NCBI GenBank assembly: GCA_025526935.1
Contig: JAHLKD010000044.1
Span: 310,001 to 374,000 of the forward strand
Length of the DNA stretch: 64,000 nucleotides
Source of the DNA: Cladochytrium replicatum
Taxonomy: Eukaryota; Chytridiomycota; Chytridiomycetes; Cladochytriales; Cladochytriaceae
Direction of reading: 5' to 3'
Shown one piece after another: positions 1 to 64,000 of this stretch. A model generated the notes under the pieces. That model was not told where the DNA came from, did no database searches, and saw nothing but the letters and a program-made list of their open reading frames with translations. Within the stretch, counting starts at the first letter, position 1. The number at the start of each line of letters is the position of its first letter. The translations under genes were made by a program, and so were the position numbers.

Positions 1-1
1 A

Positions 2-852
2 CCTGAGAATTTGCTGTTGAGAGCAGATGGCCATGTTCAAATTGCTGATTTCGGAATTTCGCTCATGTTTGGAGTTGACAATGAGATATCTGAAAGTGGT
101 GAAACGTCGCCTCTCTTCAGCGCCCCGGAGTTTTGTGCAGGTAAGTGCTATGATCATGTCTATCAGTCAACTCCTCACCACATCGTCCATCAGAGGCACA
201 AGAAATGAATGATTCAGATCGCCTGGAAAGTGGAAAAGCAGCCGACATATGGTCCCTAGGAGTGACGCTATATGCATTGATTCACGGGTACTGCCCGTTT
301 CGGCATCAGAGTCCAATTTTACTTTACCGGATGATCTCGACTGAGGAGCCCGTCTTTGCCGAGCACGTTTCGAACAGTCTGATAGACTTACTCAAGGCGA
401 TGCTGGCAAAGGAGCCTTCAAACCGCGCCAAACTCCCGGAAGTGAAGTTGCATCCTTGGGTAACAAAGGACGAGCAGCACTGTCTGCCCAGTGAGGAGCA
501 AAACTGTTTTGCCGAAGAAATCAGTGCAGAGGATCTCGACAATGCGTTCCAACCCGTTACACTGTTTAAAGAGGTAGGAAAACCTATCTGCGGACTCAGA
601 TTCCTGACATGGTTGCGTGCATTATGGTAGCTCTGGAAGAGGATTACTGCGAAAAGCCAAAATCACCCATCCAATCAAGAAAGCAACTCTCGTCGAACTT
701 CTCCCCAAGGCATTTCGTTGTGGAAATCGGGGGTGCTCGGTATGAAGAAGGCCAAAGGTTCCGCATCTGTGGACCATCTGAACCTTGGAGTTCAAAGGCT
801 CAGAACACACCCCGCTGCAGACAGATCAGCATCCACAAATCATTTGTTCTGA
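2..852 (+). CDS. CaMKK-like Ser/Thr protein kinase, 3' part
   Basis: This is the C-terminal half of a protein kinase cut by the window edge. The frame opens inside the catalytic loop (PENLLL). It then shows DFG (IADFGIS), an APE-type motif (SAPEF), the F-helix motif KAADIWSLGVTLYALIHG and the late lobe (SNRAKLPEVKLHPWVT). The pattern KAADIWSLGVTLY plus HPWVT followed by an ENAF-like tail (DLDNAFQPVTLF) fits calcium/calmodulin-dependent kinase kinases and the fungal Tos3/Sak1/Elm1 group, which activate AMPK-type kinases. An intron at 141-193 joins the frames (PEF-CAEAQEMND). A second intron is probable at 574-630, giving a short basic tail that stops at 852. A shorter splice would use another frame and stop at 866, so the C-terminus is uncertain. 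The N-lobe is outside the window. Confidence 0.8.
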
Positions 853-1940
853 TAATAAAATTATGATTTATCCTCGTTCGATTATTGTTGGAGAGATGAA
901 ATACACGACCTGCGCAAAGCTCCCCACCATTTCGGACACATCAATAATAATTGTTCTTAAGTAAACTATATTCGTCAATTCAGACATTTTTGGTATGTCC
1001 AATCCTTCTTAAGTGAGGGATTCAGGCACGATCAAGTTTAACTGAAAGTCCAACTCCACAAAGGGCCACATTCTCATGATCTGACAGTTCTCAGTTCTTC
1101 GTGTGAAATGGCCGGCGACCCCCAGACTGCTTTCAGGACAGCTGCACAGATGAACTCCAAGGCTTGTTGCAAATTACTTACTACTAGTGAAAAAACTGGT
1201 CAAGGGACCATTGAGTATCATATATCACTTGTAAAACATTTGAAATAGAATGGTTACATTTAGACATTATTATTGTAAGTGGAATGCCTTCGACACATGA
1301 CGAATTAGATTCCAAGTATGCATTGGCCATCTCAGACTTGACCAGCACCGGCAGCCGCCCCAGCTGCCCCAAACTGGCGAGGATTCGACCGTTGATGTCA
1401 ATTGGGGATGGAATTGATACACCACTCGCCAGCGAAAGTGCTCTTATTGTTTAATTTTTGTTTTGTATTGTTTTGTTTGTTTCCAAACGAGAGTGTAATT
1501 TTTTGGTGACTGGCAAACAATGTCACACCTTAGCGAGCAAAGAAATGGAGTGGGAAAAGTAGAACCAAGTTTGCCCAAACATAACTCCAAGCATGCCAGC
1601 TCGGTGCGAAAGAAAAAACCGTCGTCTAAACAAAAAAGTCCTGCACCGCAAAAAGTCCCGCAGTTGTGGAAAAGAGAGAAACAAACACCAATTTCGCACC
1701 ACACTCATATAACAACCTGTACTAACTTATTCCTCGTGAAGGAGATGATTTTCGCACTTGCAAAGAAATACTGGGAACTTTGACTCGAAGCTTCCAGAAA
1801 ATTCTCTGATATTACAAAAGGACGACAATTTCGTCATGCATCCAAAAGTTTGCACTCAATCTGAACTTATTTATTATAGAATAGTCTTCTAGGCATTAGA
1901 TTGTTCGTTAGAGACAATGTGGTACACAAACCGAGCGCTA
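853..1940. other. Intergenic, 1.1 kb
   Basis: This stretch lies between two convergent genes. It is AT-rich with stop codons in all frames. One open frame at 1520-1783 is rich in Lys/Ser and has no recognisable domain; I do not call it a gene. No RNA gene or repeat was seen. Confidence 0.4.
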
Positions 1941-3794
1941 TCAAAACAGCCCGCAGTATGATCCACATAGATTCAGCTGCAAGGGGCCTCCTGCGACAGC
2001 CAAACGAGCACCAGCCCCACCCCTTCTCGTCCCCGCCCGCACAAGATCCTCCTCGAACGCTATTGCATAAATCGCATTTCGAATGTCCGTGCCGTTGAAA
2101 TGAGACTGATACAACGGATCTCGAAGCAACCACCCGTGTCCCGTGTTCAAATAGTTTGTCGGTCGCGGCACCCTCTGTCTCACAGGCTCAACAATACCCG
2201 AGCTCCCCGTCGCATCTCGTTGCTCTGAAGCGATTCCACCCACCGTTTTCGTCTGCACCGTCTTGCTCTCCGTGCTAAACGGCGTCCATTCCAGATACCC
2301 ACGCATCCGCATGTCGTAGAAGGACAACCGGCCGAGCCCACCCCCAATAACCGCAACGCCATCCCGGAACTTCACACATCGCACACCCCAGCCCTCATCC
2401 AACGAATCACACACATGCACGATGCCTTCACCCGCCGAGCCGCCGACTCTCGGGTCATAAAACGACACGTGGGACTGCGACCCGATCGCGTAAATGTGGG
2501 TCTCGGCGTCAAGACCCACGCACACCGTTTCGGACGAGTAGATCAGCGGCGAGCTCTGGACGACTCTACACTCGCGCGCGTCCCACAGCGCAATCGTCCC
2601 GTCCGTCGAGAGCGTGAGGAACTGCGAGCGGAGCGGGTCCATACGCAGATCGCGGACTTTGGAGCTGTGGTGTTTGACTGAGACGCGGTGCGGGATAGCG
2701 GGCTGCGGGAGCGGGTGGAGTTGCTGGAGGTACGAGGGGCGTCCGGGGCTGATTGTTGAGGGGACCGATGGGACGCGGTATGGTGGGCTCGGTGCGAAGG
2801 TGTTGTCCCAGTCGTGGGTGAGAACAAGGGCGTCGCGGTCGATTGAGAAAAGCTTGACGGTTGTGTCGCGTGAGCCGCTGACGAGGGTAGTGTCGTTGAC
2901 CCATTCGATGGAGAAGACCATGTCGGTGTGTCCGCGGAGGACGGCGAGGGGTCGGAAGCTTGGGAGGTCGTAGACTTGGATGAATTCCGTGGGTTCGCCG
3001 GCGCCGACGGCGACCATGGTGCGCGAGGGGTTGATTTCGATGGAGTGGATGCCTGAGCAGTGGTTGTAGGCGGAGAGCGAGGGGATCGAGACCGAGGCCG
3101 CTGGAGGATCAGATGGCTCGTCGGCAGACTCGTCATCCTGAGAATCAGAATTGCTGGCGTCCAGATTGAGATTCGCGAATGAGCTGACTAGTGCTCTGGA
3201 CGTGGTCACGGGAGGGGAAGTCTGTGTTCGAGGCGATGGGATCTCGATCCGGGTTCCGGTTTCGGTGTTGAGAAGAAGGACGTTGTTGCACTTGGTGCCC
3301 AGAATGATTTCCTTGTCGGAAAGCCAGGTTGCTGCAAATATTTTGTCATAGTTTGGAAGCAAGTACTCGGTTTCGCGATAGCTTTTCACGCTTTGGGCGA
3401 ACAGCTTTCTTGACGGAACTCCATTCCCAACTAGTGAACTTTCAATGTCCTTCATTCGACACATTGATCGCGAACAAATATCTTCGGTCGGAAATTCTCT
3501 AGGCTCATCAAAACCGCTGTCCCTTCTGAGAGGCTGTGGACTACGACGGTATGGAGTGGTTGCATTTTTGGTCGTACTTCTCGAGGCCAACCGGCCATCT
3601 CCGTATGGGCTGAACGACTCTCGAGCTCGCAGAAAATCCACTATTGCAACATTTCCACTCCGAGAATGAGCTCCATAAACCCAGTCCGTGTTCTTCATAG
3701 GGGCGTCCCTATTTGAGAACATCAGTATGGATCCAGCCAAAATTGATTGGATCATAGAGTCACTGCAGATCGGGCTCCGTATTTCAGACAGCAA
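1941..3794 (-). CDS. DCAF12-like WD40 protein (putative CRL4 substrate receptor)
   Basis: A single-exon 617-residue WD40 protein. It resembles animal DCAF12, a receptor that docks on DDB1-CUL4 E3 ligases and recognises C-terminal degrons. Conserved blocks in DCAF12 order are IFAATWLSDKEIILGTKCN, then GIHSIEINPSRTMVAVG, a WD repeat with VFSIEWVNDTTLVSGSRD, AIGSQSHVSFYDPR, VRCVKFRDGVAVIGGG-LSFYDMR, and the terminal VAGGPL...GSYCGLF, which is close to the end of animal DCAF12. Low-complexity Ser/Pro/Asp inserts make it longer than the roughly 450-residue animal protein. The segment VAIVDFLRARE near residue 50 corresponds to the YYLKNRE segment. The exact start is uncertain because several in-frame Met codons lie in the first 35 residues. 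The DDB1 docking and degron role is inferred from the family. Confidence 0.8.
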   Translation of the reverse strand: MLSEIRSPICSDSMIQSILAGSILMFSNRDAPMKNTDWVYGAHSRSGNVAIVDFLRARESFSPYGDGRLASRSTTKNATTPYRRSPQPLRRDSGFDEPREFPTEDICSRSMCRMKDIESSLVGNGVPSRKLFAQSVKSYRETEYLLPNYDKIFAATWLSDKEIILGTKCNNVLLLNTETGTRIEIPSPRTQTSPPVTTSRALVSSFANLNLDASNSDSQDDESADEPSDPPAASVSIPSLSAYNHCSGIHSIEINPSRTMVAVGAGEPTEFIQVYDLPSFRPLAVLRGHTDMVFSIEWVNDTTLVSGSRDTTVKLFSIDRDALVLTHDWDNTFAPSPPYRVPSVPSTISPGRPSYLQQLHPLPQPAIPHRVSVKHHSSKVRDLRMDPLRSQFLTLSTDGTIALWDARECRVVQSSPLIYSSETVCVGLDAETHIYAIGSQSHVSFYDPRVGGSAGEGIVHVCDSLDEGWGVRCVKFRDGVAVIGGGLGRLSFYDMRMRGYLEWTPFSTESKTVQTKTVGGIASEQRDATGSSGIVEPVRQRVPRPTNYLNTGHGWLLRDPLYQSHFNGTDIRNAIYAIAFEEDLVRAGTRRGGAGARLAVAGGPLQLNLCGSYCGLF

Positions 3795-3945
3795 ATGTAT
3801 AACACGCTTTCCTTAAAATCACCATCAGCTCGCACACTGCACCTCTGAAGTTGTATTGGCCTAAAGAACCTCTTTCCCGTAAGCGTGCAAGTCGTGTCAA
3901 ACTCGATCACGTGTACACGCGAGCCAGTCCAACTTCAATTTCTGC

Positions 3946-4538
3946 ATGTCGAAAGTCCCAACGATCGGGTGGCAAAGAGAGGGGTTTGCGAAAGAGATGT
4001 CAAAAGCTTCTGCATACTGGAAGAAAGTGGTGCGGGAGGAGGAGGAGGTATTTAGCTTTTAGATCAATCCATGAGCTTGGAAAGAGTTTGACATGTTGCA
4101 TTGTTCAATACCAGAAATGCAGAGTGAGCGGCAAGATCAAGTTCAACTGGCAAAAGCATTGGCACCCAGACTGTTTGGAAACTTCACTGAAGGACATTTA
4201 CGACATGTACGGCTGCACTCTTACTTGACATCTGTCAAAAATCTGAAGTGCGTTCCCACAGAAGCGAGTTTGAGCAGATTAAGAACCAGCTAAACCCGGC
4301 GTTAGTCGCCGGATGGAACAATCATGCGCGTTCGGATCAGCATGCAAGTGCGAGAGCTGGTGGTCAGGGACGTGTGAGGGGAAACAATAGTGGGGAGAAC
4401 TCGGCCGCCGGACGTCCGCCCGCTAGCTTTGGAGGATATCGACGTGACACGGGTCCCCCTGCTGTGAGCGGCAGCAGAATTCGACCGAACGGAGAAATCA
4501 ATGAGAAGGACAACGTAAAGCGGATCAGAACCAAGTAG
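3946..4538 (+). CDS. Small three-exon protein with HWHPDC motif
   Basis: Not recognised. Three exons join in frame with consensus sites: 3946-4047, 4115-4206 and 4262-4538. The introns are 67 and 55 nt, in phases 0 and 2. The product is about 156 residues. It starts MSKVPTIGWQREGFAKEMSK, carries one Cys/His cluster (KCRVSGKIKFNWQKHWHPDC) around residues 35-55, then a helix (EFEQIKNQLNP) and a Gly/Arg/Asn-rich basic tail. The W-x-H-x-x-C spacing resembles half of a treble-clef or PARP-type zinc finger, but the second Cys of a C-x-x-C pair is a Ser here. A further upstream exon is possible, since the codons before 3946 also include a Cys. Function is unknown; a nucleic-acid-binding role would be a guess from the basic tail. 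Confidence 0.5.
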
Positions 4539-4912
4539 TTTCACTGCACGTACCTGATGTGACATCAGCAAAACTCGCCGGAACCCTTGTGAATAATTGT
4601 ACACACTCCTGAAAAAAAAAACAACTTTCTGCTTGAATAAATATATTTGCGATTGTATTTGAGGGTGAGGAGTACCGAAGCCTAAAAGTAGCAAAAAGGC
4701 AAAAAAAACAAGGTGGGTGAGGGAAAGAAAGAAGAGTGCACAAGAGGAGGGATTCCGCACAAGAGGGTTTCTCGACGCATATGTGATTGCAGAAAGAATT
4801 AGTTTGAAGTTCCAAGCAAAAGAACGAAAAAAAAGCTCCCACACCGAGTATAAAAAACACCAAAATTCTCTGCTCATGTCGATTGCGTCGGGATCCTTTG
4901 TTCTGCTACCGC

Positions 4913-6805
4913 TCAGAAATCTACCGCAAATCCAGCACGCTCTGCACTATTTTTCGCCAAAGTTCTATAATTCCTCCCAATCTCCACGAACGCCTTCTCC
5001 TCTTCCACGCTACTGTTCACCTTTGTCTGCAAATACCACTCCAGGCTCTTCCGCTTCAGGCCGTGCAAGTTCCGGATCATGATCCTTCGATCGTCCTCGT
5101 ACGCCGCTCGAGCCATGTTTCCCCGCCTCTCGCGCTCCTCGAGTGGCATCTTGATGGCCCTCTCGACGGTGTCGCAGATAAACTCGGGGGTCATGTGGAC
5201 CTGTGTGTGTATGTCGACGTGCGCGAACAGTTTGATGTCGACCTCGTCGTTGTAGCCGGTGTGCGGGATCAAGATGCCAGTGTCGTGGTCCACGAACTCG
5301 TTCATGGGTCCAAAGTCGGTCGTGAGGATCAAGGCTCCCATCGCCCTCGCGTCGTTGATGTAATGGCCATATCCTTCCTGCAAACAGGAACGACAATGTA
5401 ATAAAATTCAGGTGTGAGTGATTTGGTGGGGTTTGGGGCGTACCCGAACGGAAGGGCAGATGTGCACGGCATGCTCCCGCTGCGCAATCCGCATCTCGTC
5501 GAGTCCCAATCTATCATGCAAGATCACGTTCGCGGGTGCCACATTGTCTGGGAAATATTGCAGAAGCTCGTCCACAAAGTTTCCGACAAAAGTCAGCGTG
5601 GGCCATTCAGGGTGCTTTGCCCAACACGCGGCGAGCTCTCGCGTCCCTTTGAGCCCGCTATGACCGAAACCATGGAAAAATTTGTTAAAGTCGCGCTTTA
5701 TGTGCTCGACGCCGATCAGGCCGTCCGGGGACGAGTGAGACATGTAGCGTACGGGGACGGAGATGTTGAACTTCGCGAGGTATTCGGTAATTACGTGTTG
5801 GGCGTGTCTGGTTTTGGCGATGAAGCCGTCGGTGAGAGGAAACAGGTCTGCTTCGACAATGGGGACCTGCTCAACATTTGGCATCCTATTACCAGAGCAT
5901 GAAATTATTTGGAACTTTACGAGAGTATTGCGTCCAACCATCGCTCACCACAAATTGCGAATTCCCTTTGCTTCGAAGAAAATTCTTTCGGGATACTCGC
6001 CCCATAAATGAATCGAGTTCGGACACCTCTTCATGTGTTCCCTCCAGAACTGGTTGTGGTATTTGTTCTCCTTGTCCTTGCTGAACGAAGGCGACAACCT
6101 CGCGCCAGCGTGATAAATGTACTGCACGAAATCAGAGCAGTGGCCCATGCTCCGTCCGCTCTGGGGCGTTGTGATTTCGATAGGGAAACACGAGTTCCTC
6201 ACAATGTCCTCATCCACGGTCCCGCCGATGGCGTGCTGCAAGTCCCTGGTGACGACGACATCGGTGCCCCTGTGACAGCGCTCCAGCAATCGTGCGATGA
6301 CGGCCGACTCCGAGAGTTCTCTGCTGTTTCCTATTTCAAGCTTAGCATTGGATTCTTCAGTTGGGAGCTGTTGTCGTAGGAGAGGTTGTGAGTAGCGGGT
6401 TGGACCGAAGAGGGTGTATTGAGCGTCAAAGAGGTAGAAGAGAGTGAAAGCTAGAGAGATGGCCACAGCGACGAATACAGCACGTTTGCTGCTTCTTGTC
6501 GTGATTTTAGCAAGGAGCGAGGCGAGAAGGTTGGTAGCTTCAAAGAAGAGGGTTGAAGCACGTTGCCCGTTGGCCAGCAGCAGCATTTCGAGAGTATATG
6601 AGAGGAAAACGAGAGTTCCTTTGCTGATATGAGGTAGCAAATAATCGATGATTTTGATGTCACAAATTCGCTGTGAAATGCTTGATGACACGTATAGCAA
6701 CAAAGCCACAAATTTAGTAAAATTGAAAAATGAATGAAAATTGAAACTGACATCAACAGCCGACACCACTGCTGTGGCAAAGGTGGAAACAGCGAGCTTT
6801 GTCAC
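4913..6805 (-). CDS. Membrane-anchored GT4-type glycosyltransferase
   Basis: Three exons: 6805-5949, 5885-5444 and 5377-4913. The splices restore NLW-MPNVEQ and HICPSVR-EGYGHYINDARAMGA. The second junction rebuilds the family-1/GT4 nucleotide-sugar binding motif (PS-x-x-EG-x-x-H, then an acidic residue, then A-x-G). The acceptor half, with YMSHSSPDGLIG and KRDFNKFFHGFGHSGLKGT, lies upstream. One membrane segment (AVFVAVAISLAFTLFYLF) preceded by SSKR near residue 130 suggests a type II Golgi or ER protein with a lumenal catalytic domain. The first in-frame codon at 6805 is GTG. The frame stays open upstream toward about 6930, so the true start or a 5' exon probably lies there. Donor and acceptor sugars cannot be told. 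A broken paralogue lies at 15.1-16.0 kb. Confidence 0.75.
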
Positions 6806-7162
6806 ATGTTGAGTAACCTTTTGAATGACTGGAATCAGACCAACATGCGCAATGACCTTCTTGATGCCAATCTTGATGCAGTAATTTTTGACAAAGGTGT
6901 CATTCTCCTCGACATGCCTCTTCTTTCAGACGAGTTCCCAAAAGAGCATCAATATTCATGCTGTGCTGCTGTACGGAGACCCCCTGAGCTTTCTCTACCA
7001 GAGGGGGAAGTGGTGCAACAAGACTGGCCACAAAACAATGCGAAGCAAGAAGTACGTAAATTACATCAGCAACATTCTGAGCTCTACATTGGCGGAACCA
7101 TCCACTTACCATCCTCCAAACGTGCACTCAAAACAGTGCAAACAAAGGAGCAGATTTCGTAG

Positions 7163-8306
7163 AGGAAGCGTGAGTCTCGTATACATTTTGCATTAATATT
7201 TCTTACAAATTCGGTAACAAAAGGCAGAGCATATCACAATTTGATGTTAAGGTGCATTCCTTATGCAACTCGGACAGAGGAAAGCTAGGTTGAAGTACAT
7301 CATGCATTTGCTGAATTCAATGAGAAATTCATTCCATTTGTATGCAAACTCATCAAGAGTTTATATGGTTTACATTAAGCTGCTAGAGAGTGGCACAAAT
7401 GCCTCCAGGGCAAGTGCAAAGATATATGACATACTTGCAATCTCTCTGATGTTTGCTGTTAAAAAACCAAGGGTTTCTCCTTGCAGCAGTAGGGCGTTTT
7501 TAGCTGTGTTGTAGCTAGCACAACAGCTCCAGGTTCCGTCTCTTGGCCCAGTACCTGTTCTCCCAGGTATTTGTATGTGCCTAATGATCAGGCAGGCTGT
7601 ACACCACCAAAGCTGGTCAGGCAACCTGGGAATGCTGTGGTCAAAGACATTGGTCACATGCTGATGGAACCAACTTTCGTTCTGGATTGATGAAACTCTC
7701 GTATATTGCATAGAAAATGATTAAATTGCCTAGTGTCACCATCTTCTCGGTCGACGCTGTGCTCTCTGATAGGACAGTGGGTAACTAATTTTCCATGGCT
7801 AACCTGGAGTAGGTACAGATTAGTACCTGCTCCTCCAAATTTGTAACGTCAAGCTGCAAGCAAATTGACGTTGAGCAGGTGCGCATTTGTATCTGCTAGG
7901 AGCTCCAGAAAGCTTGTAATATTACCGAAAGGACACTTTTTACGCAAAAGTGGTCAGGACTCAAATATTTGCCAAATGATAACTATTTGCCAAATATTTG
8001 TCGAATCAAATACACATATTTGGGGAAAAGCAAACATGCTGTAAATACATGACAAATCAAAAAGGCAAATATCTATTTGTCAAATAGATTTGGGCACATC
8101 AAATATTTGTAAAGCATTTGACATGTCCATATCAAATATTTGTGAGTCAAATGGGGCGTCTGGCATTTGACTGGCTAGTCAAATCAAAGGAAGCATGGTC
8201 ATGAGCAAATATTTGACTCAATTTGACTCGTGGCAGGCCTTGGTGCACTGTTGTTGTGGCATTTGTAGTTATGTTTCGGTGTCTGAATGAACTGAGTCAC
8301 TGACTT
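7163..8306. repeat. AT-rich repetitive stretch with CAAATATTTG palindromes
   Basis: There is no supportable gene. Between about 7955 and 8235 the palindrome (C)AAATATTTG occurs about five times among many shorter CAAAT/ATTTG words. The stretch ends at the ACTT target duplication of the transposon. It may be a non-autonomous element or the flank of an older insertion. Confidence 0.5.
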
Positions 8307-8599
8307 CTATCGCGGGATTTTTGCACAAAAAATAAACACATAAACAATGCAAAAACACACAATATCGATGCCATGCACACATCAAGCAAAGCAGTGCGCA
8401 CACATCTCAACAACCACACAGAACACCTTCTGCGCCACACCAAGACACATAGGCAAACCAAACAGCACCCACATACACACCATCACTCCACAACTTGAAT
8501 GCGCAATCAACCAAATGTCGGTCAGTACACATATGCAAAAAATTCATGCAGTTCTCACCGCCGCTTGCCAGACTAACTAACCCTGCCACCGGTGACTTC

Positions 8600-9160
8600 C
8601 GACAAGACCCACCATAGCAAGTTTCAGGTAAGTGAGGAGGTGATCCAGAGCTGGAATGTACTTACCTTCTCTTGCTTTCGATCCTCGCTTGTCCCTGCTC
8701 CCTGCTCGCTCCTCGCTGCTCGCTGCTTCCTGCTCGCTTCTCGCTGGTTGCTGCTTCCTGGTCGCTCCTTACTTGTCGCTGTGCGATCTGGTCAGGTCAG
8801 TGATGATGGTGGTTCAAAACTGTGATTGTACTTACCATTTCTTGCTCTCTCACCTCGATTCCTCCCCTCGCTGCTTTCGGCTTAACTATCCTCCAGGTAA
8901 TTTTCTGTTCGCTATCGATTTTTCCTGTTATTGTGCATACCATTTCTAGATTTGATACCTCTCCTCGCTGCTGCCATTTCTTTTGTCGTGATTGTCCTCA
9001 CCATCTCTTCATGGATCCTTAAGTTGCCACTGTCCCCGCCGTTGTTCCCGCACTCCGTCTACAGCTACCTGCAACAAATCATCCTTTCAAATCTACTCTG
9101 GTAAGTGAAGAGGAAGAACTGGAGCGACATTGCACTTACCATTGCTTGCTTCTTCCACCT
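8600..9160. repeat. Left subterminal repeat units of the transposon
   Basis: Several diverged units share the pattern GGTAAGTGA...(25-35 nt)...ACTTACC followed by TTCTCTTGCTTTCGA or a relative. The clearest are near 8628-8680, 8795-8845 and 9100-9150. Inverted relatives occur near 14440-14610. They are candidates for transposase binding sites. The arms also look like splice donors on one strand, so annotation programs may invent introns here. Confidence 0.55.
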
Positions 9161-9599
9161 CGCTTCGCTGCCATTATCTCTTTTGTCGTTTATTGTCTCC
9201 TCCCACTGATCCGGTGCCATGCTTCCACTGTCAGTCGTCATTGTACTCTCCCACTGTTGCTGTTGCCATTGCTACCCCTCCCGCCCTCACTGGCATTGTT
9301 TGTTCGTTGTTAGAAATATGCACATTTTCTTGCAAGTTCTTGCCGAAAGCAAGCCTCGAGTTAGCCTTCACATTAACAGGCCCGATCCCACTTGCGGAAT
9401 GTTGAACCTGCAAGATCTCAAACCACTGCCGGCTGTTTACTGAAACGGGAGGGACTCATTGCAAGTTCGGATACTTTTGCCTTGTGTCAGTATGACACTT
9501 GCTCTACTCTGATGGAGGAAGATCTGCTGTCACTGGAAGGAAAGTTGCCGAGCTGATTGATTTAGCTGTTCAAATGTACTGATTTTTCTTTATGAGCAG

Positions 9600-12074
9600 T
9601 GGGTCAGACTCTGCTGGTTGACGTGGCGAAAGCTGAATCCAGTTCATCTGATGTCCCGAGTGATGCAACAATCACTATCGTTGGGACAAGATATGGGATC
9701 GTGAATAGTGGCTCTATGGTGAATAACGCGCCGTCTACAAGTACGAGTTCAGTTACTGTTTCAGGTGCACTATGCAAATGTGATTTTCACTTGTGCAAAT
9801 TTCAATAACATGCAATCCCACCAAATGATATGTATTCCAGGTGAAATGCCCCCGAGTTCATCTGCGTTATCCCCGGTGGTGAGTGACAAGTCCCAAGCGA
9901 TTAGTGTTGTCGATCTCATCCATATGTGTTATGCAATGTACAGCAACGTCAGGTAACTGAAAGAAATGGATGAGGTGTCCGTGGTGCGATAACCAATGCG
10001 CAACGTCGGGCAAGTGCCTCTACTCGAAGCCAATCTGGCCGCTGCTCTGGGGTTGGGTCCAATCAGAACTCCACTGGCAGCTCCAGGAACCGTTTGCCAG
10101 CGTAACCTGAGATGGTATGTACAGCAGATTGTCTAAGATCAATCACTCACAGAGGATCTGTTTTGTGGTAGCTGTATTATTTGCCAATCTTGAATCTAGG
10201 TTCAAGCATCGAACATCGGGCGGCTGACGTGTGGGGAGCCGTGGTTACACTCACTGCGCAAGACACAGAAGTGGACGTGCGCTGCAAATTTATTGATAGT
10301 GTGTCGGTACCGTTGAAACTTCGGTATCAACAACGGGGTAGCAGGTTGCAGTTGTACGATCATGAAGTTCGCCAACTTTTGGATGGATTTGTCATGGCCA
10401 AGGTATTTCAGGGTAATTAAATAGTATGTTCTTAACAACTCACTCTTAATTTTAGATGGTCAAGCACAAATCCAGCTCCTGTTCAACAGGGCTGCCAGGC
10501 CAGCTTGCGCAAGTAGCTGAAGAAGGACGGCTTCCGTATTTGGAGCTTGTCAACTTAGGTGGCATGTATTGATATTTTTATGTACCGGAAGGGTGCTAAT
10601 GCCTGGTTGGTTCACAGGCAGGAAACCCAATGGCGACGCAATGAATGTACACATGTTTCCAAAGGAACAGCTGTGTGACTGTTTTTCATCGTCATCGCAA
10701 TTGGTATCGTCTGATGAAGTTGTCGCATATTCTCGTCAAGTGCAACCAGTGCTACATCTGCGGCACTGCCCAATCCACTCTATCAATGATATGGAGTCTG
10801 CCTTTTTACGTGGTGAAAGGCTTGTGCGACAAGAAATCACACCTATTCCGGTACCAGAATTTGAGATATAGATCCGGAATACCTGCTCGCTTACACTCCC
10901 GTGCACCGTTCAGGTGTTGAACGCCAAAGGGGAGTCCGTTCTCAGTCAGAGAACGGAGAACAAGAAGAGCGAACTCAACGGTTGCGCCTGACTTCTCCCA
11001 CTGAATATACTTGGTAACAATCAAGTGAAAAAATGGAAAAAATGGATGGTTGATCAATTGAAGTAGGAATGACTTTGATAAAAGGTTGATCTATTCAAGC
11101 AGGAATGGTTCTCCTGCTGCCAACGCACATGGCAGTGTTGGATTATCGTTGCCAGGGGACAGTTTGATGGAAGACACATGGCAGTCGTTCATGCGGAAAC
11201 ACCACCGCAAGGACTGGTCCGGGATTGTTATCAAAGATTTACACATACCAGACTGGTTTGCATTTCCAATTGCCGACGAGGTGACCAAAGAGCGAATGCT
11301 GAACATGTTGTCAGTCGTATCGGACATGGTCCTCAACCGCGTGGGAGGCTCCTCAAATGAAGAGATACGGAGTGGGTCTCCAATGTTTAGGTATTTTATT
11401 TTAATGAGGTTTGGCTATTTCCATTGATGTTTCCTATTTCCTAGCACTGCTGAAAGTATTGACGCAGGAGGAGTTGCTCCTACTGTTGTGAGGATGGTTC
11501 TTCAGTTTGAATTGGAGACATTGCTTCTACAACGCGATGGTACAACGGGGTATCTTGCGTTGGCGTTCCGTCCAATTACGGAAGTGATGAAAGATCAAAC
11601 AAGGTTGAAACACCTCGGAGCTTTTTTCGGCTACATTGTGTCACATATTATACTGGATGACCCGATCTACCTGGCAATCTTTGCGTATTTTGGAGGAGGA
11701 GAGGAAGAAGTGATCAAGTTGCTGCTAGCGCACCAAGAACTACGGATTGGATGGAGTGAAGTCAGGTCCAACTTCTACAACCAGATTTGCGATGCTGCCG
11801 AAAACGACAACAATTTACTGGTTGGATCGTTCTGGCAAAACATCTCATTGCTGGTGGAACATGTGAGTATGCAAACTGGTTCTTTTATCTTGACATTAAC
11901 AAGCATGTCTCACAGCGACAGCAACGTACGTGTGTGAAGCTCTGCGAATTACCACCAAACCTTGGGGCATTCAAAGAAACGGTGATTCGTGACGTTTTTA
12001 TTCGTCCTTTGCTGTCATCCCTGAATCACATGAAAGAAGGGATCCAGCAAAAAATGCATTCCTTGCTAGTGTAA
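9600..12074 (+). CDS. HECT-like E3 ligase domain protein in the transposon
   Basis: A multi-exon gene with short introns, reconstructed only in part. A first supported segment begins after the acceptor at 9599. Later exons join as follows: 9778 to 9840 (SSVTVSGEMPPSS), near 10200-10400 (SSIEHRAADVWGAVVTLTAQ), 10620-10870, 11100-11390, 11445-11860 and 11917-12074. The key block is ESIDAGGVAPTVVRMVLQ, followed by LKHLGAFFGYIVSHIILDDP. It matches the HECT N-lobe pattern (G-x-D-A-G-G-x, then F-x-x-L-G-x-x-x-G). The segment FKETVIRDVFIRPLLSSLNHMKEGI suits the later part of the N-lobe. The frame stops at 12074, before any HECT C-lobe with its catalytic Cys, and the integrase gene begins on the other strand about 90 bp on. 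It may be a catalytically dead or accessory domain. Upstream exons before 9600 are likely but unresolved. Confidence 0.6.
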
Positions 12075-12161
12075 GAATTGTGTGCAATTCTAATTTTTGG
12101 ATGTTTGGTCTGATTTTTTTTCTCAATCATTTGCCAGGTGATTTCTAAACCAGACGGACTC

Positions 12162-13667
12162 TCAGCTCTCACTACTTACCTCTCGGAGATGAGACAACCG
12201 GTGCATTCCCATGGTCTGCACTGAATGGTTATTCCACGAACTTCGAAATTGATCCAATGCTTTGTTCACTAACGGTATAAAGACCTACAAGGATGTCACT
12301 TCAAATCAAAGCAAAAATCTCGAAATGACACAACATACCAGATGCAACACAAACATGTCCAAACAAGCATCTGGATTCAGCAGTCCTTGCTCTTCCATCC
12401 AACAAAACAGCGAAATAACGTGCAGCTCTGACGAACGTCGCGATGCAGGCGTTCGACTCGCTGGTTACGTGTACTAGGCCCTTGCATTGCAGATCCCCGA
12501 TTGGGCCCCCAGTGTTCTTCCATCACAGCGACATCAACGTTTTCCCCACCATCATCTGTTTGAATACGACTGGGCCATCCATACCGCTGTATACCCTATG
12601 CAGTACACACTTAAGTATCTTATAATTGCACATCAATTTTATGTACGTCTTCAAGGAATATTTTTCGAACAGTATGCTTTGAATTGCTATTGCTGCACCT
12701 TGCGTAAACGACAAGCCTGGACCTTCCATCAATGCAACAATGAATCGCTAGCTGCCATCTCTTCATTTTGTGGTTTCCATCAATATGCCAGAGGGACATG
12801 ACATCTTTGACTCGGTACAACCTGCGAACAATTCCCCAAGATTGACGGGCTGATGTCGCTTCACTGTCAACGTGACGTTGAGATGCTTTGATTCTGTTCA
12901 GTGGAACAAAGAGCCGATACCGAGCAACAAGGAATCCTGATGGGTACAGTCAACATTATTCAAAAGTGCAGTGAGATCAGAGTCATTCACACGCACCACC
13001 TTGCATCATAGCGGCACCAAACTGTGAGCAATACCGTACTGCTGACTTTGCCGAAGTACCAGGTATCCAAGATCTCGTCTGAAATGTCTGTGCGTAGGGA
13101 GGCGTTCTCGTTCACTATATGATTGCGAAGTGTATTCCTATGCACTCCAAGGATGTCTGCAATTGTTTGCATTCCGTATCCCTGGCTCCTCATAATGTAA
13201 ACGAGACCAATGGAGATTGCCTTGCGTGGGCGGCCAGGAGTGTTCCGTGGTGCGCTGATGTGGTCTCTACCACTACTGTGCCAAGTAACGTGTCCATTGC
13301 ATATTCAATCCTTTCCATGATGAAACTATTGCTCAACATGATGCTCCAACAAGTTGATGATAGCCACTCGGCGATCCTCTTCGGGTAAACTGGCATCCAC
13401 GAATTGAGTGTGCTCTCTTCCCGAAGCTGTAGCAAGGGCGTTGCCATACACTAGTAGGTGACGTCTCAAAACAGAATGCGCAGTGACAAGTGCATCAATG
13501 TCATCCTCGTCAGCAATGCCATAAGATATGTCACTGTCTATTTCGATGGCATGCCGTTCAAAAATCCCATAGAGATCACCAATCTCAGGTACAAGAAGAT
13601 TTTGGTCGTCGATCGCATCAACAATGTCATTGCCTTCAAATTGGAACATGTTCTGTTGATGTTCCAT
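12162..13667 (-). CDS. Integrase-core DDE transposase
   Basis: This is the probable transposase. In order: an acidic N-terminal part (from MEHQQNMFQFEGND), a GRPRK hook, a helix-turn-helix (IMRSQGYGMQTIADILGVHR, then NTLRNHI), then the integrase core. Core residues are the Asp of MSLWHIDGNHKMKRW, the Asp pair of RIQTDDGGEN, and the Glu of STRNQRVERLHRDV. Together they are a full DDE set. The C-terminal part reads MEEQGLLNPD and VNKALDQFRSSWNNH, typical of the 'integrase core' family found in fish and basidiomycete genomes. An intron splits KIFLED-GIQRYGW near 12.6 kb. The junctions near 13.3 kb and 12.4 kb could not be joined cleanly, so activity is not proven. The stop at 12162 may instead be replaced by splicing at a strong GAG-GTAAGT donor just before it. 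Confidence 0.75.
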
Positions 13668-15084
13668 CTCGTCTACTGTTCTATAAGCAACAAGTCAGAT
13701 TGTTTACATGCAACCACCCAAACACTTGGAGTTTTGTTAGTTCAAATATCCATTTTTTTCGTAGTGCAAAGTATTAACCAGACAGCAAGATCGACAGGCC
13801 AAACGTGCGCACTGTGTCATGTTTCCCAACCACCAACACGAACCTCCGTCATCGCCTGAACCTGCATTTCGCCACGTTTTCCACAATGTCCTCTCTGTAC
13901 TGCCTCCCAATGCTTAACGAAGACAGTACAGTCACGTAGCTTCCCCAATTTTTCTCTTTCCTCGCATTACCCTTTTTCTCACCAAGCTCAAATCACGCAG
14001 ATACGTCGAACGGGTTCACAATCTGGGTGGAGAAGTAGGAGCTGAGAAGAAGGCAAGACATGTGAGCGATGCTGCTTCCTTCTCCTCATTGCCTTCATTG
14101 CTTACTGGGAAACACCTACGGAGGTTTGCGTGATCCAACTTCCGTAATTACACGGCGGTGGGAACGACAATGAACGGCAAAGGAGACAGAGACGTACAGG
14201 TCGGCAAACGCAGCAGCATCCACGCCAAAGAAGAGGGAGAGGACGAGAGCAGCAGTTGAAAAAGATGGTCTTAGCGAGGGAAGAATGCGCCTAACGGTGA
14301 TGCCGAGAATGACCGAGGGGTGAGGAGCGAGAAACAAAAAAGAAGAAACGAGATTCGAGGGCGTGACGCTACAAACGAGAAGCCAGAAGTGAGAAGTGAG
14401 AAACCAGGGCTGTGAAGCGAAAAAGCAGGGAGCAGCGACAAGCGAGGATCGAAAGCAAGAGAAGGTAAGTAAATTCCAGCTCTGGATCACCTTCCTCACT
14501 TACTGAACTTGCTTTGGTGGATGTGTGGCAGGTATCTGCCAAATGGCAATTGCCTAGTGGCAGTGAGAAGCAGATGGTAATTTGCCCATATGAACTTACC
14601 TTCATTGTTGAGTGTGTTTGTGTGCAGATCGCTGTGCGCAGTGAAGTTGTGATGTGTGCGTGTGGTTGTGTTTGTGATGTTGATGTGGCGGGTGATGTGT
14701 GCGGGAAGTGCTTGAGCATTGTGTGCATGGCGTTGTTATTGTGTTTCGTCTTATTTTTTTGATATTGTATTTTTCGTGCAAAAATCCCGCCATAGACTTC
14801 CGTTTCAAAACTATGGACCAAGAAACGCGTTGATAATCCTTTTCCAGTGGAAGTAAGCCTACCAAACATGGATCGTATCCACAGAGTGCTATAGTGCACT
14901 GTAATAGGACATTCACCTTAACTTTTCACTGTACAAGATGTTCCCTCAAGAAAATGTGTAGTAGCATTCTGCAATGCTTCTGAATCACTTGTATCCGTTA
15001 ACAATCACATAAATACACTCTCTATGCTCTACTGCATTTGAACATAAGAGGTTTGTACTATCATCAACAGTTAGATCCACTGGA

Positions 15085-16005
15085 CGTTTGTCGCTCCCAG
15101 CACCGTACGACGTCCCGCGTCGACTTGAGCCCGCTGTGTCCGAAACCGGGGAAGAATTTGTTAAAGTCGCGCTTGATGTGCTCGACTCCCACGAGACCGT
15201 TAGCGGACGAGTGCGACATGTAGCGCACGGGAACGGAGAGGTTTGTTTTGGAGAGGTCAGATGAAATCACGCTCCCCGGGTGCTTTGTTTTAGCGAGGAA
15301 GGCGTGGGTGAGTGGAACCAGGTCGGTCTGATAAATCGGGAGTTGATCGACATTCGGAATCCTGCAAAAATTCTTAGCAAAATCAAAGTTGTTCTCCCGC
15401 ATTACTCATACTAACCACATATTGCGAACGCTTTTGTCGTCAAAGAAATCCTGCACGGGATGCTCACCCCACAAGCGGATCGACTCGGGACACCTCTCCC
15501 CCTAAAACTCCCTCGTAATATACGGCGACAGCCTGCCTCGCCCCACGAAATACACGTACATCACATAATCAGAGCAATGCCACACGCTCCTCCCCGCCTT
15601 CGACACCGTGATCTCGATCGGGAAACACTCGCCAAGAACAATCGCTTCGTCCAGTGCCCCGCCGAACTGGTGCTGCACGTCGAGCGTAACGACCGCGTCC
15701 CAGCCCTCGTGGCATTGCTTGAGAAGTTTCATGATCATGGCGGCCTCGTCGTGGTCGATTGTGGGCGGTGGAGGAGCGGTTTGGGGAGGCAGGGAAGGTG
15801 AGGGGCAGGAGGCGGTGAAGACCAGAGGAGGGTACGGAGGGTTTGTGGGGATGTGAGCTTGGAGGTGAAGGAGCGGAGTACACTTTTGAGGATTTCGACC
15901 GGATGGTGGAGTGGAGCGGGACTGTCGATTCGGGGTTGCCTCATTTTTGGGGGTTTTGAACACTTCGCTTAGCACTTTGATTGATGGAGCAAATTTGAAA
16001 AGCAA
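15085..16005 (-). pseudogene. Broken copy of the 4.9-6.8 kb glycosyltransferase
   Basis: The translation follows the glycosyltransferase at 4913-6805: LDVQHQFGGALDEAIVLGEC, GRSVWHCSDYVMYVYF, then SIRLWGEHPV. After the intron at the same place (NMW-IPNVDQ) come YMSHSSANGLVGVEHIKRDF and FGHSGLKSTRD. Breaks are a TAG where the parent has the Trp of QFW, a small in-frame deletion after it, and loss of everything past RCWERQ, which includes the EGYGH donor-binding region. The N-terminal membrane segment is replaced by a Pro-rich stretch. It lies just right of the transposon and in the same orientation as its parent. Confidence 0.8.
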
Positions 16006-17014
16006 AGGTAGATATCTGTATTAAGAACATTCACATTCTTTTGAGATGCGTGTTCTCTTTTGATTGGTGTCAAATTACGTGCAAGCACGATAAATGTTAA
16101 GCTAAGATTTTTCATGTGCACATGTGATATGGTATATGGCTCAAAGAGTTCTTCAATGAGCACACGGATGCACACAACAACGACGGAAAAGTATTACGTG
16201 TCGGTCAACTCTGGTTAACTGTGGGAGATTGATTCAGAATCTGCAGATCCAACAGGGTATGTACTCACTCAATCATGATGCGCTTGATTTCCCAATTTCG
16301 ACTTTCAATGGAGGCCAGTGCGGAGCTTTAGCACAACATCGTGAAGACATGTGAAGACCTTTGAGTTGCAATCCGTAATTGCTTTTTTTGTCATTCGCTC
16401 ATGGCATGGCAATCAAAATCGCAAAAACAATTGTTTATGCAATCTTCGGGAAAAATAGATGTTCGTGCAAGGTCTATTGCGTTGCGAACTACTTAGGATC
16501 ACCGGAATTCTGCCACCGATGATCCAAGAACATGACATCGCGGCCGGATTCAACCGGCAATTGTTCCCAAAGAGGATTAATTTCATGTCCGTTTTTGTCG
16601 TCGTGAACTGAGCAAATTCAGAGCAATGGAGAGCGGGAAAGGGGAACGACATCACCCATCACCGGGTGAGCTGCGCAGGTGCTTGTGTTCAAGGGGTCGA
16701 GGTGGCATTGTCGTCCATGCCGGACGTGTGATAAATTTGTCGATTGGCAGCACGCGATGTAAATTTTCAGTCGTAACAACTGGGTGTGTGGCCTCTTGCA
16801 ACGTTCGTAAGACTGGGACGCAAGAACAGTTGCTACAGTGGAAGGTGTTTGAAGACATGTAGCGATTGTCGCTGGGTATACCAATAAGGAAGTTTTCAAT
16901 CTTACGGGATATTGTTTCCTACAATCAAACTTTACGAAAAGAAAATCTGCTTTACTGCTTTAATGAAGGTGTATAAATCTTCCAACTTCCCCAGATCATC
17001 CCCTTGCCAAAATC
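16006..17014. other. Intergenic, 1 kb, upstream of the oxidase gene
   Basis: No coding pattern is seen on either strand. The last 45 bases hold a TATA-like box for the oxidase gene that follows. Confidence 0.4.
16972..16978 (+). promoter_or_regulatory. TATA-like box
   Basis: TATAAAT lies 36 bases before the ATG at 17015, followed by a C-rich leader (CTTCCAACTTCCCC). The position suits a core promoter with a short 5' leader. Confidence 0.5.
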
Positions 17015-18805
17015 ATGCTTGTCAGAGCAGCGTTCCTCGCGGCATTTGTCGCCTCAGCTGTTGCTCTTGATGCCAAACGCCCTTACTGCAAACCGTCCCA
17101 GTCATGCTGGCCCAGCCCCATCGGATGGGCCATGCTTAACGCAACCATTGGCGGTCGTCTGATTAAGGTCGTCCCTTTCGCGAAGCCGTGCTACGACGAT
17201 CCCAGCGGCGCAGCCTGCCAGAACCTTCTTTCTGGAAAGTACGCCGACCCGGTGCTCCGTAGCAACACTCCCGGTGCGAGCGAGTACCTCAACTGGGAAT
17301 CATGTGGATCGGCAAACTGCGAGCTCGATTTGGTCGTTCCCTCCGACGCTCCCCTTGGAAACTGCTCTCTTGGCCGTCTATCTGTTTACGCCGTCAACGT
17401 TCTCACCCCGCTCGACGTGACCGCTTCAATCTACTTTGCTCGCCTTCAAAACATCAAAATTGTCGTCAAAAACACAGGGCACGACACGTTCGGTCGTGCA
17501 AGTGCACCTGACTCTCTCATGATCTGGACCCACAACCTCAAGAAGATGAGCTACGTCGAGAACTTCAAGATTGGCAAAACCTCGCAGCCGGCTTTCGTCT
17601 TTGGCGCTGGTGTCCAAGCTTTCGAGGCAACTGCTTTTGCTGAGGCAAACAACAAGACCGTGGTCCAGGGTAACTGCGGAACCGTGGGAATCACTGGTGG
17701 TTGGTGGGCCGGCGGTGGAAAGGGCACTTTCGGTCCCCTCCACGGTCTCGGTGCGGAAAACGTCATTCAAGTCACCATCGTCACTCCCGATGGTGTCATT
17801 CGCACTTTGAACTCGGAATCCAAAGGCGACGAGGCCGACCTATTCTGGGCTATCCGTGGTGGTGGTGGCGGAAACTGGGGTGTCGTCACCGAAGTGGTCA
17901 TGAAGGCTCACCCCAAGCAGCCGTATGTCTCCATCACCTACACCGCGCCAACTGTAGACCACACCAACCGACCCGTTGTCGACAACATAATGAAGGACTT
18001 CATTGTCGCTCTCGCCACCGTTCAGGCCAAGCTTGCCGCCGTTAGCGCCTACGGTGAGCACTGGTTCAATCCTTACCAGCTCTACGGTGGGTTCTCCTTC
18101 CCCGGCACTGACGTTGCTGGTGCCACCAAGCTCGCACAACCCGTCCTCGACATCTTCACAAAGTACAACAGCAGCTTTGCAGCCGTATCCGTGAACATCG
18201 TCCCCTTCCCCAGCTTCGCAGCCATGGCTGCCACCCTCCCAGACACCCAGTTCTACGGTTTCAACTCCCGTATCGCCACCAGATTCATCCCCAAGAAGCT
18301 CTTCGCGACAAACCAGTCCATTGAGACCCTGGCCGACGCGCTCATTGAGGGCTATTACCTGAACGTCCCTGCTGGTTCGCCCCAGTCCGGTATCGACCTG
18401 ATCGCCTCCGTTGGTGTTGGAATCGACACCGGTGGACCGATCAACGTCAAGAACCGCCCCGCGACCGCCGTACACCCCGCGTGGTCAGACACGTTCTGGC
18501 AGATCACCTACGCCACCGGTTGGACCAAGAACCTCGCGGCAATGGGTCTCGTCCCCGTTCTCACTGACTCCGTCAGCCAGTCCGTTGAGCCCCTCCGCAG
18601 GCTTACTCCTGGGGGCGCCACATACTACAACGAGGGTGATGTCAACGAGGCGGACTGGCAGAACGCGTTCTTCGGATCAAACTACCCTCGCCTTCTCGCG
18701 ATCAAGAACAAGTGGGATCCCAGCCGCGTTTTCAACGTGTGGAAGGGTGTTGGTTGGGTCGAGAAGCAGGACAGCTCCGAGTACTGCTACTATGAATCTG
18801 TTTAG
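17015..18805 (+). CDS. Secreted berberine-bridge-type FAD oxidoreductase
   Basis: A single-exon, 596-residue enzyme of the VAO/PCMH flavoprotein family. A signal peptide (AAFLAAFVASAVALDAKR) points to secretion. The FAD domain shows KNTGHDTFGRA, whose His is the usual 8-alpha covalent flavin ligand. It also shows GNCGTVGITGGWWAGGGKG, whose Cys sits where bicovalent members bind the flavin C6. The C-terminal BBE block is complete (YYNEGDVNEADWQ, then FFGSNYPRLLAIK, then KWDPSRVFNVWKGVGW). Such enzymes oxidise alcohols, sugars or alkaloid-like amines and make H2O2; the substrate here is unknown. Codon use is strongly C/G-ending compared with its neighbours, which suggests high expression. A TATA box lies upstream and AATAAAA lies 100 bases after the stop. 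Confidence 0.88.
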   Translation: MLVRAAFLAAFVASAVALDAKRPYCKPSQSCWPSPIGWAMLNATIGGRLIKVVPFAKPCYDDPSGAACQNLLSGKYADPVLRSNTPGASEYLNWESCGSANCELDLVVPSDAPLGNCSLGRLSVYAVNVLTPLDVTASIYFARLQNIKIVVKNTGHDTFGRASAPDSLMIWTHNLKKMSYVENFKIGKTSQPAFVFGAGVQAFEATAFAEANNKTVVQGNCGTVGITGGWWAGGGKGTFGPLHGLGAENVIQVTIVTPDGVIRTLNSESKGDEADLFWAIRGGGGGNWGVVTEVVMKAHPKQPYVSITYTAPTVDHTNRPVVDNIMKDFIVALATVQAKLAAVSAYGEHWFNPYQLYGGFSFPGTDVAGATKLAQPVLDIFTKYNSSFAAVSVNIVPFPSFAAMAATLPDTQFYGFNSRIATRFIPKKLFATNQSIETLADALIEGYYLNVPAGSPQSGIDLIASVGVGIDTGGPINVKNRPATAVHPAWSDTFWQITYATGWTKNLAAMGLVPVLTDSVSQSVEPLRRLTPGGATYYNEGDVNEADWQNAFFGSNYPRLLAIKNKWDPSRVFNVWKGVGWVEKQDSSEYCYYESV

Positions 18806-19785
18806 ATAGAGATTTGTTCACATTCTGACCTTTGAGATGCATTTTCGTTTTTGGTTTCTGATTTGACTGATTCTTGATTGATTTTTACATTTGTTGAATT
18901 CGCAATAAAAATTTAGACCATTTTAGTTTGCCGCAAGAGTATGACTTACCTTTTGGCATTATAGATTTGGAAGGGGAGTAATGGAACATCGTACAATGTG
19001 AAGCGAAGCGACCGAGGATTCTAGCGGGTTTAATTCTTGACCACTTTTGAACCGGTAGAAGGATGGGCTGAAGGATTGTACGAAAACGAAACCATCTTTT
19101 TCACTAAGAACCTTACTTCACCACGATCTCATATCCACCTTCGAATCTCTCATTTTCGAACCACCGCTTAGAGCATGCAAATGCGTACCACGACAAAGCG
19201 GCTTGGGTGGTGGATCAAGTTGACCCATTACTAATCGTAACTAAGACACCACAGGAGGCATGGAGTCAGGCAGCGGCCGTTAATCGACTCTCTAACTTTG
19301 GTGATCTCGTTTCTGCGGTTTCTCACGTTTTGGATTAAGAGACATGAAAGGCGAACTTGTCGATCTACTCAAATATGTGAGATAGGGAAACGTCCTGTTG
19401 ATCCGACAGACCTCTGTTACTAAATGTTCCCAGATGTGAGGATCAAATTTTATGTATCCCCTGGGAAAATTTGGAGCTTCAGACCACAACTGTGCAGTGC
19501 CGTGTTCTAAGTTCCGATCGAGCTCGACTATGCTTTCCTTACTTAGTTGCTTATGTCTCAAGGAAATAATTCCACGTCTCTTGTTGATCGTGTAAGCCCG
19601 ACAGGGAATTTAAATCGTTCGCTGTAAAATGCTAAAATTACTTGAGGATCGGACCTTTTAGTTTAAGAAAAAAATCAAAAGAACAGGTGATATGTGTGAT
19701 GCAACGAATTTACACGTAGCCCAAAGCTGACCTGCCGCACCAAATATGCATCCCAAAAACATGAGCTAAACCATTGGAGAGCTGC
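18806..19785. other. Intergenic, 1 kb, between convergent genes
   Basis: It holds AATAAAA at 18904, probably the 3'-end signal of the oxidase gene. Nothing else was recognised. Confidence 0.4.
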
Positions 19786-21513
19786 TCATAATTCAAAATA
19801 TCGAGCAAAAGGCAAACCAAAAAGTGCGTTGCCGAACCGATCGCGTAAACTAATTTTGTATACCAAGCCTTTGAAGTAGCAAATTGACTCGCTGAAAACG
19901 CTTGCGTTTCCATCGTGCTGATCCACGCTTCCATACTTCCGGTCCGATACAATCCCGGTGCAATTTCGATACCTCAAGTCCGCATTCGCGTTTGACGGCG
20001 ACAGATCCGGATACGCACCCGGTGCATTCCACACCTTCTTCGTACTATAATCCACTGAGGTGAACAAAGACGCGAGATCAGAAGGTTGCAGCTCAGACGA
20101 TGAGAACAGTTTGACGACGCAATTTCCTGGTCGACGTGGGTCGGTTGAGGGGACACGTGCGAGGATCGAGAGAGAGTTGAATGGCGAAGACGTTGAAGGG
20201 ATGAGGACGAAGGAAGGGATGTCGTCCGCTGATTGGAGCTTGAAGTAGCCAGGGTTGATAATGCCCACCACGACTGTAACATAAACTTGAACAAAGTTCA
20301 GCGGCTCCATTGGTTCAAGATTGCTCGGTAGCTCAATCAAGATTGATCCAGAGAGGGGAGCCGCGACAATAACGGCATCGTAGGAGGCGGTGGTCCCATT
20401 GGCCGTAGTGATAGTGTACGGTGATCCAAGCGTTTGAGATGCAGTGATTCGCGTTACAGGTGTTGAATATTGGATGGTTCCATTGGAAGCATCCAGCATC
20501 GCGTCGAAAAGGCGGTAGTTGCCCCCCCGAATTTTAGAGAGTTCAGCAATCGCAGAGAAAAGGGCGATGCTTGCGGGCCAGGCACTGATCTGGTCCACCT
20601 TTTTAGAATTTCAGTTACTGTGGTTAACATATATTTTTACTGACGAACCTTTTGTGTATAAGTGTTGAGGGTAATTCCAGCCAAGAACTCACGAACGAAC
20701 ACTTTGTTGATTTTGTTGACGTTGACAAAGAAATCTTCCGCTATTGTTGTTGACAGATCGCCAATTTGTGCCCGCTCTACCAAATCTGTGACCGACAGAA
20801 ATGGGCCGGCTCCGTATTCTTGCAGAAATCGACCAACCTAAGAAAAGACTGAGCAAAGCAAAATGCGTTTCGATATCACACCTACCGACTGATATACCAG
20901 CCCAACAGCATCGCCCATTCCGTTTTTCATGCCATACTTATTTGCCAGTCCCGGACGGATCTTCCGTTGGTAGTCCAAAAGAGCTCTGTTCGGTCCACTC
21001 AGGATAAAGCTCCACGAATGTTCTATCCAAATACCCAAGGATCCTGCACGAGGATCAGAGGACTCGGTCGAATTTTCGGGGTCGAGTTCGCACCAGTTGC
21101 TATCGACTGCGGTGAGTTTCAAATCACGGGCGGCCTGCAGCAGAAGAAAATTTGCTTTTGCAATGATGCTCGCTCCAAGTTCGACTGTCACAGCTTTATT
21201 GTTGCCGATAGGAATCTGATTTGGAGACAAAGATTTATAAAAATGGTCAAAAGAGACAGCGCAACCTTACCTCCTCAGCATATGCACGACCGCCGGCCCT
21301 ATCAGATGATTCGTAAACTGTAATTTTAGCCGAAGGTAGCACTTGAGCCAGATAGTAAGCTGCAAACGATCCGGCAGCGCCAGCGCCAACAATTGCGATT
21401 CGCTGATCGGCGAGTACCAAACTGCCCGTAGCAATCCACGCCAACAGCAATGCCCATCTACACGCCCAAGCGGAGCAGCAAATTTCTAGCAGCCTCAGCC
21501 AATCCTTTTCCAT
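19786..21513 (-). CDS. Prenylcysteine-oxidase-like flavoprotein, copy A, frameshifted 3' end
   Basis: Four exons. The start is placed at MEKDWLRLL because it leads a hydrophobic signal (RWALLLAWIATGSLVLA). The dinucleotide-binding motif is IAIVGAGAAGSFAAYYL, followed by ESSDRAGGRAY. Later blocks are VELGASIIAKANFLL, FVREFLAGITLNTYTQ and ISAWPASIALFSAIAE-IRGGNYRLFDAML. These match PCYOX1-type enzymes, lysosomal in animals, which cleave prenylcysteine to cysteine and aldehyde with H2O2. Near 19,970 one extra base moves the frame. The conserved end (GLYRTGSMEAWISTMETQ) is open only in the next frame, so the annotated protein ends in an unrelated tail and stops at 19786. It is either a young pseudogene or a sequence error. 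The gene is head-to-head with intact copy B. Confidence 0.75.
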
Positions 21514-21833
21514 CTCAGTTTGTTTGTTTGTTTGGCTCTGGGGATTGCCAGCAAAGTCTTGAAGCGGAGCATCGCTGGCACACCACCTTCCGCAGCACGC
21601 GAACATGCGCCACCGATGCCTAATTGGTGCACAGCTGCTTTCCCACGGGCAAAGCAGGACACCGCAGAACTCTTGCACATCCGATCATCACAGTCGAACC
21701 GACGGCATCGACATTGCGCCAGAACATGTGTGCTTTGAAGCTGGCGTGCATCCGCTTATAATGCTTTCCATATTCGCGCTGTTGAGTCATTCTCGCACAA
21801 CTTCCCTATCCCTTCTTCTGCTGATACTAAACC

Positions 21834-23529
21834 ATGATCCACTTGTTTCTTACAATTCCATTTCAAGTCTCGGCTCGCTTTTTGCTTGCAGTGCTCCTGA
21901 TCCTTTCTTATGTCGATGCGAAGCAGGTGTTTGTTGATTCTCAACTACGCCAGCAATACATGATCTCAACCCCTCATCGTTCTTATAGCTTAGAATTGCC
22001 ATTGTCGGCGCCGGTCCGTCGGGCTGCTCTGCTGCTTATTTTCTTTCCCGTGATCTACCTGATTCCTCAATTACGGTCTTCGAGCGGTCACCCTATATTG
22101 GAGGTCGTGCTTACTCTATTCAGGTACGCTCACAGTATTAAATCATCACCAATACACTGAGCTTACAGAACCATAGATGCCGATTGGTGGCAAGCTTGTT
22201 ACGGTTGAGCTCGGAGCAAGTATCGTCGCAGACGCAAACACTTTCATTCGGAACGCCTCGCGCGATCTAGGCCTCCAGACAGTCGATACCGCATGGACCG
22301 AACTAGATCCCGACACTAGCATGAAATCTTCGGATCCGCTTGTAGGGTCTCTTGGAATTTGGGACGGATCAAAGTGGCGGTATACCCAAGGACCATCGAA
22401 AGCGCTGCTCGGCGACTTACTGTACAAGGTCGGGATATTGTTGAGGTATGGAATACTCGATGGAGCGCTCCAGGCTTCAAATTTGGTCACCAAGATGGTA
22501 AGAGTGCATCAATTCAGGAATAACATCTTATCTCTGATCAACGGCCCAGGTGAGCGGATTTCTTGCGACATACGACGGATTACTCAAAGCAAAGAGCTGG
22601 GCTACGACCCAAGATTTCATCACGGACGCAGGACTCTCGGAAGTAGTTTCGACCACTGCATACACTTCTTTCCGGACGCAAAATGGAATCAGTGAGCTAT
22701 TTGTGCGTGAGTTTATTGGCGGCATCACAAGAAACACGTACAACCAAGAGGTAGGTTCCGTGATTGTTTTTCCAGCACACTAAAAGGTTTTGCTTTCGTG
22801 TAGGTTGATATCGTGAGTGCCTGGCCTGCCGCTGTTTCATTGTTCTCCGCGACGACCGAGCTCTTCAAGGTCAAAGGGGGAAACAACCGTCTGTACCGTT
22901 CCATGCTCCAACATTCAAATGCCACCACACTCCTAAACACCGCTGTCAGTCAAATCACCACAAATTCCAACGACACCTACAACCTCACCGCCTCCGACAA
23001 CACCACGGCCAGCTTCGACGTCGTCATCCTCGCCACTCCAATCGCGGCGTCCGGCCTCACCCTTCCATTCTCCATCCTGGGTGCACCACTCACCTACGTC
23101 AAGCTCCACGTCACCGTAATCCTCGGCAAAATCCGCCCATCTTACTTCAAAAGGTTCGATCTCAACCAGATCCCGTACTTTATCCTCACGCCCTCGGACC
23201 CGTCCACGCAGTCTCTGCCTTTCAACTCCCTCTCGATCCTCGCGCGCTACGGCACGACCGTGATCGTGAAATTGTTCTCGTCGAGAAAGGTCCAGGACGC
23301 GGTGCTCGACGCGCTGTTTGTGAGCAGGAGTAGCGTCGTTAGGAAGGTGTGGGATTCACCTGGTGCGTATACGGATCTCGGACCACGCGCGGACGCGGGG
23401 TTCGCGAGCTTTGTGGTGCAGAAAGGGATATATTGGACTGGTGCGATGGAGGAGGTGGTGAGCGCGATGGAGACGCAGGTTGTTGCGGCGAGGAGCGTGG
23501 TGAATGCTATCGTTAAGGATTTTAACTAG
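21834..23529 (+). CDS. Prenylcysteine-oxidase-like flavoprotein, copy B
   Basis: The intact partner of copy A, about 320 bp away and divergent. Exon 1 encodes a signal sequence (ARFLLAVLLILSYVDAKQ). A splice inside codon V joins it to IAIVGAGPSGCSAAYFL and GGRAYSIQ. Then come VTVELGASIVADANTFI, FVREFIGGITRNTYNQ, VDIVSAWPAAVSLFSATTE, VKGGNNRLYRSML, and the C-terminal block GIYWTGAMEEVVSAMETQVV. These are the conserved parts of PCYOX-family FAD enzymes that act on prenylcysteine from degraded prenylated proteins. Overall length (about 490 residues) suits the family. Lysosomal or vacuolar location is inferred from the signal sequence and the animal members. Many N-x-S/T sequons support passage through the secretory route. 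Confidence 0.82.
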
Positions 23530-24572
23530 TGTAATTTTTTGTTTCTTTTCTTTGATTCACTTGCGGTTGCTACTTTTGGAGTCTTTCAGGAAGACATTTC
23601 AGGGATTGTTAGTTACTGTGAAAAGCAAACACGTTTTGAAAGTTTCTTTATTTTATTCAACGGATGACATTGAAAGCGATTATGCGTAGATCGAGGCTTC
23701 TTCGGCTTCATTAACATCCAAAGATTCTTTTGTTTCAAGCGGCGTCGGTTAAGCTGCAGCAGGCTGAGAAATTCCTATCAACCTCCCAAGTGTAACTTTC
23801 CTTCTAGTCCCAGCACTCGGCAACTTCCCTCCAACAACCGCCATCCCTTCCTCCGTATCAATCTCCTTCACTTGCACAATCTTATTCTTCCTCCCGACGA
23901 CATCTCGATACGACTCCGCAACGCCTTCAAGCACATCACGATTAACGAGCTGCATGATTTCAAACCACCTTTACACCAACTTTCGCGTCCAGAACCGCAA
24001 GAGACGATTCTGGAGATGTTCGGAGCACGTTGCATATCGTGCGCTGGACGCATCCTGTTGCTTTTGGGGTGTGGGGCTGGATTACGACCTGGGTGAGACG
24101 CAGGTCCGGGTTTGTGACGTAGGGCGGTGTTTGGTTGGCATGGTCCGGGAGTTTGGGTTTTTGTGGGGGAGCTGTGCAGGAAGATCGGAAGATTCTGGGT
24201 TTGCCCGAGATTCGACACGCAACACGCTCTATTCGATTGGCGTCGAATGTATCATGTTGCGGTTCTGAAATCCGCTCGACAAAGTTTGTGGTTTGATCTG
24301 CGGGAAGTTCTGTTTGCAGTTCAGAATAAACTTTGACGAGTTCTATGGTAGCTCAGTGGTGGTTGTTTGTTGTTCTGAAAGACCTGAACCAGTACCAACC
24401 GGGAGGTTTTCGTCTACTCCTTTTCCGATATTTGGTATTTAACTTTCTAATTTTTTAGTTTTGTGTGTTCACCCTCCACAGCCACGCGTTGAAAAGCTCC
24501 AAACTTTTGTGTGGGTGAAAGGCGATAGGTGATAGGTGATAGGTGATAGCACACCTCGAAAAACCGAAACGT
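23530..24572. other. Intergenic, 1 kb, with one long unexplained minus-strand frame
   Basis: No assignable gene. On the minus strand an open frame from about 24340 to 23980 is followed, in another frame, by a 68-codon frame (23955-23749) ending IGISQPAAA. They could be exons of a small gene, but no start or consensus splice joins them. At 24521-24549 a 7-base unit (GATAGGT) repeats four times just upstream of the next gene. Confidence 0.3.
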
Positions 24573-25603
24573 ATGGCACCTCGATCACTCCCCGTCGTTG
24601 ATGGGCGGTTGACGAAGCGGTCTGTGCTCGCATTGCTGCTCTTGGCTTGCTGCTTTGGCCAGGTTTGGGCTCAGAACACCACCAGGTGTGTACCGCACAC
24701 TGGTCCTTTGTTGACATTAACGATGCTTATTCACTTGCAACTGTAGTCTCATTCCACCAGCTTCCTCAAGCGCTGCTCTGACTTCCGCAACGACGACCAC
24801 TGTAAGAACTATATCTGCGGAGAAAGCCAAAAATTTCTAAAACAATAGCCCAGACTGCCAACACAACCACAACCACAACCACCACTACAACAACGACAAC
24901 TACCACAACCACGACCACAGATCTTTTGACTACATCTGGAACTGATATTATTCTCCCCACCACTGGTGCAAGTGGTTCTCCCACTCCAACACCCCCACCT
25001 CACGGCGGCTCACTTTCTGTAGGCGTCATCGTTGGTATTGCAGTGGGAGGAGTGGCTGCAGTCGCTCTGCTCGGTGCTGCCGTTTACATTTTCCGTCGAA
25101 TGTCGTTGATGGACCGCAAACCACCACCAAAGCGACCAACCTCGCCGTCTTCCGCCCCTGCTCGCCCTTCTGCACAGGACTCTTTCAATCTTCCTTCTCA
25201 GCAACAGGAGATGTACTCTACCGCGCCATCTGCTTACTCTAGCGCTGCTCCGTACGCGGGTGCTGTTGTCGCTGCTGCCCCCCATATCATGTTTGACCCA
25301 TATGGTAATCCGTTCACTACTGCCCAGCCTACCGATGCCTACTACGCTGCTGCTCCTGGCCAAATGGACATGAACGGGTATATCCCTGAAGGGGCTCCAT
25401 CGCAGTACTATTATCAACCTGTAGCCCCGGCAGCGGTTCCCCCAGAAGCGATGACCACGCTGCAACGCCAGCAGCAGGAACAGCAGCAGCAACAGGCGGG
25501 ACAGTTTGTGCAGTTTTACCAGGACCCGAATCATCCTGGGTACTACTTTGACGCGACGACGGGGACATGGTACGCCGCTACGATGCGAGGAGGTCAGATG
25601 TGA
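24573..25603 (+). CDS. Thr-rich single-pass cell-surface protein
   Basis: Three exons: 24573 to about 24686, 24747-24800 and 24854-25603. A signal peptide (SVLALLLLACCFGQVWAQ) is followed by a short Ser/Ala/Pro part. Next comes a run of about 20 Thr encoded by ACA/ACC/ACT/ACG mixtures, likely O-mannosylated. Then there is one membrane helix (VGVIVGIAVGGVAAVALLGAAVYIF) with a basic stop-transfer. The cytoplasmic tail is rich in Pro, Tyr, Gln and Ala, with MFDPYGNPF and FYQDPNHPGYYFDATTGTWY. The layout is like yeast wall-stress sensors (Wsc/Mid2), but no WSC cysteine domain is present, so a sensor role is only a suggestion. The mixed Thr codons argue that the tract is selected at protein level rather than being a simple slippage repeat. 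Confidence 0.7.
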
Positions 25604-26004
25604 AGGAGAGGATGGTGGGCAACCTTTTTCCTGGACTCTTAACGAAATTTTTGGGATCTCAAATGAGGGATATTCTGAGTGAGTTGAACTGAACGGACTT
25701 CGTGTTCCATGCTGCTTCTTGTACTATGTGTTCTACAGCGGTCGCTCTAGTTTGCTCCAGTTTCTCGATTAGGTTTACTTCAAGGAGTTTAGATTTTTTT
25801 TCTTTTCTTTTGCATTTCCACCGCTTTTTTGAGTCTCGCCCACTATCCCCGCCTTCTGTTGTTTTCTTGGTTACCTCCCAGTGCTCTCCGTCTCGATTTC
25901 TGTCTTTGTAGCCAGTCCGTGCGCTGCTTCCCAATAGAATTCCCGATAATAAAGTATTAATTCTATTTTGAAAAGCTCCGCTGCCCCTTTCAAAACTTTA
26001 CAGA

Positions 26005-27749
26005 ATGTCGCAGTCTATCCTCTCAGACAACGCTCCCTGGAAAACCCCGGCTAAAAGGGCCGTCACCCTGCCCCAGTCAGCCCTAAGTGCTCCGCCAGTC
26101 CCGCCGCCGCGCTCTGCTTCCCTCATCACCCATGAAGAACCCGCTCATGAGGAACCAAAGGTTAGCACCGTCAATCTACAACTCGAGTTGGGGCGGTGTC
26201 TGATCTCACACTGTTGGTAGCCTGATGAGCAAGTTGGCGGCCACGGGGGCGGAATCGTGTTCATGGGCGATGGCCGTCTCGCCAAACGCTCCGAGCCTCG
26301 TGAGATGGCGTTCTACGAAAACACCGAGCGTTTCCGCATCCTTAGAACCAAAGGTGCCCTGCAGCCCGAACTCGCCCAGTTTATCGACTTTGTGCCACAT
26401 TATTACGGCTCGTTGGCGGAAAACTTGAAGGCTCAGCATGAGCAGAAGCTGAAGAAAGGGGAACATTCGGAGTTACCGGCTGAGGCTCATGAGAGCGATC
26501 CGGAGCATCCGATGATCTTGATGGAAGACCTTTGCTTTCCTTTCAAAAAGTGTGTAGCTTGTGCAAGAATCGGTGGTCTGTATTGGTCTGAATTGTTGTG
26601 ACAGGCCTTGTGTTGCGGATATCAAGCTAGGACCTAAGCTCTATGAGGATTCTGCCACCACTTACAAGAAGGTAAACTAAAGTAACACTGTATACATTTT
26701 CAGAATCTAACATGAGTTTATTATTCTCGTGAAGACCTACATGACTGGTATAGCACTTTAATCAACAAAACGACGGCTTTTGTGGTATGTAACATCATTT
26801 TTCTCTCAACCAGCTTATGCCGCCGCGACCACCGCTGATCAGCTCGGCGTCTTGGTCAGTGGGTACAAGGTAAACCACAGGCGAATGGGAGTTCTCACAA
26901 TCCACATCTAATTCTCACTTCGTTCTTGAAAAGGTGTGGGACCCATCCACCAAATCGTATGCCAAGTACCCCAAGAAATACGGCTACTCTCTTACTGTCA
27001 ACACCTGGCCGCTCGGTCTGCGCACCCTCTTCTCCGACAGCCGCAACAAACTCGTGTTCCGGCACACCATCCCCCCTCTCATCGCCCGTCTCAAGCGTCT
27101 CCAGAACGCCGTCCAGCACATGCAAGGCCACCGCATGATTTCCTCCTCCATCCTGATCATCTTTGACGGCGCCCCGGTGACCGAATCTTACCACGCCAAG
27201 TCCGACGCCGAGGTTCCCAAGCCCGTGGATGCAGAGAAAACCGTTGATCTGCGCGTGATCGATTTCAACCACTCGTATTACGAGGGCACGTCGAAAGCCG
27301 GGTACACGGGCATCGACGAGAATTATCTTTATGGTCTCGAGACCTTGATACGGACCCTCGAGGTTGTGTACCGGATGCCATTTGATGGCCCTCCGGCGAC
27401 AGGAAAGGGTTTCCGGTTCCGAAGACGCACGACGGAGCCGAAAGTCGAGGACCCGGAGGTCGTTGCGGCTGCGAAGAGGAACGAGGAGGCTTGGGCGGCG
27501 TGGTGGGCGGACCCTGCGGTCGTGTCGATCATGCACAGGAAGACGGAGGGGAAGGATGTTGCGTCGCAGGCTGCGGCGGCGGGGTCTGCGGCCGCGGTTG
27601 CTGCTGCCGGCGCTGTCGGGACGGCGATTCACGTTTCGGGGGCCGTGCCGGCGATGCAGGGGGCCGTGGAAAGCATGAGGAAGTGGTGGAAGGTGGATAA
27701 GGAGAGGGAGACTGCGGATGGCGCGGCTACGGAAGAAGGAAAGCATTAA
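26005..27749 (+). CDS. Inositol polyphosphate kinase (IPK family)
   Basis: A cytosolic or nuclear kinase of the IPMK/IP6K/IP3K family. It shows the PxxxDxKLG signature (PCVADIKLGPKLYEDSATT), the LGVLVSGYKVWD segment that matches GFRI-x-GM-x-V, the SSL-type motif SSSILIIFDG, and the metal-binding LRVIDFNHSYYEG, equivalent to IDF-A/G-x-T. Exons start at 26005, 26221, 26604, 26735, 26817 and 26933. The fourth is only 13 nt (26735-26747). It supplies TYMT and sets the frame for AYAAATTADQLG. The C-terminal third has an Ala-rich stretch and a basic end of unknown role. Whether it makes IP4/IP5 (IPMK) or pyrophosphates (IP6K) is not clear; the long N-lobe leans toward IP6K. Confidence 0.8.
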
Positions 27750-27954
27750 GCCAGAAAGAGGTGGGAATTAGAATTTTAAGCTGTCTCTTTTACCCTTTTG
27801 CCGCATGAAAGTTTGTGTTGTAAGCAGCATGTGCGGAAGTGTCTGGCTCCCGCCCTCTCGTTGTGATTCAGATCCACCTAAAAGTGGAACAAACAAGGTG
27901 ATGAAACCTCAAATGGATCAGATACCCCAGGATTCTACCGAGTTTACTGCTGCC

Positions 27955-27962
27955 TATAAATA
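27955..27962 (+). promoter_or_regulatory. TATA-like box
   Basis: TATAAATA lies 44 bases before the chitin deacetylase ATG, the same spacing as at the berberine-bridge gene. Both genes encode secreted proteins. Confidence 0.5.
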
Positions 27963-28006
27963 CATCAAGAGTTGCTCACCGATCTTTCAATAACTTTGTC
28001 CCAAAA

Positions 28007-29322
28007 ATGCAGCTTATCAAACTTCCACACCTTGCTATAACTGTGTTTCTGGGCAATGGTCTGGCCTCAGCGACTCTTTACGACCCTGTACACCGGCTCT
28101 TTGCACGCCAGGTGTCCAGCACTAACACAGGATCCAGACCGATCATCCCTTCTGCATACCCATCCACCAACGAAGGCACTATGATCACGGGCAGTTTCTT
28201 GACTGCCGAAATCGTCACATCTGCAATGGCTATAGTCAGGGCAACAGTGCCCCAGAACTTGTTAAACATTGCACCGTCCACGTATGTCAGTGGGTCTACG
28301 GTGACATATAACGCTGATGCAGCGGCTACGTGTTACTGGCCGAGCGGACAGTGTCTCCGTAGGACAGCGATTGCGGGAGTACCTGCCGATGTTTTCACAT
28401 GTCCCGGTAACGGTCAATGGGGACTCACCTACGATGATGTAAACACCAAAACAAACAACATGTGAATGAAATTTTAACAATCCTGTAGGGACCGATCTCT
28501 GCAAACGGAGTAAAGGACACCCCGGCCCTCCTTGCCGCTCTCGCCTCCCAAAACATCCACGCAACTTTCTTCGTCGTCGGCGCCAACGTGAGACAATACC
28601 CCGCCGTCGTCCGCGACACCGACCTCGCCGGCCACCAGATCGCACTCCACACATGGTCGCACCACCCGCTCACTTCCCTCTCGAACGAGCAGATCGTCGC
28701 TGAGCTAAAGTACACCGAAGCCATCGTGTACCAATCCATCGGCAAAGTCGCCGCGTTCTTCCGGCCGCCGTACGGGGACATCGACGACCGCGTGCGCGCG
28801 ATCGCGGGCGCGTTGGGGTACACCGCCGTCATTTGGGACAAGGACTCTGCGGATGCATCGTCGACGAACGCGAATACGGTGTCGGCGACGATTGCGGGTT
28901 GGTATGCCGGTAGTGCGACGACGGGGTTTGTGAGCTTACAGCACGACATCACGGCGTTCACGGCGGGGATTGCGATAAATGCTTTGAGTGCGATTTCGTC
29001 GGCTAAGGCTGCGGGGACGTTCAAGTACACGCCGCAACCGGTCGGAACGTGCGTCGGGAGAGCGTTTTATCAGTACGATAATGCGACCCTGACAGGAACG
29101 ACGACAATGGGAGGAGGCGCGGTGGTTACGAATATCGGTGGGAATGCGACGACGAATCCAAAAACCGTGACCGTAACGGCGACTGCTACGGCGACTGCTA
29201 CGGCGGCGGCTGATAAGAGCTCAAACAACGCGGTGAGATCGAGGCCGAGCCCGCCCGGCGGACTTGTTTGTGCGCTCGCTGTTGCGGCAGTAGTTTCTGC
29301 CGTCGGAGCTTTTTCAATATAG
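28007..29322 (+). CDS. GPI-anchored chitin deacetylase (polysaccharide deacetylase)
   Basis: Two exons, 28007-28438 and 28489-29322. They join inside the first NodB motif to give TYDD-GP, the catalytic base and metal Asp. The other carbohydrate-esterase-4 motifs follow in order: HTWSHHPLTSL (metal His pair), FRPPYGDIDDRVR, IWDKDSAD and LQHDI. A signal peptide lies at the start. A Thr/Ala-rich stalk precedes a hydrophobic end (LVCALAVAAVVSAVGAFSI), typical of a GPI signal. Family enzymes turn chitin into chitosan in the wall, and this one should act at the cell surface. A Cys-containing region before NodB (ATCYWPSGQC) is not part of the core fold. Reading of the metal site is direct; substrate and anchor are inferred. 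Confidence 0.88.
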
Positions 29323-29569
29323 CGACAAAAACGTTCGCGACCGCATGTCCCGCGCGGCGACAACATACTAAACCTCGGCAAAAGGCACCACATTGATCTC
29401 ATCAAATGTTTGGGCAATGATTCTGCTTCATCCACGTTCAAACATTCGCGATACATATGGTGACTCAACGCAAACCTATGTGTCTATATATCTCCTATAT
29501 CATTCTCAAATACACGAACATCTTTCCCATCAAACGGTGTCCAGATCCATCTTTTTGTTCACAGAATCA

Positions 29570-29735
29570 TCTTCATCGAAAGCCGGCAAAACCGAACCTC
29601 TCAGTCAACGCATTGGTGCGCCAGGCGACATGGCGGGTCTCGCGCTGTTCTTGCTCAGCAGGGCGAGCTCGCACATTACTGGAGCGGTGATTCCGATTTG
29701 ATAGTGGGCAGTCTATCGGTGCTGCCACGCTGTAA
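29570..29735 (+). pseudogene. Relic of the last SDR exon
   Basis: The frame RIGAPGDMAGLALFLLSR-ASSHITGAVIPI matches the end of the SDR gene at 31.4-32.7 kb. It breaks by one extra T, after which D-SGQSIGAATL-stop is readable in the next frame. Nothing of the remaining SDR fold was found upstream. Confidence 0.7.
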
Positions 29736-30078
29736 AATGATAAACTGCACATTTTACAACTGATGTACTCTTCTATGAGATGCTGTCCTAATAACAGATT
29801 TGCAATCATTCCCAGTTCGCCTTTTTTAACTCGTACTGCATGAAACATCGGCCCCCGTTGTTAATTGTCGAACAAATGGTGCCGTGATCGATCGATATCC
29901 ATTTCTGTAGCGTTAAACATAGATGAAAACTACTCAATTTATGAACTCTTGAAAGGATATTACAATTATGGACCATTGCAGGATTAAAAAATATGCTCAG
30001 GCGATCCACCAGGGGGAAGATATAAGTTCAGCTCCTCAGACGTCACCCACGTAATCGAGTACATTGTTGTCTCCAGAA

Positions 30079-31102
30079 ATGGAAACGAGGAGCAAAAAGC
30101 AAAGCCAGTCGGATGAGTCCTCGCAGAATGAGTCTCGACAGCAGCAGCAACAAGAAAGAAGACGACTGAGCCGTAGCGTCCGTAATGACAAGGGGAATGG
30201 ATCGTCAATCTCCTTTGCCGCCGTGATCGCAATTGCTCTGTGTAAGTACCTGGTTGATGTATGATGAGGGACTAAAAGGATCTATTCGGATAGTGATCGG
30301 TTCTGCTGGATATTATTTCCAGCAAGAGAACCATGGCTCCTCAGTGGGACTATTGAGGGCAAGTCGCTCGCCAGCGCAGACTAACTTTGCTGTAGGTGAT
30401 AGTTGCGATCCAACGATTATTCACTCGGTCTGTCTCCACGACGAGGGCGACGGATACGCATTTTGCGGTGCCGAGAGAAAGATAGTCCGTGGTGGTAATT
30501 CCCCGCCTGGACAAAAGTGTGTCGACACCGGGAAAGGAAATATCAACTTCGTCGCGATACCTCAAGGTAAGATTGTTATGGAAATATAAAGAATTACATC
30601 AAAATAACAACCAGTTTCTATGAGAACAGTGTCTCCTTCCCCATCGCCACCGCTACAAAACCCTGTGGGCACGATCCTTGCATACCGTGACTGCGATCCA
30701 TCCACGGTCAACACCATTTGCTTGTCCCTTACAGAATGGGGCCAGTGTCAATACAACGGCAAAATCATGCACATGGGATCTATGGCCCCTGGAACCAAAT
30801 GCTCGTATTCCTTTCTGGGCGGGGTCACTCGAATCATTCCTGTCCCTGATTCCGTGACAAACTTGCGCAACTATGACGCCAACAATCGCATTTGGTGGCA
30901 GCTGAATATGGCCTACTCTTCGCGTCACTTTACTCTCCGTCCTGGCGCGGAGTGCGGCTCGGTTGGAACTACGCTTTGCTTCGGTCCCAACACTGCACTG
31001 CTCTGCAACTATAGTGGGAAGGTCTGGGAGCCAAAAACATGCTCGTCGTGCACCGAGCAAGATGTTACCAAACCATTTGTCAAAGATACTTGCAACCCCT
31101 GA
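30079..31102 (+). CDS. Membrane-anchored protein with three Cys modules (CBM19-like)
   Basis: Three exons. The N-terminus is polar and Gln/Arg-rich (SRQQQQQERRRLSRS), followed by a short hydrophobic anchor (ISFAAVIAIALC), as in a type II membrane protein. Three cysteine modules follow: one from CDPTIIHSVC to PPGQKC, one from CDPSTVNTIC to APGTKC, and one from CGSVGTTLC to TCSSC. The spacing C-x(6-9)-C-...-C-x-G-...-G-x-K-C recalls the chitin-binding CBM19 type. A binding role outside the cell is a suggestion from this pattern, not proof. Between modules two and three is a 45-residue spacer with RIWWQLNMAY. Splices are 30241/30397, which joins ALC-DSCDP, and about 30566/30614. An AATAAA lies 25 bases after the stop. 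Confidence 0.6.
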
Positions 31103-31422
31103 TCTTAAAACATTGGACTGAAAAAATAAACACAGTAGCTTCGAGCATCTCAACTATTTCGACGTTGTCTTTTGACGGTCGGAATATCATCTGAGATAAT
31201 GGAGCGAGTTTAGATTATGTAGGAGCACATCAAATCCGCCTGCTCGCACGAGCGGGAATGCTGGGGACGTTATGTGTTTCGGATTGCACACCTCAGCATC
31301 AGATCTCTTGGAGTGCAACCAATCTGGCGCCAAAGTATGCAATGAGCAGCGCTGGTACCATTTCTGGCAATATTTAAATCGATTTTGAAGAATTTATCCG
31401 AGTGTCTGTATGTTGACCAGCT

Positions 31423-32720
31423 ATGAACACCATTCCGGATTTGACGATCCCGCGTCTGTTTGTAGTGAAGGGGAAGGTCGCATTGGTGGTAATTATTGCT
31501 TCAGGATTCTTTGACTCTTTCATCTTTTAGACCTATTTTGTAGACTGGTGGAGGAACGGGCATCGGTTTGAGTGAGTGTTCAAAAACTTCGAAATCGCCC
31601 ATTCATTGCCACTCATCGCTGGTAAATAACCGTCAGTGATTGCGACCTCCCTCGTCCAGAACGGCGCAAAAGGCTTTTGCACACAATTTTAGCACTTCAT
31701 TTTCTCAAGTTTCGAAATAGTGTACATCGCCTCTCGCAAGCTTCCAAACCTCCAAAAGGTGGCAGATAATCTGAATGCGCTTGCAATGTCCCAAAAGTCA
31801 GGTGGAGAGTGCATCCCGTTGCAAGCGAACCTAGTTTCGCGCGCTGACTGCGAAGCTACCGCGGCGAAATTGAAGGAGAGAGAGCAAGCTGCATATCCTG
31901 GTCAACAACTCGGGCATGAGTTGGGGTGCGCCGCTGGAGGATTTCAACGAGAAGGATGGGTGGGATCGGTTGATGGCGTTGAATGAAGTGCGCGTTTTAC
32001 CTCACGACGTCGTAAGTAGTGGAAGTGGAGCGTGTATAAAGCGAAGTATATTTGACAGACGCTTAGATTGATTCCATTGCTGGAGGCTGCCGGTAAAACT
32101 GACAAGATGGATCCCGCTAGGGTTATCAATGTCAGGTATGTGGACCAAATGCGGGAGAACGATATTACGGGCCTCATATTTTTAAGCTCGATCGCAGGAT
32201 CCATGGCCATCGCTGAAACGCCTGTTGCGGCGGAGGGTAGCGGAATTTGGTCATGTAAGTTAGTTAAAATCAGCTCCTTTCGCAATTATCAAACTCCTCT
32301 ACCCGTTTTCGAAATCAGATAACGCTTCCAAGGCTGCATTAAACCATCTCACCCGCGGGTTGGCGTATTCGCTAGCCGGGTGAGTAGCCATCCATCAATA
32401 CGTAACCAAATGAAATCGACCTTTTCGATAGGCGAAGTATTACTGTCAACGCCATCGCGCCAGGAACTTTCCCTTCCAACATGACCCGATTTGGTCTTGA
32501 GAACAATGGAGACCTGCTCGCTGCATTCTCGCCCACAGGTACACCATAATGTCGGAGTGAAGAGTTGCTTCTCTGAACAAGCTTTCCCACAGGGCGTATC
32601 GGTGCCGCAAGTGATATGGCTGGCCTTGCGATTTTCTTGTTCAGCAAGGCGTCTGCTCATATTACTGGTGCGGTGATCACGATTGATGGAGGACAATCGT
32701 TGGGAGCTGCGAAGTTGTGA
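31423..32720 (+). pseudogene. SDR-family oxidoreductase, frameshifted
   Basis: A short-chain dehydrogenase with the NADP-binding TGGGTGIGL, the NNSG-type strand (HILVNNSGMSWGAP), the catalytic Ser region SSIAGSMAIAE, the YxxxK pair (SYNASKAALNHLT) and the C-terminal GAVITIDGGQSLG. It reads like fungal 3-oxoacyl-ACP-reductase or RhlG-type members. At least six short introns are needed. Two things are wrong. After KLKERE the frame that continues to KLHILVNNSG is shifted by one base (near 31,880). The intron after NGAK has GC, not GT, at its donor (near 31,672). The gene is therefore probably inactive or badly spliced, unless the shift is a sequence error. A scrap of a second copy lies at 29.6 kb. 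Confidence 0.7.
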
Positions 32721-33027
32721 ATTTCCAACGGTACACTACCAGGTTGTATGAATTCTATGTGCGATGAAAACGAAATGGATTGCGGTATCAACCATGCACT
32801 GTTTCTTTGTATTTTTTTAGACGGTCTCAGTGATTGACAATTTAAAGCTTAAAGTCCCAACCGCATCCATCAACGATCCCCGTCAGCGATCACAGTCGTC
32901 CAGCTGAAATGGATCCTCAGGATGATGAGCGCACCAGTAAAGCTGATGGTTATGCACCATTAGAGTTCGAAGATTCGTTTTAGAGCGGTGTTGACGGTCC
33001 GGTTGCAGACTGAATGCTGGAGGATAA

Positions 33028-34139
33028 TCAAATGCATTGCAAAATTATGTCTAGCCATGTAGTCAAATGACACAATGGCTTCGCCTGAATATTCCACCCG
33101 TACTTCCTGCTTGTCTGATTCCATGCAACGACAGTGCCGTTGATGAGGAAGACATAGCCAGTCACAGACTTGCGATCGTCTGGGTCATTTGCGAAATCGG
33201 CGTCGGAGTAGCAGTCGAGGTGCAGCGAGTTGTTGGCTGACTTTCGGTAAGTAAGAGCAACGTTAGTTGTTATGTCGTAGGATCCTTTTGACCGCGCTCT
33301 AGTGGCCTGGGTAAGGAGCAGCTTGATAGCGCGCAACCGTGTTGAGCGCGTAGGCCAGGTCAGGTCGAGTTCCGATACTGAGGTACATGATCGAGCCTAT
33401 CGCCGTGCGAAAGCTTATGTTTTCCCACTATTCCGTAACCTCGCCTTCCATAATTCTGGTAGGTTGATCCGTGGTTGATGATGGAGTTGAAACTGGGGTA
33501 GAGTTGCAGAACAGTAATTGTTTCAGGACGTGAGTCGCGAATTGCTCTCGGTGGACCATCAACGATCCATCCTTCCCCTGGGCCACCTGCCAACCGAGAA
33601 TGAATCGCAGTTCACCCGGGTCAGAGATTGAGAGCAACTTCGACAACTCGTCCTTTAACCACGACACCTCCAAGGTCGAGTTACTGAAAATGCCGAAATC
33701 GTCGACATAAATCGTAATGATGGTGAGGGCGTTGCCTCGTCGTTTCACGGAAACGCAAGAGTCAGACGAAAGCTGCGTGTCCCCAAGCTTGGTGAGGATG
33801 CGGTGGATCACGGAGTTCCATTCTTTGCGCGATTGTTTGAGACCGTAGAGTGCTTTGCGGATTCTGCACACAAGGTGAGGTCGGCCAAGTAATTCAAAGC
33901 CGGGAGGTCGGCGCAAATAAACAACTTCCTTGATGATGCCATTCAGATAAGCTCATCAAGCTGGTGTCGCTAAAGGCCAGGGGCTGCTGCTATACAAAAA
34001 GGATGCGGAGCGACGAATGCCGAGCTACAGGGGCGTACAGCCCGTTCCAATCGAAATCCACAGCTCCCCGTTGAGTGTAGCCTTGAGCGACCAAGCGAGC
34101 TTTGAATTCGCGACCGTCCCGTCAGGATTCTCCTTGACT
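33028..34139 (-). mobile_element. Ty1/copia fragment: reverse transcriptase and RNase H
   Basis: Minus-strand remains of a copia pol. The RT start (ENPDGTV, then KARLVAQGYTQRGAVDF after a frameshift) is followed by ALYGLKQSRKEWN, the YVDDF catalytic box and RFILGWQVAQG. Then comes RNase H with CYSDADFANDPDDRKSVTGY. Frames change several times, so it is dead. Confidence 0.85.
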
Positions 34140-34522
34140 TGAGCATGGCTGATGCTCACCAGCAGAATGTCGTTGCTGAACGTCATAATCGAACGCTCGA
34201 GGAGAAAGAGCGGACCATACTGGCGGAATCAGGACTCCCGGGGAAGTACCGAGGTGATGCACCGATGTGCGCAAACTACCTGTACAATCGATTCCCTCCA
34301 CAAACCCTAACCGCGAAACACCGTTCGAAATCGCTTATAGCAAGAAGCCGGACCTTTCACATCTGCGAATATTCGGTTGCACTGCATATACGCATGTTGA
34401 TTAAAAGAAGCGTCGAAAGTTCGACCCAAAAGTTCGCGTTTGTGCTCTCTTTACAAGCTGTTGAACTTCGCAACTGGGAAAGTAATCACTGCGATCTCAG
34501 TTGTATTCGGCTTCCATTTTGA
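34139..34522 (+). mobile_element. Copia integrase fragment, inverted
   Basis: QQNVVAERHNRTLEEKERT and ILAESGLPGKYRGDA are the end of a copia integrase core, on the plus strand. It abuts the minus-strand RT start at about 34,139, so the two parts have been flipped relative to each other. Confidence 0.8.
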
Positions 34523-34573
34523 CTTGAAGAACTGGAACCGTTCGATCTTTGGCTTTTGTTCCTGGTCCAATAA

Positions 34574-34760
34574 TCAACCAATTATGCGTTTGTAGGTCAA
34601 TAAAGTTGGGTCCATGGCTTCAAAAGTCGAGACCACGGGATCGTATTCAACAGGTAAGGACTGTAGGAGTTGGAGGATGTGATCCTCGATGCGGATCTTC
34701 TTTCCAGCTGAAGTGGGGGAACAACGGGCATAGGGAAATGAGATCATTGTGACAAGCTGA
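34574..34760 (-). mobile_element. Copia gag fragment
   Basis: KIRIEDHILQLLQSLPVEYD and PVVSTFEAMDPTLLT match the UBN2-type gag of copia elements. It has the same strand as the RT and may belong to the same element. Confidence 0.65.
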
Positions 34761-35010
34761 AACATATGGAGATGAACCATCACCAACTGGAGATGACCGA
34801 TAGAATTGCAACACAGCAATTGGCAACAGACAGGCGGAATCACTTAACCAGCGAGCAAACAAAGTTCAGATGAACTCAAATGTAGGAATTTGGGCAAACA
34901 GCAACAAGCCAACATGTGAATTGGTATTGGCTAGCGAAAACAGACAACACAGTGCATGTTAAAAAAACACTCGAACACCTGGAGCTGAGCAGCAGAAGGC
35001 CGAATAAGTG

Positions 35011-35760
35011 CTAACCCAAACTCAGGTGAAGGTCGAATAAAATACAAAAACAACAACTTGGCAACACGAGGAGCAGAGCCTCCAAAGTACGAGGAGCAGA
35101 GACCCTCCAAAGTACGAGACATAAGGTGCAAAAAGATGCAATGAGGCACAAGCTTTGAGTGATGATCAATAGTTGCAGCAAGATCAAACCTGCAAAAGTA
35201 AAATAGTGACCAAGGTACCTAAATGAAACCTTGACAGGGAGGGCAGAGCCATGAAGCTTCAAGGTAGTGGGGAACCGCCGAGATGATATCACAGCACACT
35301 TTGAAGGTGTAAACACAGAATGAGAAACTAAAGCAAAATCTTCACAAATTTTTAATGCAAGTTGTGCTTGCTCAGGGGTGGCAGAAAACAATGCTATGTC
35401 ATCAGCAAAAAAGAACGAATTGAAAACAGGAGTATTATTAGAAAACCTAGCAAGATGAGAAGATTCACATTGAAGGAGCTGCGCTAAAGGATTGATGAAA
35501 ACTGAGTACAAAAACGGAGACCAAAGAGAACCTTGAAAAAGACCTCGTGGAAGCAAAAACAAATCAGAAGCATGATTCTCCACAACAACCTGAGAAGAAG
35601 AATGATCAAACATGCTAATCAAAACAGAGTTCAAACAGTTTGGGGCTCTTGGGAAATTGACAAAGATGTTCCCACAAAAGAGGCCTATGCACAGTATTAT
35701 ACGCTGCTTTAATGTCTAAGAAAATAACACAATAAGGCAGAGCAAGCTACAAGCATAGGA
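35011..35760 (-). mobile_element. Non-LTR (LINE) reverse transcriptase fragment
   Basis: RT block A (FLDIKAAYNTVHRPLLW, near 35,740-35,660) is followed by RGLFQGSLWSPFLYSVFINP and the FADDIALFS catalytic box, then an ICEDFA segment. Both ends of the element are missing and the frame is broken near 35,640. Confidence 0.85.
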
Positions 35761-36136
35761 AGGGGGGTATGCTCAAAGATTTTTCTACAACGTTGGTTAA
35801 AGTGAAGGGGCGGTATTGACTAATATCGCCAAGACAACTCTTAATCTTCCAAACAATGGATCACAACGAACATAGCTCAATGGGATAAATTTCCTAAACG
35901 GAATAAAGGGTTAAAGCTCAAAACTTGCGGTAGTTGGCGTAAGTCATTTTACGCTGCGTTCTTTTTCTTTTTCAAACAAAAGTTTTGTGAAGAAAACCAA
36001 ACATCAACACCCCCTTTTGTATATGATGTAAAGTAAATAATAATCTTGAAGATTCTCTTCACTTTGACCACACCATTTATCAAAGAAGAAGATTTTTAGT
36101 CAAAAGCGAACCACCCAAACCTCAAAATTTTCAAAT

Positions 36137-36310
36137 TCAGTACTCGCCAGGTGACCTCTGCATAAAATCGCAAAGCGATTCATTCACTTGCTCTGGAAAA
36201 GCAGAAAAAAGGACACCAACAGTCGCACACACAGAGCATATGATCTGTTGTGTCGTGCTCAAGGAATGCAATTTGCTGGCAACATGATCCTGTCCAAGAA
36301 CTGGCACATC
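36137..36310 (-). pseudogene. Older VIT-domain scrap
   Basis: The end of this minus-strand frame aligns at DNA level with the VIT exon end of the fusion gene (compare TTTTATGCAGAGGTC and GAGTA). It is much more diverged than the copy beside it, so it is a third and older trace. Confidence 0.4.
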
Positions 36311-36387
36311 AACAACTTGGTTGGCCGTGTACTGTTTGAAAGTGGACATTAATCATAACGGAACATTCCACAATCTTCCTCCCCGCA

Positions 36388-37461
36388 GGCTTAGATCCAG
36401 GGTCAACCGCCACGAAAATCTCCAAAGGATCTTCGGATGGCCGCCCGGAATAGGTCGCGCGGGCACAGCTGACTGTTGTTTCTCCAAACGCCGATGCGCC
36501 TGCGTCCGCAAGTGCCTCCGGCCCGTGTGAGAGTTTGACCGTCTTGCCCATCTCCACAAACACATTGCGATGCGAAGGGGACGATAATGCTCTGATCGTG
36601 CCTGACAATAGTTCGACGCCGACCTCAACTTGTAACTTTGTATCGGTTCCGACAACAGCTGGTTTCGACTCCAAAGCCGTGGGTCGCTGGGTCGGAAAAG
36701 CAATCCGGATATTCTCTGATGACGATGAAACTTCCATGATGAAGGTAATATGCATCGTAGCCGCTGCCCCACCGGGAAGGTTTCCAATTGATACCCGAAA
36801 CTGTCCGGGGTTTACATCTATTCCAATAAGCGCAGACACGGTTCCTTTGTCTCGTGCATTGGTATACTCCTGCTGAGCTTCCGCCTTCTCTTTTACAACA
36901 CCTGTTTCAATCAGTACATATTGTGAGAAAATAATGACCGAATGTTGAGTTGTTTGTTACCTTCAATACTCTCCCAGCGACCTCTGCATAAAATCCACAA
37001 ACTACGGCGTTTGCGTTCTCTGGAACGGTGAACAGATAAACACATTCGGTGAGCGTTCCTTCAGTTTTGTTGTAAAAGGTGTGTTGAATATTGACGATGG
37101 ACACCAAGTTGACAACTCTCGCTTTGCAATAGATGTCAGAAACGTGTATGAAGGCCGGTTCTTCGGGGAAAAAATGAATGCGAACAGTTGATTCCTTCAA
37201 ATTGCTTACGCAATGAAAAGTCGATTCCTCTTTGTTCCAGATTCCGGATGAGTTCGCTCTCTCCCTGTCGAGGGACACTCGCATCCGAGGCTGTCTTAGT
37301 TACGGGAGGGTGCTCTTTTGAGCTACTCTACCAGGCTTCTCGAAGAAGTACCGCCAAAAACTGTCAAAAAACAGACAGCGTAAGGAGAATTTGTATGAAG
37401 ATGAGGAAAAACTCACATATTGTTCCAATCCTGGTGCAATCGAGACTTTGGCCACCATGTC
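36388..37461 (-). pseudogene. Truncated recent copy of the TIR-VIT-vWA-Hsp70 gene
   Basis: Nearly identical DNA to the intact gene. It holds the first exon (MVAKVSIAPGLEQY) with its upstream region, the linker, the VIT exons and the following beta region up to VDPGSKPAG. About 500 bp (36,390-36,905 against 43,315-43,835) differ at only a few bases. The TIR exons are gone: right after the first intron's acceptor the sequence jumps to the linker (GGCGGTACTTCTTC), and a stop follows. The right break is at SKPAG, before the vWA domain, so vWA and Hsp70 are missing. Very recent duplication and no intact frame. Confidence 0.85.
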
Positions 37462-37913
37462 TGCAGAGGTAAGCCGTCTGATGCTTGGCGGTGTAGAGCA
37501 CACTGGGATTCCCAGGGTCCAAGATCTACCGCGTGTCGCACACTGCTGTCGAGGAGGAGGTAGGAGAACCAAGAATCCAAGCAACGGTTCCCTGTCGATG
37601 TTTGTAGATTTTAGCAAGTGAAAGCGAATAGGGCGAGAAGGTGCTAAAAAATTACCTATGATTTTTTGATAGCATCCATGATGCATGAGTATTGACACTG
37701 TACTGTCATTCTCTAAGCACTCCAAACTGGACTGGTCATCATCAAAACTACCGATTTCCATTTACTAGTTTCCATGGTTGCTAATACACACGCAGTCGTC
37801 ACTTCCTTCTGCTACCCAACACGGTCTCATAGAAAAGGGATATTAGGAGGGATCGGATTGCCGGGCGGAAATCGACTGGTCATAGCGTTCCCGAACTTCG
37901 ATCAATTCTCACA

Positions 37914-38493
37914 ATGTACCTATGCATCAGCAATGTCCTCCCGAGGTCCTCGAACGCAAATACTGCTACTCAAAGTACAAACTTAGGTCACTTCTCTGGC
38001 CCACAGCGAACCAGCACTCGAACCTCAACCGCCCAAACCGCCATCAACAACGCCTCGCAGTTCGCACACGCTCAGACCCACCAATGCTCCCGCGAGCACC
38101 TACTAGTTTCCACACCACCCACCACCAGCGCGATCCTCCCTCCCGACTCGGCCCGCTTCAACACAACCACCACCACCAGAAAAACATCCTATGCGGATCC
38201 CGCCATCACGCAATTCATCGTCCCAACCGAATCCAAAGCACTCCAGCAGTCCCAGCAACAAGCCGTGTTCATCGCGCATACCTTTCGAAAACAGCTCCGC
38301 TACCCACCCCACCCACCCGCCGCCGTCCCAGAGCTACGTCAATGCGATCGCGGTGATCCCGCGGCCGAAAATCCAACAAGTCTCGTTCGCGCCGATAGTG
38401 CGGAACTCGACGCGGTTGTTGAGGACGCTCGGATCGTTTATTAGACGCACGACGACGACGGTGACGACGACGATGACCGTCACAACTGTGTGA
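37914..38493 (+). CDS. Unknown Thr/Ser/Pro-rich protein, possible frameshift
   Basis: Not recognised. From 37914 the frame MYLCISNVLPRSS to RKTSYADPAITQFIV has strong C/G preference at third positions. Past about 38,300, inside a C-rich stretch, that preference moves to the next frame (SYVNAIAVIPRPKIQQVSFA, then PIVRNSTRLLRTLGSFI), which ends in a Thr/Val tract at 38493. The simplest reading is one gene with a one-base indel, or an unseen short intron. No domain, signal or membrane segment is evident. Confidence 0.35.
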
Positions 38494-39219
38494 TGATCCG
38501 GGGGGCGCTCGCGGCCGTCGCTCGTCGACGCTCGGGAGACAACTTGTGGCGAAAACGTTGCAGAGGGAAGGGTAGAGGTGCTGGGCAGGCGGGAGCAAGG
38601 TCGACATTCCCGCTCCGTCGCTTGAGCCCGGGACCGCTGCGAGGGTGTGGAGGACCGAGGGTACATTTTAGTAATCGTAAAGATTCTCTTCAAATTTCCT
38701 TGTTACCAAAGCTTATTCGTTGAGCTCAAAGCTTTTACAACTGCCTTTTTCGACTTGACCACAACATTCAACTCTTGATATCTTGTAAACCATCGGAATG
38801 AATTGTGAACACATACCTACAATCAATGGCAATCACAAGATCAATTTAGTTGCAACACATGAGGCAGGCTGTCTAAACACCACGGCAAGACTCACTACGG
38901 AATAAAAAAAAGATTAGGCTCAAAACCAATGTGGATACCAAAACGAAACTCCAATGCATAACGAGACTAAGGGATAGCGACAACAACGACAAAGATAATG
39001 CGAGTGAACGTAAAAGGAAACTCCCTTTTTCCATTCTCCACACAATCAAAACCGGCAAAGCAATAGTGACTGAATAAAAGAAATCAACATCAAAGAAACA
39101 ATAAATAAATATTCAACAAAGTTTCAAAGAAAGCATACGGAAACACCGCCCTTTCAGAGGTTATCAAAAAGCGTCCGCAGCATTTTTCATCCAGCTTGCT
39201 TTTCCGTGTGTATCACATA
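38494..39219. other. Intergenic, 0.7 kb
   Basis: Nothing recognised. AT-rich with simple runs, including a Leu/Ser-only minus-strand frame. It lies just past the stop of the fusion gene. Confidence 0.4.
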
Positions 39220-42200
39220 CTACCATTCTCCTTGCACAATCAGTGGGGTCTTGCACTCTAATTCCTTCATACGCGCATAGGGTACCCCAAATCGCAAGTT
39301 TGGCCTTGCGCAAACCCACAATTCGATCTTTCCATACTAGAAACAAAGTTCTTGTTAGCATCACAAATTAACAAACGTCTTTGATTGAAACCCACCTCGA
39401 TGGTAACGCTAAAGTCCTCCCGATTCCACTCGGGAGCGTACATCCACATTCGGGTATCAAGCGTGAACTTTCCGACAATATGGCATCCTGGGTCCGTCAC
39501 GTCGTTCGGGACGGTCTCAGAGACTGTTCCATATACCATGACTTCTGCTACCATGTCCTTTGTAAGGATGAACTTGTCCCTTGTGAACGACGCGCCGACT
39601 TCCACCGTCTGGTTCCGTTGCACAAACACTGTACAATGCGTTAATAAAGTTGGGAGAACATAGTAGCTCACTAATTTTACCACAGAACTTCTTGTACACG
39701 ATCCAGCTCGAGGGTGGGTCTGATGGGTTGACAACGTCCGCTTTCGAGTCCAAAAGCAGATCGTATTGCCGTTCAATCTTAATTCCCAACGTGTGCCGTG
39801 CCTTCCGACTCCGTACCATGTTCGCATCGAATCCATACCACGCTGCACCCTCCAGTACCGCACTCTCCGACTGCTCAATCGTCGGTACGTTCATCACCCT
39901 TCCAACGACTCGACTGTCCGTCAACATACGTCTTCGGAGGTACCCGCTAGAACAGAACCCACCCACAAGGAAAAGGTGATCGATCGGCATTCCAACAGCA
40001 TTTGTCTCCGACCCCTCCGTTGCAGCACCTGGAGCAGTAGCTCCAGCCGCATCTAGTTGCGTTACCACCATCTCAACAATTCTGTTCACAGCCGGATCGA
40101 AAAATGTTTTCATGTCCGAGAGCGTTATCCGTACTTCCGTGCCGTTGTTTGGGAGCTTGGCAATATATTCTGGGTCATCCCGACGAATGGCATGGCATAG
40201 AGATGTGGGAAGTACGATCGGTTTGTATCCACCAGCAGATTCGTCCGTCCACGTCGACTCTTCTTCGTTGAATTCTCGCTTCATGGTATCCCATTTTGCG
40301 AGAACGTCCTGGTACGCTTGGCGGAGATCCGAGTCCTGGCGGAGTCGCTCGTAGGAGGCGGGGCCGATTTGAGTTTCGAAGAAAGACCAGAAGAGCTGGT
40401 CGACGAGTGATGCACCGAAGAAGTCACCAGCGGCTTGCGTCAACTCTGTAACCTCAAGCTCACGACCGAACGTGCACTGAAAAAGGTCAACCGTTCCACC
40501 TGAACATCGAACCAGAAGTTAACGTCATCAGGCAGGCCAAAAAATGGCAACAATACCTCCAGCATCGACGACAAGTGCTCTAGAGCCTGGCGTAATTACA
40601 TTCATCATCTTCATTGCGAATGTTAAGACGGCTGCGACCGGCTCGTGGCAGAATACGAGGTTTGGCGATTCGGCCTTTTCTATGAGACCGGCGTGCTGGG
40701 CTGCCTTTCGCATTACTTCCATTCCTCCAGGCGTCCAATTTACAGGCACTACAAAATTTGTCAATGTAAGTTACAGGACCTACCCAGAATTTCACAACCA
40801 GCTCTCTCTCACCGGTGAAACAGAGCAATGCTTCCTGCTGAAGCTTCTGTAAGTCTATCTTTTGCCCGCCTCCACCGCTCGTCTTTGTAATGTTCTCAAC
40901 CACATGCACGATAACCTCGCTCATACTCCGCAGATAATCTCCGATCACCTGTGTTGGAGTCAACCCTTTCGGCAAGCGGATATTGTTGAAAATCATTGCT
41001 TCTGCGGAAACCTGGCCTGCCTTATCACTGCCATCGATGCCCATATTCCCAATCTGCTCGGCTAACTGTTCTGGGTTGGTGGGAGAGCCAGGAGCTTGTT
41101 CTTTGCTCGAGGACACGTCGTGGTCGTCACGGAGGAGAAGCTTAACGCGCTCGATGCGACGAATGTTTGGTCTCGGAGTGACAGCGTCGACCGTCCAGCC
41201 CCTTTGGAATTGGGAAGCTTCAGCAATAAATTCATTATCGGATATAAGGTGAACTACCAGTGACGAAGCTCGGCTCCGTCTTGGGTTTTGCTGTATGCGA
41301 GGAGTGTTGGCGTTTTCGGAGAAGCAAAATGGGGCGGTTGATCTCCCCTGAAATGGTGGACGATATTAGAAACAGAAATAGAAGAACAGACTTTTCGTGC
41401 TTAATCTCACCAGTTCGTCCAGACAGCAGGCTTTGTGGGATTCGAACCGTCTTTAGGGACCGCGAGAACAGAAAATCCGGAGAAGGTTCTGCGGTGTAAG
41501 CGGATGAGTCTCTACAGCCAGAAAGAAACGCCAAACCCCCGAAAACATACGTTCCAAAATCAATCCCGACCACGTATTTGATGTTGCTTAACCCCTCCGC
41601 CTGATTTTCCGGCTCTTCCATACTTAAACCCCACCAGCCGGCAATTCCTTGCTGCGGTTGTTGTTGAGGGACCTGCATTTGAGCCTGCGTCCAAGGAAAG
41701 GCACACATAGGTACAGGACGCTGAAGTTGTTGCTGATGTTGAAAAGAAGCCCATTGCTTAGCGTACTGCTGTTGTTGCAGATATTGCTGGTAAAGCCGCT
41801 GCTGTCTCAGAGCCTCGTTGTACTGTGCCTGGGCAAAGACCTGTTGGTCGTAATATGTCGCGTTTGGGTACTGCTGACCGTATTGCGGTTGACCAGCAGC
41901 AGGGGAAGGCTGGCCGTGGTAGAACTTGCCGTTTGGTTGGCCCTGCTGTTGCTGCACATTTTGCTGGAGGTTGTTGAGACTGTCCTCGCCGCTAAGCTTG
42001 TTAAAAAATTTGCTGAATCCCCCCTGGTAGTATTTGCCGTTGGGCTGACCGTGCTGTTGCTGCACATTTTGCTCGAGGGTGTTGAGACTGTCCTCACAGG
42101 TAATATTGTGGACATAATATGCCGCGTACTGCTGACCACATTCCGGCTCATTGATGACACATTGATTGTGAGCCTCATGGCGTTCTTTTTCAGCGTTAAG

Positions 42201-45114
42201 TTTGATTGCATTGAGTTCGACATTGCAGTCAATGTGCGTGACTGAATCGTCAGTCCCATCCCATATCGCGACAAACGATGTTTGAGAGCTAGCAAGCTGG
42301 TAGGCAATTCCGAGCCGGGCGATTTCCTGGGCATACACGGTGTCATGACGACCAGCGTCTTTTCGTAGCGACTCCAATTCGCGAATCCTTTTTTGTGCAG
42401 CAATAGTGTGTGCGAAAGTGTCCGAGAGAGGTTTTAGTGGTATGAGAACCTTAGCCTCCGTTCCCAATGTCAGCACCGCGGATGTTGCTGCACACCCCCC
42501 CATTGTTGATTTCTCTTGCATTGAAGATAACGCAAGACATCCCAAGCGGGAGGTCGGCATCATTCCGATCGTATGTTGCGAAGCAAAAGGCCAGATCACC
42601 TGCACGCGAGTCCACGGTACAGATACGACGCTTGCGAGCGTGTCCCAGGCGCGGTCAGTCTCAAAATCGGAGTTTTTCACAAAATCGCACACCCCATTGC
42701 CCACTTGGGCCAACAGTTCGAGTGCTGGCCGTGAAACGTCATCACCAACACCAAGCGTACAGACCGTGAAATGTTGATTCGTTGCTCCTGCGACCAGCCT
42801 CGGAATAGTTGCGGCAACATTGGCAAGATTCGAAAACTAATAAATTTACGACGTTGTCAAGCTCATAATAGATGTGAGTAAACAAAAGAAGATACCTTTC
42901 CATCTGACAACACCAAAATGACAGTCTGCATGTCTTTAACGTAGCTAAATCGTGATTCCAACACGGCATGCATTGCAGGGAGAAGCTCTCTTTTGTCACC
43001 GGATCCACATCGCTGCAAGACTGCATCGATATCGTCCAAATACTTTTTAGCACTCGCGAATGGAGACTGGATACTCTTCAAGGAAGAACGATCGACTTTC
43101 TCTCCAAAGAAAAGAACGAGTCCCGCATAAGCACTTTGTAATGCACGGAGAGCGAGTTGCACGGCCATTTGAAGCGGCTCGCCACGCATGAATAATCCGC
43201 AATCAATAATGACCAGCACTTCAGTCCGATAAAGGTCGGGAGGAGGTGGATCCAGAGTCAAAGCAAGCATTCCTACTGACGTTCCACGGGTCTCGTCAAG
43301 CTCAATGACCCCCGCAGGCTTAGATCCAGGGTCTACCGCCACGAAAATCTCCAAAGGATCTTCGGATGGCCGCCCGGAATAGGTCGCGCGGGCACAGCTG
43401 ACTGTTGTTTCTCCAAACGCCGATGCGCCTGCGTCCGCAAGTGCCTCCGGCCCGTGTGAGAGTTTGACCGTCTTGCCCATCTCCACAAACACATTGCGAT
43501 GCGAAGGGGACGATAATGCTCTGATCGTGCCTGACAATAGTTCGACGCCGACCTCAACTTGTAACTTTGTATCGGTTCCGACAACAGCTGGTTTCGACTC
43601 CAAAGCCGTGGGTCGCTGGGTCGGAAAAGCAATCCGGATATTCTCTGATGACGATGAAACTTCCATGATAAAGGTAATATGCATCGTAGCCGCTGCCCCA
43701 CCGGGAAGGTTTCCAATTGATACCCGAAACTGTCCGGGGTTTACATCTATTCCAATAAGCGCAGACACGGTTCCTTTGTCTCGTGCATTGGTATACTCCT
43801 GCTGAGCTTCCGCCTTCTCCTTTACGACACCCTGTTTAATCAAGTAAATATTGTGAGAAAATAATGACCGAATGTTGAGTTGTTTGTTACCTTCAATACT
43901 CTCCCAGCGACCTCTGCATAAAATCCACAAACTGAGGCGTTTGCGTTCTCTGGAACGGTGAACAGATAAACACATTCGGTGAGCGTCTCTTCAGTTTTGT
44001 TGCAAAAGGTGTGTTGAAGATTGACGATGGACACCAAGTTGACAACTCTCGCTTTGCAAGAGATGTCAGAAACGGGTATGAAGGCCGGTTCTTCGGGGAA
44101 AAAATATATAAGTTGCGCAAACAGTTGATACCTTCAAATTGCTTACGCAATGAAAAGTCAATTCCTCTTTGTTCCAGATTCCGGATGAGTTCGCTCTCTC
44201 CCCATCGAGGGACACTCGCATCCGAGGCTGTCTTAGTTAGCGTAGGGTTGCTCTTTTGAGCTGCTCTAGGTACCAGGCTTCGGGAAGAAGTGCCGCCAAA
44301 GTTGACACCTCGCGACTTTGGCTTCGTAGGAGCAAGACTTCTCACATGGGCTTCTTTTGGAACGGCACTACCGATGACGCTTCGTGGTGTTGACTTGGTG
44401 GCGGAAAGATCCCTCTGTTGAGCTACGTTGCTGATTGAGAGAGCAACGCGCGGCGACGGAACAGTTGTGACATCTGCAAGAAAATCAAGATGAAATGTGA
44501 GCTTTCAAGGAGAGAATATGACATACCGCTTAGTATTTTCTCTAGTTCTTTGAGTAATTTGAGGTAACTTGGCCTCCATAATCGGGAGTCGAGCTCAAAA
44601 TCTGGATTATAATGATTAAAGGTGAATCTCCCTTCTGAGCAGACGAGAAACTTACGTAGCAGGCCCGCAATTATCAACTTTTCGCCGTCCGGAATTTGGT
44701 TTGTCAAGCGGATCGGAACGATCGCCTTTAGCATCGAGTGTTACCCAAACACGCTCAGTTGTCAACGTGATATCCCTACCTTTCCAATATCTGAAGCGTA
44801 ATTAAGCTCCTTTTTGCAATTTTTCGACTTTCCGTAGTGGATATCCATGATGGGAATAAAGACCATCGAAGTGTTGATCCCTTCGGCCATGGCATCATTG
44901 ATGTTGCCAGACATTCTGTTCACATCAACCCACACAGCATAGCCATCGTGCCGTAAGTTCTGCTCAAGTCTACGGGCTAATTCCTTTCCGGCGCCAGCCC
45001 AAGAGTAGGAGATGAAAAACTGTCAAAACAAGATAGTAAGGAGAATTTGTATGAAGATGAGGAAAAACTCACATGTTGTTCGAATCCTGGTGCAATCGAG
45101 ACTTTGGCCACCAT
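39220..45114 (-). CDS. TIR - VIT - vWA - HSPA12-like Hsp70 fusion protein
   Basis: A minus-strand gene of about 14 exons and 1,600 residues. Residues 15-130 form a TIR domain: FFISYSWAGAGKELARRL, GYAVWVDVNRMSG, IHYGKSKNCKKELNYA, AIVPIRL. The Glu of CKKEL (about residue 85) sits where NAD-cleaving TIRs have their catalytic Glu. A Ser/Lys linker leads to a VIT domain (about 255-385: CVYLFTVPENANASVCGFYA, then GVVKEKAEAQQEYTNARDKG). The vWA domain (about 520-700) has DCGLFMRG in place of the metal-binding DxSxS. An ITIH/VWA5-like end (LASSQTSFVAIW) and a Gln/Tyr-rich linker follow. The actin-like ATPase comes last: VVGIDFGTTFSGFSV, FTVPVNWTPGGMEVMRKAA, LVVDAGGGTVDLF, DHLFLVGGFCSSGYL, all nucleotide motifs intact. 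One uninterrupted frame spans vWA end to GIDFGT, so the fusion is not an annotation artefact. It is probably a cytosolic sensor or scaffold; the function is unknown. Confidence 0.85.
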
Positions 45115-46638
45115 ATCTGCAGAGGTAAGCCGTCTGATGCTCGGCGGTGTAGAGCACACTCGGATTCCCAGGGTCCAAGATCTACCGCGTGCCACACACT
45201 GCCACCACTGTCGAGGAGGAGGAAGGAGAACCAAGAATCCAAGCAACGGTTCTCTGTAGATGTTTGTAAATTGTAGTGCAGGCGGTGAAATTGAATCGGT
45301 GGAGGGGTTTGTGGTGTGTAGTTTCTGTTTGTTGGCCCGTTGGGTTATTTTGCGTATTTTTGTTCCCTCTCTTTGATTAATTTGTGGTTGGTGCACCCTT
45401 GTGGTTATACACTCTGACATGGTATTATCTTCTAAACTTGTCTTGTTTTTACGAATAGGTTTCCCTATTGGTGCTTTGTGTTGAGCGCTCCTTAGTTTTA
45501 TTTCGGATCTGCCTTATCGATTCTTTTTGGGAGGTTTACTGCGTTTTTTAGTGCGTTTTGGGGGCTGGCCCTCTTCTGGCTAATTTGTCGCTTTGGATGT
45601 TAGCTTTTGTGCTTTTAATATCTTTTCGAATGGCGCATCATCGGGAATACTCTTGAAAAGAAGGGTGTCCCCGGTTTTTACCTTAATAACCAAGTATTCC
45701 ACCTATTTTGTCTCAGACAGTTGAATGAGTACGTTGGCCGAATAGAATATCGAACTGTTTAAGATATAATCTGGTGGTATATTGATCTCATGTATTTATT
45801 ACAAAGGGTTAGTTGTTCTACTGCGACAAACCTCTGTCCCACCCCGCGTGATCATTTTAAGCTTCTTGGAGTTAAGTCTCCCGCACTCCGATGAACTCAT
45901 TGAGTGGCCCCACCAATCAGTGATCTGGCAGACCTCTCGAAGTTCATCTTCGATGGCTTCAATTCAACTCATTTCGCATTGGTCAAACCGTATTTTCACT
46001 TAAAAGCTAAATATCAAACCCCTATCAGTTAAGGAGCTGATAGATCGATTCAGCAAGTTTCATGGAGACAGTGTCAACGCCCTGTAAAGCGTTTTGCCTC
46101 GCCTAACAGCGCAGAACTCAGAAATGTCTATGAGCGCTGCATCGCAGTACATCATATCGGCTCAGCATGTTGAGCTGGTGATGGAAATACAAGTAAGAGA
46201 GAATAAGGCAATTAGTAAGTTGGTTTTGGTCGGTCATGGCTTTCTGACAGTTTCGCTACTTTGGAGGTGTGGGATTAGTCTGGGATCCTTTTTGAAAGTC
46301 GAATGGGTTAGCCAAATTGTTTTAACTGTTGATCGAAGATCAACGACGACAACGGAGTCCGAACCAGGAAATGTAGTCGAGCGTGTGAAATTTTACCAAC
46401 CGATCACCAGAACATTCAAGCATTAGCAGACCTCACAGGGATCACTTGATCGACTGGTTATATTACACTGCTTCTCTCTTCTTCTGCTCACAGAACAACA
46501 GTATTATTTAAAATCTTCCAGTCTACACGTGAGTGGCTTTCGACGCGTTCCAGTGGTGTGTCCACCACAACAAACTTTTCGAGATCCAGATAAACTGTCG
46601 GCCAATCGGAAGACATCAGGGTCACTCCACTCATACTC
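45115..46638. other. Divergent promoter region, 1.5 kb
   Basis: It lies between the fusion gene (minus) and phenylalanine hydroxylase (plus). The first 150 bp are duplicated upstream of the truncated copy at 37.47-37.62 kb, so promoter and first exon moved together. An open frame at 46094-46426 has no recognisable domain and is not called. Confidence 0.4.
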
Positions 46639-48521
46639 ATGGACGTGTCTGCTCTGGCAAGGTCGTACGTTTCGGCTTCATCCCCGTTGAGAGCATCAAG
46701 CGCTGCTTCTATTACAAGATCGCGCTCCGGCATCAGAAAACTCTCCACTTCTAGCACTCTTAGACAGTCTCCCAACACAAATTCACCAGCATATCCGCCA
46801 CATAACCAGCACAAGCGCCTAGCATTCCTAAAGTCTGGATTCAATTCTTCCGCTTCTCAGAACCCTGTTCGCGCGTCGTTGGCAACAGATAAGAGTTCCG
46901 AGCTAAATCACCTGCCATTTGGAGCACCGGGAAACTCTGGTTCAGGGCTCAGAACAACCATCTAGTACGAAATGATCTTAAATGGCTAATTTAGACACTT
47001 CTGACTCATTCTTTTTCCAGTTTCACAATTGTCGATAGAGTCGGAGCACTTGATGAAGTTCTCGTTGCGCTCAAAGATCTTTCGATCTCACTTAAACGCA
47101 TCGAGTCCCGGCCCTCTCGCTCGAAACATTGCTATGACTTCTTTATCGACTTCGATGCCGCCACAGAGACCGACGTGAGAGCGGTAATGGACGAGCTCAA
47201 AAGTACTGCATCGGTGGTTAACGTTGTGAGCGTTGGCGCGTCAGATGCAGATACATCTGCAGGTACTTCTAGCCTTTTCTTTGAATATCAACTTCGTCTC
47301 ACGAGATCTCCTAGCACTTGTCTCAGTTCCTTGGTTTCCCCGCAAAATTTCTGATCTCGATGCATATGCGACAAAAGATCATGAGTTCGGTGCACAATTG
47401 TCGTCTGATCACCCGGGGTTCACAGACGAGACGTACCGTGCCAGACGCGCAGAGATCACACGTCTCGCAACTCAATACAGACATGGTGAACCGCTACCGA
47501 CCATCAAGTACACAGACCAGGAGATCGCAACTTGGGGAGCGGTATACGAGAAACTGATGGGCTTGCATCAGACGCATGCCTGCGAGGAACTTCAATATGT
47601 GTACCCGGTACGACTTGCTAAAGTACCATGACCAGAACCAAATCTGACCGCATTGGCATGATATAGCTCCTTGTACAAAACTGCGGCTACTCCACTAACT
47701 CGATCCCGCAATTGGCATCAGTGTCTCGATTCTTGAAGGACTGTACAGGCTGGACACTTCGGCCTGTCACCGGACTCCTCACTTCCAGGGATTTCCTCAA
47801 CGCGCTCGCATTTAGGGTGTTCCATTCAACTCAGTACATCCGACACCACTCGCGGCCGTTCTACACGCCTGAACCCGATGTGTGCCATGAGATGCTCGGA
47901 CACGTCCCGTTGTACGCCGATCCCGACTTCGCAGAGTTTAGCCAGGAGATCGGGCTTGCTAGTCTGGGTGCGACAGACGAAGACTGTGCGAAGCTCACCA
48001 GTGTATGCTTGAAGACATTGATTCAGTGCTGAAACTAAGTTCCTTTTGTTTGACCTTTGTTAGATTTACTGGTTTACGGTTGAGTTTGGACTTTGTCGAC
48101 AGAAGGGCGAGATCAAAGCATACGGAGCGGGTCTCCTGTCCAGTTTTGGCGAGCTCGAGTACTGCCTCACCGACAAACCTAAAAAAGTACCATTTGATCC
48201 GCACAAGGCGGCATTGACACCTTACCCGTGAGATCGTTCCTTTCTCAGCCTTTGTTCATCACAAGTTTTAAAACTTTTACTTTTCACAGCATCACTGAGT
48301 ACCAGCCTCAGTACTTTGTGGCTGAGAGCTTCCGGGACATGAAAGACAAGGTGCGCGAGTTTGCGGCGACGCTGAAGCGGCCATTTGCAGTGCGATACAA
48401 TGCGCTGACCCAGAGGATCGAGGTTCTGGACAACAAGGAGGACATGGTGCGATTTGCGACCGGGATCAGGGGAGACTTGAGCAGGTTGATATCAGCTCTA
48501 GATAAACTTGCTGAGCTTTGA
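46639..48521 (+). CDS. PAH: Phenylalanine 4-monooxygenase (aromatic amino acid hydroxylase)
   Basis: Six exons: 46639-46964, 47021-47262, 47315-47607, 47667-48002, 48064-48227 and 48290-48521. All splices are in frame. An N-terminal ACT domain ([17 protein letters not shown], then KRIESRPSR) precedes the catalytic domain starting [12 protein letters not shown]. Iron ligands are the two His of [13 protein letters not shown] and the Glu of [11 protein letters not shown]. The pterin/substrate region ([20 protein letters not shown]) is intact, as is the end ([20 protein letters not shown], then [15 protein letters not shown]). It hydroxylates Phe to Tyr with tetrahydrobiopterin and O2, the first step of Phe breakdown. 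The Ser/Arg-rich first 45 residues look like a mitochondrial targeting sequence, but animal PAH is cytosolic, so location is open. The closest match by eye is animal PAH rather than Tyr or Trp hydroxylase. Confidence 0.93.
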
Positions 48522-48939
48522 AAAGCTCCAGGGACAAAATTCGATGCCTCCCCAAACAGCCAATTTACTTATGCAAACGTGTATACTTTCCCTTCTTTTG
48601 TTTGCGGCACCAACCTGCTAAGATTTTTACGTCCAGCATTGAAGCTCTGTTAAACTGTTAGTAGCCGCTGAAATGCAGCAAACGGCAGCGCCCCGACTAT
48701 TCAGTGCTTGACTGCCCCTGCCAGCTCACTGTGGAGCTCCTCGATGGGACTTGCCTCGATAGGTTAGACTCATCTCAATCTGACCAAAACTATTATACAT
48801 TAGAAGCCATGTTGAAGAGGGCGGATTGAAGGCCCATCAGCGAGGTGCTGAACCGAAAACCAGTGATCCGAAAACCATGTCACTAAATCAGATTAACAAA
48901 GTTATATCGAAAGGGTTAAGGGAGTTCATTGATTCTATT

Positions 48940-49490
48940 CAAAGCTATCATCGATTGACGTATTTCAGCGGGCTTCCCCTCGATGTTGGTTGCATGCCTT
49001 GCTGTCTCATCGCGCTGGCTTGCCCAGAGGCGACCTGGCGTCGATCTGGTTCATGAACAGATCGCCGACTCTCTGGAACGTTTAAGACCGTATGCCGCTT
49101 TAGGATTTCCGTGACGGCTGAGGATACCAGAACAACATGTTTAGCCTTGCTGGGATATTCGCTGGGAAAGCTGGACGCAGTCCTTTCGCCAGGACATCTG
49201 GGCTGCAAGGCAACGACCAGTGCTTTCATCAATCGAATCTTTTCTCCGGTTGGGATGGACGGTACGTTCAGCCGTGTTAGTGACTAGGTTGCAGACAAAA
49301 TGACAACCACGCGGAAGGATTCACCTACACCAGCACTGCCGAACACGGGCTGCCTGGTGTTGCTGCAAGTGTTCCGCCGGAAATGTTCGTGCAAGTACCG
49401 AAGACGGCCACGGCGGCCTGAGATATCTCGAGCAATGTCGACGATCTCGCGAAATGGATGGCGTTCACACTCAATCACGGAAAGCTTTAA
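48940..49490 (+). pseudogene. Decayed copy of the beta-lactamase-like gene
   Basis: The DNA follows the downstream gene in patches: TCGATGTTGGTTGC; TCTCTGGAACG; ATACCAGAACAACATGTT, then AGCCTTGCTGGGAT; GATATCTCGAGCAATGTCGA. It has many indels and stops. The order is conserved, and the N-terminal and C-terminal parts are missing. Confidence 0.75.
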
Positions 49491-49707
49491 CGCTGACCCT
49501 CGCAAACCCCCTCATTTTTTGATCACTTGTCTCGCTATCTTTAATTCCTTTTATGATCAGTTTACGGAATTCAGGCAACACGACCGGGACTCTCTTTTCA
49601 GTCGATGATCTCTTTGACTTTTTCTATCCAACCTAAAATGTCGATAAAAACTTCAAATCCGCACTCTCGGTGTCTCAACAACAAATTTTCAGCGGACCTT
49701 CTTCTGA

Positions 49708-51777
49708 ATGTCTGAAACGACACCTCTCATTGATGGGGGGTCTGTGCGACATCCCATTCTGCGCTCTCTTCCTATTAAGAGATGGATTCTATGGCTACTG
49801 GCTCCAGTTGGACTTGGTTTTCTAGTGCTTGGGGTTACCTGGCTTCTGCCCTCGGAGTCGAAACGTATCGAGAAGCTCGATAGAGAACTAGCAACGGCGG
49901 TCAAGGATTGGAACATACCAGGAGTTGCTGTAGCTGCAATTCGACGGATGCCTGGTGGATCGGGATTCAAGGTTGTTTTCGAAAAGGGTTACGGCATTCG
50001 AAATGCAAACGGAGATCCTGTGACCACCAAGACTAGGTTTCAAATTGGATCCACGTCCAAGGAAAGTTCTTATATCTCAAAAAGATACTGCATTCAAATT
50101 AATACTTCCTCCAGGCATTCACGTCGATGTTGGTTGCTGGACTTGTCAGCGAAGGAAAGCTTGACTGGAAGACGCCAGTTACGAAGTACCTCGCAGGCTT
50201 CGCGTTCAACGATTCGTTTGCGAATGAACGTGCAAATCTAATTGACGTATTGTCTCATCGAACTGGTGTTCCCCGAGGCGATTTATCAATTATGTTTATG
50301 AACTCCACAACTGATTCTCTGGAACGCCTCCGAAAGCTCAAGCCATTGTACGACTTGCGAGATGGCTGGGAGTACCAGAACAACATGTTCAGCCTTGCTG
50401 GGATCATCGCTGGGAAAGCTGAGCTTGGTTCCTCCCAGACTTCCCCATCCGGTGTGTTGCAAATCAACGAGGATTATTGGCATCAAGCAGTCCGCCAACG
50501 CATTTTTGCTCCTCTTGGTATGGATGGAACGAGCAGCCGCATTGTCGACTGGCTTCGAGACAAAGACAATCACGCCGAAGGTTTCTTACATCCTGGTTCC
50601 ACCGAGGAAGGGTTGCCCGCGAAAGCGGTGAATGTTCCGCCCGAACTTAGTGCAGAGTTCATGAGGACGGCTACTGCGGCCGGAGACATATCAAGCAACG
50701 TGCACGATCTCACAAAGTGGATGGCCTTCATCCTAGATCACGGAAAGCTTCCGAACGGGACTGCGCTAGTTGATGAAACGAACTTTAGACAGCTGGTTAA
50801 CCAGCAGTCTTTCGTTCAGCCAGCGTTTGCGGTCGACCCTTCGACTGCATTGAGATTGTCCTATGGACTTGGTTGGAATATTGGAAGTCATCGTGGAAGA
50901 AAGATGATCAGCCATGGTGGATCTACTGCAGGCAAGCTCAGTCGTATGGATGGTTAACTTTTAAGCGTCTCATATAAGCTCCATTCGATGCAGTTCAAAC
51001 TTGCCATGTTTGTCTATTTCCCCAGGACGAGGTTGGTGTCTTCGTTCTTACAAATTCGGCATCTTCCTTTGCAAACTTGGCATGTTATAATGTTGCGGAT
51101 AGGTAAATCACAACCATTTCGAAGCGAAATTTAGTTTAAGAATTTTGCATCGCAGACTTTTCTTCCAGAATGCTCCCCTGGTAGAAGGTGACGTACAAGA
51201 TTATTTCAAGTATGGGCAACAGCGTTTGAAAGAATCTGAACGTCAAAACGCCGAGATCAATAAGATGATTCTAGCGGGCCGGCGTCCCGAGACTTTTCCG
51301 GAAGCACACATCGGGAAGTTCTCTGGGGCATTTCACCACGGATTCTACGGTATCTGGAAAGTACTTCCCATTAGTGCAGATCTGCACTCGACATTTACAC
51401 TAGATGCACGGCGCAAAGTCAGCCTTATGCTGAAATTGCTGGAACACTCTCCGCGAACGATCGACGCTTTTCGTGGGCACAGCTTAAAACCTCAAACTAC
51501 AGCTCTCCTTCGGGAAGACGAAATTGATGAGACCGCTCCTGTTTTGCTGATAAAGCTTCCACTTGCTTTCAGTCGTGATGTAGCAGACGCGCTTCAGCTT
51601 CCGGCCGAGATCCCGCTATGGCATTATGAAGAGAATGTTTTCTTTGTTCCTGGGGTGATCGAGCTTGGTTTTGTGGAATTTGATTGGAATGGGGGGTCCT
51701 TCACATTCATTGACAGTATGGTGGTTAGCGAAGGGTTGGATGGAAAAGTTCGCTTCGACAGATCGGCTGGAATCTGA
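49708..51777 (+). CDS. Membrane-anchored class C beta-lactamase-like serine hydrolase
   Basis: A serine hydrolase of the AmpC/LACTB/penicillin-binding fold. One N-terminal membrane helix (RWILWLLAPVGLGFLVLGVTWLL) is followed by the domain. The nucleophile motif is SxxK in IGSTSK, the second motif is YQN in WEYQNNMFSLAG, and HGGS replaces the KTG motif near residue 385. A conserved strand (LFPQDEVGVFVLTNS) follows. The last 200 residues form an added C-terminal domain (VEFDWNGGSFTFIDSM) seen in fungal relatives. Four exons. Two introns are non-canonical: after STSK the donor reads GA (AAG-GAAAGT), and after GGSTA it reads GC (CAG-GCAAGC). In eukaryotes this family acts on esters, peptides or lactones; the substrate is unknown. 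A decayed tandem copy lies directly upstream. Confidence 0.8.
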
Positions 51778-52148
51778 GGGCGTATTGACAGAGGATCTTG
51801 AAAGACAGACGAAATTCTTTGTTTTTGGAATTTGTGTAGTGCTGTCTGCTATGAACGATGCTACTTCATTCTAAGAGGCTTGTGATATTGGCGAGCACTA
51901 GGAGCATTAATCCGCGCACGGTCCCAATCTTGGATCTCTTCAGTGAATCAGCTTGACTCCCCTGAACTTTTGGAATGTAAGTGGATTTGTTCATTTGCTG
52001 TCCCAAAACAACACATTGATAGCTGGCAGAAGTATCACAAAACGATCCCCATTATGTTAGGGGCCTATCTAGCAAGGTCTCGTAATTGCTTCGGCGGCTC
52101 TTGAACTAAATTTGAACAATCTTTTGGACGATAAGTTCTGTCAGCATT
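51778..52148. other. Intergenic, 0.4 kb
   Basis: Nothing recognised. It lies between the hydrolase gene and a minus-strand relic. Confidence 0.35.
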
Positions 52149-52723
52149 TTAAAAATGGCTAACTTTGCTGTTTACCTTCCGGATGTAAGGAACAATCTTG
52201 ACTGTACCTGTAATTCCGGTGGGTTGGTCTGGATACCCAATCGGTGGAACGATCCAGTCACGGGAACACCAAATACGGTAATCTTCTTGAAGTCGACTTG
52301 ATTCAGCGCATTCAAAGCGTAGATTTGAGTGCTGCAAGTCTGCGGACTCTTTCACGACCTTAACGTTCGGTAATTGAATCAATTTATGCATGGCCAGTCG
52401 CACAGCGTCTATCTTCACAGTTCCTTCTTTGAAAGAATATCATCAGGAGTGCGTTTGACGATAACGATTGGAAGACCAGACAACGCGAACTGCAGAATAT
52501 TTTGAGCGGTGGAAGACCTAATCGAAGATTGGTGGTTCAGGACAAGCGCTTTGTGTCCCGGTCCTGAGGATGAGAGCCGAGCAGCAGATACAGAAATGGT
52601 GGGAAGTTCAAAGTGGTGAAACGTAGTCACATATGAAGCCCGCAGCAGCCAAATTGTCAGACTGGAATTGCATTCACATTTGTTTGTGTATGAAGGATGG
52701 CAAGACTTGTGTTTTCGACCCAT
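52149..52723 (-). pseudogene. Fragment of a large glycoside-hydrolase-like protein
   Basis: Two overlapping minus-strand frames. PGHKALVLNHQSSIRSSTAQ, NILQFALSGLPIVIV, then (after a one-base shift near 52,430) AVRLAMHKLIQLPNVKVVKE and LQEDYRIW. The layout 'retrievable value - helix - GLPIVIVG - LPNVK(V)V' is reminiscent of fungal alpha-L-rhamnosidase-like (GH106-type) proteins. It is only about 190 residues of a protein that is normally over 900, and frameshifted. Family assignment is tentative. Confidence 0.35.
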
Positions 52724-52972
52724 CCTTAGTCTCAGGATTACTTACTACTGTTGCTGTGGCGGGCCGTTATCACAGCTTGCACGGCTCCTTAGCTTCGTCA
52801 TTTCCCAAAGTTTGTCTGCAATTTCTTACCTGGTCTGTAACTTTTTGTATTCGCGAGCTTGAGATACATATGCTACTGTACAATTTGAGATTTGATTGCA
52901 GGCCTTTTCACATAGAAGTACACAAAATGTTCATGGTTCTTAAGGGAAGTGGAACTCATTATATGCGGGAGA

Positions 52973-55900
52973 CTACCGCGGGCTTTTAGACTGACTCTGT
53001 GAACCACTCCTTCTTCTTCGATCTCGATCTTTAAACGAAAAAAATGAGAAAACTATCATCGACACGGGAAACTCATAACCTCTTGAACTCCAGCGTTTTC
53101 CCCAATATCGATCAATGTTACCGCTTCCCTGCCGATCATTCTGTTGGCCGCGGGACTGTGGTGGGGAGTTGCTTTGCTGTGGTGACTCGCTTCGCCGAGG
53201 GGACCTTCTCGGGGAGTTACTTCGCCTAGGGGATCGACTTCTCCGAATATCTTGTATGTGGAGAAACGAGTCAGTCAGTGCAGAAAGAATTTGTTTTGCG
53301 AAGAATCAAATCGTTGTGCACCGGCGAGAGATGTATTCAAACCAAAAGAATGCGGAAAGGAGAAAATCTGTTCATTAAGACGATGCGAGTGCTGGTTTGT
53401 TTGTTAAAAAGCTGACAAGACCGCGCAAAAAAGTGTCCGAATAGCCAAATCCGCCGCCCCTCCCACACTGAGATTTCTGACGGAAAGAGGGAGTTTACGA
53501 GATCATCGGAACTCACCTCTGTCCCTGTGATGATCCCTGTTATGCTCCCTGTCCCGATCCCTGTCCCTGTCCCGATCCCTTTCACGATCCCTGTTCCGAC
53601 CCCTGTCCCAGTCTCTATGACTATCGCGGTCCCGACCGTCCCTTCCTCTGTCCCGGTCCCGATCCCTTTCCCAATGGTCTCTATCTCTCTCCCGATCTCT
53701 GTGTCTGTCCTCCCAGTCCCGCTCGCGAGTGCGGTCTCGGTCTTTGCTGTCCCCGACATGATCTCGATGTGAGTTGTGTGACCCGTGGTTTGGCCTGTCT
53801 GCGTCGGGTGACGCAATGCCAGCCGGAGATCCAAGGACATTCGGAGATCGTCCATTAACCTGCGAAGACTTTTCAGTCTTTACTCCCGAATCACTTGCAG
53901 CATTTGACGGCTTTTTTGGGATCCGCGGCAGAGAATGTTCCCTCGTATCCACATCCAAACGGTCGACCTTAGGCTTTTCTTCCCGAGTTTGGTCATTTTG
54001 CTTCTCATCTTTCGGCATTTCATCTTTAGACATTTCTTTTGAACGCTTTTGCTCTCCGGTCGATGCATCCGTTGCTTCCTCTTTTACGACTCCTTCATAA
54101 ATTATCCGGCACTCGTCCGGAGTGACGTTCTTCCCTGGCCAGAAGTACACCGCAACGAAACTCCAAAGGCGGAACTTCAATTTCTCACCCTCGACTGACT
54201 CGCCCAATTTTGTTGGGAACTTGGACTCTGTTGCACTCGATCTGGTCAATGAGTCGATGTGCTTCCCGATGACATTCACACAGCTCTTGATGTGCTTCAA
54301 CTTTGAAAGCGCGTCGGAAATTTCGTTGGTATCTTTCTGCAGTTGCTTCATGTACTTTTTGACTGGCCGCATGAAATCTTTGCACTCGTCCAATACTGGC
54401 TGATATGCTTCCTCGATGTAATGATCGACTGTATTTTGTGCCACTTCGGGCTCGTTCCCGCGCTTCCGTTTGTAGCTTGCGCCTCGTTGTGTTTCTGCAG
54501 CGTCCTCTTCCACCGTTTCCGTTCGTCGTCTCTTAGACTTCGGTTGAGGCTTTGGCGGTGCGGGGCTCTCAGTGCTAGGTGCCTTTCGCTTTGCCGTACC
54601 AGCTCCCCGGCCTTTCTTCTCGATGAGAGGTTGCTCATCCTCATCCTCATCTTCGGACTCATTCTTAGCTCCCCTCTTCTTCGGCTTTTTCTTACTCGCA
54701 CCAAATTCCTCGTCGTCGTCGTCATCATCCTCATCATCCTTAGTCTTCTTGCGCTTTGCTGCTTTCTTCTTTTTCTCCTCAGCAGCAGCTGCCGATGCAG
54801 CCGCGCGAGCCTCGGCGGCTTTTGCCTTGGCAGCGCTCTTTTTCTGCCGTGCCGTTTCATTCGCCTGTCGCTTTTCATCTTCCTCAACAAGCGTTTTGAA
54901 AAGGTACTCGGCTCGACGTCTCAGCGCGGGCTCATCAGGCAATATCTTCTTCCCACGCCTAGTGGTCTCCTCTGGCTCATCTTCATCGATCTCTTTCCCG
55001 CTCTTTGAAGATCCCTGGCCCAGGAAAAACTTCTCAGCAAACCCCAGCACCTGGTCGTGCTGGATCTGGCTCAGAGCACCAAATCCGTGTTTATAGATGC
55101 CGACAAGGAGAAGAGCATCGTCTTTCTGACCCCAGCCACCCTTGGACTTCCAATTCGTAGGCAATTTGATAGCCGACTGAAGCCGGAAACCAGTCAGCTT
55201 GCCCTGCTCTTCACGCTCGTTCAATCGAGACCAGAGTACCCTCAAGTCAGCGATTCGCTGCACCAGACTCCCTGCGTTCAACTGAACGCCGTTGTAGCTC
55301 ACTGGGATCATCTTCTGCTTGCCACCCCTTGGCAATCCAGAGGCGGTCGTAGGATCGCGCTCAGCCCTTGAGTTATTCTCGAAGAAATCGACGATTGCGC
55401 CTTCGCAAGCTTCAATCATAGCGCAACCAGTTTCAATCACGACATCGTGATCTCTATCAACCAGGTCTGCGTCTTGCGCAATCACCTCGTATCGTAACTC
55501 GGGATGTCCAAACTTCATCATCGCATGATACAAAGCCCGAATTTCCTTTTCGCCAAGATCTGCAGACGACTGCGCCGTGCTTTTCTTCTTTGCACGTTTC
55601 ACTGCACGTTTCCGCCTTTTGTCGTCTTCCTCATGTCGCGCATCATTCTGCTGCTGGTTCAACTGCTGTACTGCCGCACGCCTTCTACCGCCAAGTGCAG
55701 CTTCCTCAAGAACCTTCTTCATCAGTTCTTCCTCCTCGAGCTTCTTTCGCTCCGACTCAGGAATCAGGTCCTCCCAGCTCAACTGGTTTGTCGTCATATC
55801 AGCAACTTCCCACTGCCTCCTGAACTCTTCGCTTCCTCCAGTCGCGCCCTGATCCTCCGCGGTCTCGTGGTGTTCAGCGCGTGCGAGAACGTCATCGAGG

Positions 55901-58900
55901 TTCATTTCTTCTAGCTGCTTTGCCTGGTTTGCTGTCCCCTGCTCACCTTCGGCATGCTTGAACAGGTTCTGTGCACCGAACTTCAGGATCGCAGTCAACT
56001 CCTCCTTGTCAACTTTATCCGGGTTGTTGTCTTTGCCTTTCGACTTTGGCTCCGTGACGTTCCGTCCGGACGTGTCCATTTGCTTGATGATAGCATACTC
56101 AAGAACCATCTTTCGCTTTGCACGTTCGATGATGTCTTCGTCGATCGTGTCTTTCGACACAAACCGGTAGACATTCACAGCCCTTTTTTGTCCTACATGA
56201 CGAAAATTCGTTACATGGAGGAATGTAGTGCTGGTGGTGTTGGAAACTCACCAATTCGATGCGCACGAGCCATTGCTTGCAAATCTGAATGGCTTTAGTG
56301 AGGAAAGCTCTAAGTAAATACATGTTTAGTGCTTACCAGCTTGTGGGTTCCAGTCCGAGTCGAAAATAATAACAGTATCTGCCGTTACCAAGTTGATACC
56401 CAATCCGCCTAATAAATATGTTAAAATATATGGTAAAAAAAAGCTCCGAATTTTTAACTCACCAGCACGGGTTGACAGCAAAAACACAAAGTCCACACTT
56501 CCTTCAGCGTTAAACTGCTCCATCGCCCTCTTCCGTTGTTCAGACCCCACACCTCCATCGATTCGTTGGAATTGGTAACCTCTCAAGCTAAGATAGTCAC
56601 CGATGATATCCAGCATCCGCACGCTCTGGCTGAAAATCAGCACACGATGACCGCCTTCTTTAAGCCGGGCAAGCAGCTTGTCCAACAACACCATCTTGCC
56701 AGAGTTCATGATCAACCCTTTGAGCTCTTCTTCTTTGTTTGCAGGTGTAGTCTCAACACCGTCGAACAAGTAAGGGTGGTTGCTCGCTTTCTTGAGCTCC
56801 ATGGCGATGTTCAACAAATTTTTAACACCTGACGACGTCTGCTTGTTGAGCATCTCAAAATTGCGAGTGAACACCGCCTTGTAGAATTCAAGCTGCATCG
56901 GAGAAAGTTCGACACGAAGAATACGTTCGGTTTTTGTCGGTAGCGATTTCTCCACATCCTTCTTCAGTCGCCGAAGCATATAATCCTGCAATTTCTGCTT
57001 CAAGTCCAGGATCTTTTCTTCCTGCTTATCGTCGCCACCGACGGTAATATCCAAGTTTTCAAACTCTTGGAACCGCCCAGGCATCAGGAACTGGATAAGT
57101 GCCACGAGTTCCCTCACGGTGTTCTGCAACGGTGTTCCCGTGATCAGCAACCTGTTTGCCGTGTTGAACTCCTTCAGGATACTGTGCAATTGTGACTCGG
57201 CATTCTTCAATCGATGGGCTTCATCCACAACGAGGTATGCCCACTTCATACTGCCCAGCTCAAGCCTGTCTTGGAGAATTAGCTCGTAGGTGGTGAGCAG
57301 TACCGTGAACTTGAGGTTGTGTCCGCGGCCGGACTTGCTCGGCATGTAAAACTCGTATTCGCGAATAATCTCCCGCGAGCGCGCGTTGCCTTTGTACTCA
57401 ATGACGTTGAAGTCGGGTGCCCACTGTGCAAGCTCCTTTTGCCACGAGCCAACTGTCGAAAGAGGAACGACAATCAAGAAAGGTCCGTAGATCTTGAGAT
57501 GATGGTAGAGGTACGACAGGAACGATATGCTCTGGATTGTTTTGCCGAGACCCATCTCGTCCGCCAAGATGCCGTTCTCATGCTTGTGCCACAAATGTGC
57601 CATCCAGTTGACACCGAGAAGCTGGTAGTCACGCAGCTCGCCGCCGCACATGTAGCTTGGTTGTACCGTGAACTTTTTAAATTCTGGTCGACCCTTGTAG
57701 TACGAGTTGCTCTTGCTCGGCACGCAGGCAGACTGGTTCCGCTCCAGAAAAGAGTCAATCTGCTCTTGGAAATCCCTCGAGATATCACCCTCCGGCTCCC
57801 ACGTACACTCGCAGTAGTCCAGCCGTTGCCATTTAACAAGGTACTCAGTCTCGCCGTTCTCGCCCTCGCGTTGTCCGATGACGCGCTCGACGATCAGGTA
57901 GTCCTTGATTTCGGCACGATAGAGTTCGCGTTGGATGTCCATGTGCTCGAGCTCTTCCTTGGTGGTAGATCGGTCGCGCCTTCGCGCAAGTTCGTACTCC
58001 ACTTTGTCCTGGTAATTCTGCACTTTCTTGAAGCCTTTGAACTCCCGTAGCTCGTCGATGGGATGCCAGGTGTTGCGCATGTGCGACTTTCCTTTCCACT
58101 TGATAAAATATTCCATGGACCCAACTGAGAGTACAATACGACACGGAAGGAGGGAGTGTTAGACAGATCCAAAATGCCATCTTCTGTTGGAAAACACTTA
58201 CGCTCTTCGTCCAGGATTCGGTGGTCGACAATCATCTCGATCACATCCTTTTCTTCTACAAAAAACGGCGCAATGTCAGATCCACGCAAACGAAAATCGG
58301 CCCCATAAATAGCTTTTCGACCTCCAAAATTCTCGCAAAGCAACGCACGGTTTCTCACAACTCACCTTCAACGTACTCTTGCAAGATTGGTGCCTCCTCA
58401 GGCAAAGGCTCGTCCCAGTCATCACTGACATTTTCGTCATAGTTCTTCGTCGCTCTGCTACGCATCGAGAAGCGCACCTCCCCTGCTCCTCCGAAGGGGT
58501 CTGAGCTACGCGATGACCCTCCGTTGCGGCGCTTGGCTTTCTTGAGTGACATGCGCTTGGAACTGTTGCCCCACTCGTTGTCGGCTTCGGACTCGGAGTC
58601 GGTCATACGAGCTTCTTCCTCGGAATCGTCGTGCACTATGATGAAATAACATATTAGAAATGTGAGCTGTTGTCAACAATTTGAAGTACAAAAAGCAAGA
58701 ACCATCCTCTCAAACTGTCAGCCTCCCAAAAGCGAAACGACGATCGAGCCCAAAAATAGGCAATAATGCTCCAAAATTCGGGAAAATTCGTATGTGCTCT
58801 TGAACGATTCCTACCTTTGCGTCCCCGACCTCCGGAGCGAGAAGAACCTCCTGCCTTGCTTCTTCTCTTTCGTCCCGACGAACCGTCAAAGTCGCTTCCA

Positions 58901-59922
58901 GAATCCATTCCTTCGCTGCCTGACGATCCTGAGTACCTTGACTACATTAAACAGAGAGCCCAGTTAGTAAAGAGGCTAATATATAGCGTAAAGAACAAGT
59001 CGAAATCGGAAGTCAAATGTCGTCGTGAACCATTAGTACGCAACGATTGACAGATTTTTGCCGCTAGACTGACAGGCTCGTTTGATCATATACAGAGAAA
59101 AGGCTTCGACAAACTGATCGGAAGGAAGTGGGCCTTACCTCTAGACGTTTGGGTTCTCTTCTAGCTCTCCCAGATCTCCGAAGGCCATAGAGCTCGGGGT
59201 CTTCATAAGCCTCTTGCGCAACTTCTGGCTTGCGTCTTCTTGACCTTCCTGAATTGATTTCTGAGCCGCTATCGTCTTCAGTACCCTGGTGGGCATAACC
59301 GCGTGTATCCCCATTGCGTCCAAATTTGCCAGAGGATCTGTGGTTTGATCCCCGCGATCGGCTTCTCTTCTGTACAAACTCACCGTCGTCATCATCCACA
59401 TCGTCTTCATCATTCGAGTTTCCATTATGTGCAGACCCAGAATCATGGTATTCATCATCTGACTGATTTGGAGACGGCGAGCGAGAAGCAGCCCTATGCG
59501 ACGTAGAATGGGACATTTGAGGGTCAACGGGACCGTTGGCAATGATGGATGATTGTCCAGTCATCGGATTAGATGATGATCCGTTGGCAGCAGAGTGTGT
59601 GGTGTGAGTGGGAGGACTCTGCAGTGGGTTGCCTTCGGTTTCGGAGTCCGAAGAAGAAAAGAGCCTCTGTTCTAGTCGTGATTTGCTGACATCCGCAAGC
59701 TCTGTGCGAAATCTATCCGAAGGATTCTCGCTTGATATGGAAAGGTCTAAACCAGTAGCTGGTGCAACAGAGGAATTACCGGCATTAGACCAATCACAAG
59801 AAACACTATATCCACAGAGAGGAAAGCCGAGAATAACGACAGTCGACCTATGGCAGCAATAGTGGTGGGAAGCAAGACTCACCTCCAGGAACCGCGGTTA
59901 CAGGCGAAGCGTTCGCGGCCAT
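52973..59922 (-). CDS. CHD1: CHD1-type chromatin remodelling ATPase
   Basis: A very large nuclear protein (about 1,900 residues). The start is MAANASPVTAVPG at 59922, joined past a 145-nt intron to an acidic Ser-rich region. Then: two chromodomains (KDVIEMIVDHRILDEE and YFIKWKGKSHMRNTWHP; YLIVERVIG and YLVKWQRLDYCECTWEP), SNF2 ATPase (ILADEMGLGKT, LVVDEAHRLKN), helicase C (STRAGGLGINLVTADTVI, then ARAHRIGQKRAVNVY), a SANT-SLIDE-like part, coiled Lys-rich regions, and the C-terminal CHD1 domain (MRPVKKYMKQLQKD, then KFRLWSFVAVYFWPG). An Asp/Glu-Arg tract of about 60 residues follows. A donor at 53517 leads to two more exons (53250-53080, 53028-52973) encoding an RS tail (SRSPRRSNSPRRSPRRS). 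It slides and spaces nucleosomes on transcribed genes, guided by H3K4 methylation; that role comes from the family. Confidence 0.93.
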
Positions 59923-61050
59923 GGTGCGGTGATACGCAGCGGGCGCCCAGCCGTATCAAAAGGAATAATATACGCAGCACTCGGCTTAGCCAGGGTCCCT
60001 TCCAGCAGTGCGACAGTGCGGGGTTCACTTTCCTGTGGCCGTCGAAAGGCCGAAAATTGAAATTCAAAGTTGGATCTGCAGCGAATTGGAACTGCCACAC
60101 AGAAAAAAGATACCAAAAGTGATGGAAAACCAATCACTAGGGGGAAGATATTCGCTGCAGTGGTGAAAAGAGAACCAGAATTTAGAAACGAAAAGCTGGT
60201 CGAACATCAGAATTGTGATCAAAAGTGCTGCCTGCCCGTCGACAGGCTAATTCTAAAGTTTATTACTGGTGGTTGATGGGGTGCAGGGTGGCCGTATATC
60301 ATTATCATGCCAATGGCAACAGAATCGGCATGTTTTGTGGACGCACATATCAACTGCTGACAGAACGCTCAAACAGTTTAACATACTGAGGGCAATGAGG
60401 TGGGCTGCACCGGATTTGCGATTATTTCCTACTTTGTGTGTTTCGTATGTCGAGGCTTCAAGGAAGTCATACGAGAAAGACTACCGAATTTGAAAGCTTG
60501 CGCATATATTCTCTTCTCCGTTGACGATCGAGGAAAAGGTTCATCGCTGTTCATCGAAAGTCCCTCACAGTACCTCCTAGAGTTTCCGGGTTTGAATCTC
60601 AGCCCAAATATTCCAACTTGTCTTTCCTCAGTTGTCGATGATAATGACACTGCTTGCCACCGCCGTAGGCACCAAATGAACACCACAAACCGTGGCAACT
60701 TCTACCGGCAAAATGACAGGAACGGATACAGATGCAGTAATTGGTTTCACCTGAAGGATTGGGCGGCATCGACTTGAGTTTATATCTGTGGTGAGTTGAA
60801 CTGCAGGTCTCTAAAACGTGCCATGGCTAAATACAAACCAGATTTCACTGAACATCATCTCATAGCCGGAAGCATATGTGTTCTAGTCCGTAAGCGCCAT
60901 ACAGACATCCCGACGAGTTTGAGACTGCGATTCTGCAAGTGCAGATTCGAATATGCAACCTCAACTTAACTTTCTATCGCTCGGGATCCATTAAATAGAC
61001 GTCACGTTTATTGATCTGCTTTGTTCGTTTGCTTTCACGGCCGAGATGGT
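59923..61050. other. Upstream region of CHD1; possible 5' exons of a membrane protein
   Basis: It includes a plus-strand open frame at 60400-60777 with GCTGFAIISYFVCFVCRGF, which resembles a membrane segment of fungal 7TM receptors (Cys-rich helix ending in an Arg). It could belong to the gene that follows, but no splice chain could be built. Confidence 0.3.
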
Positions 61051-61618
61051 CTCCTTGAATGTTGCACGTCGAACGCCAATCAACCCTACGCCGCCATTCT
61101 AGGTTGCGGCACTTCTGCAGTGATGTTGCGGACTCTAATTGCTGGTACATGCAGTTTGTTCTCGTGTGCAATTTCATTCTCGTTACACAAGCGTATTCAG
61201 CTGGAATCGAAAATTGTTCGAAAAAAGCATATGACGTGATCCTTCTAGCACCTGCTGTTCTTGTTGCTGCTACAGTTGTCGTGATCTTTCCTTCGATCGG
61301 TGCTCTTGGGGCAAACAATTTCTTGTGAGTAGAAAAGCAAATTGTTCAGCTCAGTCTGAACATAGTTAAACCCACGCTGCTGGGTTCAAAAATCAGCGTC
61401 CAGAGCTGTGGTCTTTCTCGCGATCTGGTGGGCCTCGTTTACAAAGCTTGAATAGCCAAAACTAATAGCTTCTCAGTTCCCTCGTGACTATCGTCGCTCT
61501 CTGGCTCTTCAAAACCTGGATTATGGTTGAGATACACAGATTGTCCAATGGGACGTTTCATCCAACACGGTCGCCCTCCAAGCGAGGAACAAACGGCACT
61601 GTCAACACAAGACCTTAG
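61051..61618 (+). CDS. Multi-pass membrane protein (possibly receptor-like), 3' part
   Basis: Three exon pieces join with consensus introns: LRTLIA-AGIENCSKK at about 61,145/61,201, and GANNFL-FSLVTIV at 61,324/61,476. The product has hydrophobic segments YAAILGCGTSAVMLRTLIA, VILLAPAVLVAATVVVIFPS and FSLVTIVALWLFKTWIMV, and a basic Ser/Thr tail with two N-x-T sites. The start is not visible; the frame is closed upstream by a TGA near 61,012, so at least one 5' exon is missing. The layout of three closely spaced helices, the first ending in LRT, is compatible with the last part of a 7TM receptor. No family could be named. Confidence 0.45.
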
Positions 61619-62438
61619 CCAAAATTTCAGTTTAGTCTCGGAAAATAATGTGTCTGAGAAGCCAGATCAGTGTTGTTGAGCGACAATTCATCACAGAAAT
61701 GTGCATGTAATGCTTCATTCAGGTAAGTTTATTTTCTGTATACAATCGCAAATGTAACCGAGCTGGCTTTTAATGTATACGATACTTACAGCTAATTTCA
61801 TGAAAGGAAGATATTTTACAAGTCATTTTACTCATTTGAATGATTTTAGATTACAGTTCCGTAGCAGTGATTCCCATCAACCTCGGAGGTGTGTTCAATG
61901 GGACCGCCCTCATTTCCTCATTTGCGACAGCGGTATCGCAACCACATCTTACTTTCCCACTTCTATTGGTGAATGGACGAGCAACGCCGGCGGGGGGTGT
62001 AATGGGGGGTGTACAATTTGTTGGTGTACTTAATTGCTTGTGGCACTAAAGTTTTCAAGCAACCTCCGTACGTTTCTCCAGAGAGTGCATCATCGGGAAT
62101 AGCTGGAGTTGGATCACATTACCAATTCCAACACAGACAGACGATGTATCCTAACCCCACGATCGCACCCGGTCCAGGACTGTTTAATTGACTATGCCTT
62201 TAACTTGTGAAATTCGCCCCCAACGATGCAGATATCGCCATTTTTTTCGTCACTGTTTTGTACTCATATTATTTTTACAATTTTACACCGAGGAGTGAAA
62301 CTGGGAACAAGGGTATGTATGCATCTTCAGCCATGTCTCAACAAAGATTATCTAGCAGATCGAACAAATCGCAATATAAAACGTAAAACACACCCCCATA
62401 TTCCAAAAAATCACGTCAAACGCCGATTCATTGCTTAC
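61619..62438. other. Intergenic, 0.8 kb, with one unexplained frame
   Basis: After a good acceptor (61,860) a plus-strand frame reads SVAVIPINLGGVFNGTALIS and LTFPLLLVNGRATPAGGVMG before stopping at 62,049. It is protein-like but has no start or partner exon. It could be a further exon or relic. Confidence 0.3.
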
Positions 62439-63641
62439 TTACTCTGCCCACGAGTACCCGAGACTAGCCACTATCCCAACCTTGATGCGCTCCAACTCAC
62501 CAACAGCTTCGCCAACCTTTGTCACCGTGATCTTCCTCACCCGCTTCGCACCACGCACAACCCGCGCTCCAAACTCTTTCGCGCCAGAGTGAAGATACAG
62601 ACGCCACATTGCAACGTTCACAGTCTTCACAGCATCACGGACCGTCTCCGCAGCATGCTCAGCTGCAACAACCACCGGCTCAAGAGCCTTTGCGATCTCG
62701 TGGGTTGCAGCGCGCGCGAATTGGATCGTGGGATCGGTGACGGTAAGTCGGATATGTTGGATCCATTGAGTCATCATGGTGTGCACGAGGCGTGTGAGGG
62801 CCGTCACGCGACTGTGTGCAGCTTTGGCGATCTCGGATTGCGTGGTGTTGTTGTGTTTTGTCCCAGGAGACACGCGCACAATGGACTGACGACCGTGACC
62901 TTTGACAATGATTGCGGTGGAGGAGGGGTTGCGTGGCGTCATCGCAACTTCGGGACGTCCGCGACGCATGATGGTTGGTTGAGACACTGGATGGGCGATT
63001 GCGACGCATGAAGCTTTACTCGTCACGGAAGCTTCAGGAGCAGAAAGAGTGGCTGATGCAGCGGGATCAGTAACGACGGGCTCGGTTGCGGCGTTCCAGA
63101 ATTGGAACTCGAGCGTCAGATACGATGAAGTGATTCCAAGGATCAAGATTGCCAGCCAAGCAAGCGACCTGAGCGAGATGCCGAATGCGTCCGGCTGCTT
63201 GACTTCCACGAACGAAATAGGCGCAAGAATAACAGGACATCCATCGCGAATCAATGTAGATGTTTCGAGACGAGAAACATTTGAGTCGACCGACAACGTT
63301 TTGAGGAATGGGAAGTACGCTTCCTCTGACGGTATGTTCAGGTCTAGATCAAGCTCGTACTTATCCTCCTTGTTTCCTGCCTTGCTTATTTTGATGCTTT
63401 TGTTCACTAAAATTTCATCCTCTTCATCAGATGTAGGCTTTTCTCCGACATTGCTCGAGCTCGCGCCGGTTTTGGGATGCTCAACTTCTTCCCAGTCAGA
63501 GTCGGAAACAATGGGGCTGTAAGGCGAAGAAATGTTTTCATCAACTATTTCGTCGTCCTCAACAGCCGTAGCGACCAGTAATTCCGCTTTTGAAGGAAGA
63601 AGATCGTCTCCATCGTGAAGCAGAGTTTCGAGAAACGTCAT
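62439..63641 (-). CDS. Unknown single-pass membrane protein, 400 residues
   Basis: Not recognised. A single uninterrupted exon. The first 120 residues are acidic (DDEIVDENISSPYSPIVSDS, then DWEEVEHP). One membrane helix (LRSLAWLAILILGITSSYLTL) lies near residues 180-205. The C-terminal half is helical, basic and Ala/Val-rich (AKALEPVVVAAEHAAETVRD), with a final amphipathic stretch ending in LGYSWAE. There is no signal peptide, so it may be inserted through the internal helix as a tail- or signal-anchored protein of the ER, nuclear envelope or mitochondria. The motif DWEEVEHP recalls acidic linear motifs of autophagy or ER proteins, but this is not enough to name a role. Confidence 0.6.
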   Translation of the reverse strand: MTFLETLLHDGDDLLPSKAELLVATAVEDDEIVDENISSPYSPIVSDSDWEEVEHPKTGASSSNVGEKPTSDEEDEILVNKSIKISKAGNKEDKYELDLDLNIPSEEAYFPFLKTLSVDSNVSRLETSTLIRDGCPVILAPISFVEVKQPDAFGISLRSLAWLAILILGITSSYLTLEFQFWNAATEPVVTDPAASATLSAPEASVTSKASCVAIAHPVSQPTIMRRGRPEVAMTPRNPSSTAIIVKGHGRQSIVRVSPGTKHNNTTQSEIAKAAHSRVTALTRLVHTMMTQWIQHIRLTVTDPTIQFARAATHEIAKALEPVVVAAEHAAETVRDAVKTVNVAMWRLYLHSGAKEFGARVVRGAKRVRKITVTKVGEAVGELERIKVGIVASLGYSWAE

Positions 63642-64000
63642 GTCTTTGATTCAAAGTATCTGGTCGAAAACCCGAACAGAATCAAGTGTTGAATGTGCGG
63701 ATGCGCAGTGCCTTCTGTATATAATTTACCTTTCTTTAATGCCCAAGCGATCAGTTTCCAATGCGAATAATAGTAGGGGTAATTGTTTCAGAAATCACAG
63801 CTCTCCCATAAGCAAGTGGGTGACGGTTGAGCAACAGGGAGCCAGCGTGGGCTTAAGAAGAAAGAGCAAGATGACTAAGAGGAAAGCAAGCAAGATCCTC
63901 ACCAGTGATGATGGTAAGCTGATAATTAGGATAGTAGAGCAGTCAGAGTGCCCCAAGGGACGAAATATTCTCAATGGTCAAACTCTAATGAGGGTATCCA
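63642..64000. other. Window end; possible first exon on plus strand
   Basis: ATGACTAAGAGGAAAGC at about 63,870 opens a short basic frame that ends in a good donor (GATGATG-GTAAGC, near 63,914). It could be the start of a gene continuing beyond the window, but too little is present to say. Confidence 0.25.

Follow-up and report, generated by a model that had tools for sequence, protein, structure and literature searches.

In the window, as the whole stretch of 64,000 nucleotides from Cladochytrium replicatum analysed here is called, a TIR domain, a VIT domain, a vWA domain and an HSPA12-type Hsp70 ATPase follow one another on the minus strand. The question was whether they belong to one gene and, if so, how such a gene arose and what its parts may do.

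Gene model and domains

An initial annotation had proposed one minus-strand gene for all four domains in this order, with fitting splice sites at every other junction and the vWA-to-Hsp70 link within a single exon frame. All three points were borne out. The gene (45114..39220, minus strand) begins with the ATG at 45114, and its stop codon ends at 39220; 15 exons encode an intact frame of 1697 aa without internal stop. Its 14 introns, 52-64 bases each, are all GT-AG (14/14), and the intron positions were carried to the paralogs. By paralog comparison the donor of intron 5 was refined to 44146 (GTAAGC), which was found in the window and in two further copies, C98 and C102. The donor chosen first, 15 bases downstream, was dropped because the aligned place in these two copies is not GT. 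Exon 8 (42836..41551, minus strand, 1286 bases) is open through the joint of vWA, linker and HSP70. The Pfam scan was run on a first model of 1702 aa; for the 1697-aa model, 5 was subtracted from the residue numbers of VIT and vWA. With Rfam, zero matches were obtained over 34-48 kb.

A TIR domain had been expected in the exons at 45.0-44.6 kb, and the profile search detected TIR_2 (PF13676) there with E 1.1e-16 (61.8 bits, cut-off 28, profile positions 1-108 of 122). Scanned alone, the N-terminal piece gave E 3.9e-18. The domain (44591..45019, minus strand, exons 2-4) covers residues 15-121 and contains the CxxEL motif with its Glu, as had been described, in the form C82-K-K-E85-L. The Glu85 column is identical in 7/7 aligned TIRs, and the residue is kept in all three open copies of the gene's front half. 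It aligns with a Glu in both Cat1 and SARM1; in SARM1 this Glu is the catalytic one. A single Glu cannot establish activity of the TIR, and NAD cleavage is a candidate function. The TIR of the chimera could also be purely a scaffold of the Toll/MyD88 type and not an enzyme. This is possible though on the unlikely side, and it overlaps with the explanation preferred below and does not exclude it. For a scaffold speak the weak similarity to NADases and the single catalytic residue that can be assessed. The TIR is, however, of the TIR_2 type bearing the conserved Glu, and its best solved relatives are Cat1 (E 0.0065) and the NAD(+) hydrolase SARM1 (E 0.013), a similarity that is weak at E about 0.01.

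The VIT domain (PF08487; 43670..44067, minus strand, residues 260-372, exons 6-7) was found with E 9e-24 and 84.2 bits (cut-off 26.5). The proposed vWA domain (42684..43222, minus strand, residues 522-681, exons 7-8) was upheld in part. It matched VWA_3 at E 3.2e-5, yet with 24.5 of 27 bits stayed under the curated cut-off, and its metal-binding MIDAS motif DxSxS is gone. The window has the degraded form DCGLF, and C98 and C102 have DCGLS; DxSxS is kept in 23/23 relatives aligned, of 34 matches.

The HSPA12-type Hsp70 ATPase domain (39220..41576, minus strand, residues about 1051-1697, exons 8-15) is missed by the Pfam HSP70 profile on the single sequence (E 0.11, 11.1 bits, cut-off 20.6). A profile of the 38-member family led to DnaK/Hsp70 chains with E values down to 2.7e-23; as to the substrate-binding domain of an Hsp70 chaperone, the displayed matches run out close to where the nucleotide-binding domain ends. 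The relatives include several that are named heat shock 70 kDa protein 12A or 12B, and the nearest ones are from Cladochytrium and Nowakowskiella. The ATPase motifs had been called intact, and all 42 of the 42 checked invariant or near-invariant positions are indeed kept, including the ATP site. Outside this set, the near-invariant initiator Met is lost and replaced by Gln901 at the joint.

That no protein with all four domains has been described agrees with our searches. None of the 34 and 3 significant database proteins (about 8000 candidates scored each) is shown to carry both TIR and VIT. Four TIR-bearing matches were rescanned: two contained TIR_2 only and two TIR with WD40; for the latter two, the 25 families listed of 49 and 57 did not include VIT. 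In the literature searched, no TIR plus VIT protein was found, and no such fusion by title or start of abstract. An old conserved architecture of four domains was rejected, as none of these significant proteins is shown with TIR plus VIT and the halves occur apart in the genome.

The fusion joint and the sister copies

Comparison within the genome identified the gene as a chimera; both halves are also present as separate copies. The joint was located by blastn breakpoints and by DNA and protein alignments at 42021..42224 (minus strand). Homology to other TIR-VIT-vWA copies ends at 42216 (against C102) or 42201 (against C98). It is followed by a short unique stretch and then by the HSPA12 N-terminus, present once in part and then a second time, in both cases without ATG. 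HSPA12 also occurs twice on its own, at C25 and at C77, each time beginning with MSGFRNF[FI]NK, and it is the ATG of this start that the window copy has lost.

Two further copies of the TIR-VIT-vWA half, C102 and C98, are open. In C102 the head continues in frame into a chitin synthase, a gene that was read short of its stop. Over 1912 aligned bases, interrupted by a single 9-base gap, this part shares 98.7% identity with another chitin synthase copy 14 kb away, the frame of which is open further upstream; for a third copy, at C54, the identity is 83%. The chitin synthase fusion is of too recent origin to be tested for selection. In C98 the reading frame leads from the head into an RNA-binding protein's RGG tail. 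A stretch at C6, close to an RRM-coding frame, matches this tail with 91% identity over 121 bases in the same RGG reading frame. Thus, each of the three open heads is joined to another protein, and 3/3 differ in their 3' partner.

We give a probability of roughly 60% to a real, young chimera, in which a duplicated TIR-VIT-vWA gene and a duplicated HSPA12-type gene would form one predicted protein of 1697 aa. The two would have been joined in frame; in the process the HSPA12 gene would have lost its start codon, and its N-terminal repeat would have undergone a small duplication. Judged from the copies compared, the HSPA12 half is a recent addition.

Constraint and competing explanations

The gene might instead be a by-product of ectopic recombination, scattered copies of the module having landed in frame by chance and the chimera being unexpressed or decaying. 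We consider this rather unlikely. Remains of this kind do exist: the copies at C7 and C9 have stops and gaps, and C98 is a patchwork with pieces of four genes. Within the window, the 5' end of the gene recurs in tandem as a truncated copy (36381..37861, minus strand), which comprises flank, exon 1 and part of VIT, has the TIR exons deleted and is cut off at 36381; it is 99% identical to the main gene in the part of residues 322-497. Furthermore, proteins of C. replicatum are present in the protein database, and none with TIR-VIT-vWA was returned (about 470-2970 aa searched); hence no deposited model or transcript stands behind the gene. The HSP70 half has a dN/dS of 0.43 in the window, compared with 0.06 and 0.02 in the stand-alone copies, and its polarised counts were 46:27 vs 6:18 (Fisher p 0.0018). 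From these comparisons, all made within one genome, the HSP70 half is under relaxed constraint.

Against a mere by-product stands that in 3/3 open copies the joint is open and keeps to the frame of the partner. The complete set of checked HSP70 positions argues in the same direction, as does the nonsynonymous share of this half (46/73), which is under the neutral expectation of 0.766 (p 0.006). Its exons contain no indels: between the window and C25, 0 indels and 114 substitutions were counted in 1918 exon bases, and 7 indels and 38 substitutions in 405 intron bases; against C77 there were 0 exon and 11 intron indels. Part of this frame retention may date from before the fusion. The TIR is under constraint as well, with a dN/dS of 0.21 for the branch of the window copy, compared with 0.23 and 0.22 for those of the two other copies. 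For VIT the values are uneven (0.57 in the window, 0.03 in C102 and 3.52 in C98, whose dS is very small).

Two genes in practice, the HSPA12 half being made from its own transcript starting within exon 8 and the open joint being incidental read-through, appear very unlikely. Both halves have other copies living apart, and the linker holds Met codons upstream of the ATP site. Yet the ancestral ATG is lost, zero stops separate the halves, and the N-terminal repeat at the joint sits in frame. An assembly error fusing two loci can practically be dismissed: each half is multi-copy, but both differ from every other copy detected in the assembly, and the joint has its own diverged duplication.

Related systems and possible function

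Like the TIR-domain effectors SARM1, CRISPR-associated Cat1 and TIR-NLRs, the predicted protein has a TIR_2 profile, the conserved Glu and a TIR joined to putative input domains. The usual partners in these families are ARM/SAM, CARF and NB-ARC/LRR, none of which appeared in the Pfam scan of the 1702-aa model. Here the input side would instead be VIT-vWA and Hsp70, and the activity is a candidate one. VIT-vWA pairs are known from ITIH, PARP4 and VWA5 proteins; the matches included a fish PARP4 and proteins from bacteria that bear the name Ca-activated chloride channel family. The order VIT then vWA is shared, and in many relatives the alignment extends across roughly two thirds of the N-terminal 855 residues. 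The chytrid gene differs by the N-terminal TIR, the lost metal motif of vWA and the C-terminal partner varying among copies. With the HSPA12 family it has the nucleotide-binding domain in common, but the window copy lacks an own start codon, stands behind TIR-VIT-vWA and evolves faster.

In the preferred explanation, a young chimera, TIR would be the output domain, acting by NAD cleavage or higher-order assembly. VIT and the vWA without metal site may serve as a protein-binding platform, and sensing, localisation or clustering might come from the 3' partner, which in this gene is an HSPA12 domain whose ATP-site residues are intact. The whole module would then consist of a TIR head for output and an input half that is swapped by gene fusion. 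Three differently fused copies and the recent HSPA12 half make a finely tuned TIR switch under Hsp70 control, such as the candidate stress or non-self switch proposed in the initial annotation, less likely than a young chimera, the partner domain of which is probably still being shaped.

Plant NLRs with integrated decoys are immune-type modules that carry fragments of unrelated host proteins, varying between copies. The chytrid copies resemble them in this respect; the predicted gene is without an NB-ARC match (no NB-ARC or NACHT in the Pfam scan of the 1702-aa model, E up to 1). By this analogy, TIR-VIT-vWA could be an immune-type output module repeatedly fused to the fungus's own housekeeping pieces, namely an HSPA12 ATPase, a chitin synthase and an RNA-binding protein, as baits for their attackers. 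It would be an NLR-free fungal counterpart of the plant receptors. We regard both the bait function and this analogy as improbable. A bait released from its old task would match what the HSPA12 half shows, an intact reading frame and ATP site under relaxed constraint. A 2014 survey, as far as its accessible part goes, reported NLRs to be absent from the chytrids it examined (PMC4986451). TIR-NLRs are mentioned for Chytridiomycota in the available portion of a later paper (PMC9815663), TIR_2 is listed in the domain table of PMC4102429, and the term TIR is absent from the text provided of PMC11291939.

With this locus comes a combination of domains that the database and literature searches made did not turn up. 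Since sister front halves are joined in frame to different proteins, the fungus may build new TIR proteins by gene fusion. One genome holds a natural series of one TIR-VIT-vWA head with three in-frame tails, together with unfused relatives of the tails. With this series one can ask directly whether the timing of TIR action depends on the tail, and in what way early-diverging fungi put TIR proteins together.

Gene model and domains of the predicted protein

The main gene was modelled on the minus strand, starting at 45114 and ending at 39220. Its 15 exons are separated by 14 introns, all GT-AG and 52-64 bases long, and the predicted product comprises 1697 residues in a stop-free frame. This model replaced an earlier one of 1702 amino acids with a different intron 5 donor; the donor at 44146 (GTAAGC) is common to the window gene and to the copies of its TIR-VIT-vWA half (the head) on contigs C98 and C102 of the same genome. 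The initial annotation had proposed a TIR domain for the spliced protein, and profile search matched TIR_2 at residues 15-121 (Pfam E 1.1e-16). In the numbering of the 1697-residue model, VIT was located at residues 260-372 (E 9e-24) and VWA_3 at residues 522-681 (E 3.2e-5, slightly under the cut-off).

For the C-terminal 651 residues, the HSPA12-type tail, Pfam HSP70 gave an E value of only 0.11. The HSPA12 half has 350 relatives at E 0.001 or better, two C. replicatum proteins are among its database relatives, and several of the 120 relatives shown are named heat shock 70 kDa protein 12A or 12B. A family profile of 38 of these 120 matched DnaK and other Hsp70 chains with E values down to 2.7e-23. 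HSPA12A and B are described as highly diverged Hsp70s (PMC2266713). All 42 checked invariant or near-invariant positions are retained in the window protein; this list leaves out the near-invariant Met 1, which is replaced by Gln901. Within a smaller set of close relatives, the window protein deviates at five of 171 positions where the others agree (Met included) and the C25 protein at none. ATP binding is probably still retained by the predicted tail. The proposal of four domains within one frame is borne out at the sequence level, where the main gene is a real four-domain gene.

Probable origin of the chimera and fusions of the head

A search of the own genome with each half of the main gene separately showed that the two halves occur apart. 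HSPA12-like genes, both starting with MSGFRNF, were found on C25 and C77 with most pieces 80-91% identical to the window, and this search gave no head match beside them. Conversely, TIR-VIT-vWA copies with pieces 79-91% identical to the window are located on C98 and C102; no HSPA12 match was detected on these contigs in the half-by-half search, but a later DNA search gave a 58-base piece on C98. Furthermore, a more distant HSPA12 gene (C66, 56% identical in the longest piece) and decayed TIR-VIT-vWA copies (C7, C9) were found. At the joint, inside exon 8, head homology stops at 42201 (vs C98) or 42216 (vs C102), and homology to the HSPA12 genes of C25 and C77 begins at 42112 for a repeat unit and at 42020 for the main copy. 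The HSPA12 N-terminal repeat is thus present twice at the joint; the ATG is absent from both units.

Three head copies are open, i.e. have a TIR-VIT-vWA reading frame without stop (window, C98 and C102); the remaining three (C7, C9 and a partial tandem copy at 36381-37861) are not. The 3' partner differs among all three open copies, and the joint is always in the partner's frame. On C102 (about 111.0-116.3 kb; L047 3508-8756) the vWA frame continues into a chitin synthase (Chitin_synth_1, E 3.1e-38). The contig carries a second chitin synthase 14 kb away, with a frame that stays open further upstream; from the joint to the end of the extracted locus, the two share 98.7% identity over 1912 aligned bases, interrupted by a single 9-base gap. 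A third chitin synthase copy (C54) is 83% identical. By the close match to the second copy, the C102 joining is a very recent second fusion. The C98 locus (190641-194333; L046 1642-5334) is a patchwork. Its frame enters an RGG tail that matches stretches on C6 (121 bases, 91% identity) and C47 (106 bases, 89% identity) and is read in the frame of the C6 RGG repeat. An RRM piece is also coded at the C6 locus (E 1.4e-11), and we infer a single RRM-RGG gene there. The C98 tail is followed by a stop, then by the 58-base HSPA12 remnant (5' end) and finally by sequence that is synaptobrevin-like by eye and 74% similar to a stretch on C85. The main gene is best read as one of several recent fusions of the TIR-VIT-vWA head.

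The tandem copy (36381-37861, minus strand) lacks the TIR exons through a deletion between intron 1 and exon 5, and in its VIT part it shares 99% identity with the main gene. Beside it, at about 35400-35800 (minus strand), the DNA resembles by eye a LINE-type reverse-transcriptase fragment. On the other side of the main gene, an open frame at about 46995-47354 (plus strand) looks by eye like the regulatory portion of an aromatic amino acid hydroxylase; at 46.5-47.0 kb the DNA shows 77% similarity to sequence some 4 kb upstream of the decayed head copy on C9.

Selection on the two halves

Ratios of dN/dS were calculated by the Nei-Gojobori method on three-sequence trees. For the window, C98 and C102 branches, respectively, they were 0.21, 0.23 and 0.22 in the TIR, 0.47, 1.55 and 0.81 in the loose TIR-VIT linker, and an uneven 0.57, 3.52 (with tiny dS) and 0.03 in the VIT. 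The entire head gave 0.42 on the window branch. For the HSP70 half the ratio was 0.43 on the window branch vs 0.06 for C25 and 0.02 for C77. Polarised with C77, the changes in this half comprised 46 nonsynonymous and 27 synonymous for the window vs 6 and 18 for C25 (Fisher p 0.0018); the window share of 46/73 is nevertheless below the neutral 0.766 (p 0.006). Between the window and C25 HSP70 sequences, no indels occurred in 1918 exon bases vs seven in 405 intron bases, and all head exon indels are multiples of three (3/3 vs C98, 3/3 vs C102). Thus, the frame was guarded while constraint loosened. Part of the selection history of the HSP70 half may predate the fusion, and the test merges both periods.

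Novelty and possible working of the protein

NLRs carrying a TIR have been reported from plants, bacteria and Chytridiomycota (PMC9815663); in the chytrids examined in PMC4986451, NLRs were not found. In the own genome, 22 further places on 20 contigs show similarity only to the TIR part, with E values between 1e-12 and 8e-4. A separate TIR profile search gave five loci, and the three frames scanned (L001, L002, L004) are all TIR_2 by Pfam. TIR genes appear to be abundant in this genome. VIT-vWA matches without TIR match, 24-40% identical to the head, lie on C31, C127 and C25 (226.7-228.1 kb) (L053-L055); by similarity these are ordinary relatives of the VIT-vWA part.

In the open-access literature, no paper on a TIR and VIT combination was found, and a fusion of the TIR-VIT-vWA-HSPA12 kind was undescribed in the titles and abstract starts of the papers listed. 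None of 34 + 3 significant protein-database matches showed both TIR and VIT; about 8000 candidates of bounded lengths were scored each time, and two TIR-WD40 proteins were judged by the families listed. The view that no described protein has all four domains held within these searches of open-access papers and of length-bounded database candidates. A length-bounded search found no C. replicatum head protein in the database, though other proteins of the species are present; hence the deposited annotation gives the gene models no support.

The best, weak matches of the TIR to solved structures were Cat1 (E 0.0065), which cleaves NAD, and the NAD(+) hydrolase SARM1 (E 0.013). Together with Glu85, identical in 7/7 aligned TIRs, they favour the TIR as a putative enzymatic or assembling output domain. 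The DxSxS motif of the vWA is gone in the window protein and retained in 23/23 aligned relatives, which makes metal-dependent adhesion unlikely; the vWA may serve as a protein platform. The TIR would fire on clustering of the tail or on its engagement with some other factor.
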